In this document: positions 1 through 64,000 of the stretch, in pieces
How positions within the stretch are numbered: position 1 is the stretch's first letter
Layout: every line of letters begins with the position of its first letter
DNA from: Kribbella sp. NBC_01245
GTDB lineage: Bacteria; Actinomycetota; Actinomycetes; Propionibacteriales; Kribbellaceae
Direction of reading: 5' to 3'
Length of the DNA: 64,000 nucleotides
Assembly (NCBI RefSeq): GCF_036226525.1
Contig: NZ_CP108487.1
Location: 1,860,001-1,924,000 of the forward strand
Translations under genes and position numbers: made by a program
Notes under the pieces: model-generated
Database searches by the model: none
Seen by the model: the letters and a program-made list of their open reading frames with translations, nothing else
Told to the model about the DNA's origin: nothing

Positions 1-16
1 TAAAAATCGAACTGAT

Positions 17-712
17 CTAGACGGCGTGGTACTCGACGGCAAGCCAGACGCAGTCCGTGTCAGCGCGGTACTGATGCCACGGATACGTGAAGCCGCCATC
101 CGGGCGACGACGGCAGAACGGCACCGGCGGGGTGTGGCCAGGGCTCATCAGCAAGTCCTCGTACAAGGTGTCGTGGTCCTTCGCCTTGAACTTCTGCATC
201 CGCCCATAGCCGTGGATCTGCGAGTGGATCTCGATGAACTCGTGCACGTTGTGGATCGCGCAATCCGTCCCGGCCGGCGCGAACCACAGATTGACCGACA
301 CCCGAAACGGCCTCACCCCAGCGGGAACCGGCTCCCCCAGCGCCTCAGCCGGGTCGAACTCGAAAACGCCGAGGTCCTCCAGCGGACCGCGGTAGAGCAG
401 CGTCTCGCGCGGAAATCCCGGAAGCAGGTCCGCGAAGAGATGCCACCCCGGCTCGTCCACAATCCCGGCTATACCGTCCGAGTCGAGCACCTTGAACACC
501 AACGCCGACTCGCCACTTTCCACCACGGTGTCCTGCAAAACCGTCGACGAGAACGCCGGAATAGGCCGGACCCACGAACCCGCGTACAACGGCGTCAACC
601 GCGGGTTCACCACAATCGCCCGGCCCTCGATCGCGAAGTCCTTCGGCCCATCGACGTACGACGCCTCGATGAACGCGTTGGACCAGTCCAAAAGGCGTAC
701 GTCCCCGCCCAT
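17..712 (-). CDS. Hypothetical protein, possible cupin-like fold, coupled to wecB
   Basis: I do not recognise this 231-aa protein. It is soluble, with no signal peptide or membrane segment. The C-terminal half is His-rich (HNVHEFIEIHSQIHGYG near residue 155, then YPWHQY near 212), which recalls metal-binding cupin or sugar-isomerase-like proteins; that is a guess from pattern only. The ATG at 712 overlaps the TGA of the upstream epimerase gene (TGATG), so the two are translationally coupled. An alternative GTG lies one codon upstream at 715. The coupling suggests a role in modified-sugar metabolism. The gene ends close to the left window edge and its downstream neighbour is not visible. Confidence 0.6.
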   Translation of the reverse strand: MGGDVRLLDWSNAFIEASYVDGPKDFAIEGRAIVVNPRLTPLYAGSWVRPIPAFSSTVLQDTVVESGESALVFKVLDSDGIAGIVDEPGWHLFADLLPGFPRETLLYRGPLEDLGVFEFDPAEALGEPVPAGVRPFRVSVNLWFAPAGTDCAIHNVHEFIEIHSQIHGYGRMQKFKAKDHDTLYEDLLMSPGHTPPVPFCRRRPDGGFTYPWHQYRADTDCVWLAVEYHAV

Positions 713-1893
713 CACGCCACCGACGCCACGAGCTCGGGTGCCGGCAAGATCCGGCTACCAGGTACGAACGGCATCACCGCGGGCCCGTCCCCGAAGAAGT
801 GCGCGAGTGCGCCGACAACCCGATCGGTCGCCTTGCCATCGCCGTACGGGTTGGCCGCCGTCGACATCCGTGCGTACAACTCCGGATCGCGCAGCAGACC
901 CTTGACCTCCGCGGCGACCCTCTCGCGCGTACGCCCGACCAGACGCGCCGTACCAGCGGCCACGGCCTCCGGGCGTTCGGTGATATCGCGCAACACCAAC
1001 GTCGGCTTGCCCAGCGCGGGGCCTTCCTCCTCGGCGCCACTGCTGTCCGACAGGATGATGTCGCTGCGCAGCATCAACCGGCAGAACGAGACGTACGGCA
1101 GCGGGTCCACGATGTCGACGTTGGGCAGACCGTCGATCTCGGCCAGCATGGCCTTGCGCACAACGGGATTACGATGCAGCGGTACGACGACCCGCACCGC
1201 CTCGTCGGTCGCGACCTCGCGGATGGCGGCGCCGATCTCGTGCAGCATGCTCCACGATTCGCGGCGGTGTGCCGAGGCGAGGATGACCCGGCGCGGGTCC
1301 TCGTCCAGGTCCTCCAGCGACGGGTGTCCGTAGTCGACCGCCTGCCCACTGGCCCAGCGCAGTGCGTCGATCACGGTGTTACCGGTCACGACGATCTTCG
1401 ACTCGTTGATGCCCTCGCGAATCAGGTTCGCGTAGTTCCCGGGCGTAGGCGCGAGGTGCAGCTCGCTGATCTGCGCGACCAGGCGGCGGTTGGCCTCCTC
1501 GGGGAACGGCGAGTACAGGTTGCCGCTGCGCAAACCGGCTTCGATGTGCACGACCGGGATCTGGTGATGGAACCCGGCCAGGCCGCCGGCCAGCGTGGTG
1601 GCGGTGTCGCCGTGCACCATCACGGCTTCCACACCGGCGTCGGTCAACGGGCCGGCCAGACCGCTCAACGCGCGGTGCGTGACCTGCGAAAGCGTCTGCT
1701 TGTCGGTCATCACGCCGAGATCGACATCGGCGCTGATACCGAACGCCGCGAGCGTCTCGTCGAGCATCTGGCGGTGCTGGCCGGTGGACAGCACCAGCGG
1801 GTTGTATCGGGGATCGTCCTGCAGCGCCCGGATCACGGGCGCGCACTTGATGGCTTCGGGGCGGGTGCCGAGGATGACAGCTACCTTGCGCAT
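712..1893 (-). CDS. wecB: UDP-N-acetylglucosamine 2-epimerase (non-hydrolysing)
   Basis: Cytoplasmic enzyme interconverting UDP-GlcNAc and UDP-ManNAc for cell-envelope glycan precursors. Family signatures are in order: GTRPEAIKCAPVI near the N-terminus, STGQHRQML, VHGDTATTLAG, HIEAGLRSGN, a VVTGNTVIDAL segment, SAHRRESW, and DSSGAEEEGPALGKPTLVLR before the C-terminal ITERPEA. The ATG at 1893 is chosen because MRKVAVILGTRPE is the usual N-terminus and an AGAAGGA ribosome site sits about 6 bases upstream; a frame-open extension to 1932 has no such support. At 393 aa it is full length. It overlaps the next gene by its stop codon. Confidence 0.95.
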   Translation of the reverse strand: MRKVAVILGTRPEAIKCAPVIRALQDDPRYNPLVLSTGQHRQMLDETLAAFGISADVDLGVMTDKQTLSQVTHRALSGLAGPLTDAGVEAVMVHGDTATTLAGGLAGFHHQIPVVHIEAGLRSGNLYSPFPEEANRRLVAQISELHLAPTPGNYANLIREGINESKIVVTGNTVIDALRWASGQAVDYGHPSLEDLDEDPRRVILASAHRRESWSMLHEIGAAIREVATDEAVRVVVPLHRNPVVRKAMLAEIDGLPNVDIVDPLPYVSFCRLMLRSDIILSDSSGAEEEGPALGKPTLVLRDITERPEAVAAGTARLVGRTRERVAAEVKGLLRDPELYARMSTAANPYGDGKATDRVVGALAHFFGDGPAVMPFVPGSRILPAPELVASVA

Positions 1894-2023
1894 GGCGTCC
1901 TTCTTCCGGCCGCGGAGCAGTGCCCGCGGCAATGGGATGACGAGAATGTGAACGTTTGACTGGTACTGGCTGGGTCAGGCTCGGGCGTGTTCGGGCCGCC
2001 CGCGCGCAGGCATACTTGCGGGC

Positions 2024-2911
2024 ATGGACAAACCTGCTGAGTTGGGCGACTTCCTGCGCACGCGGCGCGCGCGGCTACAGCCGACGGCCGTCGGCCTGAC
2101 CTCCTATGGCGCTCGCCGGGTCCCGGGGCTGCGCCGCGAGGAGCTGGCGCAGCTGGCCGGCGTGAGTGTGGCGTACTACACCCGGCTCGAGCAGGGGCAG
2201 AGCCAGAACGCGTCGGACGACGTCCTGGACGCCATCGCCCGCGCCTTGCAGCTCAGCGAGGACGAGACGATGCACCTGCGCAACCTCGCGCGGCCGCTCC
2301 GCCGCAAGCGCCGTCCGGCACCTCGCCCGGAGGCGGCCCGGCCGGGCACCAAACAGCTGATCGAGGCGATGGACGGTATCGCCGCGGTGGCGATGGACCG
2401 ACGCAGCGACGTACTGGCGTGGAACGAGTTGGGTCATCAGCTGCTGGCCGGCCACTACGACGCCGACAGCCCGTACTCCGCCGAGACCCGGCCGAACCTG
2501 ACCAGGATGCTCTTCCTCGACGAGCACACCCGCGAGCTGTACTCCCGCTGGGACGAGGAGGCCAAGCGCTCGGTCGCGTCGTTGCGACTCGTCGCGGGTC
2601 GCCATCCGGACGACCTGCACCTGGCCGAGCTGATCGGCGAGCTGTCGATGAAGAGCACCGAGTTCGCCGGGCTCTGGTCGCGCCACCCGGTGCTCAACTG
2701 CACCTTCGGTACCAAGCACTTCCAGCACCCGGTCGTCGGTCAGCTCGAGCTCTCCTTCGAGGTGGCCCAGCTTCCCGACGACTCGGCGCACCGGATCCTG
2801 ATGTACAGCGCGACCCCTGGAACGGCGTCCGAGGCCGCACTGCGGCTGCTGCTGTCGGGTGCAGACGACCTGAGCGGCTACAGCGCCGACAGGGCACACC
2901 GGGAGGTTTGA
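2024..2911 (+). CDS. XRE-family regulator with C-terminal MmyB-like ligand domain
   Basis: 295-aa transcription factor. Residues about 5-80 form a helix-turn-helix of the XRE type (GLRREELAQLAGVSVAYYTRLEQG), and the rest matches the MmyB-like domain that binds fatty-acid-like ligands in the one solved relative. The motif LRREELAQLAGVS-YYTRLEQG is diagnostic of this large actinobacterial family. It is divergent from wecB, with 130 bp between the starts, but such regulators usually act on a nearby oxidoreductase, so its target is uncertain. A CATACT -10-like hexamer ends 7 bases before the ATG, which would give a leaderless transcript. The downstream FAD oxidase is convergent with it. Confidence 0.9.
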   Translation: MDKPAELGDFLRTRRARLQPTAVGLTSYGARRVPGLRREELAQLAGVSVAYYTRLEQGQSQNASDDVLDAIARALQLSEDETMHLRNLARPLRRKRRPAPRPEAARPGTKQLIEAMDGIAAVAMDRRSDVLAWNELGHQLLAGHYDADSPYSAETRPNLTRMLFLDEHTRELYSRWDEEAKRSVASLRLVAGRHPDDLHLAELIGELSMKSTEFAGLWSRHPVLNCTFGTKHFQHPVVGQLELSFEVAQLPDDSAHRILMYSATPGTASEAALRLLLSGADDLSGYSADRAHREV

Positions 2912-2935
2912 CATCGGACGGGTCCTCACAAGGGG

Positions 2936-4654
2936 TCAGGCCGGTTGGATGGACAACGCGTGGCGGAAGTAGTTGGTCGGGTCGTACCGCCGCTTGACCT
3001 GCTGCAGCCGCGGGTAGTTGTCCTTGAAGTAGAGGGTTGACCACGGCACGCCGGACTTGTTGTGCCGGCTGTCGGCCATGTCGTTGTCGGGGTAGTTGAT
3101 GTAGCAGCCGTCGGAGTTCGTGCCGGGGACAGGGACTCCCCCGGTCGTCGCGAAGAACTCCGAGAAGATGTCGCGCACCCAGCCGACGTAGAACTGGTCG
3201 TCGGACTCCTTCTCCCAGAAGGTCTGGAAGCACATCTTGAAGATCGTGTCGCGCTGGGCGTTGGCGGTCGCGTTCGGCCGGACGGCGTTCACCTGGCCGC
3301 CGAAGGAGAACAGCACCAGCATCGTGTCCGGGTTCTGGAAGTCCGGCCGGGTCATGTGCTTGTAGACGGCCGCGATCTGCTGCTCGGTGAAGTTCTTCAA
3401 CATGTACGCCGACTTGTGCACGCCACGCGAAGTCGGGTTGGTGATGGTCGGGTTGTTCGTCCCCACCAGCCGGGTCGCCTGCAACCACGGCAGCACGCGC
3501 GGTTCGGCGAAGCCAGGCAGTACGCCGATCTCCGCCAGCGGTTTGGTCACCTCCTGCGGCGTGATGTCCACGCCTTCGGTGATGGCCGCCAGGTAGTCGT
3601 CGAGAATCGCGCGGGCGTTCGGAATGTCGTTCGGAACCTGAGTGAACATGCCCAGGCTGCCGTGTGCCTTCGAGCTCACGTTGAACAGGCTGCTCAGGTG
3701 CACGTTCGGCGACTTGGGCGAGGCGTTGCGCTCGTGCCAGGCGCCGAAGTTCTTCAGCAGCCGGGTGAACTTGGCCTGCGTCAACTGCTCCCACGGGAAC
3801 TCGATCGCGCTGATCAGCACGGTCGACGGCGGGTTCATCAGCTGGTCGGACGGATTGTTGCCCTTGGCATCGGGTGAGCGGAACCAGTACTTGGTGACAA
3901 CACCGAAGTTGCCGCCGCCGGCACCAGTGTGGCCCCACCAGAGATCGCGGTTCGGGTCGTTGGGCTCGCGCGTCGCGACCACCGTGCGGACCTGGCCACC
4001 GTGGCCCACGACAACGACCTCGACGGCGTACAGGTGATCGACGGTCAAGCCGTGCCCCCGCGACAGCAGGCCATAGCCGCCGCCCGAGATGTGCCCGCCG
4101 ACACCGACGCTGTAGCAGATACCGCCGGGAATCGTGACGTTCCAACCCTTGAAGAGCGACTCGTACACGTTGATCAACCGGGCACCCGCCTCGACCGCGA
4201 AGGCCTTGCGGACCTGGTCGTAGTACACCCGCGTCATCTGCGAGACGTCGAGCACGACCTCGATCTCGGGATTGCAGACGAAGTCGGAGAAGCAGTGACC
4301 GCCACCGCGGACCGAGACCCGCTTGCCGGCCCGAACCGCATCCCGCACGGCCCGCTCGGCATCCTCGGTGGACGTGATCAACCGGATGTAGTCCGGCTGG
4401 GAGACGAAGCGCTGGTTGTTACCGGTCGACAGCTCGCGATACCGCGGGTCATCCGGCCGGATCGTCGGCCCACCCGGTACGGCGCTCGCCGCCGCCGCGT
4501 CGGCACCGGCGGCCGCCGCGACCTGCGCCGCGGCGGTGGTGTCCGTCGCCGGTCCGGCAAAGGCCGCGCCGCTCGACGCGGCGGCCACGCCACCGACCGC
4601 TGCCGCGGCGGTGCCGAAGAGAACGGATCTGCGCTGCACACCTGTTTCGGGCAT
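2936..4654 (-). CDS. Tat-exported FAD-linked oxidase, berberine-bridge/GOOX type
   Basis: 572-aa secreted oxidase. The N-terminus has a twin-arginine signal (QRRSVLFG, then an Ala-rich hydrophobic stretch), so it is probably folded and FAD-loaded before export. A PCMH-type FAD-binding domain occupies about residues 80-260, and the C-terminal BBE segment ends in YDPTNYFRHALSI. His120 (GGGHC) and Cys180 (GGICYSVGVGG) are 60 residues apart, the same spacing as the His/Cys pair that holds FAD bicovalently in glucooligosaccharide oxidase (known for that family). This suggests sugar or polyphenol oxidation with H2O2 release. A GAGGGG ribosome site precedes the ATG. Substrate unknown. Confidence 0.88.
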   Translation of the reverse strand: MPETGVQRRSVLFGTAAAAVGGVAAASSGAAFAGPATDTTAAAQVAAAAGADAAAASAVPGGPTIRPDDPRYRELSTGNNQRFVSQPDYIRLITSTEDAERAVRDAVRAGKRVSVRGGGHCFSDFVCNPEIEVVLDVSQMTRVYYDQVRKAFAVEAGARLINVYESLFKGWNVTIPGGICYSVGVGGHISGGGYGLLSRGHGLTVDHLYAVEVVVVGHGGQVRTVVATREPNDPNRDLWWGHTGAGGGNFGVVTKYWFRSPDAKGNNPSDQLMNPPSTVLISAIEFPWEQLTQAKFTRLLKNFGAWHERNASPKSPNVHLSSLFNVSSKAHGSLGMFTQVPNDIPNARAILDDYLAAITEGVDITPQEVTKPLAEIGVLPGFAEPRVLPWLQATRLVGTNNPTITNPTSRGVHKSAYMLKNFTEQQIAAVYKHMTRPDFQNPDTMLVLFSFGGQVNAVRPNATANAQRDTIFKMCFQTFWEKESDDQFYVGWVRDIFSEFFATTGGVPVPGTNSDGCYINYPDNDMADSRHNKSGVPWSTLYFKDNYPRLQQVKRRYDPTNYFRHALSIQPA

Positions 4655-5163
4655 GGTTCAACCCCTCATTGGCTCGATTAGGAAAAGAAAACCGGAACGC
4701 CCTGACAGCTTCGGGACAGACCTCGCCCAGCGATTCCGGAGTGATTTTCAAATCCGCAAATATCCCCAGTGCGAATCCGAAAGTAATCGCCCGCCCCCAG
4801 CGGCCGTAAGTCACTCACTTACTTCAGTACCAGAATCTCTGGATCATCACAGTTTCGTCAAGCTAACTCTGAGGAATGCACTGTGACGAAGATCACTGTA
4901 AATTCGCCGACAATCAATTGTGCTCTAAAATACGCGCCAGCCTCCCGAAATTGTTACCAGAGCGTTCACTCCAGATTTCCGTACGGCGTTATGGTTTTAC
5001 GCACGCAGAAAAGCCCGCCGACAGGCAAACGCCTATCGACAGGTGGAGTAATTCAACATTTGTTCATTCGGCTATTTCGGCCCATACCAAAATGGCCGTC
5101 GCCCTCCCCAAAGGGCAGCGCCGATCGGCCCAACCCCAGGGGCCGCCGTCAGCCTAAGTCAAA
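4655..5163. other. Long AT-richer intergenic region upstream of the FAD oxidase
   Basis: About 509 bp without a convincing gene between the FAD oxidase start and the MFS stop. Its base composition is visibly less GC-rich than anywhere else in the window, with runs such as ATCAATTGTGCTCTAAAATA. Short open frames exist, but none shows coding-type third-position GC or a ribosome site. It probably holds the oxidase promoter and may be a remnant of transferred or decayed DNA. No strong hairpin terminator for the MFS gene was found in it. Confidence 0.6.
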
Positions 5164-6363
5164 TCACACGCCGGCGACCGTTTCGGTCCGTTCTGCGGAC
5201 AGGGTGGTGCCTTGCACGCCGCGCGCCCGGCGATCCAGTGCGCCCGAAAACGCTGCTACCGCAAGGCCTGCCAGCGCAAGGCTGGCGCCGACCCAGTTGG
5301 GTGACGTGTAGCCGAGCTGTGCGCTGATGGCCAGACCACCGAGCCACGCGCCGATCGCATTCCCCAGATTGAACGCGGCGATATTGGCAGCCGAGGCCAG
5401 CGCGGGTGCGCCCTCGGCCTTGTCCATCACACGCATCTGCAAAGCCGGCACGGTGGCGAATCCGGCGATACCGAACAACAGGATCGTCACCACTGAAAGC
5501 GGCTTGCTGTGCGCGGTCCATACGAACACCAATAAAACGCTTGCAAGAGCCGCCAGGATGACATAAAGGCTCGGCATCAGATTGCGATCGGCCGCCTTAC
5601 CGCCGAACACATTACCCAGACACAGACCGGCCCCGAAGACGATCAACAACCAGGTCACCGAACCCGACGAGAATCCGGCCACATCGGTCATCATCGGAGC
5701 GATATAGGTGAACGACGCGAATACACCGGCGAAACCAAGCGTGGTCATAAGTAATGCCAGCCACACCTGTGGTCTGCGGAATACCGCCAGCTCGCCCCGG
5801 ATACTGCTCTCCTCCCGTGGCTGCGGTGGCACCAGCACGATCAGGCCGATCATGCCGACAATGCCGATGGCCGTGACCGCCCAGAAGGTCGAGCGCCAGC
5901 CGAACTGCTGGCCGAGAGCGGTTCCCATCGGCACACCCAGCACATTCGCGATGGTCAGACCGGTGAACATCATCGCGATCGCGCTGGCGCGTTTGTTCGG
6001 CGCGACCAGGTTGGCCGCCACCACCGAGCCGATGCCGAAGAACGCGCCATGGCACAACGCCGTGACGGCCCGGCCGGTCATCAGCAGCGCGTAGCTGCCG
6101 GCGATCGCGCAGACCGCGTTGCCGAGAATGAACACGCTCATCAGGCCGACCAGCATCGTCTTGCGCGGCAGGCGTGATCCCGCCAGCGTCATCACCGGCG
6201 CACCGATCACCACACTCAGCGCGTAACCGGAGATCAGCAGTCCGGCCGTCGGGATGGAAACACTCAGGTCGGTCGCGATCTCCGGTAGCAGGCCGACGAT
6301 GACGAACTCCGTCGTACCGATACCGAACGCACCGATGGCCAGTGCGAGCAGGGCGAGATTCAC
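5164..6363 (-). CDS. MFS drug/metabolite exporter, 12-TM DHA1 (AraJ/PbuE-like) type
   Basis: About 399 aa, twelve predicted membrane segments. The N-terminus (AIGAFGIGTTEFVIVGLLP) is typical of the AraJ/YdhP branch of DHA1 proton antiporters, which export sugars, nucleosides or chloramphenicol-like drugs. The loop 2-3 and helix 4 motifs (GSRLPRKTML, GRAVTALCHGAFFGIG) are present. I chose the GTG at 6363 because GAGGGAG lies about 6 bases upstream and the family begins there; the frame stays open to 6516. It is divergent from the second MFS gene, with 176 bp between the starts. Substrate cannot be told. Confidence 0.9.
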   Translation of the reverse strand: MNLALLALAIGAFGIGTTEFVIVGLLPEIATDLSVSIPTAGLLISGYALSVVIGAPVMTLAGSRLPRKTMLVGLMSVFILGNAVCAIAGSYALLMTGRAVTALCHGAFFGIGSVVAANLVAPNKRASAIAMMFTGLTIANVLGVPMGTALGQQFGWRSTFWAVTAIGIVGMIGLIVLVPPQPREESSIRGELAVFRRPQVWLALLMTTLGFAGVFASFTYIAPMMTDVAGFSSGSVTWLLIVFGAGLCLGNVFGGKAADRNLMPSLYVILAALASVLLVFVWTAHSKPLSVVTILLFGIAGFATVPALQMRVMDKAEGAPALASAANIAAFNLGNAIGAWLGGLAISAQLGYTSPNWVGASLALAGLAVAAFSGALDRRARGVQGTTLSAERTETVAGV

Positions 6364-6539
6364 GCGGGTCTCCCTCGAGATCAGGTGCGGCGGCCCCATC
6401 GTGCCGCAACGACTCGCGCGCTGTCTGACCCTACGAGTGTTAGGCACCCCAGTAGTGGGCTGCACAGGGTTCTGGTTGCCGAGCGCCAACTCCAGGAGTC
6501 TCGACGGCAGGAGCAAGTCCCATTGGAAGGAACACCTGC

Positions 6540-7985
6540 ATGTCCACCGTTGAAGAAGTCGGCAGCGACACCAATCCGCCCGATCTCAACACCGAAACGA
6601 GAATGACCGGCCGGCAGCGGCTGGCGCTCGTCCTGTTGCTCACGGCGAGCTTCACCCTCGCCGTCGACTTCTCGATCCTGAACGTGACGCTGCCGACGAT
6701 CGGCGCCGACGTCGGCTTCAGCCTGGAGAACCTGCAATGGATCGCGACCTCGTTCGCGCTCTGCGCCGCCGGATTCACCCTGCTGTTCGGTCGCGTCGCC
6801 GACCTGTTCGGCCGTCGCCGCCTCTTCCTCGGCGGCATGGCGCTGCTCGGTATCGCCTCGCTCGTCGGTGGTATCGCGACCTCACCCGCGATGCTGCTGT
6901 CGGCCCGCGTCGCGCAGGGCCTGGCCACCGCCGCCGTCACCCCAGCCGCGCTGTCGCTGCTGACCACCTCGTTCCCCGAGGGCCGGCTGCGGGAGAAGGC
7001 CCTCGGCCTCAACGGCGCGCTGATGGCGGCCGGCTTCACCACTGGCGCGATCCTCGGCGGCGTACTCACCGACCTGCTGAGCTGGCGCTGGGCCTTCTTC
7101 ATCAACGTGCCGGTCGCCGTGGCCGTGCTGTCGCTCGCGCCGATGGTGCTCAAGGAGAGCCGTCCGGCCGAGCGGCCCAAGCTCGACATCCCCGGCGCCA
7201 TCACCGTGACCACGGGTCTGCTCGCCATCGTCTTCGGTCTGACCACCGCCGGTGAGAAGTCCTGGACCGATCCGCTGGCCCTTGGCTCGCTCGCCGTCGG
7301 TGCCGTACTGCTCGCCATCTTCTGGGTCGTCGAGCAGAAGGTCGCCGCGCCGCTGGTGCCCGTCGCGTTCCTGCGCAAGGCCAACATCGGCTGGGGCAAC
7401 TTCGCTGGTCTGCTGGCCTTCATCACCGAGACCTCGCTGGTCTTCCTGCTCACGCTCTACCTGCAGAAGACGCTCGGCTTCACCCCGCTCGGTGCGGGCC
7501 TATCGTTCGCCGTACTCGGCGCCGGCACCGTGATCGGCGGTATGGTCGCGCCCAAGGTGATCGGCCGGATCGGTTCGAAGAACGCGATCGTCGCGGGCTT
7601 CCTGCTGCAGGCCGTCGCCACCGTTTCGCTGGTGCTGCTCGGTCAGGACTCGGCCTGGATGGCGCTGCTCCTGGTCGCCACGTTCGTCGGTGGTGTGGCC
7701 AACCTGGTCGCCATCGTCGGCTTCATGGTCACCGCGACCACCGGCATGCCGGATGAGGAGCAGGGGCTCGCGACCGGTCTGGCCACGATGAGCCAGCAGG
7801 TCGGTATCACCATGGGTATCCCGATCATGAGCGCGATCGCGACCGCCCGGGTGCACTCGCTCGGCGGGGAGAACGCATCGACCGTACTGAGCGGTGTCAC
7901 CACGGCGATCTGGGTCAACACCGGGCTGTGCGTGCTCGCGGCCGCTCTCGTCGCCGTGTTCCTGCGGCAGGCGAAGCGCGCCTGA
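6540..7985 (+). CDS. MFS multidrug exporter, 14-TM DHA2 (EmrB/QacA) type
   Basis: 481 aa with about fourteen hydrophobic segments. The DHA2 pattern is clear: VDFSILNVTLPTIG in helix 1, LFGRVADLFGRRRLFLGG in loop 2-3, and RVAQGLATAAVTPAALSLL in helix 4. It is an inner-membrane proton-coupled drug or metabolite efflux pump. A GGAAGGA ribosome site precedes the ATG. An esterase begins two bases after its stop, and three genes follow as one transcript, so the pump may be co-expressed with small-molecule modifying enzymes. Confidence 0.92.
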   Translation: MSTVEEVGSDTNPPDLNTETRMTGRQRLALVLLLTASFTLAVDFSILNVTLPTIGADVGFSLENLQWIATSFALCAAGFTLLFGRVADLFGRRRLFLGGMALLGIASLVGGIATSPAMLLSARVAQGLATAAVTPAALSLLTTSFPEGRLREKALGLNGALMAAGFTTGAILGGVLTDLLSWRWAFFINVPVAVAVLSLAPMVLKESRPAERPKLDIPGAITVTTGLLAIVFGLTTAGEKSWTDPLALGSLAVGAVLLAIFWVVEQKVAAPLVPVAFLRKANIGWGNFAGLLAFITETSLVFLLTLYLQKTLGFTPLGAGLSFAVLGAGTVIGGMVAPKVIGRIGSKNAIVAGFLLQAVATVSLVLLGQDSAWMALLLVATFVGGVANLVAIVGFMVTATTGMPDEEQGLATGLATMSQQVGITMGIPIMSAIATARVHSLGGENASTVLSGVTTAIWVNTGLCVLAAALVAVFLRQAKRA

Positions 7986-7987
7986 GC

Positions 7988-8731
7988 GTGGAGGTTTCGT
8001 GGGGTTCGCTGGTCGTCAGAGATGTACCCGCACGGATCTACCGCCCGGTCGATGACTGGCGTGGCTGGCTCGTCTGGGTACATGGCGGCAGCTGGACCCG
8101 TGGGTCCGTGGCCGGGTGGCACGAAGTCTGTGCCGACCTGGCCCGGCTCACGGGCAGCACCGTGATCAGCGTGGACTACCGGCTCGCCCCTCGGCATCCG
8201 CATCCCGCCGCTCTCGAGGATGTGCTCAGGGTGCTGGAATGGGTGACCGCGCAGGCCAGTGACGAAGAAGTATCGGTCGGCGGGGACAGCGCCGGCGGCA
8301 CCATCGCCGCCTGCGCCGCGCTGACCTGGCGGGACCGCGGCCGTCAACTGGCGGCCCAGGTCCTCGCCTATCCCCCGATGGACCCGCAGTGCCGCGCGGC
8401 GTCGTACGACTGGGAGGTCTTCCCGACCCGGGCCGGCCTGATGGCCTCCTGGCGGGCCTATCTGGGCAGCGAAAACGGCTCTGGTTACAGCAGTCCGTTC
8501 GAGGCGGACGACTTGAGTGGTACGGCGCCGGCGCTGCTGGTCGTCGGGGAATACGACCCTGTTCGCGACGACGTCGAGGAATACGGGATGCGCCTGCTGA
8601 CCGACGGAGTCGCCGTACGGCTGGAAGTGCTACCGGGCGTACCGCACGGCGCGATCCTCGCGCCCGGGCCGATGCGCGACTGGGTCGGATCGGCGTTCAG
8701 AGAATTGAGTTCGACCAAGGAGACACAATGA
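7988..8731 (+). CDS. Alpha/beta hydrolase, HSL-type esterase
   Basis: About 247 aa cytoplasmic hydrolase. The oxyanion motif HGGSW and nucleophile motif GGDSAGGTIAA mark the hormone-sensitive-lipase branch; VGEYDPVRDDV supplies the acid and GVPHGAIL the His of the triad. It likely cleaves short-chain esters or lactones. The GTG two bases past the MFS stop is chosen by position; its ribosome site is weak, so coupling to the upstream gene is likely. Its stop overlaps the next start (ATGA). Confidence 0.87.
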   Translation: MEVSWGSLVVRDVPARIYRPVDDWRGWLVWVHGGSWTRGSVAGWHEVCADLARLTGSTVISVDYRLAPRHPHPAALEDVLRVLEWVTAQASDEEVSVGGDSAGGTIAACAALTWRDRGRQLAAQVLAYPPMDPQCRAASYDWEVFPTRAGLMASWRAYLGSENGSGYSSPFEADDLSGTAPALLVVGEYDPVRDDVEEYGMRLLTDGVAVRLEVLPGVPHGAILAPGPMRDWVGSAFRELSSTKETQ

Positions 8732-9225
8732 CCAACCCGCATAACGAGGCCCTGCTGCGGCACTTCGCCGATCTACGCGATCGCAAGCACGGCGAAGCGG
8801 CCGTAACCCGCGAGGACAAGGAGAAGCTGTTCGCCGACACCGTCGAGTTGCTCGACCCGGTCGCGCGGCAAGCGCTCGACGAGCTGAACGCGGACCTCTT
8901 GCTCGGACAGGGCACCGTCACGGCCAGCGGTCTGGGCCGGACGCCGGACGGAGGGGTTGCGGCGATCTGGGCCCTGTCGTGGGCCGAGCAGCTCGACGCC
9001 GGGATCAACCCGATCGCGATCCGCGCGCACTACGGCCGCGGATTCCACCACCCGCATCTCAGTGGTGCGACGGTCGGCGAGTGGCCGCTCAACGTCTTCA
9101 CGCCGGAGCAGGCCGCCGAGGAGTTGCCGACGATGCGGGCGATCGCGGCCGCGGATATCCACAATCTGGTGTTCCAGGCGGACTACCGGATCGTGCCGGC
9201 GACGATGAACGGCAGCCGCGTGTGA
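8728..9225 (+). CDS. Conserved-looking hypothetical protein
   Basis: 165 aa, not recognised. It is soluble, charged in the N-terminal third (LRDRKHGEAAVTREDKEKL), and has a distinctive GRGFHHPHLSGATVGEWPLN segment about two thirds along. No signal peptide, membrane helix or known catalytic motif is evident. The ATG overlaps the esterase stop and its own stop overlaps the next GTG (GTGTGA), so it sits inside a tightly coupled four-gene run: pump, esterase, this gene, flavin monooxygenase. The tight coupling is the main reason to accept it as real. Confidence 0.75.
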   Translation: MTNPHNEALLRHFADLRDRKHGEAAVTREDKEKLFADTVELLDPVARQALDELNADLLLGQGTVTASGLGRTPDGGVAAIWALSWAEQLDAGINPIAIRAHYGRGFHHPHLSGATVGEWPLNVFTPEQAAEELPTMRAIAAADIHNLVFQADYRIVPATMNGSRV

Positions 9226-10145
9226 CGCCGCGGCTCTCGATCCTCGACCAGTCCCCGATCGGCGAGGGCAGTACGCCAGCCGAGGCCTTGCGCGCCTCGG
9301 TCGAGCTCGCGAAGGCGGCGGATGCGCTCGGGGTGACGCGCTACTGGGTGGCCGAGCACCACGGCTCCCCCGGTTTCGCCGGTACGGCGCCGGAGATCCT
9401 CGTGCCGATCATCCTGGGCGCGACCCGGCGGATGCGCGTCGGTTCGGGTGGCGTGCTGTTGCCGCGTTATCCCGCGACGAAGGTGGCCGAGGTGTTCAGC
9501 ATCCTGGCCGACCTCTATCCCGGCCGGGTCGACCTCGGCCTCGGTCGGGCCGGTGGACCGCCGGAGCATTTCCCGCAGGACGTGGCCGACCTCAAGCGCT
9601 GGCTCGGGGATGACCCGCAGATCTGGTTGCTCGGCGCCGGTACGACGTCCGGGGAGCTCGCGGCGGAACTCGGTACGGCGTTCGCGTTCGCGCATTTCCT
9701 CAATCCGCCACCGGGTGTCGAGGCGATGGAGGCGTACCACGCGCAATCGCCCGCGCCCGTCTCAGCCTTGGCCGTGCGGGTGCTCGTGGCCGATACGCAG
9801 ACCCGGGCCGACGATCTGGCCCGCAGTCTGCTGTTGTGGCGAAGCCGGAAGGACCTCGGTGACGATCGGCCCCTGCCGTCGATCGAGACCGCGCGGAATC
9901 ACCGATGGACCAGCACCGAGTTGGAGCGTGCGTCGTACAACAGTCATGCGTTGATCTCGGGAACGCCCGAGCAGGTGCGACCGGTTTTGCTGGACCTGGC
10001 GCAGCTGCACGGGACGGACGAGCTGGTGGCGAACGTACTCACGCATGACCCGGCAGACCGGCTGCGGACGTACGAGCTGCTCGCGGAAGTGCTCGCGAGT
10101 GCCGCCGCTCCGACCAGGGGCGGCACTCGCCTCGTCAGTCCTTGA
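9222..10145 (+). CDS. LLM-class flavin-dependent oxidoreductase (luciferase-like)
   Basis: 307 aa. The TIM-barrel luciferase-like monooxygenase signature runs throughout: LSILDQSPIGEG at the start, WVAEHHGSPGFAG, GVLLPRYPATKVAEVFSIL, and YPGRVDLGLGRAGG. These enzymes use reduced FMN from a separate reductase. The GTG at 9222 overlaps the preceding stop. Its 3' end overlaps the convergent sugar permease gene by 11 bp, so the two transcripts collide here. Substrate unknown. Confidence 0.9.
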   Translation: MTPRLSILDQSPIGEGSTPAEALRASVELAKAADALGVTRYWVAEHHGSPGFAGTAPEILVPIILGATRRMRVGSGGVLLPRYPATKVAEVFSILADLYPGRVDLGLGRAGGPPEHFPQDVADLKRWLGDDPQIWLLGAGTTSGELAAELGTAFAFAHFLNPPPGVEAMEAYHAQSPAPVSALAVRVLVADTQTRADDLARSLLLWRSRKDLGDDRPLPSIETARNHRWTSTELERASYNSHALISGTPEQVRPVLLDLAQLHGTDELVANVLTHDPADRLRTYELLAEVLASAAAPTRGGTRLVSP

Positions 10146-11019
10146 TGCCGGATTGAGTGACGCCCTGGATCAAGTAGCGCTGGAGGAAGGCGAAGATCAG
10201 GACGAGTGGCAGGATCGAGACGGCTGCCGCCATGAACAACTGGTGGATGTTGATCGTCTGGGCCGTGATGAAGGTGGACATCGCGACCTGGACGGTCCAC
10301 GAGGACGAGTCCTGGCCGATCACCAGCGGCCAGATGAACGAGTTCCAGTTGCCGATGAAAGTGATCGCCGCGATGGCCGCGAAGAACGGCAACGAGTTCG
10401 GCACGACGATCCTCCAGAAGGTGCCGAGATAGCCCGCACCATCCACTCGCGCGGCCTCCTCCAGCTCCCGGGGAAAGCCCAGGAAGTACTGCCGGAAGAG
10501 GAACGCGGCGAATCCGCTGAACAGCGTCGGGATGATCAGACCCCGCAACGAACTCACCCAACCGAGCGACGACACCACGATGAAGCTCGGAATGAACGTC
10601 ACCGCCGCCGGGATCATCAACGTGCCGACGATCGCGTAGAAGATCTTCTCCGCGTGCTGGTAGGGAATTCGGGCGAGCCCGTAGCCGGCCATCGATGCCA
10701 GCAGCAACTGTCCGCCGGTGCCGAGAACGCCGACCACGGCCGAGTTCCACAACGCCCGCGCCATCGGCACGTTCTCGTCGCTGAACAACTCGCCGAAGTT
10801 GCCCCACTGCAGATCCGTCGGGAAGAACTTCCAGTCCGGCGCGGTGATATCGGCGTCGGTCGACAACGCGTTCCGCAATACCAGGTAGAACGGCAGCATG
10901 AACAGGATCGTCGCGATGATCAACGCGATCCAGCGCAACACCGCGCCAACGACGCCCAGCGGCGTACGGGTGTAGCCGATCGGCTGCGGCGTGCCCGCGG
11001 TCCTCTCGAGAGCAGCCAT
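10135..11019 (-). CDS. CUT1 sugar ABC transporter permease, MalG/LacG type
   Basis: 294 aa inner-membrane subunit with six hydrophobic segments. The cytoplasmic EAA loop that contacts the ATPase is intact (EEAARVDGAGYLGTFWRI, about residue 187). Third gene of the operon after the binding protein and the first permease; its ATG overlaps the upstream stop by one base. No ATPase gene follows. Many actinobacterial CUT1 importers borrow a shared MsiK-type ATPase encoded elsewhere. Confidence 0.92.
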   Translation of the reverse strand: MAALERTAGTPQPIGYTRTPLGVVGAVLRWIALIIATILFMLPFYLVLRNALSTDADITAPDWKFFPTDLQWGNFGELFSDENVPMARALWNSAVVGVLGTGGQLLLASMAGYGLARIPYQHAEKIFYAIVGTLMIPAAVTFIPSFIVVSSLGWVSSLRGLIIPTLFSGFAAFLFRQYFLGFPRELEEAARVDGAGYLGTFWRIVVPNSLPFFAAIAAITFIGNWNSFIWPLVIGQDSSSWTVQVAMSTFITAQTINIHQLFMAAAVSILPLVLIFAFLQRYLIQGVTQSGIKD

Positions 11020-11978
11020 CAGTCGTTCGCCTTCCCGAAGCCGAAGATCTTGTTCTGCAACAGGGTGAGCAACATGATGATCACCGCCAGGATCAACGCA
11101 CCAGCGCTACCGCGGCCGAGGTCCTGGATCGAGCCGAGCGAGACCGTGTACAGATAGACCAACGGCGGCCGTGCGTAGTTCGCAGTGCTGCCGATGAGGT
11201 TGTAGAACTCGTCGAACGCCTGGTACGCCGCGATCAGGTTGAGCAGCAGTACGGCGATCGACGTCGCACGCAATTGCGGCAAGGTGATGAACCGGAAGGT
11301 CTGCCAACCAGGCTTGGCCCCATCGACGTACGCCGCCTCATAGAGCGTCGGCGAGATCCGTTGCAGGCCGGCGATGAACAGGATCATGTAGAACCCGAGC
11401 TGCAACCAGAGCCGCACGGTCACGATGGGCAGCCAGAACCAAGGCGGGTCCGACGTCGACAACCACGCGATCTGGTCGACGCCGAACCAACCCAGCACCG
11501 TGTTGGCCAGGCCGAAGCGGACGCCGTTGAAGATCGACAGCTTCCAGATCAGCGAGGCCACGACGTACGAGCAGGCCGTTGGCAGGAAGAAGACCGAGCG
11601 GAAGAACACCCGCGCGACCTTCACCTGATTGACCAGCAGCGCCAGCGCGAGCGACAACACGAACGTCAGCGGCACGATGAACACCGCGAAGATCGAGAAC
11701 GTACCCAGGCTGGACAGGAAGTTCGGATCGGTCAGCATGTCGACGTAGTTCTGCAAACCGACGAACTTCGTCGGCGTGACCGTGTTCTGAGCCTCGAAGA
11801 AGCTCAGCACCAGGCTCCACAGGATCGGCAGATACGAGAACACCAGCAGCCCGGCCACGAACGGTCCGACGAACACCCAGAACCAGAAGGTGTTGCCCTT
11901 GATGCCTTTGCTTTTGGACGCTGTGGGGTTGGTGGTTTCGTCGACTGAGGCCGGCCTGATGGCAGACCGGACGCTCAC
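11019..11978 (-). CDS. CUT1 sugar ABC transporter permease, MalF/LacF type
   Basis: 319 aa, six hydrophobic segments after a short cytoplasmic N-terminus. The EAA loop is present (YEAAYVDGAKPGWQTFRFIT, about residue 215). Its start overlaps the stop of the binding-protein gene by 4 bp and its stop overlaps the next permease, so all three subunits are translationally coupled. It forms the membrane channel with the MalG-type partner. The sugar cannot be deduced from the sequence; no glycosidase is linked. Confidence 0.92.
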   Translation of the reverse strand: MSVRSAIRPASVDETTNPTASKSKGIKGNTFWFWVFVGPFVAGLLVFSYLPILWSLVLSFFEAQNTVTPTKFVGLQNYVDMLTDPNFLSSLGTFSIFAVFIVPLTFVLSLALALLVNQVKVARVFFRSVFFLPTACSYVVASLIWKLSIFNGVRFGLANTVLGWFGVDQIAWLSTSDPPWFWLPIVTVRLWLQLGFYMILFIAGLQRISPTLYEAAYVDGAKPGWQTFRFITLPQLRATSIAVLLLNLIAAYQAFDEFYNLIGSTANYARPPLVYLYTVSLGSIQDLGRGSAGALILAVIIMLLTLLQNKIFGFGKAND

Positions 11979-13249
11979 CCGAACAGCCTCGACAGCTCGG
12001 TCGTCACGGTCTTCTCGGCCTTCGTGATCTCGGCCGCCGGGTCAGCGCCCTTCTTGATCACGTTGGTCAGCATGTCGTTGTACGCCGAGGCCATCTTCGG
12101 GGTCCAGGCCGGATTGTCGACGACGCCGTGATCCGTGTTCAGCTTGACCGCCTCGGCGGCCGGGCCGGTCTGCAACTTCGCGGCCTTCGCGGCCAGGCTC
12201 TTGCGCGGCGGAATGTGGAAGCCGTAGCTCAGGCACCAGTCCTCCTGCAGCTCGGTCTTGTCGATCCACAGCCACTTCACGAACGCCTTCGCGGCCTCGA
12301 CGTCCTTGCTCTTCGCCGAGACGAACGTGCTCCAACCGCCGGACGTGACCACAGCTCGCCCCTGTGCGTCGAGCGCCGGGTACGGGAAGACGCCGAAGTC
12401 GTCACCAAGGGCCTTCTGGATACCCGGCATCGCCCATAGGCCGCACCACTGCATCGCGGTCAGCCCCTGGGTGAAGGCACTCGGGTCGGCCCAGTCAGCG
12501 GGCGCACCCAGCAGCAGGCTCTTGTCGGCGTACATCTGCCGCACCTTGGAGAAGGCCTGAGCCGCCCGCTCCCCGGTGAAGCCCGGCTTGTTGTCCTCGG
12601 TCAGCAGGCTGCCGCCCGACGAGTTGACGCTCGGGATGCCGAGCACCAGGCCGCCGTCGTTGCCGATGAACAGGCCCTTCACCTTGTCGGTGGTGAGCGC
12701 CTTCGCCGCCGCGACCAGCTCGTCGACGGTGGTCGGCGGCTTGACGCCCGCCTTGTCGAACAGGCTCTTGCGGTAGTAGATCATCTGCGGGTCGTCGATC
12801 ATCTTGATGCCGTAGACCTTGCCGTCCACGGTGTTGGCCCGCAGGGCGCCATCGTTGAAGTCGCTCTTGGTCTCGGCCAGGATGTCGTCGAGTGGAACGA
12901 CCTGGCCGCTCTTGACCATCGCGTAGTTCAGCTGGCTCTCGAAGACGTCCGGCCCCTGGTTCGAGAGCAGGCCCGACGCGAGCTTGGAGCCGTAGTCGCC
13001 CGGCGTCCACGCGACCGAGACGCCCGCGTCGGCGTACTCCTTGGCATAGCGAAGGGCCGCCTGCTGCGTACCCGCCTCGCCGTACTGGTGGTACCACTGC
13101 GACAGCGCGGCCTTGTCGCCTCCACCACCCGCGGCCGGGCGACCACTGTTGCTGCCACACGCGGCCGCGAACGCGGCGAACGCGGTGATTGCGCCGGCGC
13201 GAAGCAGGTCTCGCCGGGTCATCCCTGCTGTTGGCTTGGGTACGGGCAC
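11975..13249 (-). CDS. Extracellular sugar-binding lipoprotein of the ABC importer
   Basis: About 424 aa, SBP family 1. The N-terminus carries a Tat-like RR motif (TRRDLLRAG), a hydrophobic stretch and a lipobox AAAC, so the mature protein is probably anchored outside by a lipid on Cys. The central RAAQAFSKVRQMYAD and DPSAFTQGLTAMQWCG segments are typical of CUT1 receptors. The GTG at 13249 is favoured over the GTG at 13258 because GGAGG then sits 8 bases upstream instead of overlapping the start. It is the first gene of the three-gene operon; a dyad lies 61 bp upstream. Confidence 0.9.
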   Translation of the reverse strand: MPVPKPTAGMTRRDLLRAGAITAFAAFAAACGSNSGRPAAGGGGDKAALSQWYHQYGEAGTQQAALRYAKEYADAGVSVAWTPGDYGSKLASGLLSNQGPDVFESQLNYAMVKSGQVVPLDDILAETKSDFNDGALRANTVDGKVYGIKMIDDPQMIYYRKSLFDKAGVKPPTTVDELVAAAKALTTDKVKGLFIGNDGGLVLGIPSVNSSGGSLLTEDNKPGFTGERAAQAFSKVRQMYADKSLLLGAPADWADPSAFTQGLTAMQWCGLWAMPGIQKALGDDFGVFPYPALDAQGRAVVTSGGWSTFVSAKSKDVEAAKAFVKWLWIDKTELQEDWCLSYGFHIPPRKSLAAKAAKLQTGPAAEAVKLNTDHGVVDNPAWTPKMASAYNDMLTNVIKKGADPAAEITKAEKTVTTELSRLFG

Positions 13250-13309
13250 GGCACTCACCTCCGGTAACGGCGCCGCGGAACCGGCGGCGCGGAACGGTCC
13301 CAGAGAGTT

Positions 13310-13326
13310 ACTTCACCAGGTTAAGT
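13310..13326 (-). promoter_or_regulatory. Putative operator upstream of the sugar ABC operon
   Basis: A 17-bp near-palindrome, ACTTCACC-A-GGTTAAGT, with seven of eight arm positions complementary, lies 61 bp upstream of the binding-protein start. Sugar importers of this class are usually controlled by LacI- or ROK-type repressors at such sites. No repressor gene is adjacent, so the regulator is unknown. Confidence 0.4.
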
Positions 13327-13420
13327 AGCTCTGTGGTGGCGCACACGTTACAACGAAGTCCAACATCCGGCCAGGATCCCCAGATTACGAATCAGCGTGC
13401 ATCGTTTGAGGACCGGTTGG

Positions 13421-14308
13421 TCAGCGGTCATCGGCGAGCTGGACGTCTTGGGTGTCTTGGGTTGCGGCCCAGCTGGCCAGGAGCTTGAGGGCGTCGGCTG
13501 TGGGAGTGCCGGGTGGGGCGGTGTAGACGAGCAGGGTGAGGCCTGGGTCGGAGGGGAACTCCATCGCCTCGAAGTTGAGGTCGAGGTCGCCGACGACCGG
13601 GTGATGGAGTTTCTTGAAGCCGGTCCGGTGGAAACGCACGTTGTGCGCCGCCCAGCGGGTGCGGAACACCTCGCTGCGGGTGGACAACTCCCCGATCAGC
13701 TCGGTCAGTGCCTTGTCGTGCGGGCTGCGGCCGGCTTCCGAGCGCAGGATGGCGGCGACGTCGTCAGCCGCGCGCTCCCAGTCGACGAAGAACTCCTGCG
13801 ATGCGGGATTGAGGTAGACGAAGCGCGCGGCGTTCGCCGGCCGGTGCGGATCGGCCAGCATCGGCGCGTAAAGCGCTCGCGCCAGTTGGTTTGCGGCGAG
13901 CAGGTCGTGGCGGTCGTTGCGCACCCACGCCGGCGCGTCGGTGATCGCGTCGAGGACGTGCTGGATCGCGGGCCGCACCCCCTTGGCCGTCGTACGGCGT
14001 CGACGCTGTGAGGGCGGGACCGCCTCGGCCTTGCGGGCCAGGTCGAACAAGTGGTCCTGCTCGGCCTCGTCGAGCTGAAGCGCGCGGCTGATGCCCTCAA
14101 TCACGCTGTGCGAGACCCCGGCCAGACTCCCACGCTCGATCCGGACGTAGTAGTCGATGCTGACCCCGGCCAGCAGCGCGACCTCCTCGCGGCGCAGGCC
14201 CTTCACCCGGCGATTCCCGCCGCCGTACATGGGCAGGCCCGCCTGCTCCGGCGTGATCCGCGCCCGCCGTGAGCTGAGGAACTCGCGAATCTCGGCTCGA
14301 TCGTCCAC
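13421..14308 (-). CDS. XRE-family regulator with MmyB-like domain (second copy)
   Basis: 295 aa, same family as the protein encoded at 2024-2911: an XRE helix-turn-helix (GLRREEVALLAGVSIDYYVRIERG) followed by the MmyB-like ligand domain. Start set at the GTG (VDDRAEIREFL), where the family normally begins and a GGTGGG lies upstream; the frame is open to 14341. A dyad at 14341-14363 and a 52-bp repeat at 14370-14421 lie in its upstream region. It probably regulates itself and an oxidoreductase, but no divergent target is visible, because the next gene upstream (fadB) runs in the same direction. Confidence 0.9.
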   Translation of the reverse strand: MDDRAEIREFLSSRRARITPEQAGLPMYGGGNRRVKGLRREEVALLAGVSIDYYVRIERGSLAGVSHSVIEGISRALQLDEAEQDHLFDLARKAEAVPPSQRRRRTTAKGVRPAIQHVLDAITDAPAWVRNDRHDLLAANQLARALYAPMLADPHRPANAARFVYLNPASQEFFVDWERAADDVAAILRSEAGRSPHDKALTELIGELSTRSEVFRTRWAAHNVRFHRTGFKKLHHPVVGDLDLNFEAMEFPSDPGLTLLVYTAPPGTPTADALKLLASWAATQDTQDVQLADDR

Positions 14309-14340
14309 TGCACCCACCGTACGACGGCGAGACCGGCGCA

Positions 14341-14363
14341 AGGAGGCACTGTCAGTACCTCCT
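14341..14363 (-). promoter_or_regulatory. Dyad upstream of the second XRE gene
   Basis: AGGAGGCAC and GTACCTCCT are inverted around a 5-bp spacer, with eight of nine positions paired. The site lies 33 bp upstream of the XRE start and may be its autoregulatory operator. This rests on position and symmetry only. Confidence 0.35.
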
Positions 14364-14369
14364 GCGCTT

Positions 14370-14421
14370 GGTCACAAGGGCCCGATGATGGGCGACACGC
14401 CGTGTCACAAGGGCCCGATGA
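14370..14421 (+). repeat. 52-bp dispersed repeat, copy 1
   Basis: Two half-units related to GTCACAAGGGCCCGATGA are separated by a middle segment around GCGACACGCCG. This copy differs from the other three mainly in the middle (TGGGCGACACGCCGT instead of ACCGCGACACGCCGC). It lies between the XRE start and the fadB stop. Confidence 0.85.
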
Positions 14422-14445
14422 ACGGAATACACGGCCGGAAGTGGG

Positions 14446-16590
14446 TTAGGCGAAGGTTTCGCCGGCTTCGGCCATTTTGACTAGGAGCGCGGGGGGCTCG
14501 AAGCGGTTGCCGTACGTCGTGGCGAGTTCGCGGGTGCGGGTGAGGAAGCCGGGGAGGCCGCCTTCGTAGGCGTTGATGTACTGGAGGGCGCCTCCGTGCA
14601 AGGGCGGGAAGCCGATACCGAAGATCGAGCCGATGTTGGCGTCGGCCGTCGAGCGCAGCACGCCTTCCTCCACACACTTCACCGTCTCGAGCGACATCGC
14701 GAACGCCATCCGCTCACCGAGATCCCCGAACGGTACGTCGACGTCGTCCTTCACGAAGTTCTCCCACAGACCCGGCCAGAGCACCTTCGGCCCGTCTTCG
14801 GGATAGTCGTAGAACCCGGCGCCGGCCGCCTTGCCCTTGCGGCCGAACTCGTTCACCATCCGGTCGGTCACGTCCATCCCGGCGTGGTCGTCGAACGCCC
14901 CCGCACCACCACCGGCCGCGCGGGCCGCGTCGCGGATCTTCTGCGGCAGCGTCAACGTAACCTCGTCGAGCATCGCGAGCGGCGGCGCCGGGAAACCGAA
15001 CTGGGTCGCGGCCCGTTCGATCGTGACCGGGTTGATGCCCTCGGCAATCATCGCGGCACCTTCCATCACCAGCGTGCCGAAGACGCGGGAGGTGAAGAAG
15101 CCGCGGCTGTCGTTCACCACGATCGGCGTCTTGCGGATCTGCCGCACCACGTCGTACGCCTTCGCGAGCGTCACATCGGAGGTCTTCTCCCCCACGATCA
15201 GCTCGACCAGCGGCATCTTGTCGACCGGCGAGAAGAAGTGCATGCCGATGAAGTCGTCCGGGCGATCGATGCCGTCCGCAAGCGAAGTGATCGGCAGCGT
15301 CGAGGTGTTCGAGCAGAGCAGCGCGTCGGGCTCGATCACGCCGGCGATCTCGGCGAAGACCTTCTGCTTCAGCTCCTCGCTCTCGAACACCGCCTCGATG
15401 ACCAGATCGCACCCGGCCAAGTCGTTCGGCTCGGCCGTCGGCGTGATCAGGCTGAGCAGCGCCTCGGCCTTCTCCGGAGTCGCGCGGCCCTTCTTGACCT
15501 GCTTGGCGAGGATCTTCTCGGAGTACGCCTTACCCTTCTCGGCGGCCTCGAGCGAGACGTCCTTCAGGACGACCTCGATCCCGACCTTCGCGCAGACGTA
15601 CGCGATACCGGCGCCCATCATGCCCGCACCGAGTACGCCGACCTTGCGCGCGCGGTACTTCGGCACGTTCGCCGGACGGGACGCGCCGGCGTTGATCGCC
15701 TGCAATTCGAAGAAGAAGGCGTTGATCATGTTCTTGGCGATCTGGCCCGAGGCGAGCTCGACGAAGTACCGCGACTCGATCCGGCTGGCCGTCGCGAAGT
15801 CGACCTGCGTGCCTTCGACCGCCGCGCTCATGATCGCCTTCGGCGCGGGATAGGGCGCGCCCTTGAGCTGCTTGCGCAGGTTCGCCGGGAACGCCGGCAG
15901 GAACGCGGCGAGCTTCGGCGAGGACGGCGTACCGCCCGGGATCTTGTAGCCGTCGCGATCCCACGGCTGCTTGGCCTCGCCCTGGAACTCCTTCACCCAG
16001 CGGTACGCCGCGTCGAGCAGCTGGTCCCGCGGCACGACCTCGTCCACGATGCCGACCGATTGCGCGTGCTTCGGCTTCATCCGCTGGCCTTGCAGCAGCA
16101 CCTTCATCAGCGCGTCCTGCAGCCCGAGCATCCGGACCGTACGCGTCACGCCGCCGCCACCGGGCAGCAGTCCGAGCGTCACCTCGGGTACGCCGATCTC
16201 GATGCGGTCGTCGTCTGCCACGATCCGGTGGTGACAGGCGAGCGCGATTTCCAGACCGCCGCCGAGGGCAGCACCGTTGATCGCGGCAACTACCGGGACA
16301 CCGAGGGTCTCGATGACGCGGAGCTGGCGCTTGACCTCTTCCAGCGTCTCGAAGACCTCAGCCGCGTTCTCCGGCTTGATCTGACGCAGCATCTCCAGGT
16401 TGCCACCGGCGAAGAACGTGTCCTTCGCGCTGGTGATGACCACACCGGTGATCGCGTCCTTCTCGGTCTGCAACCGCTCGACGGTCTCGGCCATGGCGGC
16501 GATGTACCGGTCGTTCATCGTGTTCGCGCCGGCTTCAGGGTCGTCCATCGTCAGCGTGACGACGCCGTCGGCATTGCTCCAGGAGATCAT
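14446..16590 (-). CDS. fadB: Fatty-acid oxidation multifunctional enzyme (enoyl-CoA hydratase / 3-hydroxyacyl-CoA dehydrogenase)
   Basis: 714-aa soluble trifunctional-type protein. The N-terminal crotonase domain contains INGAALGGGLEIALACH (oxyanion hole) and GLLPGGGGVTRTVR with the usual catalytic region. A central NAD-binding Rossmann domain begins AGMMGAGIAYVCAKVGIEVVL, followed by SNTSTLPI and HFFSPVDKMPLVE, and the C-terminal dehydrogenase domain includes DSRGFFTSRV. It hydrates enoyl-CoA and oxidises 3-hydroxyacyl-CoA. Its partner thiolase fadA lies upstream on the same strand, but a TnpB element now separates them. The ATG (MISWSNADG) has no clear ribosome site; the bases upstream appear to be element sequence. 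Confidence 0.95.
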   Translation of the reverse strand: MISWSNADGVVTLTMDDPEAGANTMNDRYIAAMAETVERLQTEKDAITGVVITSAKDTFFAGGNLEMLRQIKPENAAEVFETLEEVKRQLRVIETLGVPVVAAINGAALGGGLEIALACHHRIVADDDRIEIGVPEVTLGLLPGGGGVTRTVRMLGLQDALMKVLLQGQRMKPKHAQSVGIVDEVVPRDQLLDAAYRWVKEFQGEAKQPWDRDGYKIPGGTPSSPKLAAFLPAFPANLRKQLKGAPYPAPKAIMSAAVEGTQVDFATASRIESRYFVELASGQIAKNMINAFFFELQAINAGASRPANVPKYRARKVGVLGAGMMGAGIAYVCAKVGIEVVLKDVSLEAAEKGKAYSEKILAKQVKKGRATPEKAEALLSLITPTAEPNDLAGCDLVIEAVFESEELKQKVFAEIAGVIEPDALLCSNTSTLPITSLADGIDRPDDFIGMHFFSPVDKMPLVELIVGEKTSDVTLAKAYDVVRQIRKTPIVVNDSRGFFTSRVFGTLVMEGAAMIAEGINPVTIERAATQFGFPAPPLAMLDEVTLTLPQKIRDAARAAGGGAGAFDDHAGMDVTDRMVNEFGRKGKAAGAGFYDYPEDGPKVLWPGLWENFVKDDVDVPFGDLGERMAFAMSLETVKCVEEGVLRSTADANIGSIFGIGFPPLHGGALQYINAYEGGLPGFLTRTRELATTYGNRFEPPALLVKMAEAGETFA

Positions 16591-16688
16591 CGGTAATCCG
16601 GCGTGGGAACCCCGTCCTTCAGGGCGGGGTGGAAACGCCGGTCCCTCCTTTCGGAAAAGTGTCGGTGGCGGTCGCCACCATTGGTGGT

Positions 16689-17864
16689 GTGTCCAGGTAC
16701 CGGCTTGTCCCGACCCCCGCGCAGGAGACTGCGCTGCTGGGGCACTGCGGCCACGCCCGATACGTATGGAACCTGGGACTCGAACAACGGCTGATGTGGC
16801 GACCAGGACGGCCACCCACCCCCGGATATGTGGTCCAGGCGGCGCAGCTGACCGAAGTCCGCGCGGCGGAGCCGTGGCTGGCTGCCGGGTCGCAGATGGT
16901 GCAGCAGCAGGCGCTGCGCGACCTGGATCAGGCGTGGCGGAACTTCTGGGGCGGTACCCATTCCAGGCCGACTTGGCGCAGCGCCGGCAAGCATGAGGGG
17001 TTCCGGATTGTCGGGCCACAGGCACAACGTGTCGAGCGGCTCAACCGGAAATGGGGCCGGGTCCAGGTCCCGAAGGTCGGCTGGATCAGGTTCCGCTGGT
17101 CGCGGCAGATACCGGATGCGAAGTCGTACCGGATCACCCTTGACCGGATCGGCCGGTGGCACATCGCCTTCGCGGCCATCCCCGACCCGATCCCGGCACC
17201 CGGGACCGGTGAGGTGGTCGGGGTGGACCGGGGTGTTGCCGCGTCGGCCGCGCTGTCCACCGGTGTGCTGCTCGCGTGTCCCGGGCTGCGTGCTACCGAG
17301 CAGGCGCGGTTGAAGCGGCTGCAACGGAGGCTGGCCCGTTGTCAGCGCGGGTCGAAGCGGCGTGGCAGGTTGAAGGTGGCGATCGCCCGGCTCAAGGCGC
17401 GGGAGAGGGATCGGCGCAAGGATTGGGTCGAGAAGCTCAGCACTGACCTGGCCCGCCGGTTCGACGTGATCCGGGTCGAGGCCCTCAAGATCCGCAACAT
17501 GACCCGCTCGGCGCGCGGCACCGTCGAGCAGCCGGGCCGGAACGTGCGGCAGAAGGCCGGGCTGAACCGCGGCATCCTCGCCCAGGGATGGGGACTGCTC
17601 GTCCAGCGTCTTGAACACAAGGCGCCGGGCCGGGTCGAGCGGGTCAACGCGGCGTATACGAGTCAGACGTGTGCGGAGTGCGGGCATTGCGCGTCGGAGA
17701 ACCGCGAGAGCCAAGCGGTGTTCCGATGCCGGGTCTGCGGTCACACCGCGCATGCTGATGTGAATGCAGCACGGAACATCGCGGCCGGACGAGCCGTGAC
17801 CGCACGCCGAGGCACGAGGTCTGTGCCGTTGAAGCGTGAACCTCATCTCGCTACCTCCACGTAG
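16689..17864 (+). CDS. tnpB: TnpB RNA-guided nuclease
   Basis: About 391 aa. The RuvC-like active site is intact: Asp180 in GVDRGV, Glu264 in IRVEALKI and Asp357 in HADVNAARN. The zinc-finger cysteines C328/C331 and C347/C350 (CAECGH, CRVCGH) lie between the last two. TnpB proteins cut DNA next to a short target motif, guided by an omega-RNA transcribed from the element's 3' end. The start is taken at GTG 16689 (VSRYRLVPTPAQ), the usual family N-terminus; the frame is open to 16629. Residues look active, so the nuclease may still work even though the element has no TnpA. Confidence 0.85.
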   Translation: MSRYRLVPTPAQETALLGHCGHARYVWNLGLEQRLMWRPGRPPTPGYVVQAAQLTEVRAAEPWLAAGSQMVQQQALRDLDQAWRNFWGGTHSRPTWRSAGKHEGFRIVGPQAQRVERLNRKWGRVQVPKVGWIRFRWSRQIPDAKSYRITLDRIGRWHIAFAAIPDPIPAPGTGEVVGVDRGVAASAALSTGVLLACPGLRATEQARLKRLQRRLARCQRGSKRRGRLKVAIARLKARERDRRKDWVEKLSTDLARRFDVIRVEALKIRNMTRSARGTVEQPGRNVRQKAGLNRGILAQGWGLLVQRLEHKAPGRVERVNAAYTSQTCAECGHCASENRESQAVFRCRVCGHTAHADVNAARNIAAGRAVTARRGTRSVPLKREPHLATST

Positions 17865-17901
17865 TGCGATGGAATCCCCCGCCTCCGGGCGAGGGAGGAC
17901 G
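17790..17901 (+). ncRNA. Candidate omega-RNA / right end of the TnpB element
   Basis: The last part of tnpB plus the right-end hairpin (stem CCC-CGCC with GGGCG-GGG, loop TCCG, 17876-17895) is where omega-RNAs of this superfamily are encoded. The guide would begin at the element's right edge and thus read into fadA. Existence is inferred from family behaviour; the exact 5' end cannot be seen. Confidence 0.4.
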
Positions 17902-19125
17902 TCAAGCGAGCCTCTCGATAATCGTTGCGACGCCCATACCGCCGCCGACGCACAGGGTGGCCAGGCCGTAGCGGAGTTCGCGCCGCTCCAGCTCGTCCAG
18001 CAGGGTTCCGATCAGCATGGCGCCGGTCGCACCGAGCGGGTGACCGAGCGCGATCGCGCCGCCGTTCACGTTGACCTTCTCGTGCGGCACGCCGAGGTCC
18101 TTCATGAAGTGCAGCACGGCGGCGGCGAACGCCTCGTTCATCTCGAACAGGTCGATATCGCCGACCTCGAGACCGGCCTTCGCCAGCGCCTTGCGGGCGG
18201 CCGGCGCCGGACCGGTCAGCATGATCGTCGGCTCGGCACCACTGACGGCGGCGGCGACCACCCGGCCGCGCGGCGCCTGCCCGATCGCCTCACCGGCCTT
18301 CTCGTTGCCGATGGCAACCAGCGCAGCGCCGTCGACGATGCCCGACGAGTTGCCGGCGTGGTGCACGTGGTTGATCCGCTCGACCGTGACGTACTTCTCC
18401 AGCGCCACCGAGTCGAACCCGCCATGCTCACCGATCGCCGCGAACGACGCCGGCAGGCCGGCCAGGGTCTCGACGGTCGTGCCGGGACGGACCAGCTGGT
18501 CGTTGTCCAGGATCGGCAGGCCGTTACGGTCGACGACCGGCACCACCGAGCGGGTGAAGTATCCGTTGGCCCACGCCTTCGCGGCCCGCGCGTGCGACTC
18601 CGCGGCGTACGTGTCGACGTCGGTCCGCGAGTAGCCGTCGATCGTCGCGATCAGGTCGGCGCTGATGCCCTGCGGGATGAAGCTGGTGTTGATCGCGGTC
18701 TCCGGGTCCATCGCCCAGGCGCCGCCGTCCGACCCCATCGGCACCCGCGACATCGACTCGACACCACCCGCGAGGATGAGGTCCTCCCAGCCGGACCGGA
18801 TCCGCTGCGCCGCCTGGTTCACGGCTTCGAGGCCGGACGCGCAGAAGCGGTTGAGCTGTACGCCGCCGGTCGTCTCGGGATAACCCGCCGCCAGCACCGC
18901 CGTCCGGGCGATGTCCATGCCCTGATCGCCGATCGGCGTGACGACACCGAGCACGACGTCATCGATGACGGCCGGGTCGAGCTCGGGATGGCGCTCGCGC
19001 AGTTCGGTGAGCAGGCCGGTGATCAGCTGGATCGGCTTGACCTCGTGCAACGCGCCGGCGGCCTTGCCCCTGCCTCGAGGTGTCCGGATCGCGTCATAGA
19101 GAAAGGCATCGGATGGTGCGGTCAT
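17902..19125 (-). CDS. fadA: Acetyl-CoA C-acyltransferase (3-ketoacyl-CoA thiolase)
   Basis: 407 aa. Thiolase motifs are complete: nucleophile Cys95 in [37 protein letters not shown] with the catalytic His, and the C-terminal CVGGGMG with the second Cys. It cleaves 3-ketoacyl-CoA in the last step of beta-oxidation and pairs with fadB. The normal C-terminus (ATIIERLA) is intact although the stop codon touches the TnpB element. The promoter at 19162-19192 has a MerR-type 19-bp spacer with a dyad, giving a leader of about 30 bases. Confidence 0.95.
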
Positions 19126-19161
19126 GGTGATCCCGTCGGTCGACCGGTAACGGATGATCTG

Positions 19162-19192
19162 ATTGTGACAGTTCCACTGTCACGGTGGTCAA
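19162..19192 (-). promoter_or_regulatory. MerR-type fadA promoter with operator dyad
   Basis: On the minus strand TTGACC (-35, 19187-19192) and CACAAT (-10, 19162-19167) are separated by 19 bp. The perfect dyad GTGACAGT-TCC-ACTGTCAC (19165-19183) sits within the spacer. An elongated 19-bp spacer over a dyad is the known hallmark of promoters activated by MerR proteins through DNA untwisting. The same layout recurs at 24345-24375. Confidence 0.75.
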
Positions 19193-19216
19193 GTGGGTCC
19201 CACTATGATCTGCGCC

Positions 19217-20077
19217 ATGTCAATCGAACGGCCACTGGACCGGGTCGCCACCTCCGACACCGCCTCGGACGCCTCGCGCGCCTCGGACGCCTCGGGTGTC
19301 GGGTCCAGCGTTGGCTCCGGCGTCGGTGGTGCGGGCGTCTCCGCTTCGGCGGACGCCGGTACGGCGACACTGACCGTCGACGAGTTGTCCGCGCGGGTCG
19401 GGATGACGGTCCGGACTTTACGGTTCTACGCGGGCCGCGGGCTCATTCCACCGCCGGTACGACGTGGGCGTGTCGGCTACTACGGGCCCGAGCACATCGC
19501 GCGGCTCGACCTGGTCCGCGAGCTCCAGGCGCACGGATTCACCCTGTCGGCCATCGAGGGATACCTCGAGCGCATCCCGGCCGACGCGACTCCGCAAGAC
19601 ATCGCCCTACACCGCACACTCCTCACGCCGTGGATGCGGGATCTCCCCGAGACTTTGGACCGCAAGGCGCTCGTACGGCGTACCGGGCGAGACCTGTCCG
19701 ACGACGACATCGAGATGCTCGTGGCCCTGGGCGTGGTCGAACCGACGCCCGACGACGACGTCTTCCAGGTCGCGACAGCCCACCTCAGCCTCGGCGTCGA
19801 ACTCCTCGACCTGGAACTCCCCGTCGAGGCCGCCCTCGCAGCCGGACGCATCTTCTCCGAACACGGCCGCGCCATCGCGGAAGAACTGACCGAGGTCTTC
19901 CGCACCACCGTCTGGCCGCACTTCCGCGACGGCGGCAGCACCCCGGAGCACCTGCAGCAGCTCATCGAACGGTTCAAGCCCGTCACGATCCAAGGCCTCG
20001 TCCTCGCCTACGAACGCGCCGTCGGCGAAACCCAACGCGACACCATCCGCCGCACCACCAACCGCCCCAAACGCTAA
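19217..20077 (+). CDS. MerR-family regulator, probable activator of acyl-CoA degradation genes
   Basis: 286 aa. The winged helix-turn-helix starts near residue 58 (TVDELSARVGMTVRTLRFYAGRGLIPPP) and is followed by a coiled-coil region and an effector domain without the Cys clusters of metal sensors. The first 55 or so residues form an unusual Ser/Asp/Ala/Gly-rich extension. It is divergent from fadA, with the operator in the 91-bp gap. The same dyad in front of the racemase gene suggests both are targets. MerR control of acyl-CoA catabolism has precedent in LiuR. The ligand is probably an acyl-CoA, by inference. Confidence 0.88.
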   Translation: MSIERPLDRVATSDTASDASRASDASGVGSSVGSGVGGAGVSASADAGTATLTVDELSARVGMTVRTLRFYAGRGLIPPPVRRGRVGYYGPEHIARLDLVRELQAHGFTLSAIEGYLERIPADATPQDIALHRTLLTPWMRDLPETLDRKALVRRTGRDLSDDDIEMLVALGVVEPTPDDDVFQVATAHLSLGVELLDLELPVEAALAAGRIFSEHGRAIAEELTEVFRTTVWPHFRDGGSTPEHLQQLIERFKPVTIQGLVLAYERAVGETQRDTIRRTTNRPKR

Positions 20078-20103
20078 GCGTCAGCCGCCTTCTTTCTTCC
20101 TCA

Positions 20104-20190
20104 TTTCTGCCGCGAGTGGTCGCATCTGGTCCCGCGACGAGCCGGTAGAGGTCGGCGTGATGGACCAGATGCGACCACTCGCGGCAGAAA
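20104..20190. repeat. Perfect 29-bp inverted repeat (large hairpin, second type)
   Basis: Arms 20104-20132 and 20162-20190 are exactly complementary around a 29-nt loop; the arm contains CTGCCGCGAGTGGTCGCATC. It lies between the convergent MerR and zinc-ribbon genes. It could block read-through from both sides, but neither side has a T-run. The arm sequence is related to the tandem units at 63867-64000. Confidence 0.85.
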
Positions 20191-20196
20191 AAGAAC

Positions 20197-20457
20197 TCAG
20201 CCGTTCGGGAGTTTGAGATAGCTGAGGCCTTGTAGGTCCAAGTAGGTGTCAGTGTCGGTCTTCACCACCCTCATCAGTACGGCGTCGCAACCCGGGCAAC
20301 GCGCGACGAGACCGGGCGCATCGACGTACAACCGGACCTCCGCGAAAACGCCGGTCTGCCCGCAACCACCGCAACGGGCGGACGCGCTGGTGATGTCGAC
20401 GGCGAACACCTCGCGCAGCGCACCGGCCGCGGCATTCCCGTCCAGATAAGTGCTCAT
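20197..20457 (-). CDS. Small zinc-ribbon protein (DUF6510-like)
   Basis: 86 aa with two CxxC pairs (CGGCGQTG and CPGCDAVL) that should bind one zinc ion. It resembles the small proteins annotated DUF6510 that accompany molybdo-oxidoreductase/flavin-reductase pairs; that identification is from memory of the family. Its start overlaps the stop of the flavin reductase by 4 bp, so it is the third gene of a coupled cassette. It may be an assembly factor or a small redox partner; no function is proven. Confidence 0.75.
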   Translation of the reverse strand: MSTYLDGNAAAGALREVFAVDITSASARCGGCGQTGVFAEVRLYVDAPGLVARCPGCDAVLMRVVKTDTDTYLDLQGLSYLKLPNG

Positions 20458-21206
20458 CTGCCTCCTCCACTCGGGCCGAACCGCTCGGTCCTGACTTGTG
20501 CCGGGTCATGCCCTGCCGCGACCAGCAGATCCGCGACCGTCTCCACGAACGGCGTCGGACCGCACACGTACACCGTTGCGCCAACGTCCGGCGACCAGGC
20601 CGACCGCGCCAGCACCTCAGCGTCGATCCGGCCTATTCGTTCACCGGCCGGGCCTTCGCGGGTGTAGGCGAAGGCGATCTCCGACTTACTCCTCGCCAGC
20701 TCCCCGGCGTAGAGGACGGACTCGGGTCGCCGCACCGAGTACAGCAAGCGCACGTCCGGCTGGCGCCCAGCCAATTCGGCAGCGCGCAGGATCGCCATCA
20801 GCGGCACCATGCCCGAGCCGCCGCCGATCAGCTGGATCGGGCCAGGCTGCTCCGGCCGCCAGACGAACCAGCCGCCGACCGGCCCGCGGATCTCCAGCGG
20901 ATCGCCCACTCCGATGACCTGCCCGAGGTACGGCGAGACCTCGCCATCCGGCACCTGCTCCACCGTCAAGTCGACCTTCGCACCACCCGCTGGCGAGGAC
21001 GGCCAGGCTGAGGCGATCGAGTAGGACCGCATTGCGCGATAGCCGTCCGGCGCGGTGAGCCGCACGTCGACGTGTTGCCCAGCGAGATGACCTGGCCAGT
21101 CCGGCACGTCCAGCACCAGCGTGCGGGCCGTCTGCGTCTCCTCCCGAACCGCGCTGACCGTGGCGACGCGCCAGGTCAGTCGCCCGCGTAGCGCTGTTCC
21201 CGCCAT
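20454..21206 (-). CDS. Ferredoxin-reductase-type FAD/NAD(P)H oxidoreductase
   Basis: 250 aa. An FAD-binding barrel (RSYSIAS near residue 55 binds flavin) is followed by an NAD(P) domain (QLIGGGSGMVPLMAILR, then YVCGPTPFVETVADLL). No 2Fe-2S domain is attached, so it passes electrons to a separate partner, most simply the molybdopterin protein encoded just upstream. The ATG (MAGTALRGRLTWRVATV) overlaps the end of that gene by 31 bp; a later GTG at 21167 is an alternative. Confidence 0.85.
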   Translation of the reverse strand: MAGTALRGRLTWRVATVSAVREETQTARTLVLDVPDWPGHLAGQHVDVRLTAPDGYRAMRSYSIASAWPSSPAGGAKVDLTVEQVPDGEVSPYLGQVIGVGDPLEIRGPVGGWFVWRPEQPGPIQLIGGGSGMVPLMAILRAAELAGRQPDVRLLYSVRRPESVLYAGELARSKSEIAFAYTREGPAGERIGRIDAEVLARSAWSPDVGATVYVCGPTPFVETVADLLVAAGHDPAQVRTERFGPSGGGR

Positions 21207-21772
21207 GGGTCCCCGTATTCGTGGTAGCCGACGGTCTCCCAGAAACCAGGCTCGTCGGTATCGGACAGGACGATCCCCCGCACCCACTTGGCGCTCTTCC
21301 ACAGGTATAGATGAGGAACCAGCAGCCGCGCCGGTCCACCATGCTCCGGCGCGAGATCCTCACCGTCGAACTTGTGCGCGATCCACGCCTGACCATCGAG
21401 CAGATCCTCGACCGGCAGGTTGGTCGTGTAGCCGCCGTAACACTGCACCAACGCGTAGTCCGCCGCGCTCTCGACGTCCTCCAGCAGGACATCGAGCGAG
21501 ACGCCCTGCCACGAGGTGCCGAGTTTGGACCAGCGCGTCACGCAGTGCAGGTCCTGCACGGTCTGCTCCTGCGGCAAGCCGGTGAACGCCTGCCAGTCCC
21601 ACCGATGCACCTCACCGGTCTCGGTCGTGACCGTGAACTCCCAGTGCTCCGGCCGGATCTGCGGTGTCGGACCGGCCGACAACACCGGAAAGTCCTCGGT
21701 CAGATACTGCCCCGGCGGCAGCTCTGGACCACTGCGGCGACGGCCGGTGAAACCCGGCGAAACGATCCCCAT
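21176..21772 (-). CDS. Sulfite-oxidase-like molybdopterin-dependent oxidoreductase
   Basis: 198 aa, containing only the molybdopterin-binding domain of the sulfite oxidase family. The Mo-ligating Cys is in DLHCVTRWSK, with GGYTTNLPVEDLL, FDGEDLAPEHGGPARLLVPH and LYLWKSAKWVRG following. No Tat or Sec signal is visible, so it appears cytoplasmic, unlike YedY/MsrP. GAAGGAGG precedes the ATG at 21772. It heads a three-gene cassette with a flavin reductase and a zinc ribbon, suggesting electrons come from NAD(P)H and that the enzyme works as a reductase. Substrate unknown. Confidence 0.88.
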   Translation of the reverse strand: MGIVSPGFTGRRRSGPELPPGQYLTEDFPVLSAGPTPQIRPEHWEFTVTTETGEVHRWDWQAFTGLPQEQTVQDLHCVTRWSKLGTSWQGVSLDVLLEDVESAADYALVQCYGGYTTNLPVEDLLDGQAWIAHKFDGEDLAPEHGGPARLLVPHLYLWKSAKWVRGIVLSDTDEPGFWETVGYHEYGDPWREQRYAGD

Positions 21773-21835
21773 CACGACCTCCTTCGGTCGAGCATGAGTC
21801 AATCAGATCGCCCCGACAATTTCTGCCGGACCTGG

Positions 21836-22978
21836 TCACAGACCCATCGTGCGCCCGATGATTTCCTTCATCACCTCGGTGGTGCCGCCGTAGATGGTCT
21901 GCACACGCGTGTCGAGGTAGGCCTTCGCGATCGGGTACTCCGTCATGAACCCGTAGCCGCCGTACAACTGCAGGCACTTGTCGACGACCTTCTTCTGCAG
22001 CTCGGTCGTCCACCACTTCGCCATCGCGGCCTCGGAGACGGTCAAGGTGCCAGCGTTGAGCTCGGTGATGCAGCGATCAACGAAGACCCGCGCGATCTGG
22101 GTCTCGGTCGCCAGTTCGGCCAGGACGAACCGGCTGTTCTGGAAGGACCCAATCGGCCGGCCGAACGCCGTACGTCCCTTCACGTACTCCACGGTCGACG
22201 CCACCACGTTCTCGCAGGCCGCGGCCGCAACGACGGCGATGGTCAGACGCTCCTGCGGCAGCTTCTCCATCAGGTAGATGAAGCCCTTGCCCTCTTCGCC
22301 GAGCAGGTTCGCGGCCGGTACGCGGACGTTGTCGAAGAACAGCTCGGCGGTGTCCTGCGCCTTGAGGCCGATCTTGTCCAGGTTGCGTCCGCGCTCGAAG
22401 CCGGGCATCCCGCGCTCGACCACGATCAGGGAGATGCCCTGGTAGCCCGCGGCCGGGTCTGTCTTCGCGACGACGATCACAAGGTCGGCCAGGATGCCGT
22501 TGGAGATAAAGGTCTTCTGGCCGTTGATGACGTACGAGTCGCCGTCGCGCACGGCCGTCGTCTGGATGCCCTGCAGGTCGCTCCCGGCGCCCGGCTCGGT
22601 CATCGCGATCGCGGTGATGGTCTCACCCGAGCAGAAGCCGGGCAGCCAGCGCGCCTTCTGCTCGTCGTTCGCGTAGTCGAGCAGGTAGGCCGAGTTGATA
22701 TCGGTGTGAATCGTGAAGCCCGGACCACTCGCTTTCGCCCGGGTGATCTCCTCGATCAACACCGCGTTGAAACGGAAATCCCGCACGCCACCTCCGCCGT
22801 ACTGCTCGGGCATCATGAACCCGAGCAAGCCCTGCTCCCCCGCCGCCGCCCACAACTCGCGCGGCACGATCCCGGCCTCTTCCCAACCGGCGTGATGCGG
22901 CACGATCTCCTTGTCGCAAAAGGCCCGGACACTCTCCCGGAACGCGTCATGGTCGGCATTGAAGATCTGACGTTCCAC
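21836..22978 (-). CDS. Acyl-CoA dehydrogenase
   Basis: 380-aa FAD enzyme making 2-enoyl-CoA. Domain landmarks are AMTEPGAGSDLQG, FISNG, GRTAFGRPI and LYGGYGFMTEYP. The usual catalytic Glu in the C-terminal Y-E-G-T motif is Gly here (YGGT, 363-366); long-chain and isovaleryl-type enzymes do the same and take the base from helix G, where this protein has Glu256 (AACENVV). That points to long or branched substrates, fitting the racemase gene just upstream. GTG start with GAGGAG upstream. The 238 bp separating the two genes consist largely of tandem repeats. Confidence 0.92.
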   Translation of the reverse strand: MERQIFNADHDAFRESVRAFCDKEIVPHHAGWEEAGIVPRELWAAAGEQGLLGFMMPEQYGGGGVRDFRFNAVLIEEITRAKASGPGFTIHTDINSAYLLDYANDEQKARWLPGFCSGETITAIAMTEPGAGSDLQGIQTTAVRDGDSYVINGQKTFISNGILADLVIVVAKTDPAAGYQGISLIVVERGMPGFERGRNLDKIGLKAQDTAELFFDNVRVPAANLLGEEGKGFIYLMEKLPQERLTIAVVAAAACENVVASTVEYVKGRTAFGRPIGSFQNSRFVLAELATETQIARVFVDRCITELNAGTLTVSEAAMAKWWTTELQKKVVDKCLQLYGGYGFMTEYPIAKAYLDTRVQTIYGGTTEVMKEIIGRTMGL

Positions 22979-23020
22979 GCGAACTCCTCAGTCGTACGGC
23001 GGTTTGATGCAGCGACTCTC

Positions 23021-23145
23021 GTGCTACGGGTCTCGTGCTGCGGGTCACGGCTTGTGCGGGTCTCGGCCTGTGCGGGTCTCGGCCTGTGCGGGTCTCGGCC
23101 TGTGCGGGTTTCGTGCTGCGCGGGTCTCGGCTTGTGCGGGTGTGA
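23021..23145. repeat. Degenerate tandem repeats with exact 16-bp units
   Basis: Three exact copies of GTGCGGGTCTCGGCCT (23054-23101) are flanked by imperfect GTGC(T)GCGGGTCTC variants on both sides. They occupy the gap between the racemase and dehydrogenase genes. Slippage-type expansion is likely. No gene is present. Confidence 0.85.
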
Positions 23146-23164
23146 CGGTGGTCTGAGTCATCGA

Positions 23165-23230
23165 GTGGTCAGGTTGTACGGCGGTCGGGTGGTCAGGTTG
23201 TACGGCGGTCGGGTGGTCAGGCCTGTACGG
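23165..23230. repeat. 24-bp tandem repeat at the racemase 3' end
   Basis: Two exact 24-bp units (23165-23188 and 23189-23212), each starting GTGGTCAGGTTGTACGGCGG, and a third divergent partial unit that runs into the racemase coding end. The stop codon of the racemase lies in the third unit, so the repeat seems to have grown outward from the coding end. Confidence 0.85.
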
Positions 23231-24338
23231 CGGCGCCGGTGGCGAGTAGTTCGTCCACGGCCGTGACGCCCCAATCCGTCAGCGCCTCGCGGGTGTGCTG
23301 CCCCGGGCGCGCGGGCGGTTGACCGATGGCGCTCGGCGTACGGCTGAACCGCGGCGCGGGCGCCGGCTGTCGTACGCCCTCGTGCTCGACAAAGGTGCCA
23401 CGGGCAACCACATGCGGATGTTCGTTGGCCAACGGCAGCACCGGCGATACACAGGCGTCCGTACCATCGAAGATCTCGGCCCATTCGGCTCGGGTCTTGG
23501 TCGCGAAGGCCTCCGCGAACACCTTGCGCAATTCCGGCCAGTTGTTCACGTCGTACCGATCGGGCGCGGCGACCCCCAGCAGCCGGATCAACTCGTCGTA
23601 GAACGCAGGCTCGAGCGCGCCGACCGCCATATGCAACCCGTCGGCCGTCTCGTACACGTCATAGAACGGCGCACCCGTGTCGAGCAGATTCGCCCCACGC
23701 TCCTGACGCCAACTCCCGGCCGCGAGCCCACCGAGCAGCTGGGTCGTCAGGTGTGCGGCACCATCCACGATCGCCGCGTCGACCGTCTGCCCCTGACCAC
23801 TCGCGCGAGCCTCGACCAACGCCGCGAGCACACCCACGACGAGGTAGAGCGAACCACCACCAAAGTCCCCCAGGAAGTTGACCGGCACCTGCGGCGGACC
23901 ACCCGCACGCCCAATCGCACCCAGCGCGCCAGAGATCGCCAAATAGTCGATGTCATGCCCAGCCGACTGCGCCAGCGGTCCCTCCTGCCCCCACCCAGTC
24001 ATCCGCCCGTACACCAGGCGCGGATTGATCGCCCGACACTCCTCCGGCCCCAAGCCCAACCGCTCGGCAACCCCCGGCCGAAACCCTTCGATCAGCACGT
24101 CAGCCCGCGCCACCAACTCGCGAACCGCGATGATCGCCTCGGGCTTCTTGAGGTCCATCGCGACACTCCGCCGCCCCCGGTTGAGCAACTCCAACTCCGG
24201 CGGCCCAAGCATCAACCCACCCCCGGGCCGCTCGATCCGGACCACGTCGGCCCCCATCTCGGCCAACATCATGCAGGCAAACGGCGCCGGCCCAATCCCA
24301 GCCAACTCCACCACCCGAACCCCACTCAACGCACCCAT
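23217..24338 (-). CDS. Alpha-methylacyl-CoA racemase (CaiB/BaiF family III CoA-transferase fold)
   Basis: 373 aa. The catalytic set of mycobacterial MCR (His126, Asp156, Glu241) maps with a constant +2 shift to His128 (QSAGHDIDYL), Asp158 (NFLGDFGGGS) and Glu243 (GALEPAFYDE), so racemase is preferred over CoA-transferase. It interconverts 2R and 2S methylacyl-CoA so that branched chains can enter beta-oxidation. The ATG (MGALSGVRVVE) lies about 6 bases after a CACAAT -10 box, so the transcript should be leaderless. Under the same MerR-type promoter as fadA; probably cotranscribed with the dehydrogenase. Confidence 0.9.
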   Translation of the reverse strand: MGALSGVRVVELAGIGPAPFACMMLAEMGADVVRIERPGGGLMLGPPELELLNRGRRSVAMDLKKPEAIIAVRELVARADVLIEGFRPGVAERLGLGPEECRAINPRLVYGRMTGWGQEGPLAQSAGHDIDYLAISGALGAIGRAGGPPQVPVNFLGDFGGGSLYLVVGVLAALVEARASGQGQTVDAAIVDGAAHLTTQLLGGLAAGSWRQERGANLLDTGAPFYDVYETADGLHMAVGALEPAFYDELIRLLGVAAPDRYDVNNWPELRKVFAEAFATKTRAEWAEIFDGTDACVSPVLPLANEHPHVVARGTFVEHEGVRQPAPAPRFSRTPSAIGQPPARPGQHTREALTDWGVTAVDELLATGAAVQA

Positions 24339-24344
24339 ACCCGC

Positions 24345-24375
24345 ATTGTGACAGTACAACTGTCACAGTAGTCAA
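24345..24375 (-). promoter_or_regulatory. MerR-type racemase promoter with operator dyad
   Basis: On the minus strand TTGACT (24370-24375) and CACAAT (24345-24350) are 19 bp apart. The dyad GTGACAGT-ACA-ACTGTCAC occupies 24348-24366. Arms are identical to those of the fadA site and only the 3-bp centre differs. The -10 box is so close to the ATG at 24338 that the mRNA should start at or next to the first codon. Confidence 0.75.
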
Positions 24376-24479
24376 CCCGCCACCCCGCCTTCGGACACGT
24401 GACGGTCGCCCAACCCCCTCACCCCCGGCGCCCCACCTCCCCTTCGCCCTCGCCTCCTCCCGGCGTGTCGCCACTCTCA

Positions 24480-24531
24480 TCATCGGGCCCTAGTGACGCG
24501 GCGTGTCGCGGTTCATCGGTCCGTTCTGACC
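24480..24531 (-). repeat. 52-bp dispersed repeat, copy 2 (reverse orientation)
   Basis: Reverse-complement copy with the two half-units and the ACCGCGACACGCCGC middle conserved. It forms the left flank of a symmetrical composite with the hairpin at 24574-24670 and copy 3. No gene is evident between 24376 and 24893 apart from these repeats. Confidence 0.85.
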
Positions 24532-24573
24532 ACGCACGGAAGCTTTGGCAGCAAAGGCCAGCCAGCTACGCAC

Positions 24574-24670
24574 CTTTGCATTCATTCGTCGGAATCCGCC
24601 CTCGCCCGTCCGCTCAGCTGTGCTGGACCGCGGTGGCTGAGAGGGCGGATTCCGACGAATGAATGCAAAG
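24574..24670. repeat. Large covarying hairpin, copy A
   Basis: Perfect 30-bp inverted repeat (24574-24603 with 24641-24670) around a 37-nt loop. Arms share TTCATTCGTCGGAATCCGCC with copy B. The basal part of the stem reads CTTTGCATTC here, and differences from the other copies are compensated in the opposite arm. It lies between the cobQ stop and the racemase promoter. Confidence 0.9.
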
Positions 24671-24722
24671 AGGGTTGGCCCGCGCCGTTGGGTCGCAAGC
24701 CTCCGACGACACGTCGAGGGAT

Positions 24723-24774
24723 GGTCACAAGGGACCGATGAACCGCGACACGCCGCGTCACAAGGGCCCGATGA
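24723..24774 (+). repeat. 52-bp dispersed repeat, copy 3
   Basis: Forward copy, the right flank of the composite: GTCACAAGGGACCGATGA, then ACCGCGACACGCCGC, then GTCACAAGGGCCCGATGA. The direct repeat inside the unit has a 33-bp period, about three helical turns. Confidence 0.85.
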
Positions 24775-24893
24775 GCGGGGTTTCACCGGCGGCCCGGGCG
24801 TGTCGGGAGGGAGGGCGCGGCACCGGGCCAAGCGGCGGGCGGGCGCCGGGGTTAGGCCGATGGGGCGCCGGTGTTGGGCGATGCGCGTTGGGG

Positions 24894-26354
24894 TTAGGCG
24901 GTGGGGGCGCCGGGTGGGATGAAGGGGAGGTTTGGTGGGGCGCCTTGTTCGATGAGGGCTAGTAGGGACTTGGTGTCTAGGTGGTCTTCGATGGCGTCGG
25001 CTAGGCGGTCTAGGCGTTGTTCGCGGAGGGTGGCGAAGGACGTGCGGCCGTCGGGGGCGGGTTTGCCGGTTAGGGCGGCCACCTCGGTTAGGAAGGCGTG
25101 GCGGGCCGCGTCGTCGTCGAGGAGGCCGTGCCAGATGGTGCCCCAGGTTGCGCCAGAGCGGCAGCCGCCGGGGAAGGGCTCGGCATCGGCGACGACCGAG
25201 ACGACGCCGTGGTGGATCTCGTACGCCGTGGGCGCCGGCCGGGCCAGGGTCTTCTCGCGTTCAAAAACCGTTGCTACCGGCAACAACTCGAGCCCGTTAG
25301 AACGGCCGCCACCCTCAACGCCGTACGGGTCGTCAATGAGCCCACCGAGGATCTGGTAGCCGCCGCAGATCCCGAGCACCGGCCGACCGGCGGCACCCCG
25401 CGCGACGACCGCCTCCGCGAGCCCGGTCGACCGCAACCAGGCCAAGTCGGCAGCAGTCGCGCGCGAACCGGGCAGCACCACGAGATCGGCATCCCGCACA
25501 TCCGCCGGATCGGCTGTAAAGAACACGCTCGTCGACGGTTCGACCGCAAGCGCATCCAAATCCGTGAAGTTGCTGATCCGCGGAAACCGCACCACCGCGA
25601 TCGTCAACGCCCCACCAGCCGTCGCGCGACGCCCGGGAACGTCGAGCGCGTCCTCGGAGTCGAGGTACAGATCGGGCAACCACGGGAGTACGCCGTACGT
25701 CGGTCGCCCGGTGGCATTACCAAGCATGTCGATCGCCGGCTGCAACAACGTCTGATCCCCGCGGAACTTGTTGATCACATACCCGCTGACCAACGCCTGG
25801 TCCTCGGCCGAGAGCAACGCAACCGTGCCGAATAGCGAAGCGAAAACCCCACCCCGATCGATATCCCCCACCACGATCACCGGCGCCGAGATATGCCGCG
25901 CCAGCCCCATGTTCACGTAATCCGACTCCCGCAGGTTGATCTCGGTCGGACTCCCCGCGCCCTCGCACACCACCACGTCATACCGCGAGGCCAAATCGTC
26001 GTACGCCGCAAACGCCGCCTTCGCCAACGCGGCCCGCTCGGTGAGGAAACCGCGCGAGGACAACTCCCCCCACGGCTCCCCCATCAGTACGACGTGGCTC
26101 CGCCGGTCGCTGCCGGGTTTGAGCAGCACCGGGTTCATCGCGGCCTCGGGCTCCGCGCCGGCGGCGACGGCCTGGATCCACTGGGCCCGGCCGATCTCGG
26201 CGCCGTCCGCGCAGACCATCGAGTTGTTCGACATGTTCTGCGCCTTGTACGGCGCGACGCGCACCCCCTGGCGCGCCAGCCAGCGGCACAGCCCGGTCAC
26301 CACGGTCGTCTTACCCGCGTCGGACGTCGTACCGGCGACCAGGATCGAGTTCAC
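24894..26354 (-). CDS. cobQ: Adenosylcobyric acid synthase (glutamine-hydrolysing)
   Basis: 486 aa. The N-terminal dethiobiotin-synthetase-like ATPase domain begins VAGTTSDAGKTTVVTGLCRWL and contains APYKAQNMSNNSMV and GDIDRGGVFASLFGT; the C-terminal class I-like amidotransferase domain has the Cys in LGICGGYQIL. It amidates four side chains of adenosylcobyrinic diamide in cobalamin synthesis. GTG start. It begins 9 bp after the stop of the FAD enzyme, so they are likely cotranscribed. No other cob gene is in the window. Confidence 0.95.
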   Translation of the reverse strand: MNSILVAGTTSDAGKTTVVTGLCRWLARQGVRVAPYKAQNMSNNSMVCADGAEIGRAQWIQAVAAGAEPEAAMNPVLLKPGSDRRSHVVLMGEPWGELSSRGFLTERAALAKAAFAAYDDLASRYDVVVCEGAGSPTEINLRESDYVNMGLARHISAPVIVVGDIDRGGVFASLFGTVALLSAEDQALVSGYVINKFRGDQTLLQPAIDMLGNATGRPTYGVLPWLPDLYLDSEDALDVPGRRATAGGALTIAVVRFPRISNFTDLDALAVEPSTSVFFTADPADVRDADLVVLPGSRATAADLAWLRSTGLAEAVVARGAAGRPVLGICGGYQILGGLIDDPYGVEGGGRSNGLELLPVATVFEREKTLARPAPTAYEIHHGVVSVVADAEPFPGGCRSGATWGTIWHGLLDDDAARHAFLTEVAALTGKPAPDGRTSFATLREQRLDRLADAIEDHLDTKSLLALIEQGAPPNLPFIPPGAPTA

Positions 26355-26363
26355 CGCCGTAGG

Positions 26364-28094
26364 CTATTCCACCAGCTTTCCGGCGGTATCCACGTCCCTC
26401 ATCAACGCGGAGATCTCAGCCGGGATCGGCGGGAGCTCTTCCCGCGTCAGCACGCCCGGACCAGACCAGACGAGGTTCACCTGCAACGACGGATCCAACG
26501 TGGGGAAGTCCGACCGGTTGTGGCAGCCGCGCGTCTCGCGCCGTTCGATGGCGGCCTCGATCGTCGCCCGGGCCGCGAGCGCCGCCGACTTGAGGTCGAA
26601 GGCGTGCGCGAGGTCCTGGAAGCCGGCGATGTCCGGATGCACCCCCACCTTGGTCATCCGCTCGCCGAGCGCATCCAACTCGGCCAATCCCGCGAGCAGA
26701 CCAGCCTCGTCGCGCACCACGCCTGCGTGCTCGGTCATCGTGTTCCGCAAGACCCGTTGCAAGGACCGCACGTTCTCCGGACCGTCCGACGCGAGCAATA
26801 CGTCGACCTCGGCCCGCGCCTCATCCAAAGCCGAGGCGGATCGCCGCTGAGACTCCAGACCGGCGGAGTACGCCGCCGCGGCCTCGCCCACGATCCGCCC
26901 GAAGACCAGCAGTTCGATCAGCGAGTTCCCGCCGAGCCGGTTCGCGCCGTGCAACCCGCTGGACGCCTCACCGATCGCGTACAGCCCTTCGACATCCGTG
27001 CTGTGGTCCTCCGGCCGCACCCACACTCCGCCCATCGAGTAGTGCGCGGTCGGCGCGATCTCGATCGGCGTGGTGGTGATGTCGAGCATCTGCAGCTCGA
27101 GCAACGTCTGGTAGACCCGCGGCAGCCGCTGCATGATCGTCTCGCGCGGCAGGTGTGACACGTCGAGCCAGACGCCGCCGTTCGGCGTACCGCGCCCTTC
27201 CTTGATCTCCAGGTACGCCGCGAGCGCCACGCGATCCCGGGTCGAGAGCTCCATCCGCTCCGGGTCGTACCGCTCCATGAACCGTTCGCCCAGCGCGTTG
27301 CGGAGCACGCCACCCTCACCACGAGCCGCCTCGGAGACGAGGGTGCCGGCCGCGTTCTCGGGCTCGATCAGGCCGGACGGGTGGAATTGCACGAGCTCGG
27401 GATCGCGAATACGCCCGCCGGCCTCGACCGCGAGACGGAACGAGTCGCCGGTGTTCTCGTCGCGCCGCGAGGAGGTCCGCCGCCAGATCCGGTTGTGCCC
27501 GCCGGCCGCGAGGATGACGGCGTCCGCGTGGATGACGTACCGGGTGCCGTCGTTCAGGTCGAAGCCGTACGCGCCGAAGATCACGTTGTCCCGGACCAGC
27601 AGCTTCGTGATGTAGACCGTGTCGAGCACCGGCACATCCAGCTGCGCGGCCCGGTTGATCAGCGTGCGCTGGATCTCCAGCCCGGTGTAGTCACCCGCGA
27701 ACGCCGTACGACGATAGGTGTGCGCGCCGAAGAACCGCTGCGAGATCCGCCCGTCCTCCTCCCGGGCGAACGGCATCCCGTACCGCTCGAGGTCCTCGAT
27801 CCCGCGCGCCGCACCCCGCGTCACGATCTCGACCGTGTGCGGATTGGCGAGCAGGTAGCTCTCCTTCAACGTATCGGCCGCGTGCTGCTGCCAGCTGTCG
27901 TCCGGGTCCACCGTGGCCAAGGCGGCGTTGATGCCACCGGCCGCCAGCGACGTGTGCGTATCGGCTTTCGGACGCTTGCCCACGGCAACAACATCGACAC
28001 CACGTTCGGCGAGTTCGATCACCGCCCGCAATCCCGAGCCGCCGGTTCCGATCACCAGTACCGATGTCGCGATGCGCCGTTCCGCGGTGTTCAA
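26364..28094 (-). CDS. FAD-binding oxidoreductase, L-aspartate oxidase / fumarate reductase flavoprotein family
   Basis: About 576 aa. The FAD Rossmann motif VLVIGTGGSGLRAVIELAE, QFHPSG, SEAARGEGG, SGLHGANRLGGNSLIELLVF and C-terminal GCHNRSDFP place it among SdhA/FrdA/NadB flavoproteins. No iron-sulfur or membrane-anchor subunit and no nadA/nadC are adjacent, so whether it is a NadB, a soluble fumarate reductase or another dehydrogenase is open. The TTG at 28094 is preferred because GGAG lies 6 bases upstream and the Rossmann fold follows at the usual distance; the frame extends to 28193. Confidence 0.85.
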   Translation of the reverse strand: MNTAERRIATSVLVIGTGGSGLRAVIELAERGVDVVAVGKRPKADTHTSLAAGGINAALATVDPDDSWQQHAADTLKESYLLANPHTVEIVTRGAARGIEDLERYGMPFAREEDGRISQRFFGAHTYRRTAFAGDYTGLEIQRTLINRAAQLDVPVLDTVYITKLLVRDNVIFGAYGFDLNDGTRYVIHADAVILAAGGHNRIWRRTSSRRDENTGDSFRLAVEAGGRIRDPELVQFHPSGLIEPENAAGTLVSEAARGEGGVLRNALGERFMERYDPERMELSTRDRVALAAYLEIKEGRGTPNGGVWLDVSHLPRETIMQRLPRVYQTLLELQMLDITTTPIEIAPTAHYSMGGVWVRPEDHSTDVEGLYAIGEASSGLHGANRLGGNSLIELLVFGRIVGEAAAAYSAGLESQRRSASALDEARAEVDVLLASDGPENVRSLQRVLRNTMTEHAGVVRDEAGLLAGLAELDALGERMTKVGVHPDIAGFQDLAHAFDLKSAALAARATIEAAIERRETRGCHNRSDFPTLDPSLQVNLVWSGPGVLTREELPPIPAEISALMRDVDTAGKLVE

Positions 28095-28232
28095 GGCAGT
28101 CTCCAATCGACCGATGGGTTCGGTCCTCAGAGCAGAAGACCGCCCACGCCCAGCCTTTGTGACACCGAACCTCGCCGCAATGGCGAGCCTCACATCCGCA
28201 GCGCGTCCATCATCACTGCCAACGTCAGACCG

Positions 28233-28664
28233 TCAGGCGGCGAAGACCTGGGAGTCGTCGGCGAAGGCCTTGAACTCGAGGGCGTTGCCGGCCGGGTCGA
28301 GCAGGAACATCGTCCACTGCTCGCCGGTTTGACCCTCGAAACGCACGTAGGGCTCGATGACGAACTCGGTGCCCGCCTCGCGCAGCCGCTCGGCGAGCTG
28401 CTGGAATCCCTCGATCGTCAGGATCAGCCCGAAGTGCGGCACCGGGACGTCGTGGCCGTCGACCGGGTTGTGGATTCGCTGCGCGCGGGCCGGCGCGAGG
28501 TGGGTCACGAACTGGTGGCCGTGCAGGTTCCAGTCCACCCACGTGTCCGCGCTGCGGCCCTGCTCGAGGCCAAGGACTTCACCGTAGAAGTGGCGTGCGG
28601 CGGCGAGGTCGTCGACCGGCACGGCCAGGTGGAAGCGCGGGATCGGCGAGTCGAGAACGGTCAT
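28233..28664 (-). CDS. VOC-superfamily (glyoxalase/dioxygenase fold) protein
   Basis: 143 aa with two beta-alpha-beta-beta-beta modules. FHLAVPVDDLAAARHFYGEVLGL is the classic N-terminal module with the first metal-ligand His, and FLLDPAGNALEFKAF carries the C-terminal Glu ligand. It is divergent from a GntR regulator, with 71 bp and a strong palindrome between them, so it is probably that regulator's target. Reaction unknown: lyase, dioxygenase or resistance protein are all possible for this fold. Confidence 0.88.
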   Translation of the reverse strand: MTVLDSPIPRFHLAVPVDDLAAARHFYGEVLGLEQGRSADTWVDWNLHGHQFVTHLAPARAQRIHNPVDGHDVPVPHFGLILTIEGFQQLAERLREAGTEFVIEPYVRFEGQTGEQWTMFLLDPAGNALEFKAFADDSQVFAA

Positions 28665-28690
28665 GGCGATACCTTCCTGAGTGGTTGCGA

Positions 28691-28714
28691 TGTCTGAATG
28701 TTAACATTGCGACA
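28691..28714. promoter_or_regulatory. Operator between the VOC and GntR genes
   Basis: A perfect 12-bp palindrome AATGTTAACATT (28697-28708) is framed by TGTC and GACA at symmetric positions, so 20 of 24 positions fit one dyad. Its place between the divergent starts fits a GntR dimer site controlling both genes. Confidence 0.6.
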
Positions 28715-28735
28715 ATCGAGGGAAGGTAGGCGTCC

Positions 28736-29389
28736 ATGAGCGACCAACTGGCCCCCGCTCGCCGTCGCGGTCTGGCCGACGAGGTGGCGGACAACATCCG
28801 GGAGGCCATCTTCAGTGGGGTCTACGGTCCTGGCACGCAGTTGCGCGAGGTCGAGCTCGCGGGCGCGTTGGACGTCAGCCGCGGCCCGATTCGCGAGGCG
28901 CTGCTCCGGCTCGAACGCGAGGGTCTGGTCCGTAGCGCCTGGCACCGCGGCGCCACGGTGACCACGCTGTCTCCTGACGACATCGCGGAACTCGACAGTC
29001 TGCGCGGCGCGCTCGAGCAGCTCGCCGTCCAGGAGGCGATTGCCAACGCCTCGGACGAGGATCTCGCGGCCATCGAGTCGGCGGCCGACCGGATGGACCG
29101 CGCCGAGGACGCGCACGCGATGGTGCGCTGCGACATCGCGTTCCACGATTCCGTTTACGCCGCCACCCGGCATCGGCGCCTGCAGGAGGCCTGGGAGGCG
29201 ATCCGTTGCCAGGTGCACTTGTTCCTGCTGACGCGGATCGGCGTCAGCACGGAGGGATACCTCGGGTTCATCCCGCACGAACACCGCGAGCTCGTCGCCG
29301 CGTTGCGCTCCCGCGACACCGAAGCCGCCCTCAAGCTGTTCGCCACGCACCGCCGTCATGCCGTCGAAGTACTCACCCGGCCGAACTAG
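28736..29389 (+). CDS. GntR-family regulator, FCD (FadR) subfamily
   Basis: 217 aa. The N-terminal winged helix (LADEVADNIREAIFSGVYGPGTQLREVELA, then VSRGPIREALLRLEREGLV) is followed by an all-helical FCD domain with the conserved metal/ligand residues (RCDIAFHDSVYAAT, PHEHRELVAAL). It likely represses the divergent VOC gene and itself, in response to a carboxylic acid. GGGAAGG lies 8 bases upstream of the ATG. A strong hairpin follows the stop. Confidence 0.92.
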   Translation: MSDQLAPARRRGLADEVADNIREAIFSGVYGPGTQLREVELAGALDVSRGPIREALLRLEREGLVRSAWHRGATVTTLSPDDIAELDSLRGALEQLAVQEAIANASDEDLAAIESAADRMDRAEDAHAMVRCDIAFHDSVYAATRHRRLQEAWEAIRCQVHLFLLTRIGVSTEGYLGFIPHEHRELVAALRSRDTEAALKLFATHRRHAVEVLTRPN

Positions 29390-29402
29390 CGCAGGGCGCT
29401 AG

Positions 29403-29457
29403 GAGGGGATTGCGGCCCGGATGCCCCCTGTGATTTGGCATCCGGGCCGCGCCCCTC
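29403..29457 (+). terminator. Terminator-like hairpin after the GntR gene
   Basis: A perfect 14-bp stem (GCGGCCCGGATGCC, 29412-29425, with its complement at 29437-29450) is extended by GAGGGG/CCCCTC outside a small internal loop. No clear T-run follows, as is common for actinobacterial terminators. It lies 13 bp past the stop codon. Confidence 0.65.
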
Positions 29458-29606
29458 TCCCCCGGTCTGCGCCGGTTAGGAGTTCGAATCGCCGTCCGGC
29501 AGACGCACAGACCGATCGACGATGCTGCTGATCCACCGCTCGTCTTGCTCTCGGCACACTTCCGACGCCCGTACCCCAGGCCGCGGCAATCGCAAACGTC
29601 CGACCT

Positions 29607-29709
29607 CACTTTGTCGTTCATTCGTCGGAATCCGCCCTCTCCCAGCGAACGGACAGGTGCGGGTCGGCGACGGCAAGAGGGCGGATTCCGACGAATGAAC
29701 GACAAAGTG
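29607..29709. repeat. Large covarying hairpin, copy B
   Basis: Perfect 34-bp inverted repeat (29607-29640 with 29676-29709) around a 35-nt loop, the longest stem of the three copies. The 347-bp gap between the GntR and acetyltransferase genes holds only this and the GntR terminator. The right arm ends about 27 bp before the acetyltransferase ATG, so the hairpin may be in its leader. Confidence 0.9.
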
Positions 29710-29736
29710 GGATTGGGACCGCACTAAGGTGGAGGT

Positions 29737-30099
29737 ATGGAGAACGAGATCACCGTTGGCGATTCCCGCGAGCACAGCAGGTATGAGGCGCACGACGCCG
29801 ACGGCAACCTGATGGGCTTTGCCGACTACCGGCTCTCGGGTGCCACGATCACCTTCGTGCATGCGGAAACGCTGCCCGAGTACCGCGGCCGTGGTGTCGC
29901 CGGACGGATCGCGCGCAAGTCGCTGGACGACGCGCGCGAGGCCGGTCTTCGCGTCAAACCTGCGTGCCCGTTCTACCGGGACTACCTCTCCGAGCACCAG
30001 GAGTACGCCGACCTGGTCGACGCCGACGGCCCCGACACCCTCGACGCCGAAGAGCTCGAAGGGGCCGACGCTGACGAGGAAGGGACCGTCGCGCGGTGA
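29737..30099 (+). CDS. Small GNAT-fold N-acetyltransferase (NATD1/YjdJ-like)
   Basis: 120 aa. It is shorter than ordinary GNAT enzymes and keeps the acetyl-CoA loop motif (YRGRGVAGRIARKSLDDAR) and the CPFYRDYLSEHQEY ending typical of the NATD1-like group. The C-terminal 25 residues are very acidic. Substrate unknown. GTGGAGGT precedes the ATG, and its stop overlaps the next gene's GTG (GTGA), so it is coupled to the tRNA-editing-type protein. Confidence 0.88.
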   Translation: MENEITVGDSREHSRYEAHDADGNLMGFADYRLSGATITFVHAETLPEYRGRGVAGRIARKSLDDAREAGLRVKPACPFYRDYLSEHQEYADLVDADGPDTLDAEELEGADADEEGTVAR

Positions 30100-30620
30100 G
30101 CAAGCTCGACTGGCAACCCGCAACGGCTCATCCCGAACTGCTGGCCGAACCGGTCCGCAAGGCGATCGAGAGCATTCCCGCACAAGTCGCCCCCATCGAC
30201 CCGGGCCTCGCCGACACAGCAGCGTTCTGCGCCGAGTACGACGTACAGCTGGCCGAGTCGGCGAACTGCGTGATCGTGCACGGCAAACGCGCGGGCGAAT
30301 CGACGTACGCCGCAGTGCTGGTGCTCGCCACCCATCGCGCCGACGTCAACGGCGTGATCCGCAAACACCTCGGCGTCCGGAAGATCTCGTTCGCCGCGCA
30401 GGATGACGCCGTTGGCTCGACCGGCATGGGGTACGGCGGCATCACGCCGGTCGGTCTGCCCGCCGATTGGCCGATCCTGGTCGACGCAGCCGTCGCGGCA
30501 GCCGGGCCCGTCGTCATCGGCAGCGGACTGCGCGCCTCAAAGCTGCTCGTCGACGGCGCAGACCTGGCCAAACTCCCCAGCGCCGAAGTGCTCGACCTCG
30601 CCAACCCCGTAGGCGAATAG
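30096..30620 (+). CDS. YbaK/EbsC-family aminoacyl-tRNA deacylase
   Basis: 174 aa. Matches the YbaK/ProX editing fold: VQLAESANCVIVHGKRAGESTYAAVLVLATHRAD, then GVRKISFA, and GMGYGGITPVGLPADWPILVD, the conserved GG-I-P-G loop. These free-standing enzymes hydrolyse misacylated tRNA (for example Cys- or Ala-tRNA-Pro). The GTG overlaps the acetyltransferase stop. Whether it edits tRNA here or serves another hydrolysis is not shown. Confidence 0.88.
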   Translation: MSKLDWQPATAHPELLAEPVRKAIESIPAQVAPIDPGLADTAAFCAEYDVQLAESANCVIVHGKRAGESTYAAVLVLATHRADVNGVIRKHLGVRKISFAAQDDAVGSTGMGYGGITPVGLPADWPILVDAAVAAAGPVVIGSGLRASKLLVDGADLAKLPSAEVLDLANPVGE

Positions 30621-30663
30621 CGGCGGGTACTTGACTGGCTGACCGCTCGGAAAGGGTTGGCCA

Positions 30664-31593
30664 ATGGATGAGCGGGTGATGGTGTTCGCGCCGGCGCCGC
30701 AGTTGACGGTGACGGTCGAGCAGGTCGCCGATGAGCCCGAGCTGCATCTGCACGCCGGCGGGCAGGGACTTTGGCAGGCCCGGATGATCGTTTCGCTGGG
30801 TGTGCCGGTGACGTTCTGCGCGATTGTCGGCGACGGTGAGGTTGGCCGAGTGCTGACCTCGCTGATCGAGGCCGAGGGCTTGGACCTCAAGGCGGTTCAC
30901 CGCCAGGCCGACAGCGGCTGGTACATCCACGACCGGCGCGACAAAGAACGGCAGACCATCGCCGAACACCCAGGTACGCCGTTGGGCCGGCACGACGGCG
31001 ACGAGTTGTACGCCGTGGCGCTGGCCGAAGGCTTACGCGCCGGGTGGTGCCTGCTCAGCGGTGCGGCCGATCCCGCGCTGGTATCGCCCGAGACTTACCG
31101 ACGGCTCGGCATGGACCTGCAACACAATGGCGCGCAGGTCGCGGCAGACCTCAGCGGTGACCACTTGGACGCCATACTCGATGCTGGCCCGACGTTCCTC
31201 AAGGTGAGCGATGAGGAGCTGTACGCCGATGGCCTCGCCGAGGAGGGCGACGGCGATACCGGTGTCGTCAAGGCGATCCACCGGCTGCGCGAGCGGGGTG
31301 CCGACACGATCATCATCAGCCGGGCCGAGAAACCCGCCATCGCGTTCATCGAGGACGAGGTGGTGGAGGTACGGCTCTCCGATCTCACCGTCAAGGATCA
31401 CCGTGGCGCGGGCGATTCGATGACGGCCGGCGTGGTCGCCGTACTGGCGAAGGGTGGCGACATCCGGGCGGCCATTCGCGCCGGGGCCGCGGCGGGTGCA
31501 CTCAACGTGACCCGGCACGGCCTCGGCACCGGACGCCCGGATGCCATCGCGGAACTCGAGAAGCGGATCCAGCTGGAGCCGCTAGAGACGTAG
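30664..31593 (+). CDS. PfkB-family sugar kinase (1-phosphofructokinase-like)
   Basis: 309 aa ribokinase-fold kinase. It begins with the hexose-1-phosphate-kinase pattern FAPAPQLTVTVEQV and contains HAGGQGLWQARMIVSLG (the GG hinge) and the C-terminal KDHRGAGDSMTAGVVA loop with the catalytic Asp. It phosphorylates a sugar, sugar phosphate or related metabolite with ATP. No PTS gene is linked, so fructose-1-phosphate is not supported by context. GAAAGGG lies upstream of the ATG. It ends 1 bp before the convergent ohr stop. Confidence 0.88.
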   Translation: MDERVMVFAPAPQLTVTVEQVADEPELHLHAGGQGLWQARMIVSLGVPVTFCAIVGDGEVGRVLTSLIEAEGLDLKAVHRQADSGWYIHDRRDKERQTIAEHPGTPLGRHDGDELYAVALAEGLRAGWCLLSGAADPALVSPETYRRLGMDLQHNGAQVAADLSGDHLDAILDAGPTFLKVSDEELYADGLAEEGDGDTGVVKAIHRLRERGADTIIISRAEKPAIAFIEDEVVEVRLSDLTVKDHRGAGDSMTAGVVAVLAKGGDIRAAIRAGAAAGALNVTRHGLGTGRPDAIAELEKRIQLEPLET

Positions 31594-31594
31594 G

Positions 31595-32020
31595 TCAGGC
31601 GATGGTGTGGGTGACGTCGATGTTGCCGCGGGTTGCGTTCGAGTACGGGCAGACGCTGTCGGCCGTGGCGACGAGCTGCTCGGCGACCTCACGCTCGAGA
31701 CCCGGCAGCGTCACCACCAGGCGGACCTGGAGACCGTAGCCGGCGCCACCGTTGATCGGGCCGATGCCGACCTCAGCCTCAACGGTCGAGTCCCCGGCCT
31801 CCTGGCGAGCCTTGCGCGCGACGAGCTTCAGCGCGCTGTGGAAGCAGGCCGCGAACCCGGCGGCGAACAGCTGCTCGGGGTTGGTGCCCTCGCCGGAACC
31901 GCCCATCTCCTTCGGCGGCGCGACCGTGACCTCGAGCTTGAAGTCGTCGGTGGTGACGCGACCGTCGCGCCCACCCTCGGCGGTCGCACGGGCGGTGTAG
32001 ATGACCTTGTCCAAAGACAT
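31595..32020 (-). CDS. Organic hydroperoxide resistance protein (OsmC/Ohr family)
   Basis: 141 aa. Both redox cysteines of Ohr are present, in AACFHSAL and VCPYSNATRGN, with the conserved Arg and Glu region (GEGTNPEQLFAAGFAACF). It reduces organic hydroperoxides with lipoylated or thiol partners. The ATG at 32020 has GAAGGAG upstream. It lies 31 bp after the quinone reductase gene on the same strand, probably in one operon controlled by the divergent TetR protein. Confidence 0.95.
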   Translation of the reverse strand: MSLDKVIYTARATAEGGRDGRVTTDDFKLEVTVAPPKEMGGSGEGTNPEQLFAAGFAACFHSALKLVARKARQEAGDSTVEAEVGIGPINGGAGYGLQVRLVVTLPGLEREVAEQLVATADSVCPYSNATRGNIDVTHTIA

Positions 32021-32051
32021 CGGGTAGTTCTCCTTCAAAAGATGGGGGAAA

Positions 32052-33005
32052 TCAGCGGGCGGGGTCGAGCACGAGCTTGCCGACACTGCGGCGCTCGCGA
32101 AGATCAAGGTGAGCCTGGGCGATATCGCTCATCGCGTACTCCCCACCGACGAGCGGCTTCAGCTCGCCCTTGGCGGTGAGGTCCATCAGCTCGGCCAGCG
32201 GCTCGGCGAGCATCGACGGGGTCGAGAAGCAGTCGGCCAGCCAGAAACCGGCGATCGTCTTCGAGCCCTTCATCAGCCGCCCGGTCTCGACCGGCTTGGC
32301 CGCCTCGCGCGAGGCGGCGCCGAACGTCACCAGCCGGCCGAACTTGGCCAGCGCGTCAACGGACTCGTCGAACGTCGGACCGCCGACCATCTCCAGCACG
32401 ATGTCGACGGGCTTGCCGTCGTTCGCCTCGATGATCCGGTCCTTCAGGCCCTCGGGGTTGCCGTCGATCGCGACGTCGGCGCCGAGCTCGAGGGTCTGCT
32501 TGCGCTTCTCCTCGCTCGACGCGGTCGCGATCACGCGGCCGGCGCCCCAGCGCTTGGCGAGCTGGATCGCGATCGAACCGACACCACCGGCACCGGCGTG
32601 CACCAGCACGGTGTCGCCTTCCTTCAAGTGGGTCGAGGTCTTGAGTAGGTGCCAGGCCGTCGTGCCCTGCAGCACGATGGCGAGCGCGTCGCCGTCGCTG
32701 ACCTCGTCAGGTACGTCGTACGCGAAAGGCGCATAGGCGACAGCCTTCTCGGCGTACCCACCCCCGCCGACCAGGGCCACGACGCGACGACCGTCATCCG
32801 TACGGCCGACCACCTCACCGCCCGGGATCATCGGCAGCGTGGCGCGCTGGAGATAGCTGTTCTCCACCTGATGGGTGTCGGCGTAGTTGATACCGGCGCG
32901 ATCGACGTGGATCAGCACCTGCCCGTCGCCCGGCTTCGGCTCCTCGACATCGCTGATGGTGAGTACCTCTGGGCCACCGAACTCGGTGATCTGCACGGCT
33001 CGCAC
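32052..33005 (-). CDS. NADPH:quinone oxidoreductase (zeta-crystallin-type MDR)
   Basis: 317 aa zinc-free medium-chain dehydrogenase. MRAVQITEFGGPEVL is the family start; GINYADTHQ and VLVHAGAGGVGSIAIQLAKRWGA (NADPH-binding) follow. It lacks the structural-zinc Cys cluster. It reduces quinones or enals, which fits the organic-hydroperoxide gene downstream and the divergent TetR repressor: an electrophile or oxidant response unit. Confidence 0.92.
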   Translation of the reverse strand: MRAVQITEFGGPEVLTISDVEEPKPGDGQVLIHVDRAGINYADTHQVENSYLQRATLPMIPGGEVVGRTDDGRRVVALVGGGGYAEKAVAYAPFAYDVPDEVSDGDALAIVLQGTTAWHLLKTSTHLKEGDTVLVHAGAGGVGSIAIQLAKRWGAGRVIATASSEEKRKQTLELGADVAIDGNPEGLKDRIIEANDGKPVDIVLEMVGGPTFDESVDALAKFGRLVTFGAASREAAKPVETGRLMKGSKTIAGFWLADCFSTPSMLAEPLAELMDLTAKGELKPLVGGEYAMSDIAQAHLDLRERRSVGKLVLDPAR

Positions 33006-33048
33006 GACGCTCTTCCCTTCCGATGAAGTGCTGGTGATTTGTTCCTCT

Positions 33049-33067
33049 ACGTTGTACTGTACACCGT
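33049..33067. promoter_or_regulatory. TetR-type operator between quinone reductase and tetR
   Basis: A 19-bp palindrome ACGTTGTAC-T-GTACACCGT with eight of nine pairs matching sits in the 92-bp divergent gap, 44 bp from one start and 30 bp from the other. Size and place fit a TetR dimer site repressing both directions. Confidence 0.6.
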
Positions 33068-33097
33068 ACGTTATGAGTTCGAAAGGAGACCTACGTC

Positions 33098-33745
33098 ATG
33101 CCCAGGACACCGCGGAACACGCTCAATCCGGAGCTGATCGTCGAGGCCGCGCTGGGGTTGATGGAGGCGAAAGGAACCAACGCGTTCAGTCTGCGCGGCG
33201 TCGCCGGTGAGCTGGGTGTAGGCCCGATGGCGATCTACACCTACTTCCGTAACAAGGACGAGCTGTACGACGCTGTACGCGATCACCTGCTCGCGACGGG
33301 CGCGCCTACTCCCGGCGAGGGGTCGTGGCAGGACCAGGTGCGGTCGATCTGCGGCGGCCTGCGGGCGTTGATGCTGCAACATCCTTGCCTGGTGCAACTA
33401 CTCGGCGGGCGGCCGTTGAGCGGCCAGGAGACGGCAGGTCTGGCGGAGAGCCATCTGAAGGTATTGCGATCGGCAGGCTTCGAGGCCGAGGACGCGGCAC
33501 GGGCGCATACGGCCTTGTTCACGTACGTTTTGGGCGCGACGTCGTGGGAGATCCAGCTCCGGGCCGAGCGCCAGGATCCCGAGGGGCGGCGCCGGTTGCG
33601 GGCGACGATGGAGTCGCTCTCGTCGACCGACTACCCGACTGTGGTCGAGCTCGCGCCGGAGCTCTCGCTTACTACTGGTGGGACCGAGCAGTTCGACTTC
33701 GGCCTGGACCTGCTGCTGGAAGGCCTTGCGGCAAAGCTCAAATGA
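33098..33745 (+). CDS. TetR-family repressor
   Basis: 215 aa. The N-terminal helix-turn-helix (LIVEAALGLMEAKGTNAFSLRGVAGELGVGPMAIYTYFRNKDEL) is classic TetR, and the C-terminal half is a helical ligand domain of the TetR_C type seen with TtgR/TetR-like drug sensors. It probably represses the divergent quinone reductase-ohr operon through the palindrome at 33049-33067. GAAAGGAG precedes the ATG. Its last 8 bp overlap the convergent TauE gene. Confidence 0.92.
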   Translation: MPRTPRNTLNPELIVEAALGLMEAKGTNAFSLRGVAGELGVGPMAIYTYFRNKDELYDAVRDHLLATGAPTPGEGSWQDQVRSICGGLRALMLQHPCLVQLLGGRPLSGQETAGLAESHLKVLRSAGFEAEDAARAHTALFTYVLGATSWEIQLRAERQDPEGRRRLRATMESLSSTDYPTVVELAPELSLTTGGTEQFDFGLDLLLEGLAAKLK

Positions 33746-34487
33746 GCATGGTGGTGACGGCAGTGACGCCGATGACGACGATGAGGCCGCGCAAGGCGAG
33801 CGGTGGAAGGCGGCGGCCGTAGCGGCCTCCGATCAGCCCGCCAACGGTCGAACCAAAGGCGATCAGGGCGACCGCGAGCCAATCGACGTCTGCCACAAAG
33901 ATGAACAGGATCGCGGCGACGCCGTTCACGACCGTGGCCAGCACGTTCTTGAGGCCGTTCATGCGTTGCAGGTTCGGGTCGAGGCCGATACCCAGGATCG
34001 CCATCAGCAGCACACCTTGGGCCGCGCCGAAGTAGCCGCCGTACACCCCGGTGACGAAGACCGCCGGAATGACCCACCAGGCGCCACGATGGCCGCCGCC
34101 GTTCGGCAGGTTGATCTTCCGCGACAGCCAGGGCTGCAGCACGACCAGGGTGCAGCCGAGCAGGATGAGGCCGGGAACGATCGCGTCGAAGGCGGATCCG
34201 GGCAGTCTCAGCAGCAGTACTACCCCGACGACTGCCCCGGCGAGCGATGCCGGGACCAGCCGAAGAATGCGACCACGCTGGCCGGACAGCTCACGGCGAT
34301 ACCCGATCACGCCGGCCGCCGTACCGGGCGCGAGGCCGATGGTGTTGCTCACGTTCGCCAGCACCGGCGGTAGACCGGCCGCCAGCAACGCGGGGAAGGT
34401 GAGCAGAGTGCCCGATCCCACGACCGCGTTGATGGTGCCCGCGCCGAGCCCGGCAGCCAGCACGAGGACCGCCTCGAACCATGTCAT
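33738..34487 (-). CDS. TauE/SafE-family membrane transporter
   Basis: 249 aa, seven to eight hydrophobic segments. The repeated family motif GxGxxNxxVGxGT-L appears as GLGAGTINAVVGSGTLLTFPALL at the N-terminus, with GxYGGYFGAAQGVLL in the second half. These proteins export sulfite, sulfoacetate or other small organosulfur anions. No sulfur gene is adjacent; the molybdo-oxidoreductase is 12 kb away and no link is implied. Confidence 0.9.
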   Translation of the reverse strand: MTWFEAVLVLAAGLGAGTINAVVGSGTLLTFPALLAAGLPPVLANVSNTIGLAPGTAAGVIGYRRELSGQRGRILRLVPASLAGAVVGVVLLLRLPGSAFDAIVPGLILLGCTLVVLQPWLSRKINLPNGGGHRGAWWVIPAVFVTGVYGGYFGAAQGVLLMAILGIGLDPNLQRMNGLKNVLATVVNGVAAILFIFVADVDWLAVALIAFGSTVGGLIGGRYGRRLPPLALRGLIVVIGVTAVTTMLI

Positions 34488-34558
34488 CGTCGTCAGACTC
34501 TACGCACCTGGACAGCGATTTCCTTATCGGTCTCGTCACTCGGATCGCAGGGTGTTGG

Positions 34559-34610
34559 TCACACCACAGCGCCCGGCACCTCGAAGGAGGCACCGGGCGC
34601 TGTGGTGTGA
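34559..34610 (-). terminator. Strong hairpin terminator after the SPFH operon
   Basis: An 18-bp perfect stem (34559-34576 with 34593-34610, containing CACCACAGCGCCCGG) with a 16-nt loop sits 2 bp beyond the SPFH stop codon. No T-run follows. It most likely ends the NfeD-SPFH-SPFH transcript. Confidence 0.75.
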
Positions 34611-34612
34611 AC

Positions 34613-35737
34613 TCAGACCTGGTCTTGTGGAGGTGTTGCCGGCGGGATCGGCTTGCCCGAACCGACCGCCGCCTTCTGCGCGGCGGCGATCGCCTCCTGT
34701 ACGGCGTTGTCCGCCTCGGCGACGGCCTGGTCCGGCGCGGCTCCGCTCTCGACCTCGGGCGTCGACGCCGGGCTCTCGAGCTCGGGCTCCGGGAACGGGC
34801 CTTCGGCCTTCTGCGGGATACCGGCGATCTGGCCGACGGCACTGCCGAGGCCTTCCATCGCCTTGCCGATCTCGCTCGGGATGATCCACAGCTTGTTCGA
34901 GTCGCCCTGGGCGATCGACGGCAGCATCTGCAGGTACTGGTAGGCGAGCAGACCCTGGTCCGGCTTGCCCGCGTGGATCGCGTTGAAGACGGTCGTGATG
35001 GCCTGCGCCTCACCCTGCGCCTTCAGGATCCGGGCCTCCCGCTCGGCCTGCGCGCGCAGGATGCGGGACTCCCGGTCACCCTGGGCGGTCAGAATGGCCG
35101 ACTGCTTCTGGCCTTCCGCCGAGAGCACGGCCGACTGGCGCATACCTTCGGCGGTGAGGATCGCGGCGCGCTTGTCCCGGTCGGCGCGCATCTGCTTCTC
35201 CATCGAGTCCTGGATGGAGGGAGGCGGGTCGATCGAACGCAGCTCGACCCGGTTGACCCGGATACCCCACTTGCCAGTGGCCTCGTCGAGCACGTAGCGC
35301 AGCTTCTCGTTGATCTCCTCGCGACTGGTCAGAGTCTGCTCGAGGTCCATGCCACCGATGATGTTTCGCAGCGTCGTCATGGTCAGCTGCTCGATGGCCT
35401 GGATGTAGTTGGAGATCTCGTACGTCGCGCGAACCGGGTCGTTGACCTGGAAGTAGATGACGGAGTCGATCGACACCATCAGGTTGTCCTCGGTGATGAC
35501 ACCCTGCGGTGGGAACGCGACGACCTGCTCGCGCATATCGATGGTGTAGCGAACCTTGTCGACGAACGGCATCAACAGGTTCAGGCCGGGCTGCAAGCCG
35601 ACCTTGAACTTGCCGAACCGCTCCACGATGCCGACCGTCTGCTGCTGCACCACCCGGACGGATTTGATCAAGGTCACGATCACCAGAATGGCGATCAGTG
35701 CCAGGATGACGATGAACGCCTCCACGAAGTCCTCCAA
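34613..35737 (-). CDS. SPFH/stomatin-like membrane-associated protein (QmcA type)
   Basis: 374 aa. One N-terminal membrane helix (FIVILALIAILVIVTLI), then an SPFH/Band-7 domain (QQQTVGIVERFGKFKVGLQPGLN), a long Ala/Glu-rich coiled coil (RAQAEREARILKAQGEAQAITTVFNAI), the PLAYQYLQMLP-type helix here as QGLLAYQYLQMLPSIAQG, and an acidic Ala/Pro tail. Such proteins form large membrane cages or flotillin-like domains that regulate proteases or fluidity. Third gene of the operon after NfeD and a shorter SPFH protein. Confidence 0.92.
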   Translation of the reverse strand: MEDFVEAFIVILALIAILVIVTLIKSVRVVQQQTVGIVERFGKFKVGLQPGLNLLMPFVDKVRYTIDMREQVVAFPPQGVITEDNLMVSIDSVIYFQVNDPVRATYEISNYIQAIEQLTMTTLRNIIGGMDLEQTLTSREEINEKLRYVLDEATGKWGIRVNRVELRSIDPPPSIQDSMEKQMRADRDKRAAILTAEGMRQSAVLSAEGQKQSAILTAQGDRESRILRAQAEREARILKAQGEAQAITTVFNAIHAGKPDQGLLAYQYLQMLPSIAQGDSNKLWIIPSEIGKAMEGLGSAVGQIAGIPQKAEGPFPEPELESPASTPEVESGAAPDQAVAEADNAVQEAIAAAQKAAVGSGKPIPPATPPQDQV

Positions 35738-35845
35738 CTCAAAAGCCTCTGAGAACCGACAGTCTTTCCTATCGACGGGCCAGCGACCACCGTGGTTCCT
35801 TACGATCCGGCTACAGGTCTCGGCTCGTTGGGTTAGCTCGTCGCG

Positions 35846-36367
35846 TCAGCTTGTTGGTGCCGACGGCAACTTGGCTCGCTCTACGGACGGTACGTCGACC
35901 TCGGCGATTCGCAATCCCCACGCCGTCGCGGGCTGCACGAGTGCCTCGGCGATGGCCGTCCGGATCCGGCCACGCCCGGCCAGCGCGCCGTACTCGTCGA
36001 GTGTGCCGACAACCTGCCGGGCCGCGATCGTAGCCACCTGCTCGAGGCCTTGGTGGAAGTTCGCTATCTCGTAGACGGCCTTAGGCGCGTCGATGACCTG
36101 GAAGTGGATGACGGGTTCGATCTCCACCCAGGTGCCTTCGTTGTTGGCCAGCGGTATCTTCGGCATGCGGAGCACCATCGGCTGCAGGCTGACGCGATGC
36201 GCGACCTTGTCCACAAAGGGAATCCGGAAGGCCAGGCCCGGTTGCAACGCGGTCTGGAATTTGCCGAGTCGCTCGACCAATGCGACGGTGTTCGGCGGGA
36301 CGCGGGTGATGGACGCCGCGACCAGCACGAGCACCAGCAGGACGAGCACGACGATTGCCGTCAGCAC
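35846..36367 (-). CDS. Short SPFH-domain protein lacking the coiled coil
   Basis: 173 aa. One membrane helix and the SPFH core (VPPNTVALVERLGKFQTALQPGLAFRIPFVD) align with the neighbouring full-length protein, but the chain stops right after the domain (AEVDVPSVERAKLPSAPTS). The oligomerising coiled coil is missing. A stop codon rather than a frameshift ends it, and the 108 bp downstream do not encode the missing part in an obvious way. It may cap or dilute hetero-oligomers with the long partner. It starts 3 bp after the nfeD stop. Confidence 0.85.
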   Translation of the reverse strand: MLTAIVVLVLLVLVLVAASITRVPPNTVALVERLGKFQTALQPGLAFRIPFVDKVAHRVSLQPMVLRMPKIPLANNEGTWVEIEPVIHFQVIDAPKAVYEIANFHQGLEQVATIAARQVVGTLDEYGALAGRGRIRTAIAEALVQPATAWGLRIAEVDVPSVERAKLPSAPTS

Positions 36368-36370
36368 GGA

Positions 36371-36853
36371 TCAGCCAAGCTCGGGATGGGTCGGCGGCAG
36401 GTCACCGATCGGATAGACCACCGCGGTAGCGCCGTCGATCGCCATCACCTCGACGCGCGTGCCGGCGGGAATCGTCGCGGTCTCGTCGTACGGCCGGGCC
36501 GTCCACAGCTCACCACCGAGCCGGATCGAGCCGACGGCGTCCGGGTGGATCTCCTTCACGACCACGCCGCTGCGGCCGATCTCGTGCGCGCTGCCGGTCT
36601 TCAACTCGCCGTGATGGTGCAACTTCTTCACCAGCAAGGGCCTGATCGCGCCCAGCATCGCGGCCGCGGTGATGATGCCGAGGACGATCTGCAGCCAGAC
36701 CAGGCCGGGAAAGAGCACCGCGACGCCGGTGGCGGCCAAGGCGCCCGCGGCGATCATCAGCAGGGTGAAATCCAGGGTCGCGAGCTCAGCGAGGGCAAGC
36801 GCGGCCGCGATGGCGGCCCAGATCGCCCACGGGTTATCTCCCAGCCAATTCAT
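36371..36853 (-). CDS. NfeD-family membrane protein
   Basis: 160 aa with three or four membrane helices (LALAELATLDFTLLMIAAGALAATGVAVLF and after) and a C-terminal OB-fold (HEIGRSGVVVKEIHPDAVGSIRLGGELWTARPYDE). NfeD proteins pair with SPFH proteins, as seen here: it is the first gene of the three-gene NfeD-SPFH-SPFH operon. The short form lacks the ClpP-like protease domain. Role: assembly of membrane microdomains, by family. Confidence 0.92.
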   Translation of the reverse strand: MNWLGDNPWAIWAAIAAALALAELATLDFTLLMIAAGALAATGVAVLFPGLVWLQIVLGIITAAAMLGAIRPLLVKKLHHHGELKTGSAHEIGRSGVVVKEIHPDAVGSIRLGGELWTARPYDETATIPAGTRVEVMAIDGATAVVYPIGDLPPTHPELG

Positions 36854-36958
36854 GCCGCCAGACTAGCCGGGTTCCGGTCCGCCGAGCCCCCCTCAAACGG
36901 CGCGGCGCCGTACGTCGGGAAGTCTTTAGACAGCGCGGGCGTCGTACGGCGGAGTGGT

Positions 36959-37741
36959 CTAGACGGCGCGGGCGGAGTAGCGGTCGTTCGCGTACTCCAG
37001 GGCCAACGACAGGCCGAACGTCTCGCTGAGGGTCTGCGAGGTCAGCGCCTGGTCCATCGGGCCGGCCGAGACGACCTTGCCCTCCTTGAGCAGCAGAGCA
37101 TGCGTGAAGCCCGGCGGGATCTCCTCGACGTGGTGCGTGACCAGCACCATCGCGGGCGCGCCGTCGGCCGTCGCGATACTCGACAGCGACCGGACCAGCT
37201 GCTCGCGGCCGGCCAGGTCGAGCCCCGCGGCCGGTTCGTCGAGCAGCATCAACTCGGGATCGGTCATCAGGGCGCGAGCGATCTGGACGCGTTTGCGCTC
37301 GCCCTCCGACAAGGTGCCGAACGTGCGCTCGGCGAGATGCCCGATGCCGAGATCCTTCAGCAGACTCGCGGCCCGCTCGTGGTCCAGCTCGTCGTACTCC
37401 TCGCGCCAACGACCAAGCACGGCGTACGACGCGGAGACCACGACGTCGGCCACGCGCTCGGACTTCGGCAAGCGATCGGCGAGGGCGGCACTGGTGAGGC
37501 CGATCCGCGGACGCAACTCGAACACGTCGACCGTGCCGAGTACATCGCCGAGCAGCCCGGCAACCCCTGTAGTCGGGTGGATCTGGGCCGCGAGCACCTG
37601 CAGCAACGTGGTCTTGCCGGCGCCATTCGGCCCGATCACGACCCATCGATCGGCCTCGTCGACCGTCCAGTCGATGCCGTCCACCAAGTGCGAGCCGCCC
37701 CGCACCACCGAGACACCCGCCAGCTCCACCACCGAAGTCAT
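36959..37741 (-). CDS. ABC transporter ATP-binding protein (stand-alone)
   Basis: 260 aa single ATPase domain: Walker A GPNGAGKTT, signature LSEGERKRVQIARAL, Walker B LMLLDEPAAGLD, and a switch His in LVTHHVEE. It resembles the YlmA/MolC-like group in which no permease gene is linked; none is adjacent here. Start set at the ATG 37741 (MTSVVELAGVSVVRGG); the frame extends to 37777. It is divergent, with about 65 bp, from the unknown gene at 37807. The substrate is unknown. Confidence 0.9.
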   Translation of the reverse strand: MTSVVELAGVSVVRGGSHLVDGIDWTVDEADRWVVIGPNGAGKTTLLQVLAAQIHPTTGVAGLLGDVLGTVDVFELRPRIGLTSAALADRLPKSERVADVVVSASYAVLGRWREEYDELDHERAASLLKDLGIGHLAERTFGTLSEGERKRVQIARALMTDPELMLLDEPAAGLDLAGREQLVRSLSSIATADGAPAMVLVTHHVEEIPPGFTHALLLKEGKVVSAGPMDQALTSQTLSETFGLSLALEYANDRYSARAV

Positions 37742-37806
37742 GGACCAAAACCTACGGGGTCGCCTCCATCCACTCACAGGAGGGCCGCGCGGTTGGCCGG
37801 GATGAG

Positions 37807-38559
37807 ATGATCTCCGACGTGCTGACCACTGCTGCCTCGGTGCGTTTCACCGTCTGGACCAACGCGATGCTGACCGGTGCCTGCGACCCGGACACGGCCG
37901 CGCGAAAGATCCTCGGCGACGACGTCGGCCACCACGTCTCCGGACTCGCGGCCCACCCCACCCCCGCGACGTTGCCGGTGGCCCTCAACCTCATCCGTAC
38001 GGCGGGCGCGACCGAGGCCTACCTCGCCCTCCCCGTGGCAGGCGACCCGATCGGCCTCGCAGGCCCGGCGCCCTTCAACGAGGCGGCGCTCGAATCTGGC
38101 GAAGCCGTCGTAGTCGCAGGCGCCTCAATCGGCCTGATCCCCGCGTACGTCGGCCCAGCCGTCCAGTGGACCGTCATGCCGGCAACCGCCCCACCTCCCC
38201 CGGACCTAGGCGAGGCCGACCGCGCCCTGCGCCTGGCGCTAATCGACGCAGCGGAATCCCTAGCCGCCCTAGACGTCGCGAAATGGAAACCCGAGATCGC
38301 GGACGCCCTGCTCGACATCCGCAAAATCGGCCGCAGCGACGGCGACGACCTCGCCCCCGGCTACGAACCACGCGCCGTCAAGGCCGCCGCAACCGCCCGC
38401 CGCTGCCTAGCCATCGCCGAGGCCGCGCTAGAGGACGACGGCGCCGCCATCACCCGAGTCGACGCCGACGCCCGCCGCCACGCCGTACTAGCCCTAGCCT
38501 CCGCCGCCCGCCGCGCCCTAGTAGCCGCCTGCAGCCCACCCGTACCCAACCTCCGCTGA
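37807..38559 (+). CDS. Hypothetical protein, Ala-rich
   Basis: 250 aa, not recognised beyond being a type common in actinobacteria. No signal peptide or membrane helix. The first half looks like a folded alpha/beta domain (TVWTNAMLTGACDPDTAARKI, then LALPVAGDPIGLAG), and the last 100 residues are Ala-rich helices. The 3' half uses the normally rare CTA codon repeatedly, which is unusual for this GC-rich window. It starts 65 bp from the divergent ABC ATPase. Confidence 0.7.
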   Translation: MISDVLTTAASVRFTVWTNAMLTGACDPDTAARKILGDDVGHHVSGLAAHPTPATLPVALNLIRTAGATEAYLALPVAGDPIGLAGPAPFNEAALESGEAVVVAGASIGLIPAYVGPAVQWTVMPATAPPPPDLGEADRALRLALIDAAESLAALDVAKWKPEIADALLDIRKIGRSDGDDLAPGYEPRAVKAAATARRCLAIAEAALEDDGAAITRVDADARRHAVLALASAARRALVAACSPPVPNLR

Positions 38560-38744
38560 CTCGGCCGGGGACGCGGCGCAGCTGGGCGTTCGACGTGCTG
38601 TACGGCTAGGGATTTCGGTGGCGCGGTGGACGCGGATTGGCGGTATCGTTCGAAGTGTCACACCGCTGAATTTCGGAGCGGCGTGTTCGCTTGCCCTAGA
38701 CCCCGGCGGCGCTCAACGGAGTGCCTATTGCAGGGAGTCGGGCC

Positions 38745-39530
38745 GTGTCTCTCACACGCACTGAAGACCATCAGCCGCTGGTCGCCGATAGTTACCGCGA
38801 CAGTTCCGGTACCCCAGAGGCGGACGTGATGGTAGCTGCCGGGTTCGCGCAGCTGGCAGTGGAGCTGTACGACGCGGCAGACATGGCTGAAACGGTGGAC
38901 CGGGTACTGCAGTACGCGCTGCGGGCCACCGGATGCGATTGCGCCGGAGTAGTCATGGCTCACCGCGGGACGGGCCTGCAGACGGTCGGCGTCACGGACC
39001 GGCGGGGGCAGCAGGCCGACCGGTTGCAGCTGCAGTACGGCGAGGGCCCGTGTGTGCCGGTGAACTGGGAGCACCACACCGTCTTGGTCTGCGACACCGC
39101 TGTCGACGGCCGGTGGCCGCGGTGGAGTCCAGAGGTAGCCGAGCTCGGTCTGCGCAGCGTGCTCACAGTCTGGCTCTTCACTACCCGGTCAACCCTGGGC
39201 GCGCTGAACCTGTATGGGATCCACCCTGGCCAGTTCAGCGCCGTCGACGAGACCAACGCGCGCCTGTTGGCCCGGCACGCCTCGGTCGCGGTCGCAACCG
39301 TCCGGGAGGCATCGACTTTGGCGCAGGCGGTGGCGGCCCGCACGCTCATCGGCCAGGCTCAGGGCCTGTTGATGGAGCGGTTCGCGATCGACGCCGACCA
39401 GGCGTTCGCGGTGCTGCGCCGCTATTCGCAAGACAACAACGTCAAGCTACGGATTGTCGCGGACGAGTTGGTCAGCACCCGTCGGCTCCCACCAGAGCAC
39501 CAGCCGGTACCGCCAACGGACCTCCGGTGA
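38745..39530 (+). CDS. GAF-ANTAR regulator 1
   Basis: 261 aa. An N-terminal GAF sensor domain (AVELYDAADMAETVDRVLQYALRATGCDCAGVVM...LGALNLYG) is followed by a C-terminal ANTAR RNA-binding domain (VAARTLIGQAQGLLMERFAIDADQAFAVLRRYSQDNNVKLRIVADELV). ANTAR proteins bind paired RNA stem-loops and prevent transcription termination. GTG 38745 is chosen because GGGAG lies 8 bases upstream; another GTG at 38721 is possible. First of three tandem paralogues on one strand. The signal for the GAF domain is unknown. Confidence 0.88.
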   Translation: MSLTRTEDHQPLVADSYRDSSGTPEADVMVAAGFAQLAVELYDAADMAETVDRVLQYALRATGCDCAGVVMAHRGTGLQTVGVTDRRGQQADRLQLQYGEGPCVPVNWEHHTVLVCDTAVDGRWPRWSPEVAELGLRSVLTVWLFTTRSTLGALNLYGIHPGQFSAVDETNARLLARHASVAVATVREASTLAQAVAARTLIGQAQGLLMERFAIDADQAFAVLRRYSQDNNVKLRIVADELVSTRRLPPEHQPVPPTDLR

Positions 39531-39589
39531 CCACCTGATCGATGAGTTGGCCTTGGTTGGCGGTGCGAAGCGGGAGGCGGTGTGGTCAG

Positions 39590-40306
39590 GTGTCATCGAT
39601 ACGGGTTCGGCAGATCCTGGCCGACGTCATGGCCGGCGAAGAAGACGGACTTCCGGAGCGACTGTGCCGTGCTTGTGCTGTGGCGATACCGGTCACTGGA
39701 GTGGGGTTGGCGTTGATGACCCCGGCAGGTCACGGCGGCAGCATCACGACTACGGACGGTGCAGCTGCGGTGATGGAGGACCTCCAGCAGACCTTGGGTG
39801 AGGGGCCGTGTATGGATGCCTCCCGGGACGGGCGGCCGGTGTTGCAGTCCGATCTGGCCGTCACGGGGATGTCTCGGTGGCCGAGCTTCACCGCCTGCGC
39901 ACTCGAGGCGGGGATCGCCGCCGTCTTCGCGTTCCCGTTGCAGGTCGGGGCGATCCGGCTGGGGCTGCTCAACCTGTACCGCCACACGACCGGTTCGCTG
40001 GACAGGCACCAGCTGGCCGAGGCGCTGGCCTTCGCGGAGGCCGCGACCACGATGTTGTTGCGCCTGCAGGACAAGAGACCGTCGGGCCAGCCGCTGCACC
40101 CCCGGCTGGCCGAGGCCGTCGGGAGCCGCCGTGAGATTCATCAGGCGACTGGGATGATCACGGTGCAAGCGGCGGTCGGACTGGCCGAGGCGCTGCTGCT
40201 GCTACAGGCCCACGCCTATAGCAGCGAACGTCCACTGATCGACGTGGCCAAGGACGTGGTCGCCCGGCGACTACGCTTCGCGCCCGAAGACGATCATCAT
40301 GAATAG
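39590..40306 (+). CDS. GAF-ANTAR regulator 2
   Basis: 238 aa. GAF domain with GGSITTTDGAAAVMEDLQQTLGEGPCMDASRDGRPVL, then a C-terminal ANTAR domain (GSRREIHQATGMITVQAAVGLAEALLLLQAHAYSSERPLIDVAKDVV). The GAF domain keeps the GEGPC-D segment typical of the mycobacterial/streptomycete group. The start is uncertain: GTG 39590 has a distant GGGAGG, and the ATG at 39542 has none. It lies 59 bp after the first paralogue. The three copies are diverged, so they are not a recent duplication. Confidence 0.82.
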   Translation: MSSIRVRQILADVMAGEEDGLPERLCRACAVAIPVTGVGLALMTPAGHGGSITTTDGAAAVMEDLQQTLGEGPCMDASRDGRPVLQSDLAVTGMSRWPSFTACALEAGIAAVFAFPLQVGAIRLGLLNLYRHTTGSLDRHQLAEALAFAEAATTMLLRLQDKRPSGQPLHPRLAEAVGSRREIHQATGMITVQAAVGLAEALLLLQAHAYSSERPLIDVAKDVVARRLRFAPEDDHHE

Positions 40307-40351
40307 GGAGCACCCGGTCACCGGTCACGAAATATCAGGAAAGAGATTGCC

Positions 40352-41086
40352 ATGAGCAGGGAGCAGCGATTGGCCGGCGTGTTCGTCGAGCTCGCGGACA
40401 CCCTCGTCGCCGATTTCGACGTGATCGACTTTCTGCACACGCTGACCGAACGCAGCGTCGAACTGCTGCAGGCCGACGCGGCCGGTCTGATCCTCGTCGA
40501 CTCGCAGGGCGGGCTGCAGGTGCTGGCGTCAACCACCGACCAGGCCCGGGTGCTGGAGCTGTTCGAGCTGCAAGCCTCCGAGGGGCCCTGTCTGGATTGC
40601 TTCACCACCGCGCAGCCGGTGGTGAACATCGACCTGGTCGAGGTCGAGGCCCGCTGGCCGCGCTTCCATGCCGCGACCACCGCGGCCGGTTTCCGGTCCG
40701 TGCATGCTCTACCGCTGCGGCTGCGCGGTCAGGTCATCGGGGCCATGAACCTGTTCTGCCGGGACCAGTCCAGCCTCAGCGACGACGACCTCGCGGTGGG
40801 CCAGGCTTTGTCGGACGTCGCCACCATCGGTCTACTGCAGGAACGCACCGTGCGCCACGGCGAGATCGTCGCCGAACAACTCCAAGTGGCGCTGAACAGC
40901 CGCATCCTGATCGAACAGGCCAAAGGAGTGCTGGCCGAGCGAACCGGGGTCGGCGTGGACGCGGCCTTCGCCGTGCTGCGCGCCTACGCGCGCCACAACG
41001 GACACAAGCTCAGTGCGGTCGCCGCCGCAGTGATCGACGGCTCCCTGGACGGGGCGATGTCGCAGTCCCTCGGGCAAAGCAAGTAG
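40352..41086 (+). CDS. GAF-ANTAR regulator 3
   Basis: 244 aa, the clearest of the three: GAF (FDVIDFLHTLTERSVELLQADAAGLILVD...EGPCLDCFTTAQPVVNIDL...VIGAMNLFCRD) and ANTAR (ALNSRILIEQAKGVLAERTGVGVDAAFAVLRAYARHNGHKL). An AGGAAAGAG site lies upstream of the ATG. All three probably share one transcript of 2.3 kb. No ANTAR target hairpins could be assigned. Confidence 0.92.
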   Translation: MSREQRLAGVFVELADTLVADFDVIDFLHTLTERSVELLQADAAGLILVDSQGGLQVLASTTDQARVLELFELQASEGPCLDCFTTAQPVVNIDLVEVEARWPRFHAATTAAGFRSVHALPLRLRGQVIGAMNLFCRDQSSLSDDDLAVGQALSDVATIGLLQERTVRHGEIVAEQLQVALNSRILIEQAKGVLAERTGVGVDAAFAVLRAYARHNGHKLSAVAAAVIDGSLDGAMSQSLGQSK

Positions 41087-41123
41087 CGACGAGCTGCTGA
41101 GCCCGGCGCGCCACCGGCCGTGG

Positions 41124-41957
41124 TCAGTGTTTGGCGTTGCGGGACCAAACGAAGCAATAGACGCCGAAGGCGGCGATGCCCAGTGCGGTCATGGTGAGGA
41201 GTACCCGGCCGTATGGCTGGTCTCGCAGCATGCGTAGCGCAGGGTCGAGCCCGCCGGCCTTTCTCGAGTCGTGGGCGAGCGCGGCCCAACCGAACAAGGC
41301 GCCGACGATCCCGAGCGCGACGCCCTTGGCTGCGTAGCCGACGCGTCCGAGAACGATGGTGCCCGACCCGACGCCGCTGGTCAGGTCGTCGGTGAACTTC
41401 GCGGTGGCCGCCTTATACAGGTGGCGGACACCGATCGCGAGGATCACCAGCCCGACGCCGGCGACCAAGATCCGGCCGAACGGCGCCGCCATCAGCCTGG
41501 CGGTAGCAGATTTCTCATTGCCGCCACTCGATGATCCAGTGGCCATCATGGCCGCGCTGACACCGATCGCCAGGTAGACCGCCGCACGCCCGAGCGACGA
41601 CAACTGCTTGCCGACCCGGTCCTTGCCCTGCTTGTCGCGGTGCCCGACCGTAGCCTCGACCAGCTGCCAGACCACCAGCGCGAACAGACCGACCGCGACC
41701 ACCCACAGCAGTACACCGCCGAACGGCTTGCTGGCGAGCTCTTCCAGCGCACCCTGTTGGGAGGCCTTCTCGTTGGTACGCCCCCACGCCAACTGGCCGG
41801 CAATCCACGCAATCAGAAGGTGCACCACGCCGTAGGCGATCAGGCCGACGGTGACCAGCCCCCGGTAGACGCCGCTCCGCTGCGCCTTGCCGCCAACCTG
41901 TTCGATCTTGTCGCCCGCGGCCCGCGCCGCACCGCCGGCAGAATCGCCTGAAGTCAT
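41124..41957 (-). CDS. DUF1206 membrane protein
   Basis: 277 aa with three repeated two-helix units, each about 70-80 residues and each beginning with a R-x-G-Y-x-A-x-G/V-like segment (RGLVTVGLIAYGVVHLLIA, LGRAAVYLAIGVSAAMMAT, LGRVGYAAKGVALGIVGAL). This internal triplication is typical of DUF1206. Function unknown. It is convergent with the third GAF-ANTAR gene and precedes no co-directional partner closely. Confidence 0.85.
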   Translation of the reverse strand: MTSGDSAGGAARAAGDKIEQVGGKAQRSGVYRGLVTVGLIAYGVVHLLIAWIAGQLAWGRTNEKASQQGALEELASKPFGGVLLWVVAVGLFALVVWQLVEATVGHRDKQGKDRVGKQLSSLGRAAVYLAIGVSAAMMATGSSSGGNEKSATARLMAAPFGRILVAGVGLVILAIGVRHLYKAATAKFTDDLTSGVGSGTIVLGRVGYAAKGVALGIVGALFGWAALAHDSRKAGGLDPALRMLRDQPYGRVLLTMTALGIAAFGVYCFVWSRNAKH

Positions 41958-41997
41958 GTCAACCCACTCACCGGTCGAAGGGATGCACAGCTGAGAT

Positions 41998-42390
41998 TCA
42001 CTGACGCTGTCGGCGGTCGCGGACCAGCTTGCGCAGCTGGGTCACGCGTGCGGTGCCGACCACCATGGCAACGACTCCGACGCCGACGCCCGCGATCAGC
42101 AGCGCCAGCGCCAGCGGCACGGACCCGTTCATCCACAGGAAGCTGACTTCGACGCGGCGGGTGTTCTGCAGCATGAAGATGATCAACACCACGAGGGTCA
42201 GCACGGCCGCGCAGATCCCGACCCAGGCGCCACCCATGCGAGTGCGGGGCACCGGGCTCGCCGGCGTCATGGTTGATGAGGGCTTGGCCGGGTCGATCGT
42301 CTCAGGTTTCGGAGCGCCGGCCACCGCGGGATCAGGAACCGTCGGTGACGTACCGGTGTGCGAGCTACGAGTGCGACGCAAGACGGACAT
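41998..42390 (-). CDS. LapA/DUF1049-family two-helix membrane protein
   Basis: About 130 aa: a disordered Pro/Thr-rich N-terminus, then two membrane helices (VGICAAVLTLVVLIIFMLQNTRRVEVSFLWM and PLALALLIAGVGVGVVAMVVG) with the QNTRRVEVSFLW loop typical of LapA-domain proteins, and a basic C-terminus. ATG 42390 is chosen for its GGGAGA site; the frame begins at 42426. Related proteins help assemble lipopolysaccharide in Gram-negatives, but their actinobacterial role is unknown. Confidence 0.82.
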   Translation of the reverse strand: MSVLRRTRSSHTGTSPTVPDPAVAGAPKPETIDPAKPSSTMTPASPVPRTRMGGAWVGICAAVLTLVVLIIFMLQNTRRVEVSFLWMNGSVPLALALLIAGVGVGVVAMVVGTARVTQLRKLVRDRRQRQ

Positions 42391-42588
42391 GACGTCTCCC
42401 ATGGAGGGAGCCGGTGTGGCAGGCATCTCAGGAGTGGGATGTCGTCGGTCCCGGACACCCCGATCCTACGCCCGTTGAGACGCGGGGTCCGGCGGGTGAA
42501 CGGGGCACGAAATTCTGGTGCCCGAGTGTTGAGATGGCGGGTCCGGTGGGCGGACCAGAACCGGGGCTTCGGTAGATTCAGGTATGCC

Positions 42589-43809
42589 ATGAATGCGCAG
42601 CCGCCGGTCACCTCAGAAGCCTCACCGAATCGCCCGACCCTGCTGGTCACCCTGACCGGTACGGATCGTCCGGGCCTGACCTCGGCGGTGCTCACCACAC
42701 TGGCCGGGAAGAACCTCGAGGTGATCGACGCCGAGCAGGTGGTGCTGCGTGGTCATCTCGTCCTCGGTGTGCTGCTCAACGCACCCCGCGACGACTCGTC
42801 GCTGAAGGCGGAGCTGGCCCAACTCGCCGCCGACCTGGACGTCGAGATCGAGGTCAACGTCGGTCTCGGCGACAACGAGCCGCGTCGCAAAGGCCGTAGC
42901 GGTGTCACCGTCATCGGCCATCCCCTCACCGCCGCTCAACTCGCCGCGATCGCCGGCCGCATCGCCGATACGGGCGCCAACATCGACCGCATCAGCCGCA
43001 TGGCGCGGTACCCGGTGACGGCCATCGAGATCGCGGTCTCGGGTGCCGACCCGGAATCCCTGCGTACGGTCCTCGCGCTCGAAGGTGTCGCCCAAGGCGT
43101 CGACGTCGCCGTACAGGCCGGCGGTCTCTACCGGCGGTCCAAGCGGCTGATCGTGATGGACGTCGACTCGACCCTGATCCAGGGCGAGGTGATCGAGATG
43201 CTCGCCGCCCACGCTGGCCGCGAGGCCGAGGTCGCCGCTGTCACCGAGCAGGCGATGCGCGGTGAACTCGATTTCGCCGACTCCCTTCGCTCGCGCGTTG
43301 CGACTTTGAAGGGCCTCGACGCCTCGGTCCTCGACAAGGTGTACGACGCGATCGAGCTCGCGCCCGGCGCCCGTACGTTGGTCCGAACCCTCAAGCGCCT
43401 CGGCTACCACTTCGCCATCGTGAGCGGCGGCTTCAGTCACATCACCGACCGCCTCGCGGCCGACCTCGGCATCGACTTCGCCATGGCCAACGAACTCGAG
43501 ATCGTCGACGGCCTGCTCACCGGCCGCGTCATCGGCGACATCGTCGACCGGGCGGGTAAGGCGACGGCGTTACGCCGGTTCGCCACGTCGCTGGACATCC
43601 CGTTGTCCCAGACGGTCGCGATCGGCGACGGCGCCAACGACCTCGACATGCTCGCCGCCGCGGGGCTGGGCGTCGCGTTCAACGCCAAGCCCATCGTCCG
43701 CGACGCCGCCGACACCCACCTCTCGGTCCCCTACCTCGACACGATCCTCTACCTCCTCGGCATCAAACGCGAAGAGGTCGAAGCCGCCGACGCCGACCAC
43801 CACCACTGA
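42589..43809 (+). CDS. serB: Phosphoserine phosphatase with N-terminal ACT domains
   Basis: 406 aa. Two ACT-like modules (TLTGTDRPGLTSAVLTTLAGKN and VTVIGHPLTAAQLAAIAGRIAD) precede a HAD-fold phosphatase: catalytic DVDSTLIQGE (Asp nucleophile), SGGFSHI, and GDGANDLDMLAAAGLG with the Mg-binding Asp. It makes serine from phosphoserine; the ACT domains suggest serine feedback as in mycobacterial SerB2. The ATG at 42589 (MNAQPPVTS) is the start; the frame is open further upstream without support. Confidence 0.95.
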   Translation: MNAQPPVTSEASPNRPTLLVTLTGTDRPGLTSAVLTTLAGKNLEVIDAEQVVLRGHLVLGVLLNAPRDDSSLKAELAQLAADLDVEIEVNVGLGDNEPRRKGRSGVTVIGHPLTAAQLAAIAGRIADTGANIDRISRMARYPVTAIEIAVSGADPESLRTVLALEGVAQGVDVAVQAGGLYRRSKRLIVMDVDSTLIQGEVIEMLAAHAGREAEVAAVTEQAMRGELDFADSLRSRVATLKGLDASVLDKVYDAIELAPGARTLVRTLKRLGYHFAIVSGGFSHITDRLAADLGIDFAMANELEIVDGLLTGRVIGDIVDRAGKATALRRFATSLDIPLSQTVAIGDGANDLDMLAAAGLGVAFNAKPIVRDAADTHLSVPYLDTILYLLGIKREEVEAADADHHH

Positions 43810-43875
43810 TCACTTCAGCGGGTTGGGTGGCTGCGGCGTTCTCCAGCCGTCGCAACCACCCTCGCCGTCAGCTGA

Positions 43876-44226
43876 TCACTTGACCTCGCACGGCAGCCCC
43901 ATGCTCTCGTAGCCACCGTCGGACTTGTGCCGCCACAGCTGCGCACAGACGTTGGTGCCGTTTGCGGGCTGGTCGTTCCAGAGGGTCTCGCGGTTGCCGC
44001 CGAAGTACTGGTAGCCACCGGTCGAGCGGTGAACGCCCGGGTAGAAGATGTCCATGTGGTACGTGCCGTTCGGGCCACAGTTGTGCTGCGTGTAGACGTG
44101 GCCGTCACGGAAGCTGACGTACGCGCAGCCGTTCTGACCCGCCGAGGCCGTCGTGGCCATAGTGACCGTCGAAGCGACAACAACGGCACCGGCAAATGCG
44201 GCGCGGACGAGGGTCTTGCCGATCAT
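43876..44226 (-). CDS. Small secreted protein, four cysteines, unknown function
   Basis: 116 aa. A Sec signal peptide (GKTLVRAAFAGAVVVASTVTMATTASA) should be cleaved after ASA, leaving about 85 residues rich in Gly, Tyr and His with four Cys (CAYVSF, HNCGPNG, NVCAQLW, GLPCEVK) that could form two disulfides. A very strong ribosome site (GGGAGGT) precedes the ATG at 44226. No known domain recognised. It is convergent with serB and lies next to a secreted glucanase gene on the other strand. Confidence 0.78.
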   Translation of the reverse strand: MIGKTLVRAAFAGAVVVASTVTMATTASAGQNGCAYVSFRDGHVYTQHNCGPNGTYHMDIFYPGVHRSTGGYQYFGGNRETLWNDQPANGTNVCAQLWRHKSDGGYESMGLPCEVK

Positions 44227-44389
44227 GGTGAAACCTCCCTTTGAGATCCGGACAGTGCTGCGATGAGGCCTCATCACGCGATCGGACCGATCGAGCAGTG
44301 AAGCTAGCAACGCCTTTCCGCCCCCGAAAACCCCTTTCGGTACCCATGAAAACCAGGTCATAACTCCACTGAAACGTCCGCTTGAACTA

Positions 44390-44405
44390 TTCGATTGAGA
44401 TCGAA
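44390..44405. promoter_or_regulatory. Small dyad upstream of the GH16 gene
   Basis: TTCGAT-TGAG-ATCGAA, 6-bp arms, lies between the divergent secreted-protein and glucanase genes, 171 bp upstream of the glucanase ATG. It could be a LacI-type half-site pair; weak evidence. Confidence 0.25.
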
Positions 44406-44575
44406 CCCGCAACTTTTCCGCCTCCTACGGCATCGCGCCGCGACAGTGGCGGGATGCCGACAGGTGACGAAGTGTTGACGGTGGGTGATGAGAGCGCTTT
44501 CATGTGGCTGTGCCGGTACGACGGTCGCGGACAACCGCCCTGCGGCGTGTGCCGGCGGGATCTGGAGGTCGGCTC

Positions 44576-45988
44576 ATGCGCATACGGTTTCGCCAGATGT
44601 TCAACCGGCAGCAGATGTTCAACCGGCAGCGGACGGCGTTGATCGCGGGAGCGGCGGCGTTGGTGGTTGCCGTTCCGGTGGGGATTGCCGCGCAAGCGAG
44701 TGTGCCGCCACCTCCGCCGGGCTGGACGATGGTTTGGAGCGACGACTTCACCGGTGGCGCGAATACGTTGCCTTCGTCGGCCAACTGGATCATCGACCTC
44801 GGCCATAGCTATCCGGGCGGCCCGGCCAACTGGGGTACGGGCGAGAAGCAGAGCTTTACCAACAGCACGCAGAACGTCGCCCACGACGGCGCCGGCAATC
44901 TCCGCATCACCCCGCTGCGCGATGGCGCGGGCAACTGGACGTCGGCCCGGATCGAGACTCAGCGCAGCAACTTCCGGCCACCAGCGGGCGGCGTACTGGC
45001 GATCGAGGGCCGGATCCAGATGCCCAACGTCACCGGCAATGCCGCGCTCGGCTATTGGCCCGCTTTCTGGGCACTCGGATCGCCCTACCGCGGCAACTAC
45101 TGGAACTGGCCGGGCATTGGCGAGTTCGACATCATGGAGAACGTCAACGGCATCAACTCGGTCTGGGCCGTTCTGCACTGCGGCGTCAACCCCGGCGGCC
45201 CGTGTAACGAGACCTCCGGCATCGGCGCCAACCGGGCCTGCCCGGGTTCGAGCTGCCAGTCGGCCTTCCACACTTACCGGTTCGAGTGGGACACGAGCAT
45301 CAGTCCGAACCAGCTCCGGTGGTACGTCGACGGCCAGCAGTTCCACAGCGTCAGCCAGTCTCAGCTCCCAGCGGACACCTGGGCCAACATGACGAACCAC
45401 GCGGGGTACTTCATCCTGCTGAACGTCTCGATCGGCGGAGCCTTCCCCGACGCCCTGGCCGGCCCCACGCCGACAGCGGCAACAGTGCCGGGCCGTCCCA
45501 TGCTTGTGGACTACGTGGCCGTCTCAACGCGTGGAGGTGGCACGCAACCGCCTACGACTCCCCCGCCGGGTGGTGGCGGTAGTGCGTACAGCACCATCCA
45601 GGCCGAGTCGTACAACCAGCAAGGCGGTGTGATGGTCGAAGGCACAACCGACAGCGGTGGCGGCCAGAACCTCGGCGCTATCGGCAACGGCGACTGGGCG
45701 CTCTACCAACGGATCGACTTCGGCAGTACGGCGGCCAGGCAGTTCAACGCACGAGTGGCGTCCGGAGCGGGCGGTGGCGTCAGTGGCCTAGTAGAAGTCC
45801 GTCTGGACAGTAGAAGCAACCCACCGATTGGCAGCTTCGCCATAGCCAACACCGGGGGCTGGCAGAGCTGGCGAACCGTCCCAGCCAACATCAGCGGCGT
45901 AACCGGCGTACACGACGTCTACCTCACCTTCACCAGCGGGCAGCCGTCAGACTTCGTCAACGTCAACTGGTTCACCTTCGCCAGGTAG
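44576..45988 (+). CDS. Secreted GH16 endo-beta-1,3-glucanase with C-terminal CBM6
   Basis: 470 aa. Signal peptide (TALIAGAAALVVAVPVGIAAQA) after a basic N-terminus that contains a tandem MFNRQ duplication. The GH16 catalytic motif EFDIMEN supplies Glu183, Asp185 and Glu188 (nucleophile and acid/base). A Pro/Gly linker near residue 320 leads to a CBM6-type sugar-binding domain (IQAESYNQQGGVMVEG...GNGDWALYQRIDFG). The laminarinase-like architecture suggests attack on fungal or algal beta-glucan. GGAGGT lies 6 bases before the ATG. The next gene starts 3 bp after its stop. Confidence 0.93.
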   Translation: MRIRFRQMFNRQQMFNRQRTALIAGAAALVVAVPVGIAAQASVPPPPPGWTMVWSDDFTGGANTLPSSANWIIDLGHSYPGGPANWGTGEKQSFTNSTQNVAHDGAGNLRITPLRDGAGNWTSARIETQRSNFRPPAGGVLAIEGRIQMPNVTGNAALGYWPAFWALGSPYRGNYWNWPGIGEFDIMENVNGINSVWAVLHCGVNPGGPCNETSGIGANRACPGSSCQSAFHTYRFEWDTSISPNQLRWYVDGQQFHSVSQSQLPADTWANMTNHAGYFILLNVSIGGAFPDALAGPTPTAATVPGRPMLVDYVAVSTRGGGTQPPTTPPPGGGGSAYSTIQAESYNQQGGVMVEGTTDSGGGQNLGAIGNGDWALYQRIDFGSTAARQFNARVASGAGGGVSGLVEVRLDSRSNPPIGSFAIANTGGWQSWRTVPANISGVTGVHDVYLTFTSGQPSDFVNVNWFTFAR

Positions 45989-45991
45989 ACC

Positions 45992-46903
45992 ATGCGGAAG
46001 CTCATAGCGGTAGTAGCGCTGGTAGCCCTCACAGCCTGCTCAAACCAAGGCAGCCAGCATGTAGACCACAGCGCTCACGGCGGCGCTCCTGACCCGGAAC
46101 AAGCGGCAGCGATGGTCGCCCAGCAACAGGCACCTGTACGCGGCTCAGAGTTCCGTGCCGAATGCAGAAGCAGTCACCGAGCCGGAGACGACCCCATCGT
46201 CTTCCCAGGCCAGTCTGGCGGATCACACATCCACGAGTTCTTCGGTAACCGCACCACCAACGCCAACTCGACACTGCAGTCCCTGCGCCTCGGTGGCACC
46301 AACTGCGACCCGGTGGCGGACAAGTCGGCCTACTGGGTCCCCACCCTCTACAAGAACGGCCAACCCGTAGCACCCGAGCGAGTGACCATCTACTACCAAG
46401 GCATCACCGAGAATACGAAGGCCGTCGCCTACCCACAGGGCCTCCGTTACGTCATAGGCAATGCCCTGGCCACCAGTCCGGACCAGAACCCCGCAGCCCG
46501 CTGGTCCTGCGTAGGTCAGACCCCGTCGAGTCGGGACTTCCTGAACTGTCCGGCCGGCACCAAGCTCGAGAACTACCTGGACTTCCCGACGTGCTGGGAT
46601 GGCTCCAGGCTCGACTCCCCGAACCACAAGGACCACATGGCGTTCGCGATCGGTAGTACGTGCCCGGCCAGCCACCCGGTTGTCGTACCGCGTCTGGAGT
46701 TCCTGATCACGTATCCGGTCAATGGGACGGGCCTGACGCTTGCAGGCACTCGTAACGGGACCAACGTCCTCACGGCACCCGGCTACACCTTCCACGGCGA
46801 CTTCCTGAACGTGTGGGATCCCGCCGAGCTGGAACGTCGCGTCAGCGGCTGTATCCGGGCCGGCTACGTCTGCGGCACGGACGGCAACCCCATCCAGCAG
46901 TAG
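45992..46903 (+). CDS. DUF1996 lipoprotein
   Basis: 303 aa. A lipoprotein signal (RKLIAVVALVALTAC, lipobox LTAC) anchors it outside the membrane. The DUF1996 domain follows: SEFRAECRSSHRAGDDPIVFPG, SHIHEFFGN, then WVPTLY and DFPTCWDGSRLDSPNHKDHMAF. The domain is best known in fungi, often in secreted or wall-linked proteins, and has no established activity. It is cotranscribed with the GH16 glucanase, so a role in binding or processing glucan is a fair inference. Seven or more Cys suggest disulfides. Confidence 0.88.
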   Translation: MRKLIAVVALVALTACSNQGSQHVDHSAHGGAPDPEQAAAMVAQQQAPVRGSEFRAECRSSHRAGDDPIVFPGQSGGSHIHEFFGNRTTNANSTLQSLRLGGTNCDPVADKSAYWVPTLYKNGQPVAPERVTIYYQGITENTKAVAYPQGLRYVIGNALATSPDQNPAARWSCVGQTPSSRDFLNCPAGTKLENYLDFPTCWDGSRLDSPNHKDHMAFAIGSTCPASHPVVVPRLEFLITYPVNGTGLTLAGTRNGTNVLTAPGYTFHGDFLNVWDPAELERRVSGCIRAGYVCGTDGNPIQQ

Positions 46904-46923
46904 ACAGCAGCAGCCGCCGCAGG

Positions 46924-46958
46924 ATGGCGACTCCGGTCTGGTCGATCGGAGTCGCCAT
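46924..46958 (+). terminator. Hairpin terminator after the DUF1996 gene
   Basis: A perfect 12-bp stem, ATGGCGACTCCG and its complement, with an 11-nt loop, lies 21 bp after the stop codon and before cphB. There is no T-run. Confidence 0.7.
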
Positions 46959-46994
46959 ACCATCCCTGGAGGCCGGAGCACCTATCCTTCGCGT

Positions 46995-48023
46995 ATGTCT
47001 GAACAGCATGGCGAGAGACAGGTGGCGGGCCGGGGGGCCCTGTTTGCGATCGGTGGCGCGGAGGACAAGCTCAAGAAGCGGATGGTCCTCCAGGAGTTCG
47101 TCGACGCCGCAGGTGGCTCTGAGGCCCGCATCGTGGTGGTACCGACAGCGTCGGCTCTAGGGCCCGACGTGGTCGACGTGTACTCCGCGCTCTTCTCGGC
47201 GCTTGGCGCGAAGCAGGTCGTCGGAGTGCGTCCCGAGACTCGTGAGGACGCAGAGGACCCGGCGTTCGTCGAGCCCTTGCACACGGCCACTGGCATCTTC
47301 ATGACCGGTGGTAACCAGCTCAAGCTGTCCGGCGTCGTCTCCGGTACGGCGTTCGGCAAGGCCGTCACCGACGCGCACGCCCGTGGCGCCACAGTCGGTG
47401 GTACGTCGGCCGGCGCGAGCATTCTCGCCGAGCACATGATCGCGTTCGGCCGCGCGGGCGCCACCCCGCGGCAGCGGATGAGCCAGCTCGCGAGCGGCCT
47501 CGGCCTGGTCCAGGGCGCGATCGTCGACCAGCACTTCGCCCAGCGAAACCGGTACGGCCGACTGCTCTCCCTGGTGGCGCAGTCCCCCGGGCTGCTCGGC
47601 ATCGGCGTCGACGAGGACACGGCCGCCGTCGTCCATGGCGATCACCTCGAGGTCGTCGGCCGAGGTGCCGTCACGATCTTCGATGGCAGCCACATCACCA
47701 CCAACGCCCACCACGCGAAGCGTTCCGAGACCCTGCTGGCGTCGGGCGTCGTACTGCACGTCCTGCCGGCCGGCGCGACGTTCAACCTCAAGGCCCGGGC
47801 ACTCGTGTCGTACGGCGGTCAGCCCCCGGCCGAAGAGCTCGAGGAGATCGAGCGGGCCGAGGCCGACCTCAGGGCGCTCGCGGCCGAGATCGCGGCGGAC
47901 GGCGTCTCCCCGGCGTACTACGCCGAGCGCAAGCGCCGTGCGGCCAGTCGCAGGCCGAAGAAGGCCGCCGAGATCGTCGTACCGGAAGACAACCCTCCAA
48001 AAATAGACAGTGGGAGCGCATGA
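46995..48023 (+). CDS. cphB: Cyanophycinase
   Basis: 342 aa serine peptidase of family S51, cutting the beta-Asp-Arg polymer cyanophycin to dipeptides. The nucleophile Ser138 lies in VGGTSAGASIL; FAIGGAEDK, FMTGGNQLKL and IVDQHFAQRNRYGRLL match cyanophycinase. No signal peptide, so it acts inside the cell. The C-terminus has a charged 60-residue extension (EELEEIERAEADLRAL...KRRAASRRPKKAAE). It overlaps cphA by 4 bp (ATGA), so synthesis and breakdown enzymes are coupled. Confidence 0.95.
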   Translation: MSEQHGERQVAGRGALFAIGGAEDKLKKRMVLQEFVDAAGGSEARIVVVPTASALGPDVVDVYSALFSALGAKQVVGVRPETREDAEDPAFVEPLHTATGIFMTGGNQLKLSGVVSGTAFGKAVTDAHARGATVGGTSAGASILAEHMIAFGRAGATPRQRMSQLASGLGLVQGAIVDQHFAQRNRYGRLLSLVAQSPGLLGIGVDEDTAAVVHGDHLEVVGRGAVTIFDGSHITTNAHHAKRSETLLASGVVLHVLPAGATFNLKARALVSYGGQPPAEELEEIERAEADLRALAAEIAADGVSPAYYAERKRRAASRRPKKAAEIVVPEDNPPKIDSGSA

Positions 48024-50812
48024 ACGAAGAGCAGGGCACCCGGCCCAGCCCCGACCTGAAGATCATCGAGACGCGGGTCTACCGCGGTCCGAATATCTGG
48101 AGTTACGAGCCGGCCATCCATCTGGTGGTCGATCTCGGCTCGCTGGAGGATTTCCCGTCGAACACGATCGACGGCTTCACCGAGGGTCTCCTGGCGCATC
48201 TTCCCCGGTTGGATCAGCATCATTGCTCGCGCGGCAAGAAGGGCGGCTTCATCGAGCGCCTGGACGAAGGGACCTGGCTCGGCCATATCGCCGAGCACGT
48301 GTCACTCCAGCTGCAGCAGGAGGCCGGGCACGATATGCGCCGCGGCAAGACCCGGCAGGTCAAAGGCGTGCCCGGGCGGTACAACATCATCTACTCGTAC
48401 GCCGATGAGGCCGTCGGTCTGGCGGCCGGCGAGCTCGCCGTACGGTTCGTCAACCACCTCGTCCAGCCGGAACCCGACTTCGACTTCACCACCGAGCTCG
48501 AGCGGTTCATCAAGCAGGCCGAGCGAACCGCCTTCGGCCCGTCCACGCAGGCCATCGTCGAAGAGGCGATGTCGCGGGACATCCCGTGGATCCGGCTGAA
48601 CAAGTTCTCGCTGGTCCAGCTCGGCCAGGGTGTGCACGCGAAGCGGATCCGGGCCACGATGACGTCCGAGACCGGCTCGATCGCGGTGGACGTTGCCGGC
48701 GACAAGGACCTCACCACCCGGCTGCTCGCCTCGGCGGGCCTGCCCGTGCCCCGGTCGGACTCGGTCCGTACCGTCGAGGACGCGGTCAGCGTGGCGAACA
48801 AGATCGGTTATCCCGTCGTCTGCAAGCCCCTCGACGGCAACCACGGCCGCGGCGTCTGCCTGAACCTGCAGAGCGCCGACGACGTACGCGAGGCCTTCCC
48901 GATCGCGGCCGACCAGTCCCGGCGCGGCTGGGTCATCGTCGAGAACTTCGTCACCGGCAAGGACTACCGCTGCCTGATCATCAACGGGCGGATGGAGGCC
49001 ATCGCCGAGCGCGTCCCGGCCCACGTCGTCGGTAACGGCGAGCACTCGGTAGCCGAGCTGGTCGAGATCACCAACGCCGATCCGCGCCGAGGTGTCGGGC
49101 ACGAGAAGATCCTGACCCGGATCACGATCAACGCCGCCGCGGTCGAGCTGGTCCGCACTCAGGGCTTCGAGATGGACGACATCCCGCCCGCGGACACGAT
49201 GGTGAAACTGACGCTCACCGGCAACATGTCCACCGGTGGCATCTCGATCGACCGCACCTTCGAGGCGCACCCGGAGAACGTCGAGATCGCCGAAGAGGCC
49301 GCCCGGATGATCGGTCTCGACATCGCCGGCATCGACTTCATCTGTCCCGATATCGCCCAGCCGGTGCGTGAGACCGGTGGCGCGATCTGCGAGGTCAACG
49401 CCGCGCCGGGCTTCCGGATGCACACCCACCCGACCATCGGCGACCCGCAGTACATCGCGAAACCCGTGGTGGACATGCTGTTCCCGCCGGGTGCGCCGAG
49501 CCGGATCCCGATCGTGGCCGTCACCGGTACGAACGGTAAGACGACCACCTCCCGGATGATCAGCCACGTCTTCAAGGGCCTCGGTCACAAGGTCGGCATG
49601 ACCTCAACCGACGGCGTCGTGATCGACGAGCGACTGGTCATCCGCGCGGACGCGTCCGGCCCGAAGTCGGCCCGGATGGTCTTGCAGAACCCGCGCGTCG
49701 ACCTGGCCGTGTTCGAGGTGGCTCGCGGCGGCATCCTGCGCGAGGGCCTCGGCTATGAGCGCAACGACGTCGCCGTCGTACTCAACATCCAGCCCGACCA
49801 CCTCGGCATGCGCGGTATCGACACCCTCGAACAGCTCGCCGACGTGAAGGCCGTCCTGGTCGAGGCCGTGCCCCGGACCGGCTTCGCCGTACTGAATGCC
49901 GACGATCCACTGGTACGTCGGATGCGCAGGCGGTGCTCCGGTCAGATCGTCTGGTTCAGCGTCGCGGAGGCCGGCAGCGAGGTCCGCGAGTACATCGAGA
50001 GCCATTGCCGTCGCGGCGGCCGGGCCGTCGTCCTCGACCGGTCCGACCTCGGCGACATGATCGTGGTGAAGCACGGACGCCGTTCGATGCAGCTGGCCTG
50101 GACGCACCTGCTGCCGTCGACCTTCGGCGGCCGGGCCATGATGAACGTGCAGAACGCGATGGCCGCCGCGGCCGCCGCCTTCGCCGCGGGAGCTCCGCTG
50201 CACGACATCCGGCAGGGCCTGCGCACGTTCGCGACGTCGTACTACCTGTCCCCCGGCCGGTTGAACGAGATCCAGGTCGACGGGCGCACGGTCATCGTCG
50301 ACTACTGCCACAACGCGCCGGCGATGCGGATGCTGGGCGATTTCGTGGACAAGCTCGGCGACAACCTCGGCCAGTCGTCAGACCTCGGCCGGCCGTCCCG
50401 GATCGGCGTGATCGCGACAGCCGGCGACCGGCGCGACGACGACATGCGCGAACTGGGCGAGGTCGCCGCGCAGCACTTCGACGTGGTGATCGTGCGGGAG
50501 GACGTCCGGTTGCGCGGGCGAAAGGCAGGCGAGTCGGCCGAGTTGATCACCGAAGGCGTACGTCGGGCGATGGAGAACGGCGCCCGGTGCCGACAGGTCG
50601 AGGCCGTGCTGGACGAGCTCACGGCGGTCCGGCACGCGCTGACCCGGTCCAACCCGGGCGATCTGGTCATCCTTTGCGTTGACCAGCACCAGACCGTTCT
50701 GGCCGAGCTCGAGTCCGTCTCGCACCTGGCCCAGGCCGGCGCGCGCTCGGGTGACGAAGGCGGCGACCCCGACTTCGTCAAGCCGGAAGGTGAACCAACC
50801 GACGCGAGTTAG
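48020..50812 (+). CDS. cphA: Cyanophycin synthetase
   Basis: 930 aa, full length. Three domains: an N-terminal polymer-binding domain (1-160, ETRVYRGPNIWSYEPAIHL), an ATP-grasp domain adding Asp to the backbone (about 200-490, YPVVCKPLDGNHGRGVCLN, ICEVNAAPGFRMH), and a Mur-ligase-like domain adding Arg to the side chain (P-loop GTNGKTT at 503-509, DYCHNAPAM near 770). It stores nitrogen as multi-L-arginyl-poly-L-aspartate granules without ribosomes. Uncommon outside cyanobacteria but known in some heterotrophs. A partial paralogue is encoded at 53003-54700. Confidence 0.97.
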   Translation: MNEEQGTRPSPDLKIIETRVYRGPNIWSYEPAIHLVVDLGSLEDFPSNTIDGFTEGLLAHLPRLDQHHCSRGKKGGFIERLDEGTWLGHIAEHVSLQLQQEAGHDMRRGKTRQVKGVPGRYNIIYSYADEAVGLAAGELAVRFVNHLVQPEPDFDFTTELERFIKQAERTAFGPSTQAIVEEAMSRDIPWIRLNKFSLVQLGQGVHAKRIRATMTSETGSIAVDVAGDKDLTTRLLASAGLPVPRSDSVRTVEDAVSVANKIGYPVVCKPLDGNHGRGVCLNLQSADDVREAFPIAADQSRRGWVIVENFVTGKDYRCLIINGRMEAIAERVPAHVVGNGEHSVAELVEITNADPRRGVGHEKILTRITINAAAVELVRTQGFEMDDIPPADTMVKLTLTGNMSTGGISIDRTFEAHPENVEIAEEAARMIGLDIAGIDFICPDIAQPVRETGGAICEVNAAPGFRMHTHPTIGDPQYIAKPVVDMLFPPGAPSRIPIVAVTGTNGKTTTSRMISHVFKGLGHKVGMTSTDGVVIDERLVIRADASGPKSARMVLQNPRVDLAVFEVARGGILREGLGYERNDVAVVLNIQPDHLGMRGIDTLEQLADVKAVLVEAVPRTGFAVLNADDPLVRRMRRRCSGQIVWFSVAEAGSEVREYIESHCRRGGRAVVLDRSDLGDMIVVKHGRRSMQLAWTHLLPSTFGGRAMMNVQNAMAAAAAAFAAGAPLHDIRQGLRTFATSYYLSPGRLNEIQVDGRTVIVDYCHNAPAMRMLGDFVDKLGDNLGQSSDLGRPSRIGVIATAGDRRDDDMRELGEVAAQHFDVVIVREDVRLRGRKAGESAELITEGVRRAMENGARCRQVEAVLDELTAVRHALTRSNPGDLVILCVDQHQTVLAELESVSHLAQAGARSGDEGGDPDFVKPEGEPTDAS

Positions 50813-50864
50813 CGTCAACGTCATCGGAGTCCCACCTCGTTGTTGGGATGAGGAAGGGACACCG

Positions 50865-51422
50865 ATGACTTATCAATCCGTATCCGGGCGGGATCCGGGC
50901 GACGGCTTCGACGCCTTCGTCCGGGCCCGCTGGACCGCGACCGCGCGACTCGCCTATGCGCTCACGCTCGACCATCAGAAGGCCGAGGATCTCGCGCAGG
51001 AGTCGTTCGCGAAACTCTGGTTCCACTGGAAGAAAGTCGGCGCGGAGAACCCGGACGGGTATCTGCGCCGCGTGGTCACCACCACGTTCTTGTCCGGACG
51101 GCGCCGCCGGTGGATCGGCGAGCGCCCGACCGCCGTACTGCCGGATCACCCGGTCGGGCCTGAGACTGGCCGCATCGATGACCAGCAGGCGCTGCGGCAG
51201 GCCATGGCCCGGCTCAGTCCGCGCCAGCGTGCCGCCGTCTATCTCCGGTATGCCGAGGATCTGCCTGAGCAGGTCGTCGCCGAGCTGATCGGCTGTTCCG
51301 TCGGCACCGTCAAGACCCATGCGAGCCGGGGTCTGGCCGCACTGCGCGGCGACAACGCGCTCGATCCCAACACATTTGACGAGCCCGGCGCGTTCGCCGG
51401 GATCGCGGAAGGCCGTGCCTGA
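50865..51422 (+). CDS. ECF sigma factor, SigE (TIGR02983-like) family
   Basis: 185 aa. Region 2 ([41 protein letters not shown]) and region 4 ([48 protein letters not shown]) are intact. AGGAAGGGACACC precedes the ATG, giving a close ribosome site. Its TGA overlaps the ATG of the next gene (TGATG), a membrane protein that sits where an anti-sigma factor would be encoded. Probably an envelope or signal-responsive sigma factor; its regulon is unknown. Confidence 0.92.
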
Positions 51423-51976
51423 TGACCGATGACTTGAAGAGGTTCTTCGACAACCTGACGGACGCGCGGCCGGAGCCGGTTGATCCGGCTGCGCGCGTGC
51501 TGGCTCGCGTACGGTCCAAGAGGCAACGACGTCGTACGGCGATGGTGGTGGGCGCGGCTGCCGTAAGCGTGCTCGCGATCACGGCCGTACCGGCGGTCGG
51601 GAGTCTCGGCAATGGGCCGGGCGTGAGCGATGCCCCCGGCCCGGCGCCCACGTCCCCAGCGACTCCGGTGCAATCGCCTTCGCCGGTTCCGACGCCATAT
51701 AAGACGCCGACCAGCGGGATCCCGACGCCGGTCCCGACGCCGTACAAGACGCCGACCAACTCGCTCCCGACGCCTTACCCGACGGCAACTCCGTCCGACC
51801 GGCCCGCCACGCCGACGCCGTACCCCACGCCGACGAAGACGCCAACCAGCTCAATCCCGACGCCGACGCGACCCCCGACGGCCATCCCGACGCCGTACCC
51901 GACCCCCACGAAGCCGCCGGCCACGCCGTACCCCACACCCTCGAAGGCCCCCGCCACACCAACGCCTTCGAAGTAA
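51422..51976 (+). CDS. Membrane protein with extracellular Pro/Thr/Tyr repeats, possible anti-sigma partner
   Basis: 184 aa. The cytoplasmic N-terminus (about 38 residues, [37 protein letters not shown]) is followed by one membrane helix ([20 protein letters not shown]) and then about 120 residues of TPxPTPYxTPT repeats. The layout (short inner segment, one helix, outer domain) and translational coupling to the sigma gene suggest a sigma-anchoring protein, but there is no recognisable zinc anti-sigma motif. The repeat would be extended and stiff and could span the cell wall. It may be O-mannosylated, since Thr/Pro-rich. Confidence 0.82.
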
Positions 51977-51994
51977 CCGCCAGCCGGTAGTTCT

Positions 51995-52087
51995 TTTGCG
52001 TTCATTCGTCGCAATCCGCCCTCTCACGCCGCGGACCTGTACAGGTGAGCGGACAGCAGAGGGCGGATTGCGACGAATGAACGCAAA
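51995..52087. repeat. Large covarying hairpin, copy C
   Basis: Perfect 30-bp inverted repeat (51995-52024 with 52058-52087), extended by a few more pairs across one bulged T, around a 33-nt loop that contains ACCTGTACAGGT, itself palindromic. Relative to copies A and B the stem has GTCGCAAT where they have GTCGGAAT, and the opposite arm has the matching change. It lies between convergent genes. Confidence 0.9.
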
Positions 52088-52095
52088 GAACGGGG

Positions 52096-52962
52096 TTAGG
52101 ACCGGCGTGGGAGGAGGAGGCGGCGGGGTGGTTCTTCGCGGTCGATCCAGTCGAGGTCGCCGGGGAGGAACGCGTCGTTGCCTCGTCCCTCCAACGCCGC
52201 ATCCGGCACGGGCGGCGGAGGCGGTGGCAGGGCGCGGACCTTCATCGCGGTCATCGGGATCGCGAGGAAGAACGCGGCCGTCAGCCAAGGCCAGTACGAC
52301 AGCAGGAACGGGCCGAACGCGTTGAAGAACGCATCCGACGCACCATCCGCGATCGCGTCCACTGCAAGGCCTTTGCCGAGATCGGCCGCCACCCGTTCGC
52401 ACGCGTCGATGAAGGCGAACGACGCGACAAACACCGCGGTCAACGGCAACCAGAAGTAGCCCGCGTGCCACCCGGTCCGCCAAATCGCCACGTGCATCAA
52501 CACCGCAAGCCCGATCGCGATCAGCAATCCGTTGAACTCCCAAGTCCAACGCCAAGCACCCAGCGCCTCTTCGGGCAACACGATGTAGGACGCGAGCGGC
52601 AAAGCCAGGGCAAACGCCGCCGGCACCGACCGACGACTACCGAAGGCGCCCGCCAATGAGCCCACCACGCTCGAAACCGAAAGCACGATCCAAAGACCGC
52701 GATCCCCAACGAACGAGTGGTCGCTGAACCACCACGCCGCGGACGCCAGCACCAACCCGAGCCCCAGCGCCAAACGGAAGCGGCCGACCAGTAGGCCGAC
52801 CGCCACCCCACCGGTGAACCCACCGATGATCAGCACGTCGACCCCGGAAGACGGCACCAGTGTCCCGGGACTCTCCGGCAGGCCGCTCAGGTACGACGGG
52901 GCGAAGCCCACCACGAACCAGGCGGCGATTGCCGACGGGACAGACCACAGTGCGCGCAGCAT
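52096..52962 (-). CDS. Polytopic membrane protein, unknown function
   Basis: 288 aa with about eight hydrophobic segments in the first 240 residues and a cytoplasmic Pro-rich tail (ALPPPPPPVPDAALEGRGNDAFLPGDLDW). No transporter or enzyme signature recognised. The ATG at 52962 (MLRALWSVPSAIAAW) has AGAGGTCC just upstream. It is the last gene of a minus-strand run that begins with fabG; 40 bp separate it from the CphA-like ligase gene, so it might be cotranscribed. Convergent with the Pro/Thr repeat protein, with hairpin C between. Confidence 0.8.
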   Translation of the reverse strand: MLRALWSVPSAIAAWFVVGFAPSYLSGLPESPGTLVPSSGVDVLIIGGFTGGVAVGLLVGRFRLALGLGLVLASAAWWFSDHSFVGDRGLWIVLSVSSVVGSLAGAFGSRRSVPAAFALALPLASYIVLPEEALGAWRWTWEFNGLLIAIGLAVLMHVAIWRTGWHAGYFWLPLTAVFVASFAFIDACERVAADLGKGLAVDAIADGASDAFFNAFGPFLLSYWPWLTAAFFLAIPMTAMKVRALPPPPPPVPDAALEGRGNDAFLPGDLDWIDREEPPRRLLLPRRS

Positions 52963-53002
52963 GAGGACCTCTGGCACTGGCCGTCTGCAGGCGAAGAACC
53001 GG

Positions 53003-54700
53003 TCAGTGCTGTGCTCGTTCGACCTTGTTCTTCAAGGTCTCCGGACTATCGACGGTAGCTCCCTCGGACCGCAACCAGGCGTCAAGACTCGCCCGATCCT
53101 GCAAGGACATCACGGCCACCACATCGCCGTCCTTGGCCTCACCGAACAGGAAACCGGCCGCCTCCAGCTCGGACGGAAAGGCCGGTACGTCCTCGACGCC
53201 GACCGAACGGGTGCCGATCCGGAAGGCTTCTTCGAGCTCGCGGGGATCGCGACCTCGCAGGTAGTCGCCCTTATGGCCGATCACCACCCGGTCCGCGACG
53301 CGCGCGCCCATCTCCCCCATCGCCGTGACCATGTCGTCGGCGCGGTCGCCCGGCGATCCGAGTGCCAGCAACAAGCGGGATCCCGGCGCGCGGACGCCGT
53401 TCATGATCTCCAGCAGCGCCTCGAGCCCGGCCTCGTTGTGCGCCAGGTCGATCACCACGGTGAAGTCGCGCACCGAGTACATGTTCATCCGGCCCGGGTT
53501 GTGCTCCGGCCCCGGGCGGAACGAGCTCAGGCCCTCCACGACCGCGCTCTTCGGCAAACCGAGACCGAGTGCGGCCGAGGCGGCGGCGAGTGCGTTCTCC
53601 ACGTTGAACCGGGACAACCCGGCCAACGTCATCGGTACGTCGACCACCTTCAGCAAAGGCGTCGGGTCGTCCGACGCGGAAAGCACGGTGATCCAGCCAT
53701 CGAGCACGGTCGTCGCGCGGCCGCCCTCGTCGAGCACGGTCCGGATCGACGGCGAGTCGGCATCCCGGGAGAACACCCAGCACTTCGCCGGCGAACCCAG
53801 CCGCATCGCGAACGTCCGCGGGTCGTCGCCGTTCACCACGCACCAACCGCGCGGCCGGGTGATCTTGGTGACGACGGCCTTCACCTCGGCCAACTGGTCG
53901 ACCGTGTCGATACCGCCGAGGCCGAGGTGGTCCGCGGAGATGTTGGTGACCACGGACACGTCGTTCCAGGCGACACCGATACCGCGCCGGAGGATGCCGC
54001 CACGAGCCGTCTCGGTCACCGCCAGCTGCAGACCCGGATGGGCCAGCACGGTCCCGGCGCCGGATGGGCCCGAGTAATCGCCGTACTTCACGAGCTCACC
54101 ATCGACGTACACGCCGTCGGTGCTCGACCAGCCCACGTGCAGCCCGGCGGCACGACCGATGTGCGCGATCATCCGGGACGTCGTGGTCTTGCCATTGGTC
54201 CCGGTGATCGCGACTACGGGGATCTTCGGCCGCAGGGTCGGCGGCGGATTGCCGGGCGGTTCATCGCGAACCGTCGAGCCCGCGGCCGTGACCACCTCGA
54301 CCAATTCCTCGTCGGGCCGCCCGAACGCGTCGACCACCTCGGCGATCGCGCGCCCAAGCGCCTTCGCCCGATCCTCATGCACCCAAGGGAACGCGACCAC
54401 CACACGCCGTACGTCGTTCTCGGGGCGGACGCGGACACCGATCCGGCCGATCCCCGATTCGCGCGCGAGGCGCCGGACGATATGGCCGACGACCCGGATC
54501 GCGAAGCGTTGCCGGAAGCCGGAGCCGATCCGGCCCGGCCGGGTGCTGCCCAGCCCGAGTGCCGAGGCGAACGCCTTCGCCTCGGGTGCCGGTGCGTCCA
54601 TCAACGCGGTGAGGTCCAGCGTCAGCTTGACCGCGGCACGGCTGAAGTAGAGGTTGGCCCCGTCCAGAACGCGGAGCTCAACGAGAGAGGTGGTGCTCAT
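53003..54700 (-). CDS. CphA paralogue without ATP-grasp domain (N-domain plus Mur ligase domain)
   Basis: 565 aa. Residues 155-565 are a Mur-ligase domain closely like that of the nearby CphA: P-loop GTNGKTTTSRMI at 167-178, SGPSGAGTVLAHPGLQLAVTE, TARGGILRRGIG, ADHLGLGGIDT, and DLAHNEAGLEALL. Residues 5-125 align with the CphA N-terminal domain (LRVLDGANLYFSRAAVKLTLDL against TRVYRGPNIWSYEPAIHLVVDL; GHIVRRLARESG against GHIAEHVSLQLQQEAG). The 300-residue ATP-grasp domain between them in CphA is absent. It should form an ATP-dependent amide bond, possibly on a polymer side chain; substrate unknown. Third gene of a fabG-fabI operon, 36 bp after fabI. Confidence 0.85.
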   Translation of the reverse strand: MSTTSLVELRVLDGANLYFSRAAVKLTLDLTALMDAPAPEAKAFASALGLGSTRPGRIGSGFRQRFAIRVVGHIVRRLARESGIGRIGVRVRPENDVRRVVVAFPWVHEDRAKALGRAIAEVVDAFGRPDEELVEVVTAAGSTVRDEPPGNPPPTLRPKIPVVAITGTNGKTTTSRMIAHIGRAAGLHVGWSSTDGVYVDGELVKYGDYSGPSGAGTVLAHPGLQLAVTETARGGILRRGIGVAWNDVSVVTNISADHLGLGGIDTVDQLAEVKAVVTKITRPRGWCVVNGDDPRTFAMRLGSPAKCWVFSRDADSPSIRTVLDEGGRATTVLDGWITVLSASDDPTPLLKVVDVPMTLAGLSRFNVENALAAASAALGLGLPKSAVVEGLSSFRPGPEHNPGRMNMYSVRDFTVVIDLAHNEAGLEALLEIMNGVRAPGSRLLLALGSPGDRADDMVTAMGEMGARVADRVVIGHKGDYLRGRDPRELEEAFRIGTRSVGVEDVPAFPSELEAAGFLFGEAKDGDVVAVMSLQDRASLDAWLRSEGATVDSPETLKNKVERAQH

Positions 54701-54736
54701 TGGCTATCTGAATGCCCCTTCTGGGCGTGGAGGGTG

Positions 54737-55507
54737 TCAAGCACCCATCGCGTGGAAGCCGCCGTCGACGTGCACGATCTCGCCGGTGGTAGCGGGGAAG
54801 AAGTCGCTCAGCAGGGCCACGATGGCCTTGCCCGCGGGCTCCAGGTCGGACGGGTCCCAGCCGAGCGGGGCCTGGTCCAGCCACGGGCCCTCGAACTTCT
54901 CGAAGCCCGGAATCGCCTTCGCGGCCAGGGTCTTCAGCGGCCCGGCGGAGACGAGGTTGCAGCGGATGCCGTTGGCGCCGAGATCGCGCGCGAGGTACCG
55001 CGAGGTGGACTCCAGCGCGGCCTTGGCCACACCCATCCAGTCGTACCCAGGCCAGGCCACAGTCGCGTCGAACGTGACACCGACGACGCTGCCGCCCGGG
55101 CTCATCAACGGCGCACAGGCCATCGCGAGGGACTTCAGCGAGTACGCCGAAACGTGCAGCGCGTGCGAGACGTCCTCCCACGGACCCTCGAGGAACTTGC
55201 CGCCGAGGATCGTCTCGGGATTGCCGTACGCGATGGAGTGCACGACGCCGTCGAGTCCGTCGACGTGTTCGCGCACTGCGTCGGCCAGGCCCGCGAGGTG
55301 CTCGGGGTTGCTGACGTCGAGCTCCAGCACGGGTGCGGGCGCAGGCAGCCGCCCGGCGATCCGCTTGGTGATGTTCAGCGCGCGGCCGAAGTTCGAGATC
55401 AGGACCGTCGCGCCCTGCTCCTGCGCGACCTTGGCGGTGGCGAAGCCGATCGAGGAGTCCAGCGTCACCCCGGCGACCAGGATCCGTTTACCGTCGAGAA
55501 TGCCCAC
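54737..55507 (-). CDS. fabI: Enoyl-[ACP] reductase (NADH), InhA/FabI type
   Basis: 256 aa. The FabI-class pattern VAGVTLDSSIGFATAKVAQEQGA replaces the usual SDR GxGxxG, VHSIAYGNPETILGG follows, and the catalytic Tyr-Lys pair is in YDWMGVAKAALES. It carries out the last reduction in fatty-acid elongation. GTG start with AAAGG upstream. The fabG-fabI order matches the mycobacterial fabG1-inhA operon, but where mycobacteria have hemZ the CphA-like ligase follows here. Confidence 0.95.
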   Translation of the reverse strand: MGILDGKRILVAGVTLDSSIGFATAKVAQEQGATVLISNFGRALNITKRIAGRLPAPAPVLELDVSNPEHLAGLADAVREHVDGLDGVVHSIAYGNPETILGGKFLEGPWEDVSHALHVSAYSLKSLAMACAPLMSPGGSVVGVTFDATVAWPGYDWMGVAKAALESTSRYLARDLGANGIRCNLVSAGPLKTLAAKAIPGFEKFEGPWLDQAPLGWDPSDLEPAGKAIVALLSDFFPATTGEIVHVDGGFHAMGA

Positions 55508-55537
55508 GAATAAAGCCTTTCCTAGAGCTGAGGGTGG

Positions 55538-56242
55538 TCAGTTGCCCATACCGATGCCGCCGTCGACCGGGATCACCGCGCCGGTTATGTAGCCGGCCTC
55601 CTCGGACGCGATCCAGCGCACGGCGTTCGCGATCTCGGTGGTCAGGCCGAAGCGGCCGAGCGGGATCTGGCCGAGGTACTGCTTCTGCGTCTCCTCCGGC
55701 AGTACGGCGGTCATGTCCGTCTCGACGAACCCGGGCGCCACGACGTTCGTGGTGATGCCACGGGAGCCGAGCTCACGCGCCATCGACCGGGCCATGCCGA
55801 TCAGGCCGGCCTTGCTGGCGGCGTAGTTGACCTGGCCGGGCGAACCGAGCATGCCGACGACCGACGAGATGAAGACGATCCGGCCGCGCTTGAGCCGCAG
55901 CATGCCCTTGGAGGCGCGCTTGGCGACCCGGAACGAGCCGGTGAGGTTGGTATCGATGACCGACTGCCAGTCGTCCTCGGACATCCGCAGTAGCAGCGTG
56001 TCCCGGGTGATGCCGGCGTTCGCGATCAGCACCTCGACCGGGCCGTGCGCGGCCTCGATCTCGGTGAACGCGGCGTCGACCTGCTCCGGCACGGTGATGT
56101 CGCACTTCACGCCGAGAAAGCCCTTCGGCGGCTCACCGCTGCGGTAGGTGACCGCGACCTTGTCGCCCGCCTCGGCGAACGCCGTCGCGATGGCCAGGCC
56201 GATCCCCCGGTTGCCACCGGTGACCAGTACCGATCTGCCCAC
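55538..56242 (-). CDS. fabG: 3-oxoacyl-[ACP] reductase
   Basis: 234 aa short-chain reductase. VLVTGGNRGIGLAIA binds NADPH, NAGIT follows, and the catalytic set is Ser (FISSVVG), Tyr and Lys (NYAASKAGLIG). It reduces 3-oxoacyl-ACP ahead of fabI. The GTG at 56242 (VGRSVLVTGG) is preferred because GAGGA lies about 7 bases upstream; the frame reaches 56266 with a TTG. First gene of the operon. Confidence 0.94.
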   Translation of the reverse strand: MGRSVLVTGGNRGIGLAIATAFAEAGDKVAVTYRSGEPPKGFLGVKCDITVPEQVDAAFTEIEAAHGPVEVLIANAGITRDTLLLRMSEDDWQSVIDTNLTGSFRVAKRASKGMLRLKRGRIVFISSVVGMLGSPGQVNYAASKAGLIGMARSMARELGSRGITTNVVAPGFVETDMTAVLPEETQKQYLGQIPLGRFGLTTEIANAVRWIASEEAGYITGAVIPVDGGIGMGN

Positions 56243-56350
56243 GGATTCATCCTCACTCTCGTCCAACGGAGCCGTCGCGCCGAACGCTATCGCCGTACCA
56301 CCCGGTACGACGAAGCCGGGCGGTCCGTTTCACGTTTTAGGCAGTGCGGA

Positions 56351-56563
56351 TCAGCTGTCTTCGAGGCGGAAACCGACCTTCAGGCCGACCTGGTAGTGGT
56401 CGATCTGGTTGTCCACGATGTGCCCGCGGATCTGGGTCACCTCGAACCAGTCCAGGTGCCGCAGGGTCTCACCGGCACGCTTGATGCCGTTGGTGATCGC
56501 CTGATCGACGCCCTCCTTCGACGTACCAACGATCTCGGTCACTCGGTAGGTGCGGTCGGACAT
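56351..56563 (-). CDS. Dodecin, flavin-binding storage protein
   Basis: 70 aa. Matches dodecin: RVTEIVGTSKEGVDQAITNGIKRAGETLRHLDWFEVTQIRG, with the stacking Trp in DWFEV that sandwiches flavin. Twelve copies form a shell storing FMN or FAD; in actinobacteria it may buffer CoA or flavin. GAAGGAG precedes the ATG at 56563. Divergent from the DUF3099 gene, 115 bp apart. Confidence 0.93.
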   Translation of the reverse strand: MSDRTYRVTEIVGTSKEGVDQAITNGIKRAGETLRHLDWFEVTQIRGHIVDNQIDHYQVGLKVGFRLEDS

Positions 56564-56678
56564 GACGACTCTCCTTCGACTCGGCCCGCCGACGTCAAAG
56601 CGCCGTACGGGAATTCGGCTGGTCCGGCGATCGCGGTGTTGGCATCGCGGCGTACCGTGATCTTGTCGAGGAGGATAG

Positions 56679-56978
56679 ATGTCGAAGTGGAGCCGCCGGG
56701 GCGACGAGCCGGTGATCGCGGTCACGAGTGCGCAACCAGCTCACTCCGAGGAGCTGGACAGCCGGATCGCGCGCTATGCCTGGATGATGTCGCTGCGCAT
56801 CGTCTGCTTCATCCTCGCGGTCGTGACGCCGTCACCCTGGCGCTGGGGGTTCGTGGTGGGAGCCGTTTTCCTGCCGTCGGTGGCCGTCGTTCTGGCCAAC
56901 GCACGCAAGACCGCGAGAGCCAAGAAGACCATCCCCTACATCGCTCCGGACCGTCCTCAGCTCGACACGAAAAAGTGA
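56679..56978 (+). CDS. DUF3099 membrane protein
   Basis: 99 aa, two membrane helices (MMSLRIVCFILAVVTP and WRWGFVVGAVFLPSVAVVLANA) with the R-x-x-x-Y-x-x-x-M arrangement and the inner positive charges typical of DUF3099. Function unknown. It has a GAGGA ribosome site. Three hairpins follow its stop, the last with a T-rich tail. Confidence 0.85.
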   Translation: MSKWSRRGDEPVIAVTSAQPAHSEELDSRIARYAWMMSLRIVCFILAVVTPSPWRWGFVVGAVFLPSVAVVLANARKTARAKKTIPYIAPDRPQLDTKK

Positions 56979-56994
56979 TCCGTGTCGGGACTGG

Positions 56995-57062
56995 ATTCTG
57001 AAGACACATCCATGTCAGAATCTCCCGCGTGCTCTGAAACACCTCGATGGAATTTCAGAGCA
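56995..57062 (+). other. Two small hairpins downstream of the DUF3099 gene
   Basis: ATTCTGA/TCAGAAT (56995-57001 with 57015-57021) and TGCTCTGAAA/TTTCAGAGCA (57030-57039 with 57053-57062) are perfect inverted repeats in succession. With the terminator at 57070 they make a three-hairpin series in the leader of the next gene or the tail of this one. Confidence 0.55.
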
Positions 57063-57069
57063 TGGTGAT

Positions 57070-57120
57070 GCGGCGTCGGACGGCTCCCCCCGTGGCTGTC
57101 CGACGTCGCTTCATTTTGCC
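57070..57120 (+). terminator. Rho-independent-like terminator before the zinc-binding protein gene
   Basis: A 16-bp stem (57070-57085 with 57094-57109, GCGGCGTCGGACGGCT against GGCTGTCCGACGTCGC, two G-U wobbles) with an 8-nt loop is followed by TTCATTTT. It is the best terminator in the window with a T-rich tail. Confidence 0.7.
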
Positions 57121-57188
57121 CGGGGCGCATTGGTGAAATAGCAACGACAATTGCTGTCCCGTCAGGAAATGCTTCAGGAGAACACACC

Positions 57189-57401
57189 ATGACGCTCGAT
57201 CCCGCCGAATCCGGCGAGCTGCCCACCACGTGTTCCGCGCGAGGCTGCGGCAATCCGGCGACTTGGCGACTGCTCTGGAACAACCCCAAGATCCACACGC
57301 CAGAACGGCGAAAGACCTGGCTCGCTTGCGATGAGCACAAGCAGAGCCTGTCGGACTTCCTGGGCGCGCGTTCGTTCTTACGCGAGGTCGAACCGTTCTA
57401 A
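57189..57401 (+). CDS. Small Cys-rich, probably zinc-binding protein
   Basis: 70 aa. CSARGCGNPATWRLLWNNPKIHTPERRKTWLACDEH contains a C-x4-C and a C-x2-H pair with a conserved Trp, the type of small actinobacterial protein often mislabelled acetone carboxylase. It probably binds one zinc. AGGAG lies 9 bases before the ATG. It follows three hairpins, so its expression may be attenuated. Role unknown. Confidence 0.78.
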   Translation: MTLDPAESGELPTTCSARGCGNPATWRLLWNNPKIHTPERRKTWLACDEHKQSLSDFLGARSFLREVEPF

Positions 57402-57414
57402 AAGGCGGCCTTTT
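57400..57414. terminator. Short bidirectional terminator between convergent genes
   Basis: AAAAGG-CGG-CCTTTT begins at the stop codon of the zinc-binding protein. The A- and T-runs make a U-tract for either direction, although the stem is only 6 bp. It separates this gene from moaA. Confidence 0.45.
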
Positions 57415-57447
57415 CCTACTATTCCGGAAGACTTTCCCGAGCGGGTA

Positions 57448-58464
57448 TTAACCGCCGATGGCCGACATCGGCCGAACGGGTTGCAGGAACGACGGATCGT
57501 TGATGCCATGACCGGGCAGCTTTCCGCGCATCGCGGCCCGCCAGCGCTCGGCCAGTTCGAGGTCGTCGGCGCCATCGCGAAGCGCCGTCCGCAGGTCCGA
57601 CTCGGTCCGCGCGAACAGGCAGTCCCGGACTTGGCCGTCGGCCGTCAGCCGGACGCGGTCACAGTCCCCGCAGAACGGCCGCGTGACCGAGGCGATGATG
57701 CCGACGGTCGCCGGTCCGTCGCCAACCGTGAACAACTCCGCGGGCGCACTCCCTCTCGACGCCGCGTCGGTCGGCTGCAGGGCGAACGGGATGGCCAGCA
57801 TGTCGAGAATCTCGTCGGCCGTCACCATGTCGGCGCGGCTCCAACCGTGCTGCGCGTCCAGCGGCATCTGCTCGATGAAGCGCAGGTCGTACCCGTGGTC
57901 CAGGCAGAACTGCAACAACTCCGGCGCCTGCTGGTCATTCACCCCGCGCATCAGTACGGCGTTGACCTTCACCGGCGTCAGACCGGCGCTCTGCGCGGCT
58001 TTCAGACCTTCGAGCACATCCTTGAGCCGGTCGCGCCGGGTCAACTCCTGGAAGGTCTCCGTGCGGACCGTGTCGAGGCTGACGTTGACGCGGTCGAGGC
58101 CGGCCTCCTTCAGCGCCTCGGCCTGCCGGGCAAGCCCGATGCCGTTGGTTGTGACGGAGATCTCAGGCCGCGGATTGAGCGCAGCCGTCCGGGCGACGAT
58201 GCCGACCACGCCACGGCGCAGCAGCGGCTCGCCACCGGTGAACCGGATCTCCGTGACACCGAGTTGCTCGACCGCGATCGTGACCAGGCGAACGAGCTCG
58301 TCATCGGTCAGCAGCTCGGGCTTCGCCAGCCAGTCGAGCCCTTCTTCGGGCATGCAGTAGCTGCAGCGAAGGTTGCAGCGGTCCGTCAGGGACACGCGCA
58401 GATCCGTCGCGACCCGGCCGAAGCCGTCCGCGAGTCCGGTGCTGAGCCTCACAGGATTGTTCAC
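57448..58464 (-). CDS. moaA: GTP 3',8-cyclase (molybdenum cofactor synthesis)
   Basis: 338 aa radical-SAM enzyme. The N-terminal cluster CNLRCSYCMPEEG and the C-terminal cluster (CGDCDR with the later Cys in DCLFA) are present; FTGGEPLLR binds SAM, and the C-terminal Gly-Gly needed for activity is present (SAIGG). It makes the first molybdopterin intermediate with MoaC. The GTG at 58464 (VNNPVRLS) has AGGTG upstream; a GTG at 58470 is an alternative. Cofactor could serve the molybdo-oxidoreductase at 21176. No other moa gene is nearby. Confidence 0.95.
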   Translation of the reverse strand: MNNPVRLSTGLADGFGRVATDLRVSLTDRCNLRCSYCMPEEGLDWLAKPELLTDDELVRLVTIAVEQLGVTEIRFTGGEPLLRRGVVGIVARTAALNPRPEISVTTNGIGLARQAEALKEAGLDRVNVSLDTVRTETFQELTRRDRLKDVLEGLKAAQSAGLTPVKVNAVLMRGVNDQQAPELLQFCLDHGYDLRFIEQMPLDAQHGWSRADMVTADEILDMLAIPFALQPTDAASRGSAPAELFTVGDGPATVGIIASVTRPFCGDCDRVRLTADGQVRDCLFARTESDLRTALRDGADDLELAERWRAAMRGKLPGHGINDPSFLQPVRPMSAIGG

Positions 58465-58560
58465 CGTCACCTGCCTCTCGGGTACTAGCCTACGGCCCCG
58501 CGCCGACAACACCCCTTGGGCGCTGACCGGCCGGTGAGACGGATGGCTTAGGTTCAGGGT

Positions 58561-59397
58561 GTGCGCAAACTGCTCACCCTCCGTTGGCTGACCGCCGCCG
58601 CGATGATCGTCGTACTCGCGATCGTCTGTTTCGAGCTCGGCGAATGGCAGCTGTCCCGGCTCGATGAGCGTCGCGATCGCAACGAGATCACCCGGTCCAA
58701 CCTGGCCGCGAAACCCGTGCCGGTGCAGGAGATCGTGGGCACGCAGAAGCTGGTCGGTGAGGCACACGACTGGCGTACGGCGACCGCGACCGGGGTGTAC
58801 GACGAGAGCCGGCAACTGGTCATCCGGTACCGGAACGTGTCGGATCGACGCGGGTTCGAGATCGTCACGCCCCTGCGTCTGGCCGATGGCAGCGTGTTAC
58901 TGGTCGATCGCGGTTTCCTGCCGCGCGGCAACAACAGCTCGGAGGTGCCGCCGATCCCGGCCGCGCCCGCCGGCGAGGTCACGGTGACCGGACGGTTACG
59001 CCGCAGTGAGCGCGGCGGGGACACCAAGGGCGTCGTACCGGTGGATGGCAGTGCACGGTTGATCAACGCGCCGGCCATCTCGAAGGCGACCGGGCAGCCG
59101 TTGATCGACGGGTATCTGCTGGCCGATTCCCAAGTCCCCGCGGCGGATCCGGCGTTCCGGCAACTACCGGCGCCGGAGATCGACAGCGGGCCACACTTTT
59201 TCTATGCGCTGCAATGGTTCTTGTTCGCGCTCCTCGCCCTGGGCGGACTGGTCTACTTCACGAGAAGGGACGTACGCGGTGACGGAACGCCCGCAGCCTC
59301 AGCCTCGGTCGGGCCAGAGGCGGTTGCCGCCGGATCGGCGGATCGAGGACTACGCGCTGATCGGGGACATGCAGACGGCGGCCCTGGTCTCGATTGA
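58561..59397 (+). CDS. SURF1-family cytochrome oxidase assembly protein
   Basis: 278 aa. Two membrane helices bracket an extracytoplasmic domain: an N-terminal helix (WLTAAAMIVVLAIVCFELGEWQLSRL) and a C-terminal one (HFFYALQWFLFALLALGGLVYFTRR). LVDRGFLPRG and the HFFYALQW ending are SURF1 signatures. It helps insert haem a into cytochrome aa3 oxidase. The last 40 residues, low-complexity Ala/Gly/Ser, run 119 bp into the next gene in another frame. Confidence 0.9.
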   Translation: MRKLLTLRWLTAAAMIVVLAIVCFELGEWQLSRLDERRDRNEITRSNLAAKPVPVQEIVGTQKLVGEAHDWRTATATGVYDESRQLVIRYRNVSDRRGFEIVTPLRLADGSVLLVDRGFLPRGNNSSEVPPIPAAPAGEVTVTGRLRRSERGGDTKGVVPVDGSARLINAPAISKATGQPLIDGYLLADSQVPAADPAFRQLPAPEIDSGPHFFYALQWFLFALLALGGLVYFTRRDVRGDGTPAASASVGPEAVAAGSADRGLRADRGHADGGPGLD

Positions 59398-61126
59398 CGG
59401 CTCGATCGACTGGTTATGCTTTCCGCGCTTCGACTCCCCCGCGTGTTTCGCCGCTCTCCTCGGCACGGAGGACAACGGGCACTGGCGGATCCACCCGCGC
59501 GATGGTTCGGCGACGAGCAGCCGGCGGTACCGCGGTGACACGCTCATCCTCGAAACCGACTGGGTGACCCCGACCGGGACCGTCCGGGTGATCGACTTCA
59601 TGCCGCCGCGTGACGCCGCGCCCGACGTCGTCCGCATCGTGCAGGGCATCTCCGGCCGGGTCGCGATGCGGTCCGAGCTGCGCCTGCGGTTCGACTACGG
59701 CCACGTCGTGCCGTGGGTCCGCCAGGTCGACGGCCAGGTCGTCGCGGTCGCCGGGCCGGACGCGGTCGCCCTGCGCAGCGACGTACACCAGTACGGCAAG
59801 GACTTCGCGACGTACGGCGACTTCGAGGTGGCGCCCGGCGACCAGGCCTGGTTCGTGCTCACCTGGCATGCGTCGCACGAGCCGTTGCCCCGGCCGGCCA
59901 ACGCGATGGACAGCCTGGCGCAGACCGAGACCTACTGGACCGAGTGGATCTCGCAGGCCAAGGACGCGGGCACGGCCTCGGAGGAGGTCACGCGTTCGCT
60001 GCTCACGTTGAAGGCGCTTACGTATTCGCCGTCGGGCGGCATGGTCGCCGCGCCGACGACGTCGCTGCCGGAGGACCTCGGCGGCGAACGTAACTGGGAC
60101 TACCGGTTCTGCTGGTTGCGCGACGCAACGATGACGCTGGCCGCGCTGATCCGCTCGGGCTTCACCGAAGAGGCCGAGGCCTGGCGCGATTGGTTGCTGC
60201 GGGCAATCGCCGGCTCGCCGAAGGACATCCAGATCATGTACGGCGTAACGGGCGAGCGTCGTCTGACGGAGCTCTCGGCGAACTGGTTGCCGGGGTTTGC
60301 CGGGTCGACGCCCGTGCGCCTTGGGAACGCGGCGGCCGACCAGTTGCAGCTGGACGTGTTCGGCGAGGTGATGGACGTGCTCGCGCTCGCCCGCGAGAGC
60401 GATATCGGTCCGAGTGACGACGCGTGGGCGATGCAGGGCGGGCTGATGCGCCACCTCGAGGGCATCTGGCAGTTGCCGGATGAGGGCATCTGGGAGGTGC
60501 GTGGCGGGCGGCAGCAGTTCACGTACTCGAAGGTGATGACCTGGGTCGCGTTCGACCGGGCGGCCCGTGCGGTCGACCGGTTCGGTATGCGTGGTCCGGT
60601 TCGGGAGTGGCGTGCGACGGCCGACGAGATCCATCGCCAGATCTGCGCCGAGGCGTACGACCCCTCGCGGAACACGTTCACTCAGGCGTACGGGAGCAAA
60701 GCGCTCGACGCGTCCGTGCTGCTCATCCCGCAGGTCGGGTTCCTGCCGCCGACTGATCCGCGCGTGGTCGGCACGATCGAGGCCGTGCAGCGCGAGCTGG
60801 CCGCCGACGGATTCACTCGGCGCTATCTGGTCGAGCACACCGACGACGGTCTGCATGGTGACGAGGGCGCCTTCCTGATCTGCTCGTTCTGGCTCGCTGA
60901 TTCGCTGGCGATGATCGGGCGGATCGGCGAGGCGCGGACCTTGTACGACAAGCTGGTTGCCCTCCGCAACGATGTCGGGTTGCTCGCCGAGGAGTACGAC
61001 CCGGTGTCGAGGCGCATGCTCGGCAACTTCCCCCAAGCCTTCTCGCACCTCGGTCTGATCAACACCGCGTGGCACCTCAACGAAAAGGAGGCCGCCTGTA
61101 CGCCGCTCCGCCCGTCCTCCCACTAG
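59279..61126 (+). CDS. Glycoside hydrolase family 15 (glucoamylase/trehalase-like)
   Basis: 615 aa (alpha/alpha)6-barrel enzyme. [33 protein letters not shown] is the typical bacterial start. [19 protein letters not shown] and the acid/base region [15 protein letters not shown], then [14 protein letters not shown], complete the active site. Related mycobacterial enzymes are trehalases; others are glucodextranases or glucoamylases. No signal peptide, so trehalose or glycogen-type intracellular substrates are likely. GTG 59279 has AGAAGG upstream; it overlaps SURF1 by 119 bp. Confidence 0.92.
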   Translation: [615 protein letters not shown]

Positions 61127-61258
61127 CCCTTGTAGCCATAGCCTCCGTCTATCGCGCTACCTGCCGCGGCACGTGATTTGGGCACGGTTCCGGGCAGTTT
61201 CTCGGGCGGTTTCGGGACGGGCGTAGGTTGGCTTGCGGGTGTGAGGCAGGATTGGCCC

Positions 61259-62017
61259 GTGGACCTTCGACTGCGGGATCGAACGTATATCGTCACCGGC
61301 GCCAGCGGAGGGCTCGGTTTCGCGACCGCGCAAGCCCTCGTCGACGAAGGCGCCCGGCTGGTGATCTCCAGCCGTGACGAGGCGTCGATCAGCCGCGCCG
61401 CCGCCACCCTGGGTACAAGCCGGGTGGTCGGGATCGCCACCGACAACGCCGACCCCGAAGGCGCCGAGCGCCTCGTAGCGACCGCCGTCGCCAAATGGGG
61501 CAGCCTGCACGGCGCCCTGATCAGCGTCGGCGGCCCGACCCCCGGCACCGCCATGGACACCACCGAGGACGACTGGCGCAACGCCTTCGACAGCGTCTTC
61601 CTGGGCGGACTGCGGATCGCCCGCGCCGTCGCGCGCTCCGGCGAGGAGGGTACGTCGATCGCCTTCGTACTCTCGTCCTCGGTCAAATCCCCCATCGGCG
61701 GCCTCGCCATCTCCAACGGCCTCCGCCCCGGTCTCGCGATGGTCGCCAAAACCCTCGCCGACGAACTCGGCCCCTCCGGCACCCGCGTGAACGGCCTCCT
61801 CCCCGGCCGCATCTCCACCGACCGCCTCAAGCAACTCGACGGCAAAACCGGCAACCCGGAAGAAGCCCGCCGCCAAGCCGAAAAGCTAATCCCACTCCGC
61901 CGCTACGGCACCCCCGAAGAGTTCGGCCAAGTAGCCGCCTTCGTCCTCTCCCCCGTCGCCTCCTACCTAACCGGCGCCATGATCCCCGTAGACGGCGGCG
62001 CCCTCCGCACCCTCTAG
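61259..62017 (+). CDS. SDR-fold protein without the canonical Tyr-Lys pair
   Basis: 252 aa Rossmann protein (YIVTGASGGLGFATAQALVDEGA). The catalytic Ser region is kept (FVLSSSVKSP), but at the Y-x-x-x-K site it has S152-N-G-L-R156 (AISNGLRPGLAMVAK). The C-terminal YLTGAMIPVDGG is normal. Some SDR subgroups carry such SN-LR replacements, and their chemistry is unclear. The GTG start matches the family N-terminus VDLRLRDRTYIVTG. The 3' part is rich in rare CTA and CCC codons. The 282 bp to the transposase stop hold a 52-bp repeat and the element's right end. Confidence 0.88.
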   Translation: MDLRLRDRTYIVTGASGGLGFATAQALVDEGARLVISSRDEASISRAAATLGTSRVVGIATDNADPEGAERLVATAVAKWGSLHGALISVGGPTPGTAMDTTEDDWRNAFDSVFLGGLRIARAVARSGEEGTSIAFVLSSSVKSPIGGLAISNGLRPGLAMVAKTLADELGPSGTRVNGLLPGRISTDRLKQLDGKTGNPEEARRQAEKLIPLRRYGTPEEFGQVAAFVLSPVASYLTGAMIPVDGGALRTL

Positions 62018-62051
62018 GCCGTCCCCCTCAAAGTCGTCCCCTCAAATCCGC

Positions 62052-62103
62052 TCATCGGTCCCTTCTGACGCGGCGTGTCGCGGTTCATCGGACCCTTTTG
62101 ACC
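62052..62103 (-). repeat. 52-bp dispersed repeat, copy 4 (reverse orientation)
   Basis: The reverse complement reads GTCAAAAGGGTCCGATGA, ACCGCGACACGCCGC, GTCAGAAGGGACCGATGA. It ends 50 bp from the terminal repeat of the IS110-family element. It is not in a promoter position for any gene, which argues that the family is not simply an operator. Confidence 0.85.
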
Positions 62104-62184
62104 AAAGGCTGACGGGCGGTCTGCCGGCCTCTTGTGCGGGTGGTGTTGGTGGCACCCGTCCCCCTGAGTTCTTCCGAATTGTCA

Positions 62185-62261
62185 GGCCGGCCCGGGCCGC
62201 GTCAAGGGCTCCATCGGCTAACGCCGACGCTGACGCGCCCTTGACCCACCCCGAACCGGCC
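62185..62261 (-). ncRNA. Candidate seek/bridge RNA region, 3' side of the transposase
   Basis: Nested inverted repeats lie between the transposase stop and the right-end repeat: GGCCGG/CCGGCC outside (62185-62190, 62256-62261), GTCAAGGGC/GCCCTTGAC (62201-62209, 62237-62245), and TCGGC/GCCGA with a TAAC loop (62214-62227). GCGTCA/TGACGC offers a competing pairing. IS1111 elements encode their target-choosing RNA on this side; assignment is by family analogy. Confidence 0.45.
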
Positions 62262-62299
62262 AAGGGCGGCAGCTATCAGACATCCCTAGTGCTAGGGAG

Positions 62300-63535
62300 T
62301 CAAGCGGCGGTGGTTTTGGTGCGGTGGGCCCAGGCGGTGTGGGTGTCGTAGTGGGTGCCGGTTTTGAGGCAGCCGTGGAGGAGGCCGACGAGCCGGTTGG
62401 CGAGTTGTCGTAGCGCGGCGTGGTGGCCGTGGCCGCGGGTGCGGAGTTCGTCGTAGTAGGCGCGGGTGTGTGGGTCACGCAGGATGGCGGCGCCGGCTTG
62501 CTGGTCGAGGGCGTTGACGAGCCGGTTGTTGTGGACGAACCGGGCGTGCACCGTTTTCAGCCTTCCGGATTGGCGGGTGAGGGGTGCGGTGCCGGCGTAG
62601 TTCTTGCGGGATTTCGCGTCGGCGTAGCGGCCTGGGGCGTCGCCGAATTCTGCCAGCACCCGGGCGCCGAGGATCGGTCCGAGGCCGGGCAGGCTGCGGT
62701 AGATCTCAACGTCCGGGTGCCGGCCAAAATAGGCCTCGACCCCTGCCTGCAGGCCGGTGATCTCGGTGTTCAGGGCCTGCAGGATCGCCACCGTGGAACG
62801 GACCGTGGCGGCGTAGGCGTCGGCCACGATCTCGGACTGGCCGAGTTGCTCGGTGCGCAGCGCGGCCTGAATCGCGGCGGCCCGGCTGGGCAGATCACCG
62901 CGCCGGCGAGCCGTTTTCAGCGCGGCGGTGATCTGGCCGGTGGTGAGTTTCGCCGCGGCCGCCGGGGTGGCCGCTTTGGCCAGCAACGCCAGCACATCAG
63001 GACTGGTCAACGTCAACGTCCCTTGCTGATACGCCTCCAGCGCGGCCGGGAAGTAGTCCAGCAACGCCGACCGCATCCGCAGCATGTGCCGGGTCCGTTC
63101 CTGGATCAGCGATTGATGCGCCCGGGTCAGCACCTTCACCCCGGCCGCGAGCTGCGAATCGGCCTCGGTGGCCACGAGTTGGTGACGCCGGGTCCGGACC
63201 ATGTCGGCCAGGCTGTGCGCGTCGGTCTTGTCGTCCTTGGCACCCGACAACGACACCACCTCACGATGTCTCGCGGCCAGTTTCGGGTTCACCCCGAACA
63301 CCACATAACCCGCCGCGATCAACGCGGCCACCCACGGACCCCGCTCGGTCTCGATCCCGACCATCACCTGGCCGGGGCCACCATCATCAGGCAAGTGTTG
63401 CGCGATCAGCTCATGGAACTTCACCATCCCCTGGACCCCCTCGGGGACCCGGCGAATGCCCAGCACCCGGCCCTGATCGTCTTGGACCTCGAGGTCATGA
63501 TGATCTTCGGCCCAGTCGTCACCAACGAACAACAC
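62300..63535 (-). CDS. IS110-family transposase (DEDD recombinase)
   Basis: 411 aa. The N-terminal RuvC-like DEDD domain has D7 (VGDDWAEDHH), E62 (VGIETERG), D102 and D105 (AKDDKTDAHSLADMVR). A coiled-coil middle leads to the C-terminal Tnp_20 domain with SLPGLGPILGARVLAEFGD, NYAGTAPL and the probable catalytic Ser323 (TRQSGRLKTVH). All appear intact, so the element may be active. GTG start. These recombinases use a short element-encoded RNA to choose target and donor sites. Confidence 0.93.
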   Translation of the reverse strand: MLFVGDDWAEDHHDLEVQDDQGRVLGIRRVPEGVQGMVKFHELIAQHLPDDGGPGQVMVGIETERGPWVAALIAAGYVVFGVNPKLAARHREVVSLSGAKDDKTDAHSLADMVRTRRHQLVATEADSQLAAGVKVLTRAHQSLIQERTRHMLRMRSALLDYFPAALEAYQQGTLTLTSPDVLALLAKAATPAAAAKLTTGQITAALKTARRRGDLPSRAAAIQAALRTEQLGQSEIVADAYAATVRSTVAILQALNTEITGLQAGVEAYFGRHPDVEIYRSLPGLGPILGARVLAEFGDAPGRYADAKSRKNYAGTAPLTRQSGRLKTVHARFVHNNRLVNALDQQAGAAILRDPHTRAYYDELRTRGHGHHAALRQLANRLVGLLHGCLKTGTHYDTHTAWAHRTKTTAA

Positions 63536-63785
63536 GATGAATTTCTCCCGTCACGCACTCGATGAGTGTCTGAGTAGCCCGCAGGAGATTCCGGCGCCCT
63601 AATGGATCAGTGCTCACACCACCCGAAAAGCGGCAGGCACGACACCCCATCAGCCATTCACATCTCCCGACCACCAGCAAGGGCACGCTCTGATACCAGG
63701 ACTCAAAGCCCGGGGGTACGGAGTGCTCACCTACCAGCGACCACAGACACCGAGTCTGCCAGCGACCGACCCGATAACACCCATT
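63536..63785 (-). other. Non-coding 5' end of the IS110-family element
   Basis: 250 bp between the terminal repeat and the transposase start, with no supported gene. It holds the transposase promoter and a small hairpin CACTC-GAT-GAGTG near the start codon. In the IS110 (not IS1111) branch the bridge RNA is encoded on this side, so it is the alternative site for that RNA. GTGCTCAC occurs twice. Confidence 0.5.
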
Positions 63786-63866
63786 AGGGGGACGGGTGAG
63801 GTCTGACCGGGTGTGGTGGTTGTGAGACGCTGCCGCGCCGGCTCTTCGCCAAGTGCTGCCGCCCTG

Positions 63867-64000
63867 GTCATTCGTCTGCGCTGCCACGAGACCTCTGCCT
63901 GCGAGTGGTCGCGTCCGGTCACTCGTCTGTGCTGCCGCAGGAGCCCGCGAGTGGCCGCGTCCGGTCATTCGTCTGCGCTGCCGCGAGGCCTCCGCCCGCG
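63867..64000. repeat. Tandem degenerate repeats of about 46-51 bp, cut by the window edge
   Basis: Three units begin GTCATTCGTCTGCGCTGCC or a variant at 63867, 63918 and 63964; the third is cut off. The first two units end with GCGAGTGG(T/C)CGCGTCCG, which resembles the arm of the 29-bp inverted repeat at 20104. No gene is evident from 63799 to the window end. The array may continue beyond the window. Confidence 0.8.

Follow-up and report, generated by a model that had tools for sequence, protein, structure and literature searches.

What does a protein built like cyanophycin synthetase (CphA), but without an ATP-grasp domain, do beside a complete CphA? This question arises from a 64,000-nt stretch of the genome of Kribbella sp. 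NBC_01245 (positions 1,860,001 to 1,924,000 of contig NZ_CP108487.1), which we refer to as the window. A first-pass annotation had described here a CphA-like protein consisting of an N domain and a Mur-type (M) domain, with the ATP-grasp domain "excised". The coordinates that it gave, 53003-54700, were right and the strand is minus; it had overlooked a complete cyanophycinase-CphA pair in the same window (Table 1). The short gene and cphA are convergent and 2.2 kb apart, and the Kribbella genome, a single contig of 8.68 Mb, holds one copy of each, plus two weak Mur-type matches. A sigma-70-family gene followed by an ORF with a C-terminal part rich in Thr-Pro repeats lies between them on the plus strand (50679-51976), and a hydrophobic 293-aa ORF with no Pfam match (52096-52977, minus) is found directly downstream of the short gene.

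Table 1. Coordinates of the features discussed, in window positions
Feature	Position	Strand	Remarks
Short N + Mur (M) CphA-like ligase gene	53003-54700	minus	ATG start, stop inside span, 565 aa
N domain (residues 1-150)	54251..54700	minus	predicted CphA N-domain fold, HxxEH absent
Mur core (residues 155-397)	53510..54238	minus	P-loop GTNGKT with K171; E230, D257/H258, K274
Mur lid (residues 398-565)	53003..53509	minus	R404, H421, R453, R482 kept
Mur lid donor amino-acid region	53003..53509	minus	K477, Y480, R536 unlike CphA
Full-length CphA (N, ATP-grasp, M)	48020-50812	plus	TIGR02068 1163 bits against a cut-off of 850; Cx19HxxEH present
Cyanophycinase (TIGR02069)	46995-48023	plus	4-base overlap with cphA start
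Enoyl-ACP reductase family (fabI/inhA-like)	54737..55507	minus	36 bp upstream of short gene, same strand
SDR, fabG-like	55538..56266	minus	upstream of short gene, same strand

In Pfam searches the short protein matched Mur_ligase_M (residues 165-377) and Mur_ligase_C (residues 403-531), and no ATP-grasp hit was obtained up to an E value of 1. The CphA of the window was positive in the same search, its N, ATP-grasp and Mur domains all being detected. The CphA model TIGR02068 aligned with residues 158-532 only of the short protein and gave 384.6 bits, not reaching the equivalog cut-off. Its N domain was not recognized by Pfam, and phmmer against CphA returned only a noise-level alignment. Comparison of profiles with hhalign gave 95.9% probability (E 5e-9, 128 columns) between the short-family and CphA N domains, against 0.9% for the CphA G (ATP-grasp) domain used as a control. 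A comparison with the beginning of the CphA M domain reached 98.5%, across 29 columns only, because some N rows extended into the shared P-loop. The short protein was then modeled with AlphaFold2 (mean pLDDT 94.5). Residues 4..547 of the model superposed on TeCphA1 (7wae_A) with a Z score of 55.2 and an rmsd of 3.2 over 524 residues, and its N and M domains took up the relative positions that they have in CphA, the ATP-grasp domain being missing; the best non-CphA match of the whole model was MurE (Z 32.8). When the N domain was folded alone (pLDDT 96.1), the eleven best PDB rows were all cyanophycin synthetases (Z 8.9-11.7, the highest for TeCphA1), and the next unrelated row scored Z 6.0. 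Taken together, the profile comparison, the isolated fold and the whole-model alignment put the resemblance of this region to the CphA N domain well beyond coincidence. The proposed architecture, N plus Mur without ATP-grasp, was thus borne out by Pfam, profile comparison and structure model, and the N region is predicted to fold like that of CphA.

We next consider the family to which this protein belongs. When genome contigs were scanned with a stretch of 65 residues, at least 309 relatives were confirmed, of which the best 80 were kept; the residue counts given below for short proteins out of 50, 76 or 78 are drawn from these 80 and the window. Nocardioides, Kribbella, Knoellia, Terrabacter, Arsenicicoccus, Flexivirga and Nakamurella, among others, were represented in the best 80, along with soil MAGs whose titles read Chloroflexi (several) or Steroidobacteraceae (one), titles that may be binning errors. 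In fourteen of the 81 members the C terminus is extended by about 160 residues (L096, L101, L108, L118, L124, L126, L136, L141, L146, L148, L151, L157, L159 and L164; by title Knoellia, Terrabacter, Arsenicicoccus, Flexivirga, Tetrasphaera and others), and in the one member tested, L146, this extension is a TPR_5 repeat domain. The N domain of CphA1 also acts as a cryptic primer-making peptidase with the motif Cx19HxxEH (PMC9262961), and this motif occurs in 83% of CphA1 proteins at 70% non-redundancy (PMC9262961). It was present in 58/58 partner CphAs with an N end, whereas HxxEH was found in none of the 78 short proteins with an N end among the window and the best 80 relatives. The annotation had described the N domain of CphA as holding the polymer; we retain this as a proposal for the short protein, and note the peptidase role of the CphA domain, which had been missed and whose motif is absent here.

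The short gene is closely associated with cphA. It occurred in 41/58, 30/394 and 24/396 genomes of three overlapping samples, amounting to 86 different genomes, and 85 of these had a second match of CphA type, which was to the M domain and in most cases lay within a long open frame; in G568 and G578 it was only a piece, and in locus L091, from G568, the CphA piece lies beside the short gene. The one exception, G655, is 67% complete. In the class sample of 394 genomes, 7 had CphA without the short gene and 357 had neither at the threshold used (Fisher p 1e-38 for co-occurrence). Since CphA stood without the short gene in 7 of the 37 class-sample genomes that gave a match, the short enzyme is not needed for cyanophycin as such. 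G001, the only same-genus genome of the 58-genome sample without a short gene, was not counted as a loss because its contig ends about 2 kb past the CphA match. Full or partial CphA was also present in 12/12 genomes reached via the loci (at least 2 of them among the 86), including the two with long flanks and no cphA near the short gene. Among the window and the best 80 of at least 309 relatives, cphA was convergent downstream in 70/81 loci and in another orientation in none; the gap was below 2 kb in 53 of the 70 and reached 8.8 kb. Nine of the 11 loci without a convergent cphA have less than 7 kb of flank on that side. The survey of co-occurrence that the annotation had called for therefore came out in favor of a link to CphA.

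In 41 of these 81 loci, the window included, a fabI-like gene lies ahead of the short gene in the same orientation, so the short gene may be transcribed with lipid genes, and one might suppose an enzyme of another pathway (cell wall or lipid) that lies near cphA by chance. This supposition is at odds with the CphA N-domain fold and with the alphaproteobacterial stretches examined (see below), in which cphA and cyanophycinase were present and no fab gene was seen. MurE-type models also scored below their cut-offs. The short protein shares with MurE the Mur core and lid, and its K274, R453 and R482 align with K224, R389 and R416 of the E. coli enzyme; unlike MurE, it reached only 103.5 bits with TIGR01085 (cut-off 257.3), the match beginning only at the Mur core. 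NF052464 (lipid II isoglutaminyl synthase MurT) gave 43.4 bits against a cut-off of 800. Identity with MurE or MurT is thus ruled out; the other-pathway explanation is already disfavored, and we give it hardly any credence.

Spread outside Actinomycetota was judged from plasmid records and MAG contig titles. A tblastn search of plasmids with a short protein from Ruegeria recovered full-length relatives in a second Ruegeria, in Shinella and in a record named Roseateles; in plasmid records the short protein is labelled 'Mur ligase family protein'. The Shinella and Ruegeria proteins resemble the Kribbella type in size, in their Mur domains, in giving no ATP-grasp hit and in the signatures GDYSGP and YLRGR. 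They differ in gene order, Shinella and both Ruegeria having cyanophycinase, cphA and the short gene on one strand, and in the N region, for which hhalign gave 55% over 47 columns to the Kribbella-type family and 2% to CphA. This link is weak, so that only an M relationship is shown for these members. The Ruegeria and Shinella CphAs also lack Cx19HxxEH, unlike the Kribbella partner CphA.

The relationship of the M domains was examined in a tree of 94 rows, comprising 50 short proteins (the window and 49 of 75 full-length relatives, below 80% mutual identity), 20 of 58 full-length partner CphAs (every third, plus that of the window), 20 other CphAs, 3 alphaproteobacterial members and 1 protein from Legionella; three rows were hand-trimmed to the M domain, and the tree was midpoint-rooted with no outgroup. 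A branch with 100/99 support set the M domains of the short proteins, 50 of them actinobacterial or titled Chloroflexi and 3 alphaproteobacterial, apart from those of all 40 CphAs; the alphaproteobacterial branch was long, at 1.2 changes per column. A recent duplication of the neighboring CphA followed by excision of ATP-grasp is ruled out by this split. The phylogeny thus goes against the "excised" of the annotation: the M domain is a separate lineage, found in Actinomycetota, Chloroflexi-labelled MAGs and Alphaproteobacteria. With no outgroup, the tree fits loss of ATP-grasp in the short family or its gain by CphA alike. An M lineage apart from CphA, together with Gly214 and Tyr480 (see below), is what we propose to define the family, and all three are found in the short protein of the window.

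Is the Mur domain likely to be active? With residue numbering checked against the published TeCphA1 and SuCphA1 papers, K171, E230, D257/H258 and K274 of the short protein align with SuCphA1 K499, E558, D585/H586 and K602. The equivalents of TeCphA1 N497, K499, E558, R731 and H748 are kept in 53/53 short proteins; at the places of T500 and T522, 50 proteins have Thr and 3 have Ser. D585/H586 and K602 are conserved in at least 96% of the 50 short rows and 93% of the 40 CphAs; mutation of the former pair (D585A H586A) inactivates the M domain of SuCphA1 (PMC9262961). The position of TeCphA1 F692, which stacks on adenine (PMC9427784), is variable in the short proteins (F 21, H 17, Y 5 of 53) and in partner CphAs as well. 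Furthermore, dN/dS between the short gene of the window and five Kribbella genes was 0.19-0.23, indicating purifying selection. A decayed or split CphA is ruled out by this ratio of about 0.2, by the kept catalytic residues and by conservation across the family. The tested N, G and M residues of the partner CphAs are likewise kept in 57-58/58, apart from F692 and including one H267Q, so nothing is plainly being replaced, and compensation for a defective partner is also ruled out. A regulatory or scaffolding subunit without catalysis would account for the close association with CphA and for the predicted CphA-like placement of N and M; preservation of the Mur catalytic residues across phyla would be unexpected for a dead subunit, and we consider such a role very unlikely. 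Judged from its sequences, the short family is real and conserved, very likely belongs to cyanophycin metabolism and is probably a ligase.

We then compared the region of the Mur domain that receives the donor amino acid. Seventeen positions mark the actinobacterial short set as against CphA, and five of these (Gly214, Asp313, Arg320, Tyr480 and Arg536) are common to all three alphaproteobacterial members. Gly214 is found in 50/50 short proteins of the actinobacterial set and 3/3 alphaproteobacterial ones, where 40/40 CphAs have Ser; it lies in a loop that aligns near the acceptor-binding threonines of MurE. Tyr480, present in 76/76 and 3/3, aligns with the Asn of the MurE DNPR motif, and Arg536 is found in 72/76 and 3/3. 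In MurE, lysine is bound at its side-chain amine by D413 and E468 (PMC3829189). At the site of E. coli D413, Asp occurs in 58/58 partner CphAs and in 15 of the 19 other CphAs with a residue there (73/77 overall; the remaining 4/19 are also without Asp), and an acidic residue in 0/76 and 0/3 short proteins, which have Lys, Leu, Ala, Val or Asn; one position before it, at 476, Glu is found in 13/76 and 3/3. The place of E468 is Asp or Glu in 58/58 partner CphAs and 10 of the 13 other CphAs with a residue. The corresponding position 534 of the short family is acidic in only 4/76 and is Ala, Gln or Ser in 66/76. At the next position, 535, an acid is present in 66/76; given this and an insertion in the loop, the E468 place may still be filled by an acidic residue. 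We read these differences as a donor pocket changed relative to CphA. They lean towards a changed amino acid, Lys477 and Arg536 hinting that it may be acidic, and leave the chances that arginine is no longer the donor about even.

The retained features also fit an auxiliary arginine ligase that would repeat in trans what the CphA M domain does, to hasten or complete arginine addition or to make the first beta-Asp-Arg priming units. The M catalytic residues, including R453 and R482, are kept, the M-domain fold is that of CphA and an acid adjoins the MurE E468 place in 66/76, all as such an enzyme might be expected to have; set against this, the partner CphAs keep their own M-site residues in 58/58, and none of the 79 short proteins has an acid where MurE has D413. 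We regard this possibility as unlikely. A recycling ligase would instead rejoin to chains the beta-Asp-Arg released by cyanophycinase, as a Mur-type counterpart of cyanobacterial CphA2. Cyanophycinase lies within reach in 55/81 loci (the window and the best 80 of at least 309 relatives), and two lid loops carry insertions that could leave space for a bulkier donor; there is no direct sign of dipeptide binding, and the single active site of CphA2 is the ATP-grasp one, which is absent here. CphA2 polymerizes beta-Asp-Arg using one active site (PMC10206079) and is, like the short protein, without the N-domain peptidase motif (PMC9262961). The two also share the N-domain fold (7ta5, Z 10.2), and they differ in that the short protein keeps M and lacks ATP-grasp. 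We consider recycling very unlikely.

Compared with CphA1, the short protein has the same N-domain fold, the same modeled placement of Mur core and lid, and an M domain with the catalytic residues. It differs in having no G domain, in falling short of the TIGR02068 cut-off, in the absence of Cx19HxxEH, in its separate M lineage and in the changed donor region. Since it has no G domain, it is not expected to carry out the complete synthesis of cyanophycin from Asp, Arg and ATP. In our view the short protein is probably a catalytic ligase on cyanophycin or a piece of it. On balance, we favor an ATP-dependent ligase acting beside CphA that adds an amino acid onto cyanophycin or its ends. The Mur domain would activate a free carboxylate of the polymer (an aspartate side chain or an end) as an acyl phosphate and couple an amino acid to it through the amino group, the reaction that the CphA1 M domain carries out with arginine; the N domain, its peptidase site missing, would hold the polymer. 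Because the partner CphA is intact at all three kinds of known sites, the addition made by the short enzyme should be one that CphA does not make; most likely it puts a different amino acid where arginine would go, or it fills or caps aspartates left bare by CphA. If the protein is indeed a catalytic ligase on cyanophycin, a donor other than arginine is roughly an even call. The fullest version of this proposal, a second class of cyanophycin ligase in at least two phyla that adds a non-arginine amino acid to the cyanophycin of the neighboring CphA, is put forward tentatively, as a possibility that we hold to be the less probable outcome. The observation made by the annotation is confirmed, and its interpretation, which ranged from modification of an existing backbone to ligation of a different amide, is supported in part, a side-chain or terminal ligase on cyanophycin being the best reading.

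A literature search, with few subscription papers within its reach, found no description of an N plus Mur CphA-like protein, and the short family has apparently been overlooked so far. 'Cyanophycin ligase-like proteins' are named in the supplements of PMC3646047. In Tetrasphaera MAGs, cphA is reported to be present twice in series, with higher expression of the longer copy (PMC10687191); the available portion does not state which part the shorter copy is missing. Two of our loci with Tetrasphaera titles (L101 and L124) hold CphA and a short gene, so the 'shorter copy' is probably the short gene. Other cyanophycin side chains, glutamate included, have been reported, and side-chain composition affects solubility (review, PMC8560796). 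Cyanophycin serves to store nitrogen and is a candidate for use as a bioplastic. If our proposal is true, the cyanophycin of actinobacteria and some alphaproteobacteria would be an undescribed mixed or capped polymer, and its mix of side chains would be genetically controlled and not a matter of substrate sloppiness. Should the short enzyme change or finish cyanophycin, the make-up of the polymer in wastewater Tetrasphaera and soil actinomycetes would come into question, and a small ATP-dependent tailoring enzyme would be at hand. The side-chain-adding half of CphA is moreover seen here standing alone in nature, with a bearing on how the three-site enzyme came together.

A few further observations were made along the way. 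A protein on a Legionella adelaidensis plasmid (L172) also has N and M without a full ATP-grasp domain and is encoded beside cyanophycinase. Unlike the short family, its N domain is recognized by Pfam and Cx19HxxEH is present. Its M domain groups with Chryseobacterium CphA (long branches), so a separate origin is likely. The run at L172:3326-5194 includes cyanophycinase and isoaspartyl peptidase, with no full cphA in the stretch examined. On a plasmid of Deinococcus sp. KNUC1210 (L170:3810-6309), a second CphA-like gene, split in two ORFs, clusters with cphA, isoaspartyl peptidase and cyanophycinase. In the window itself, an Rfam match of 55.1 bits places the actinobacterial sRNA Ms_AS-4 at 62612-62693 on the plus strand.
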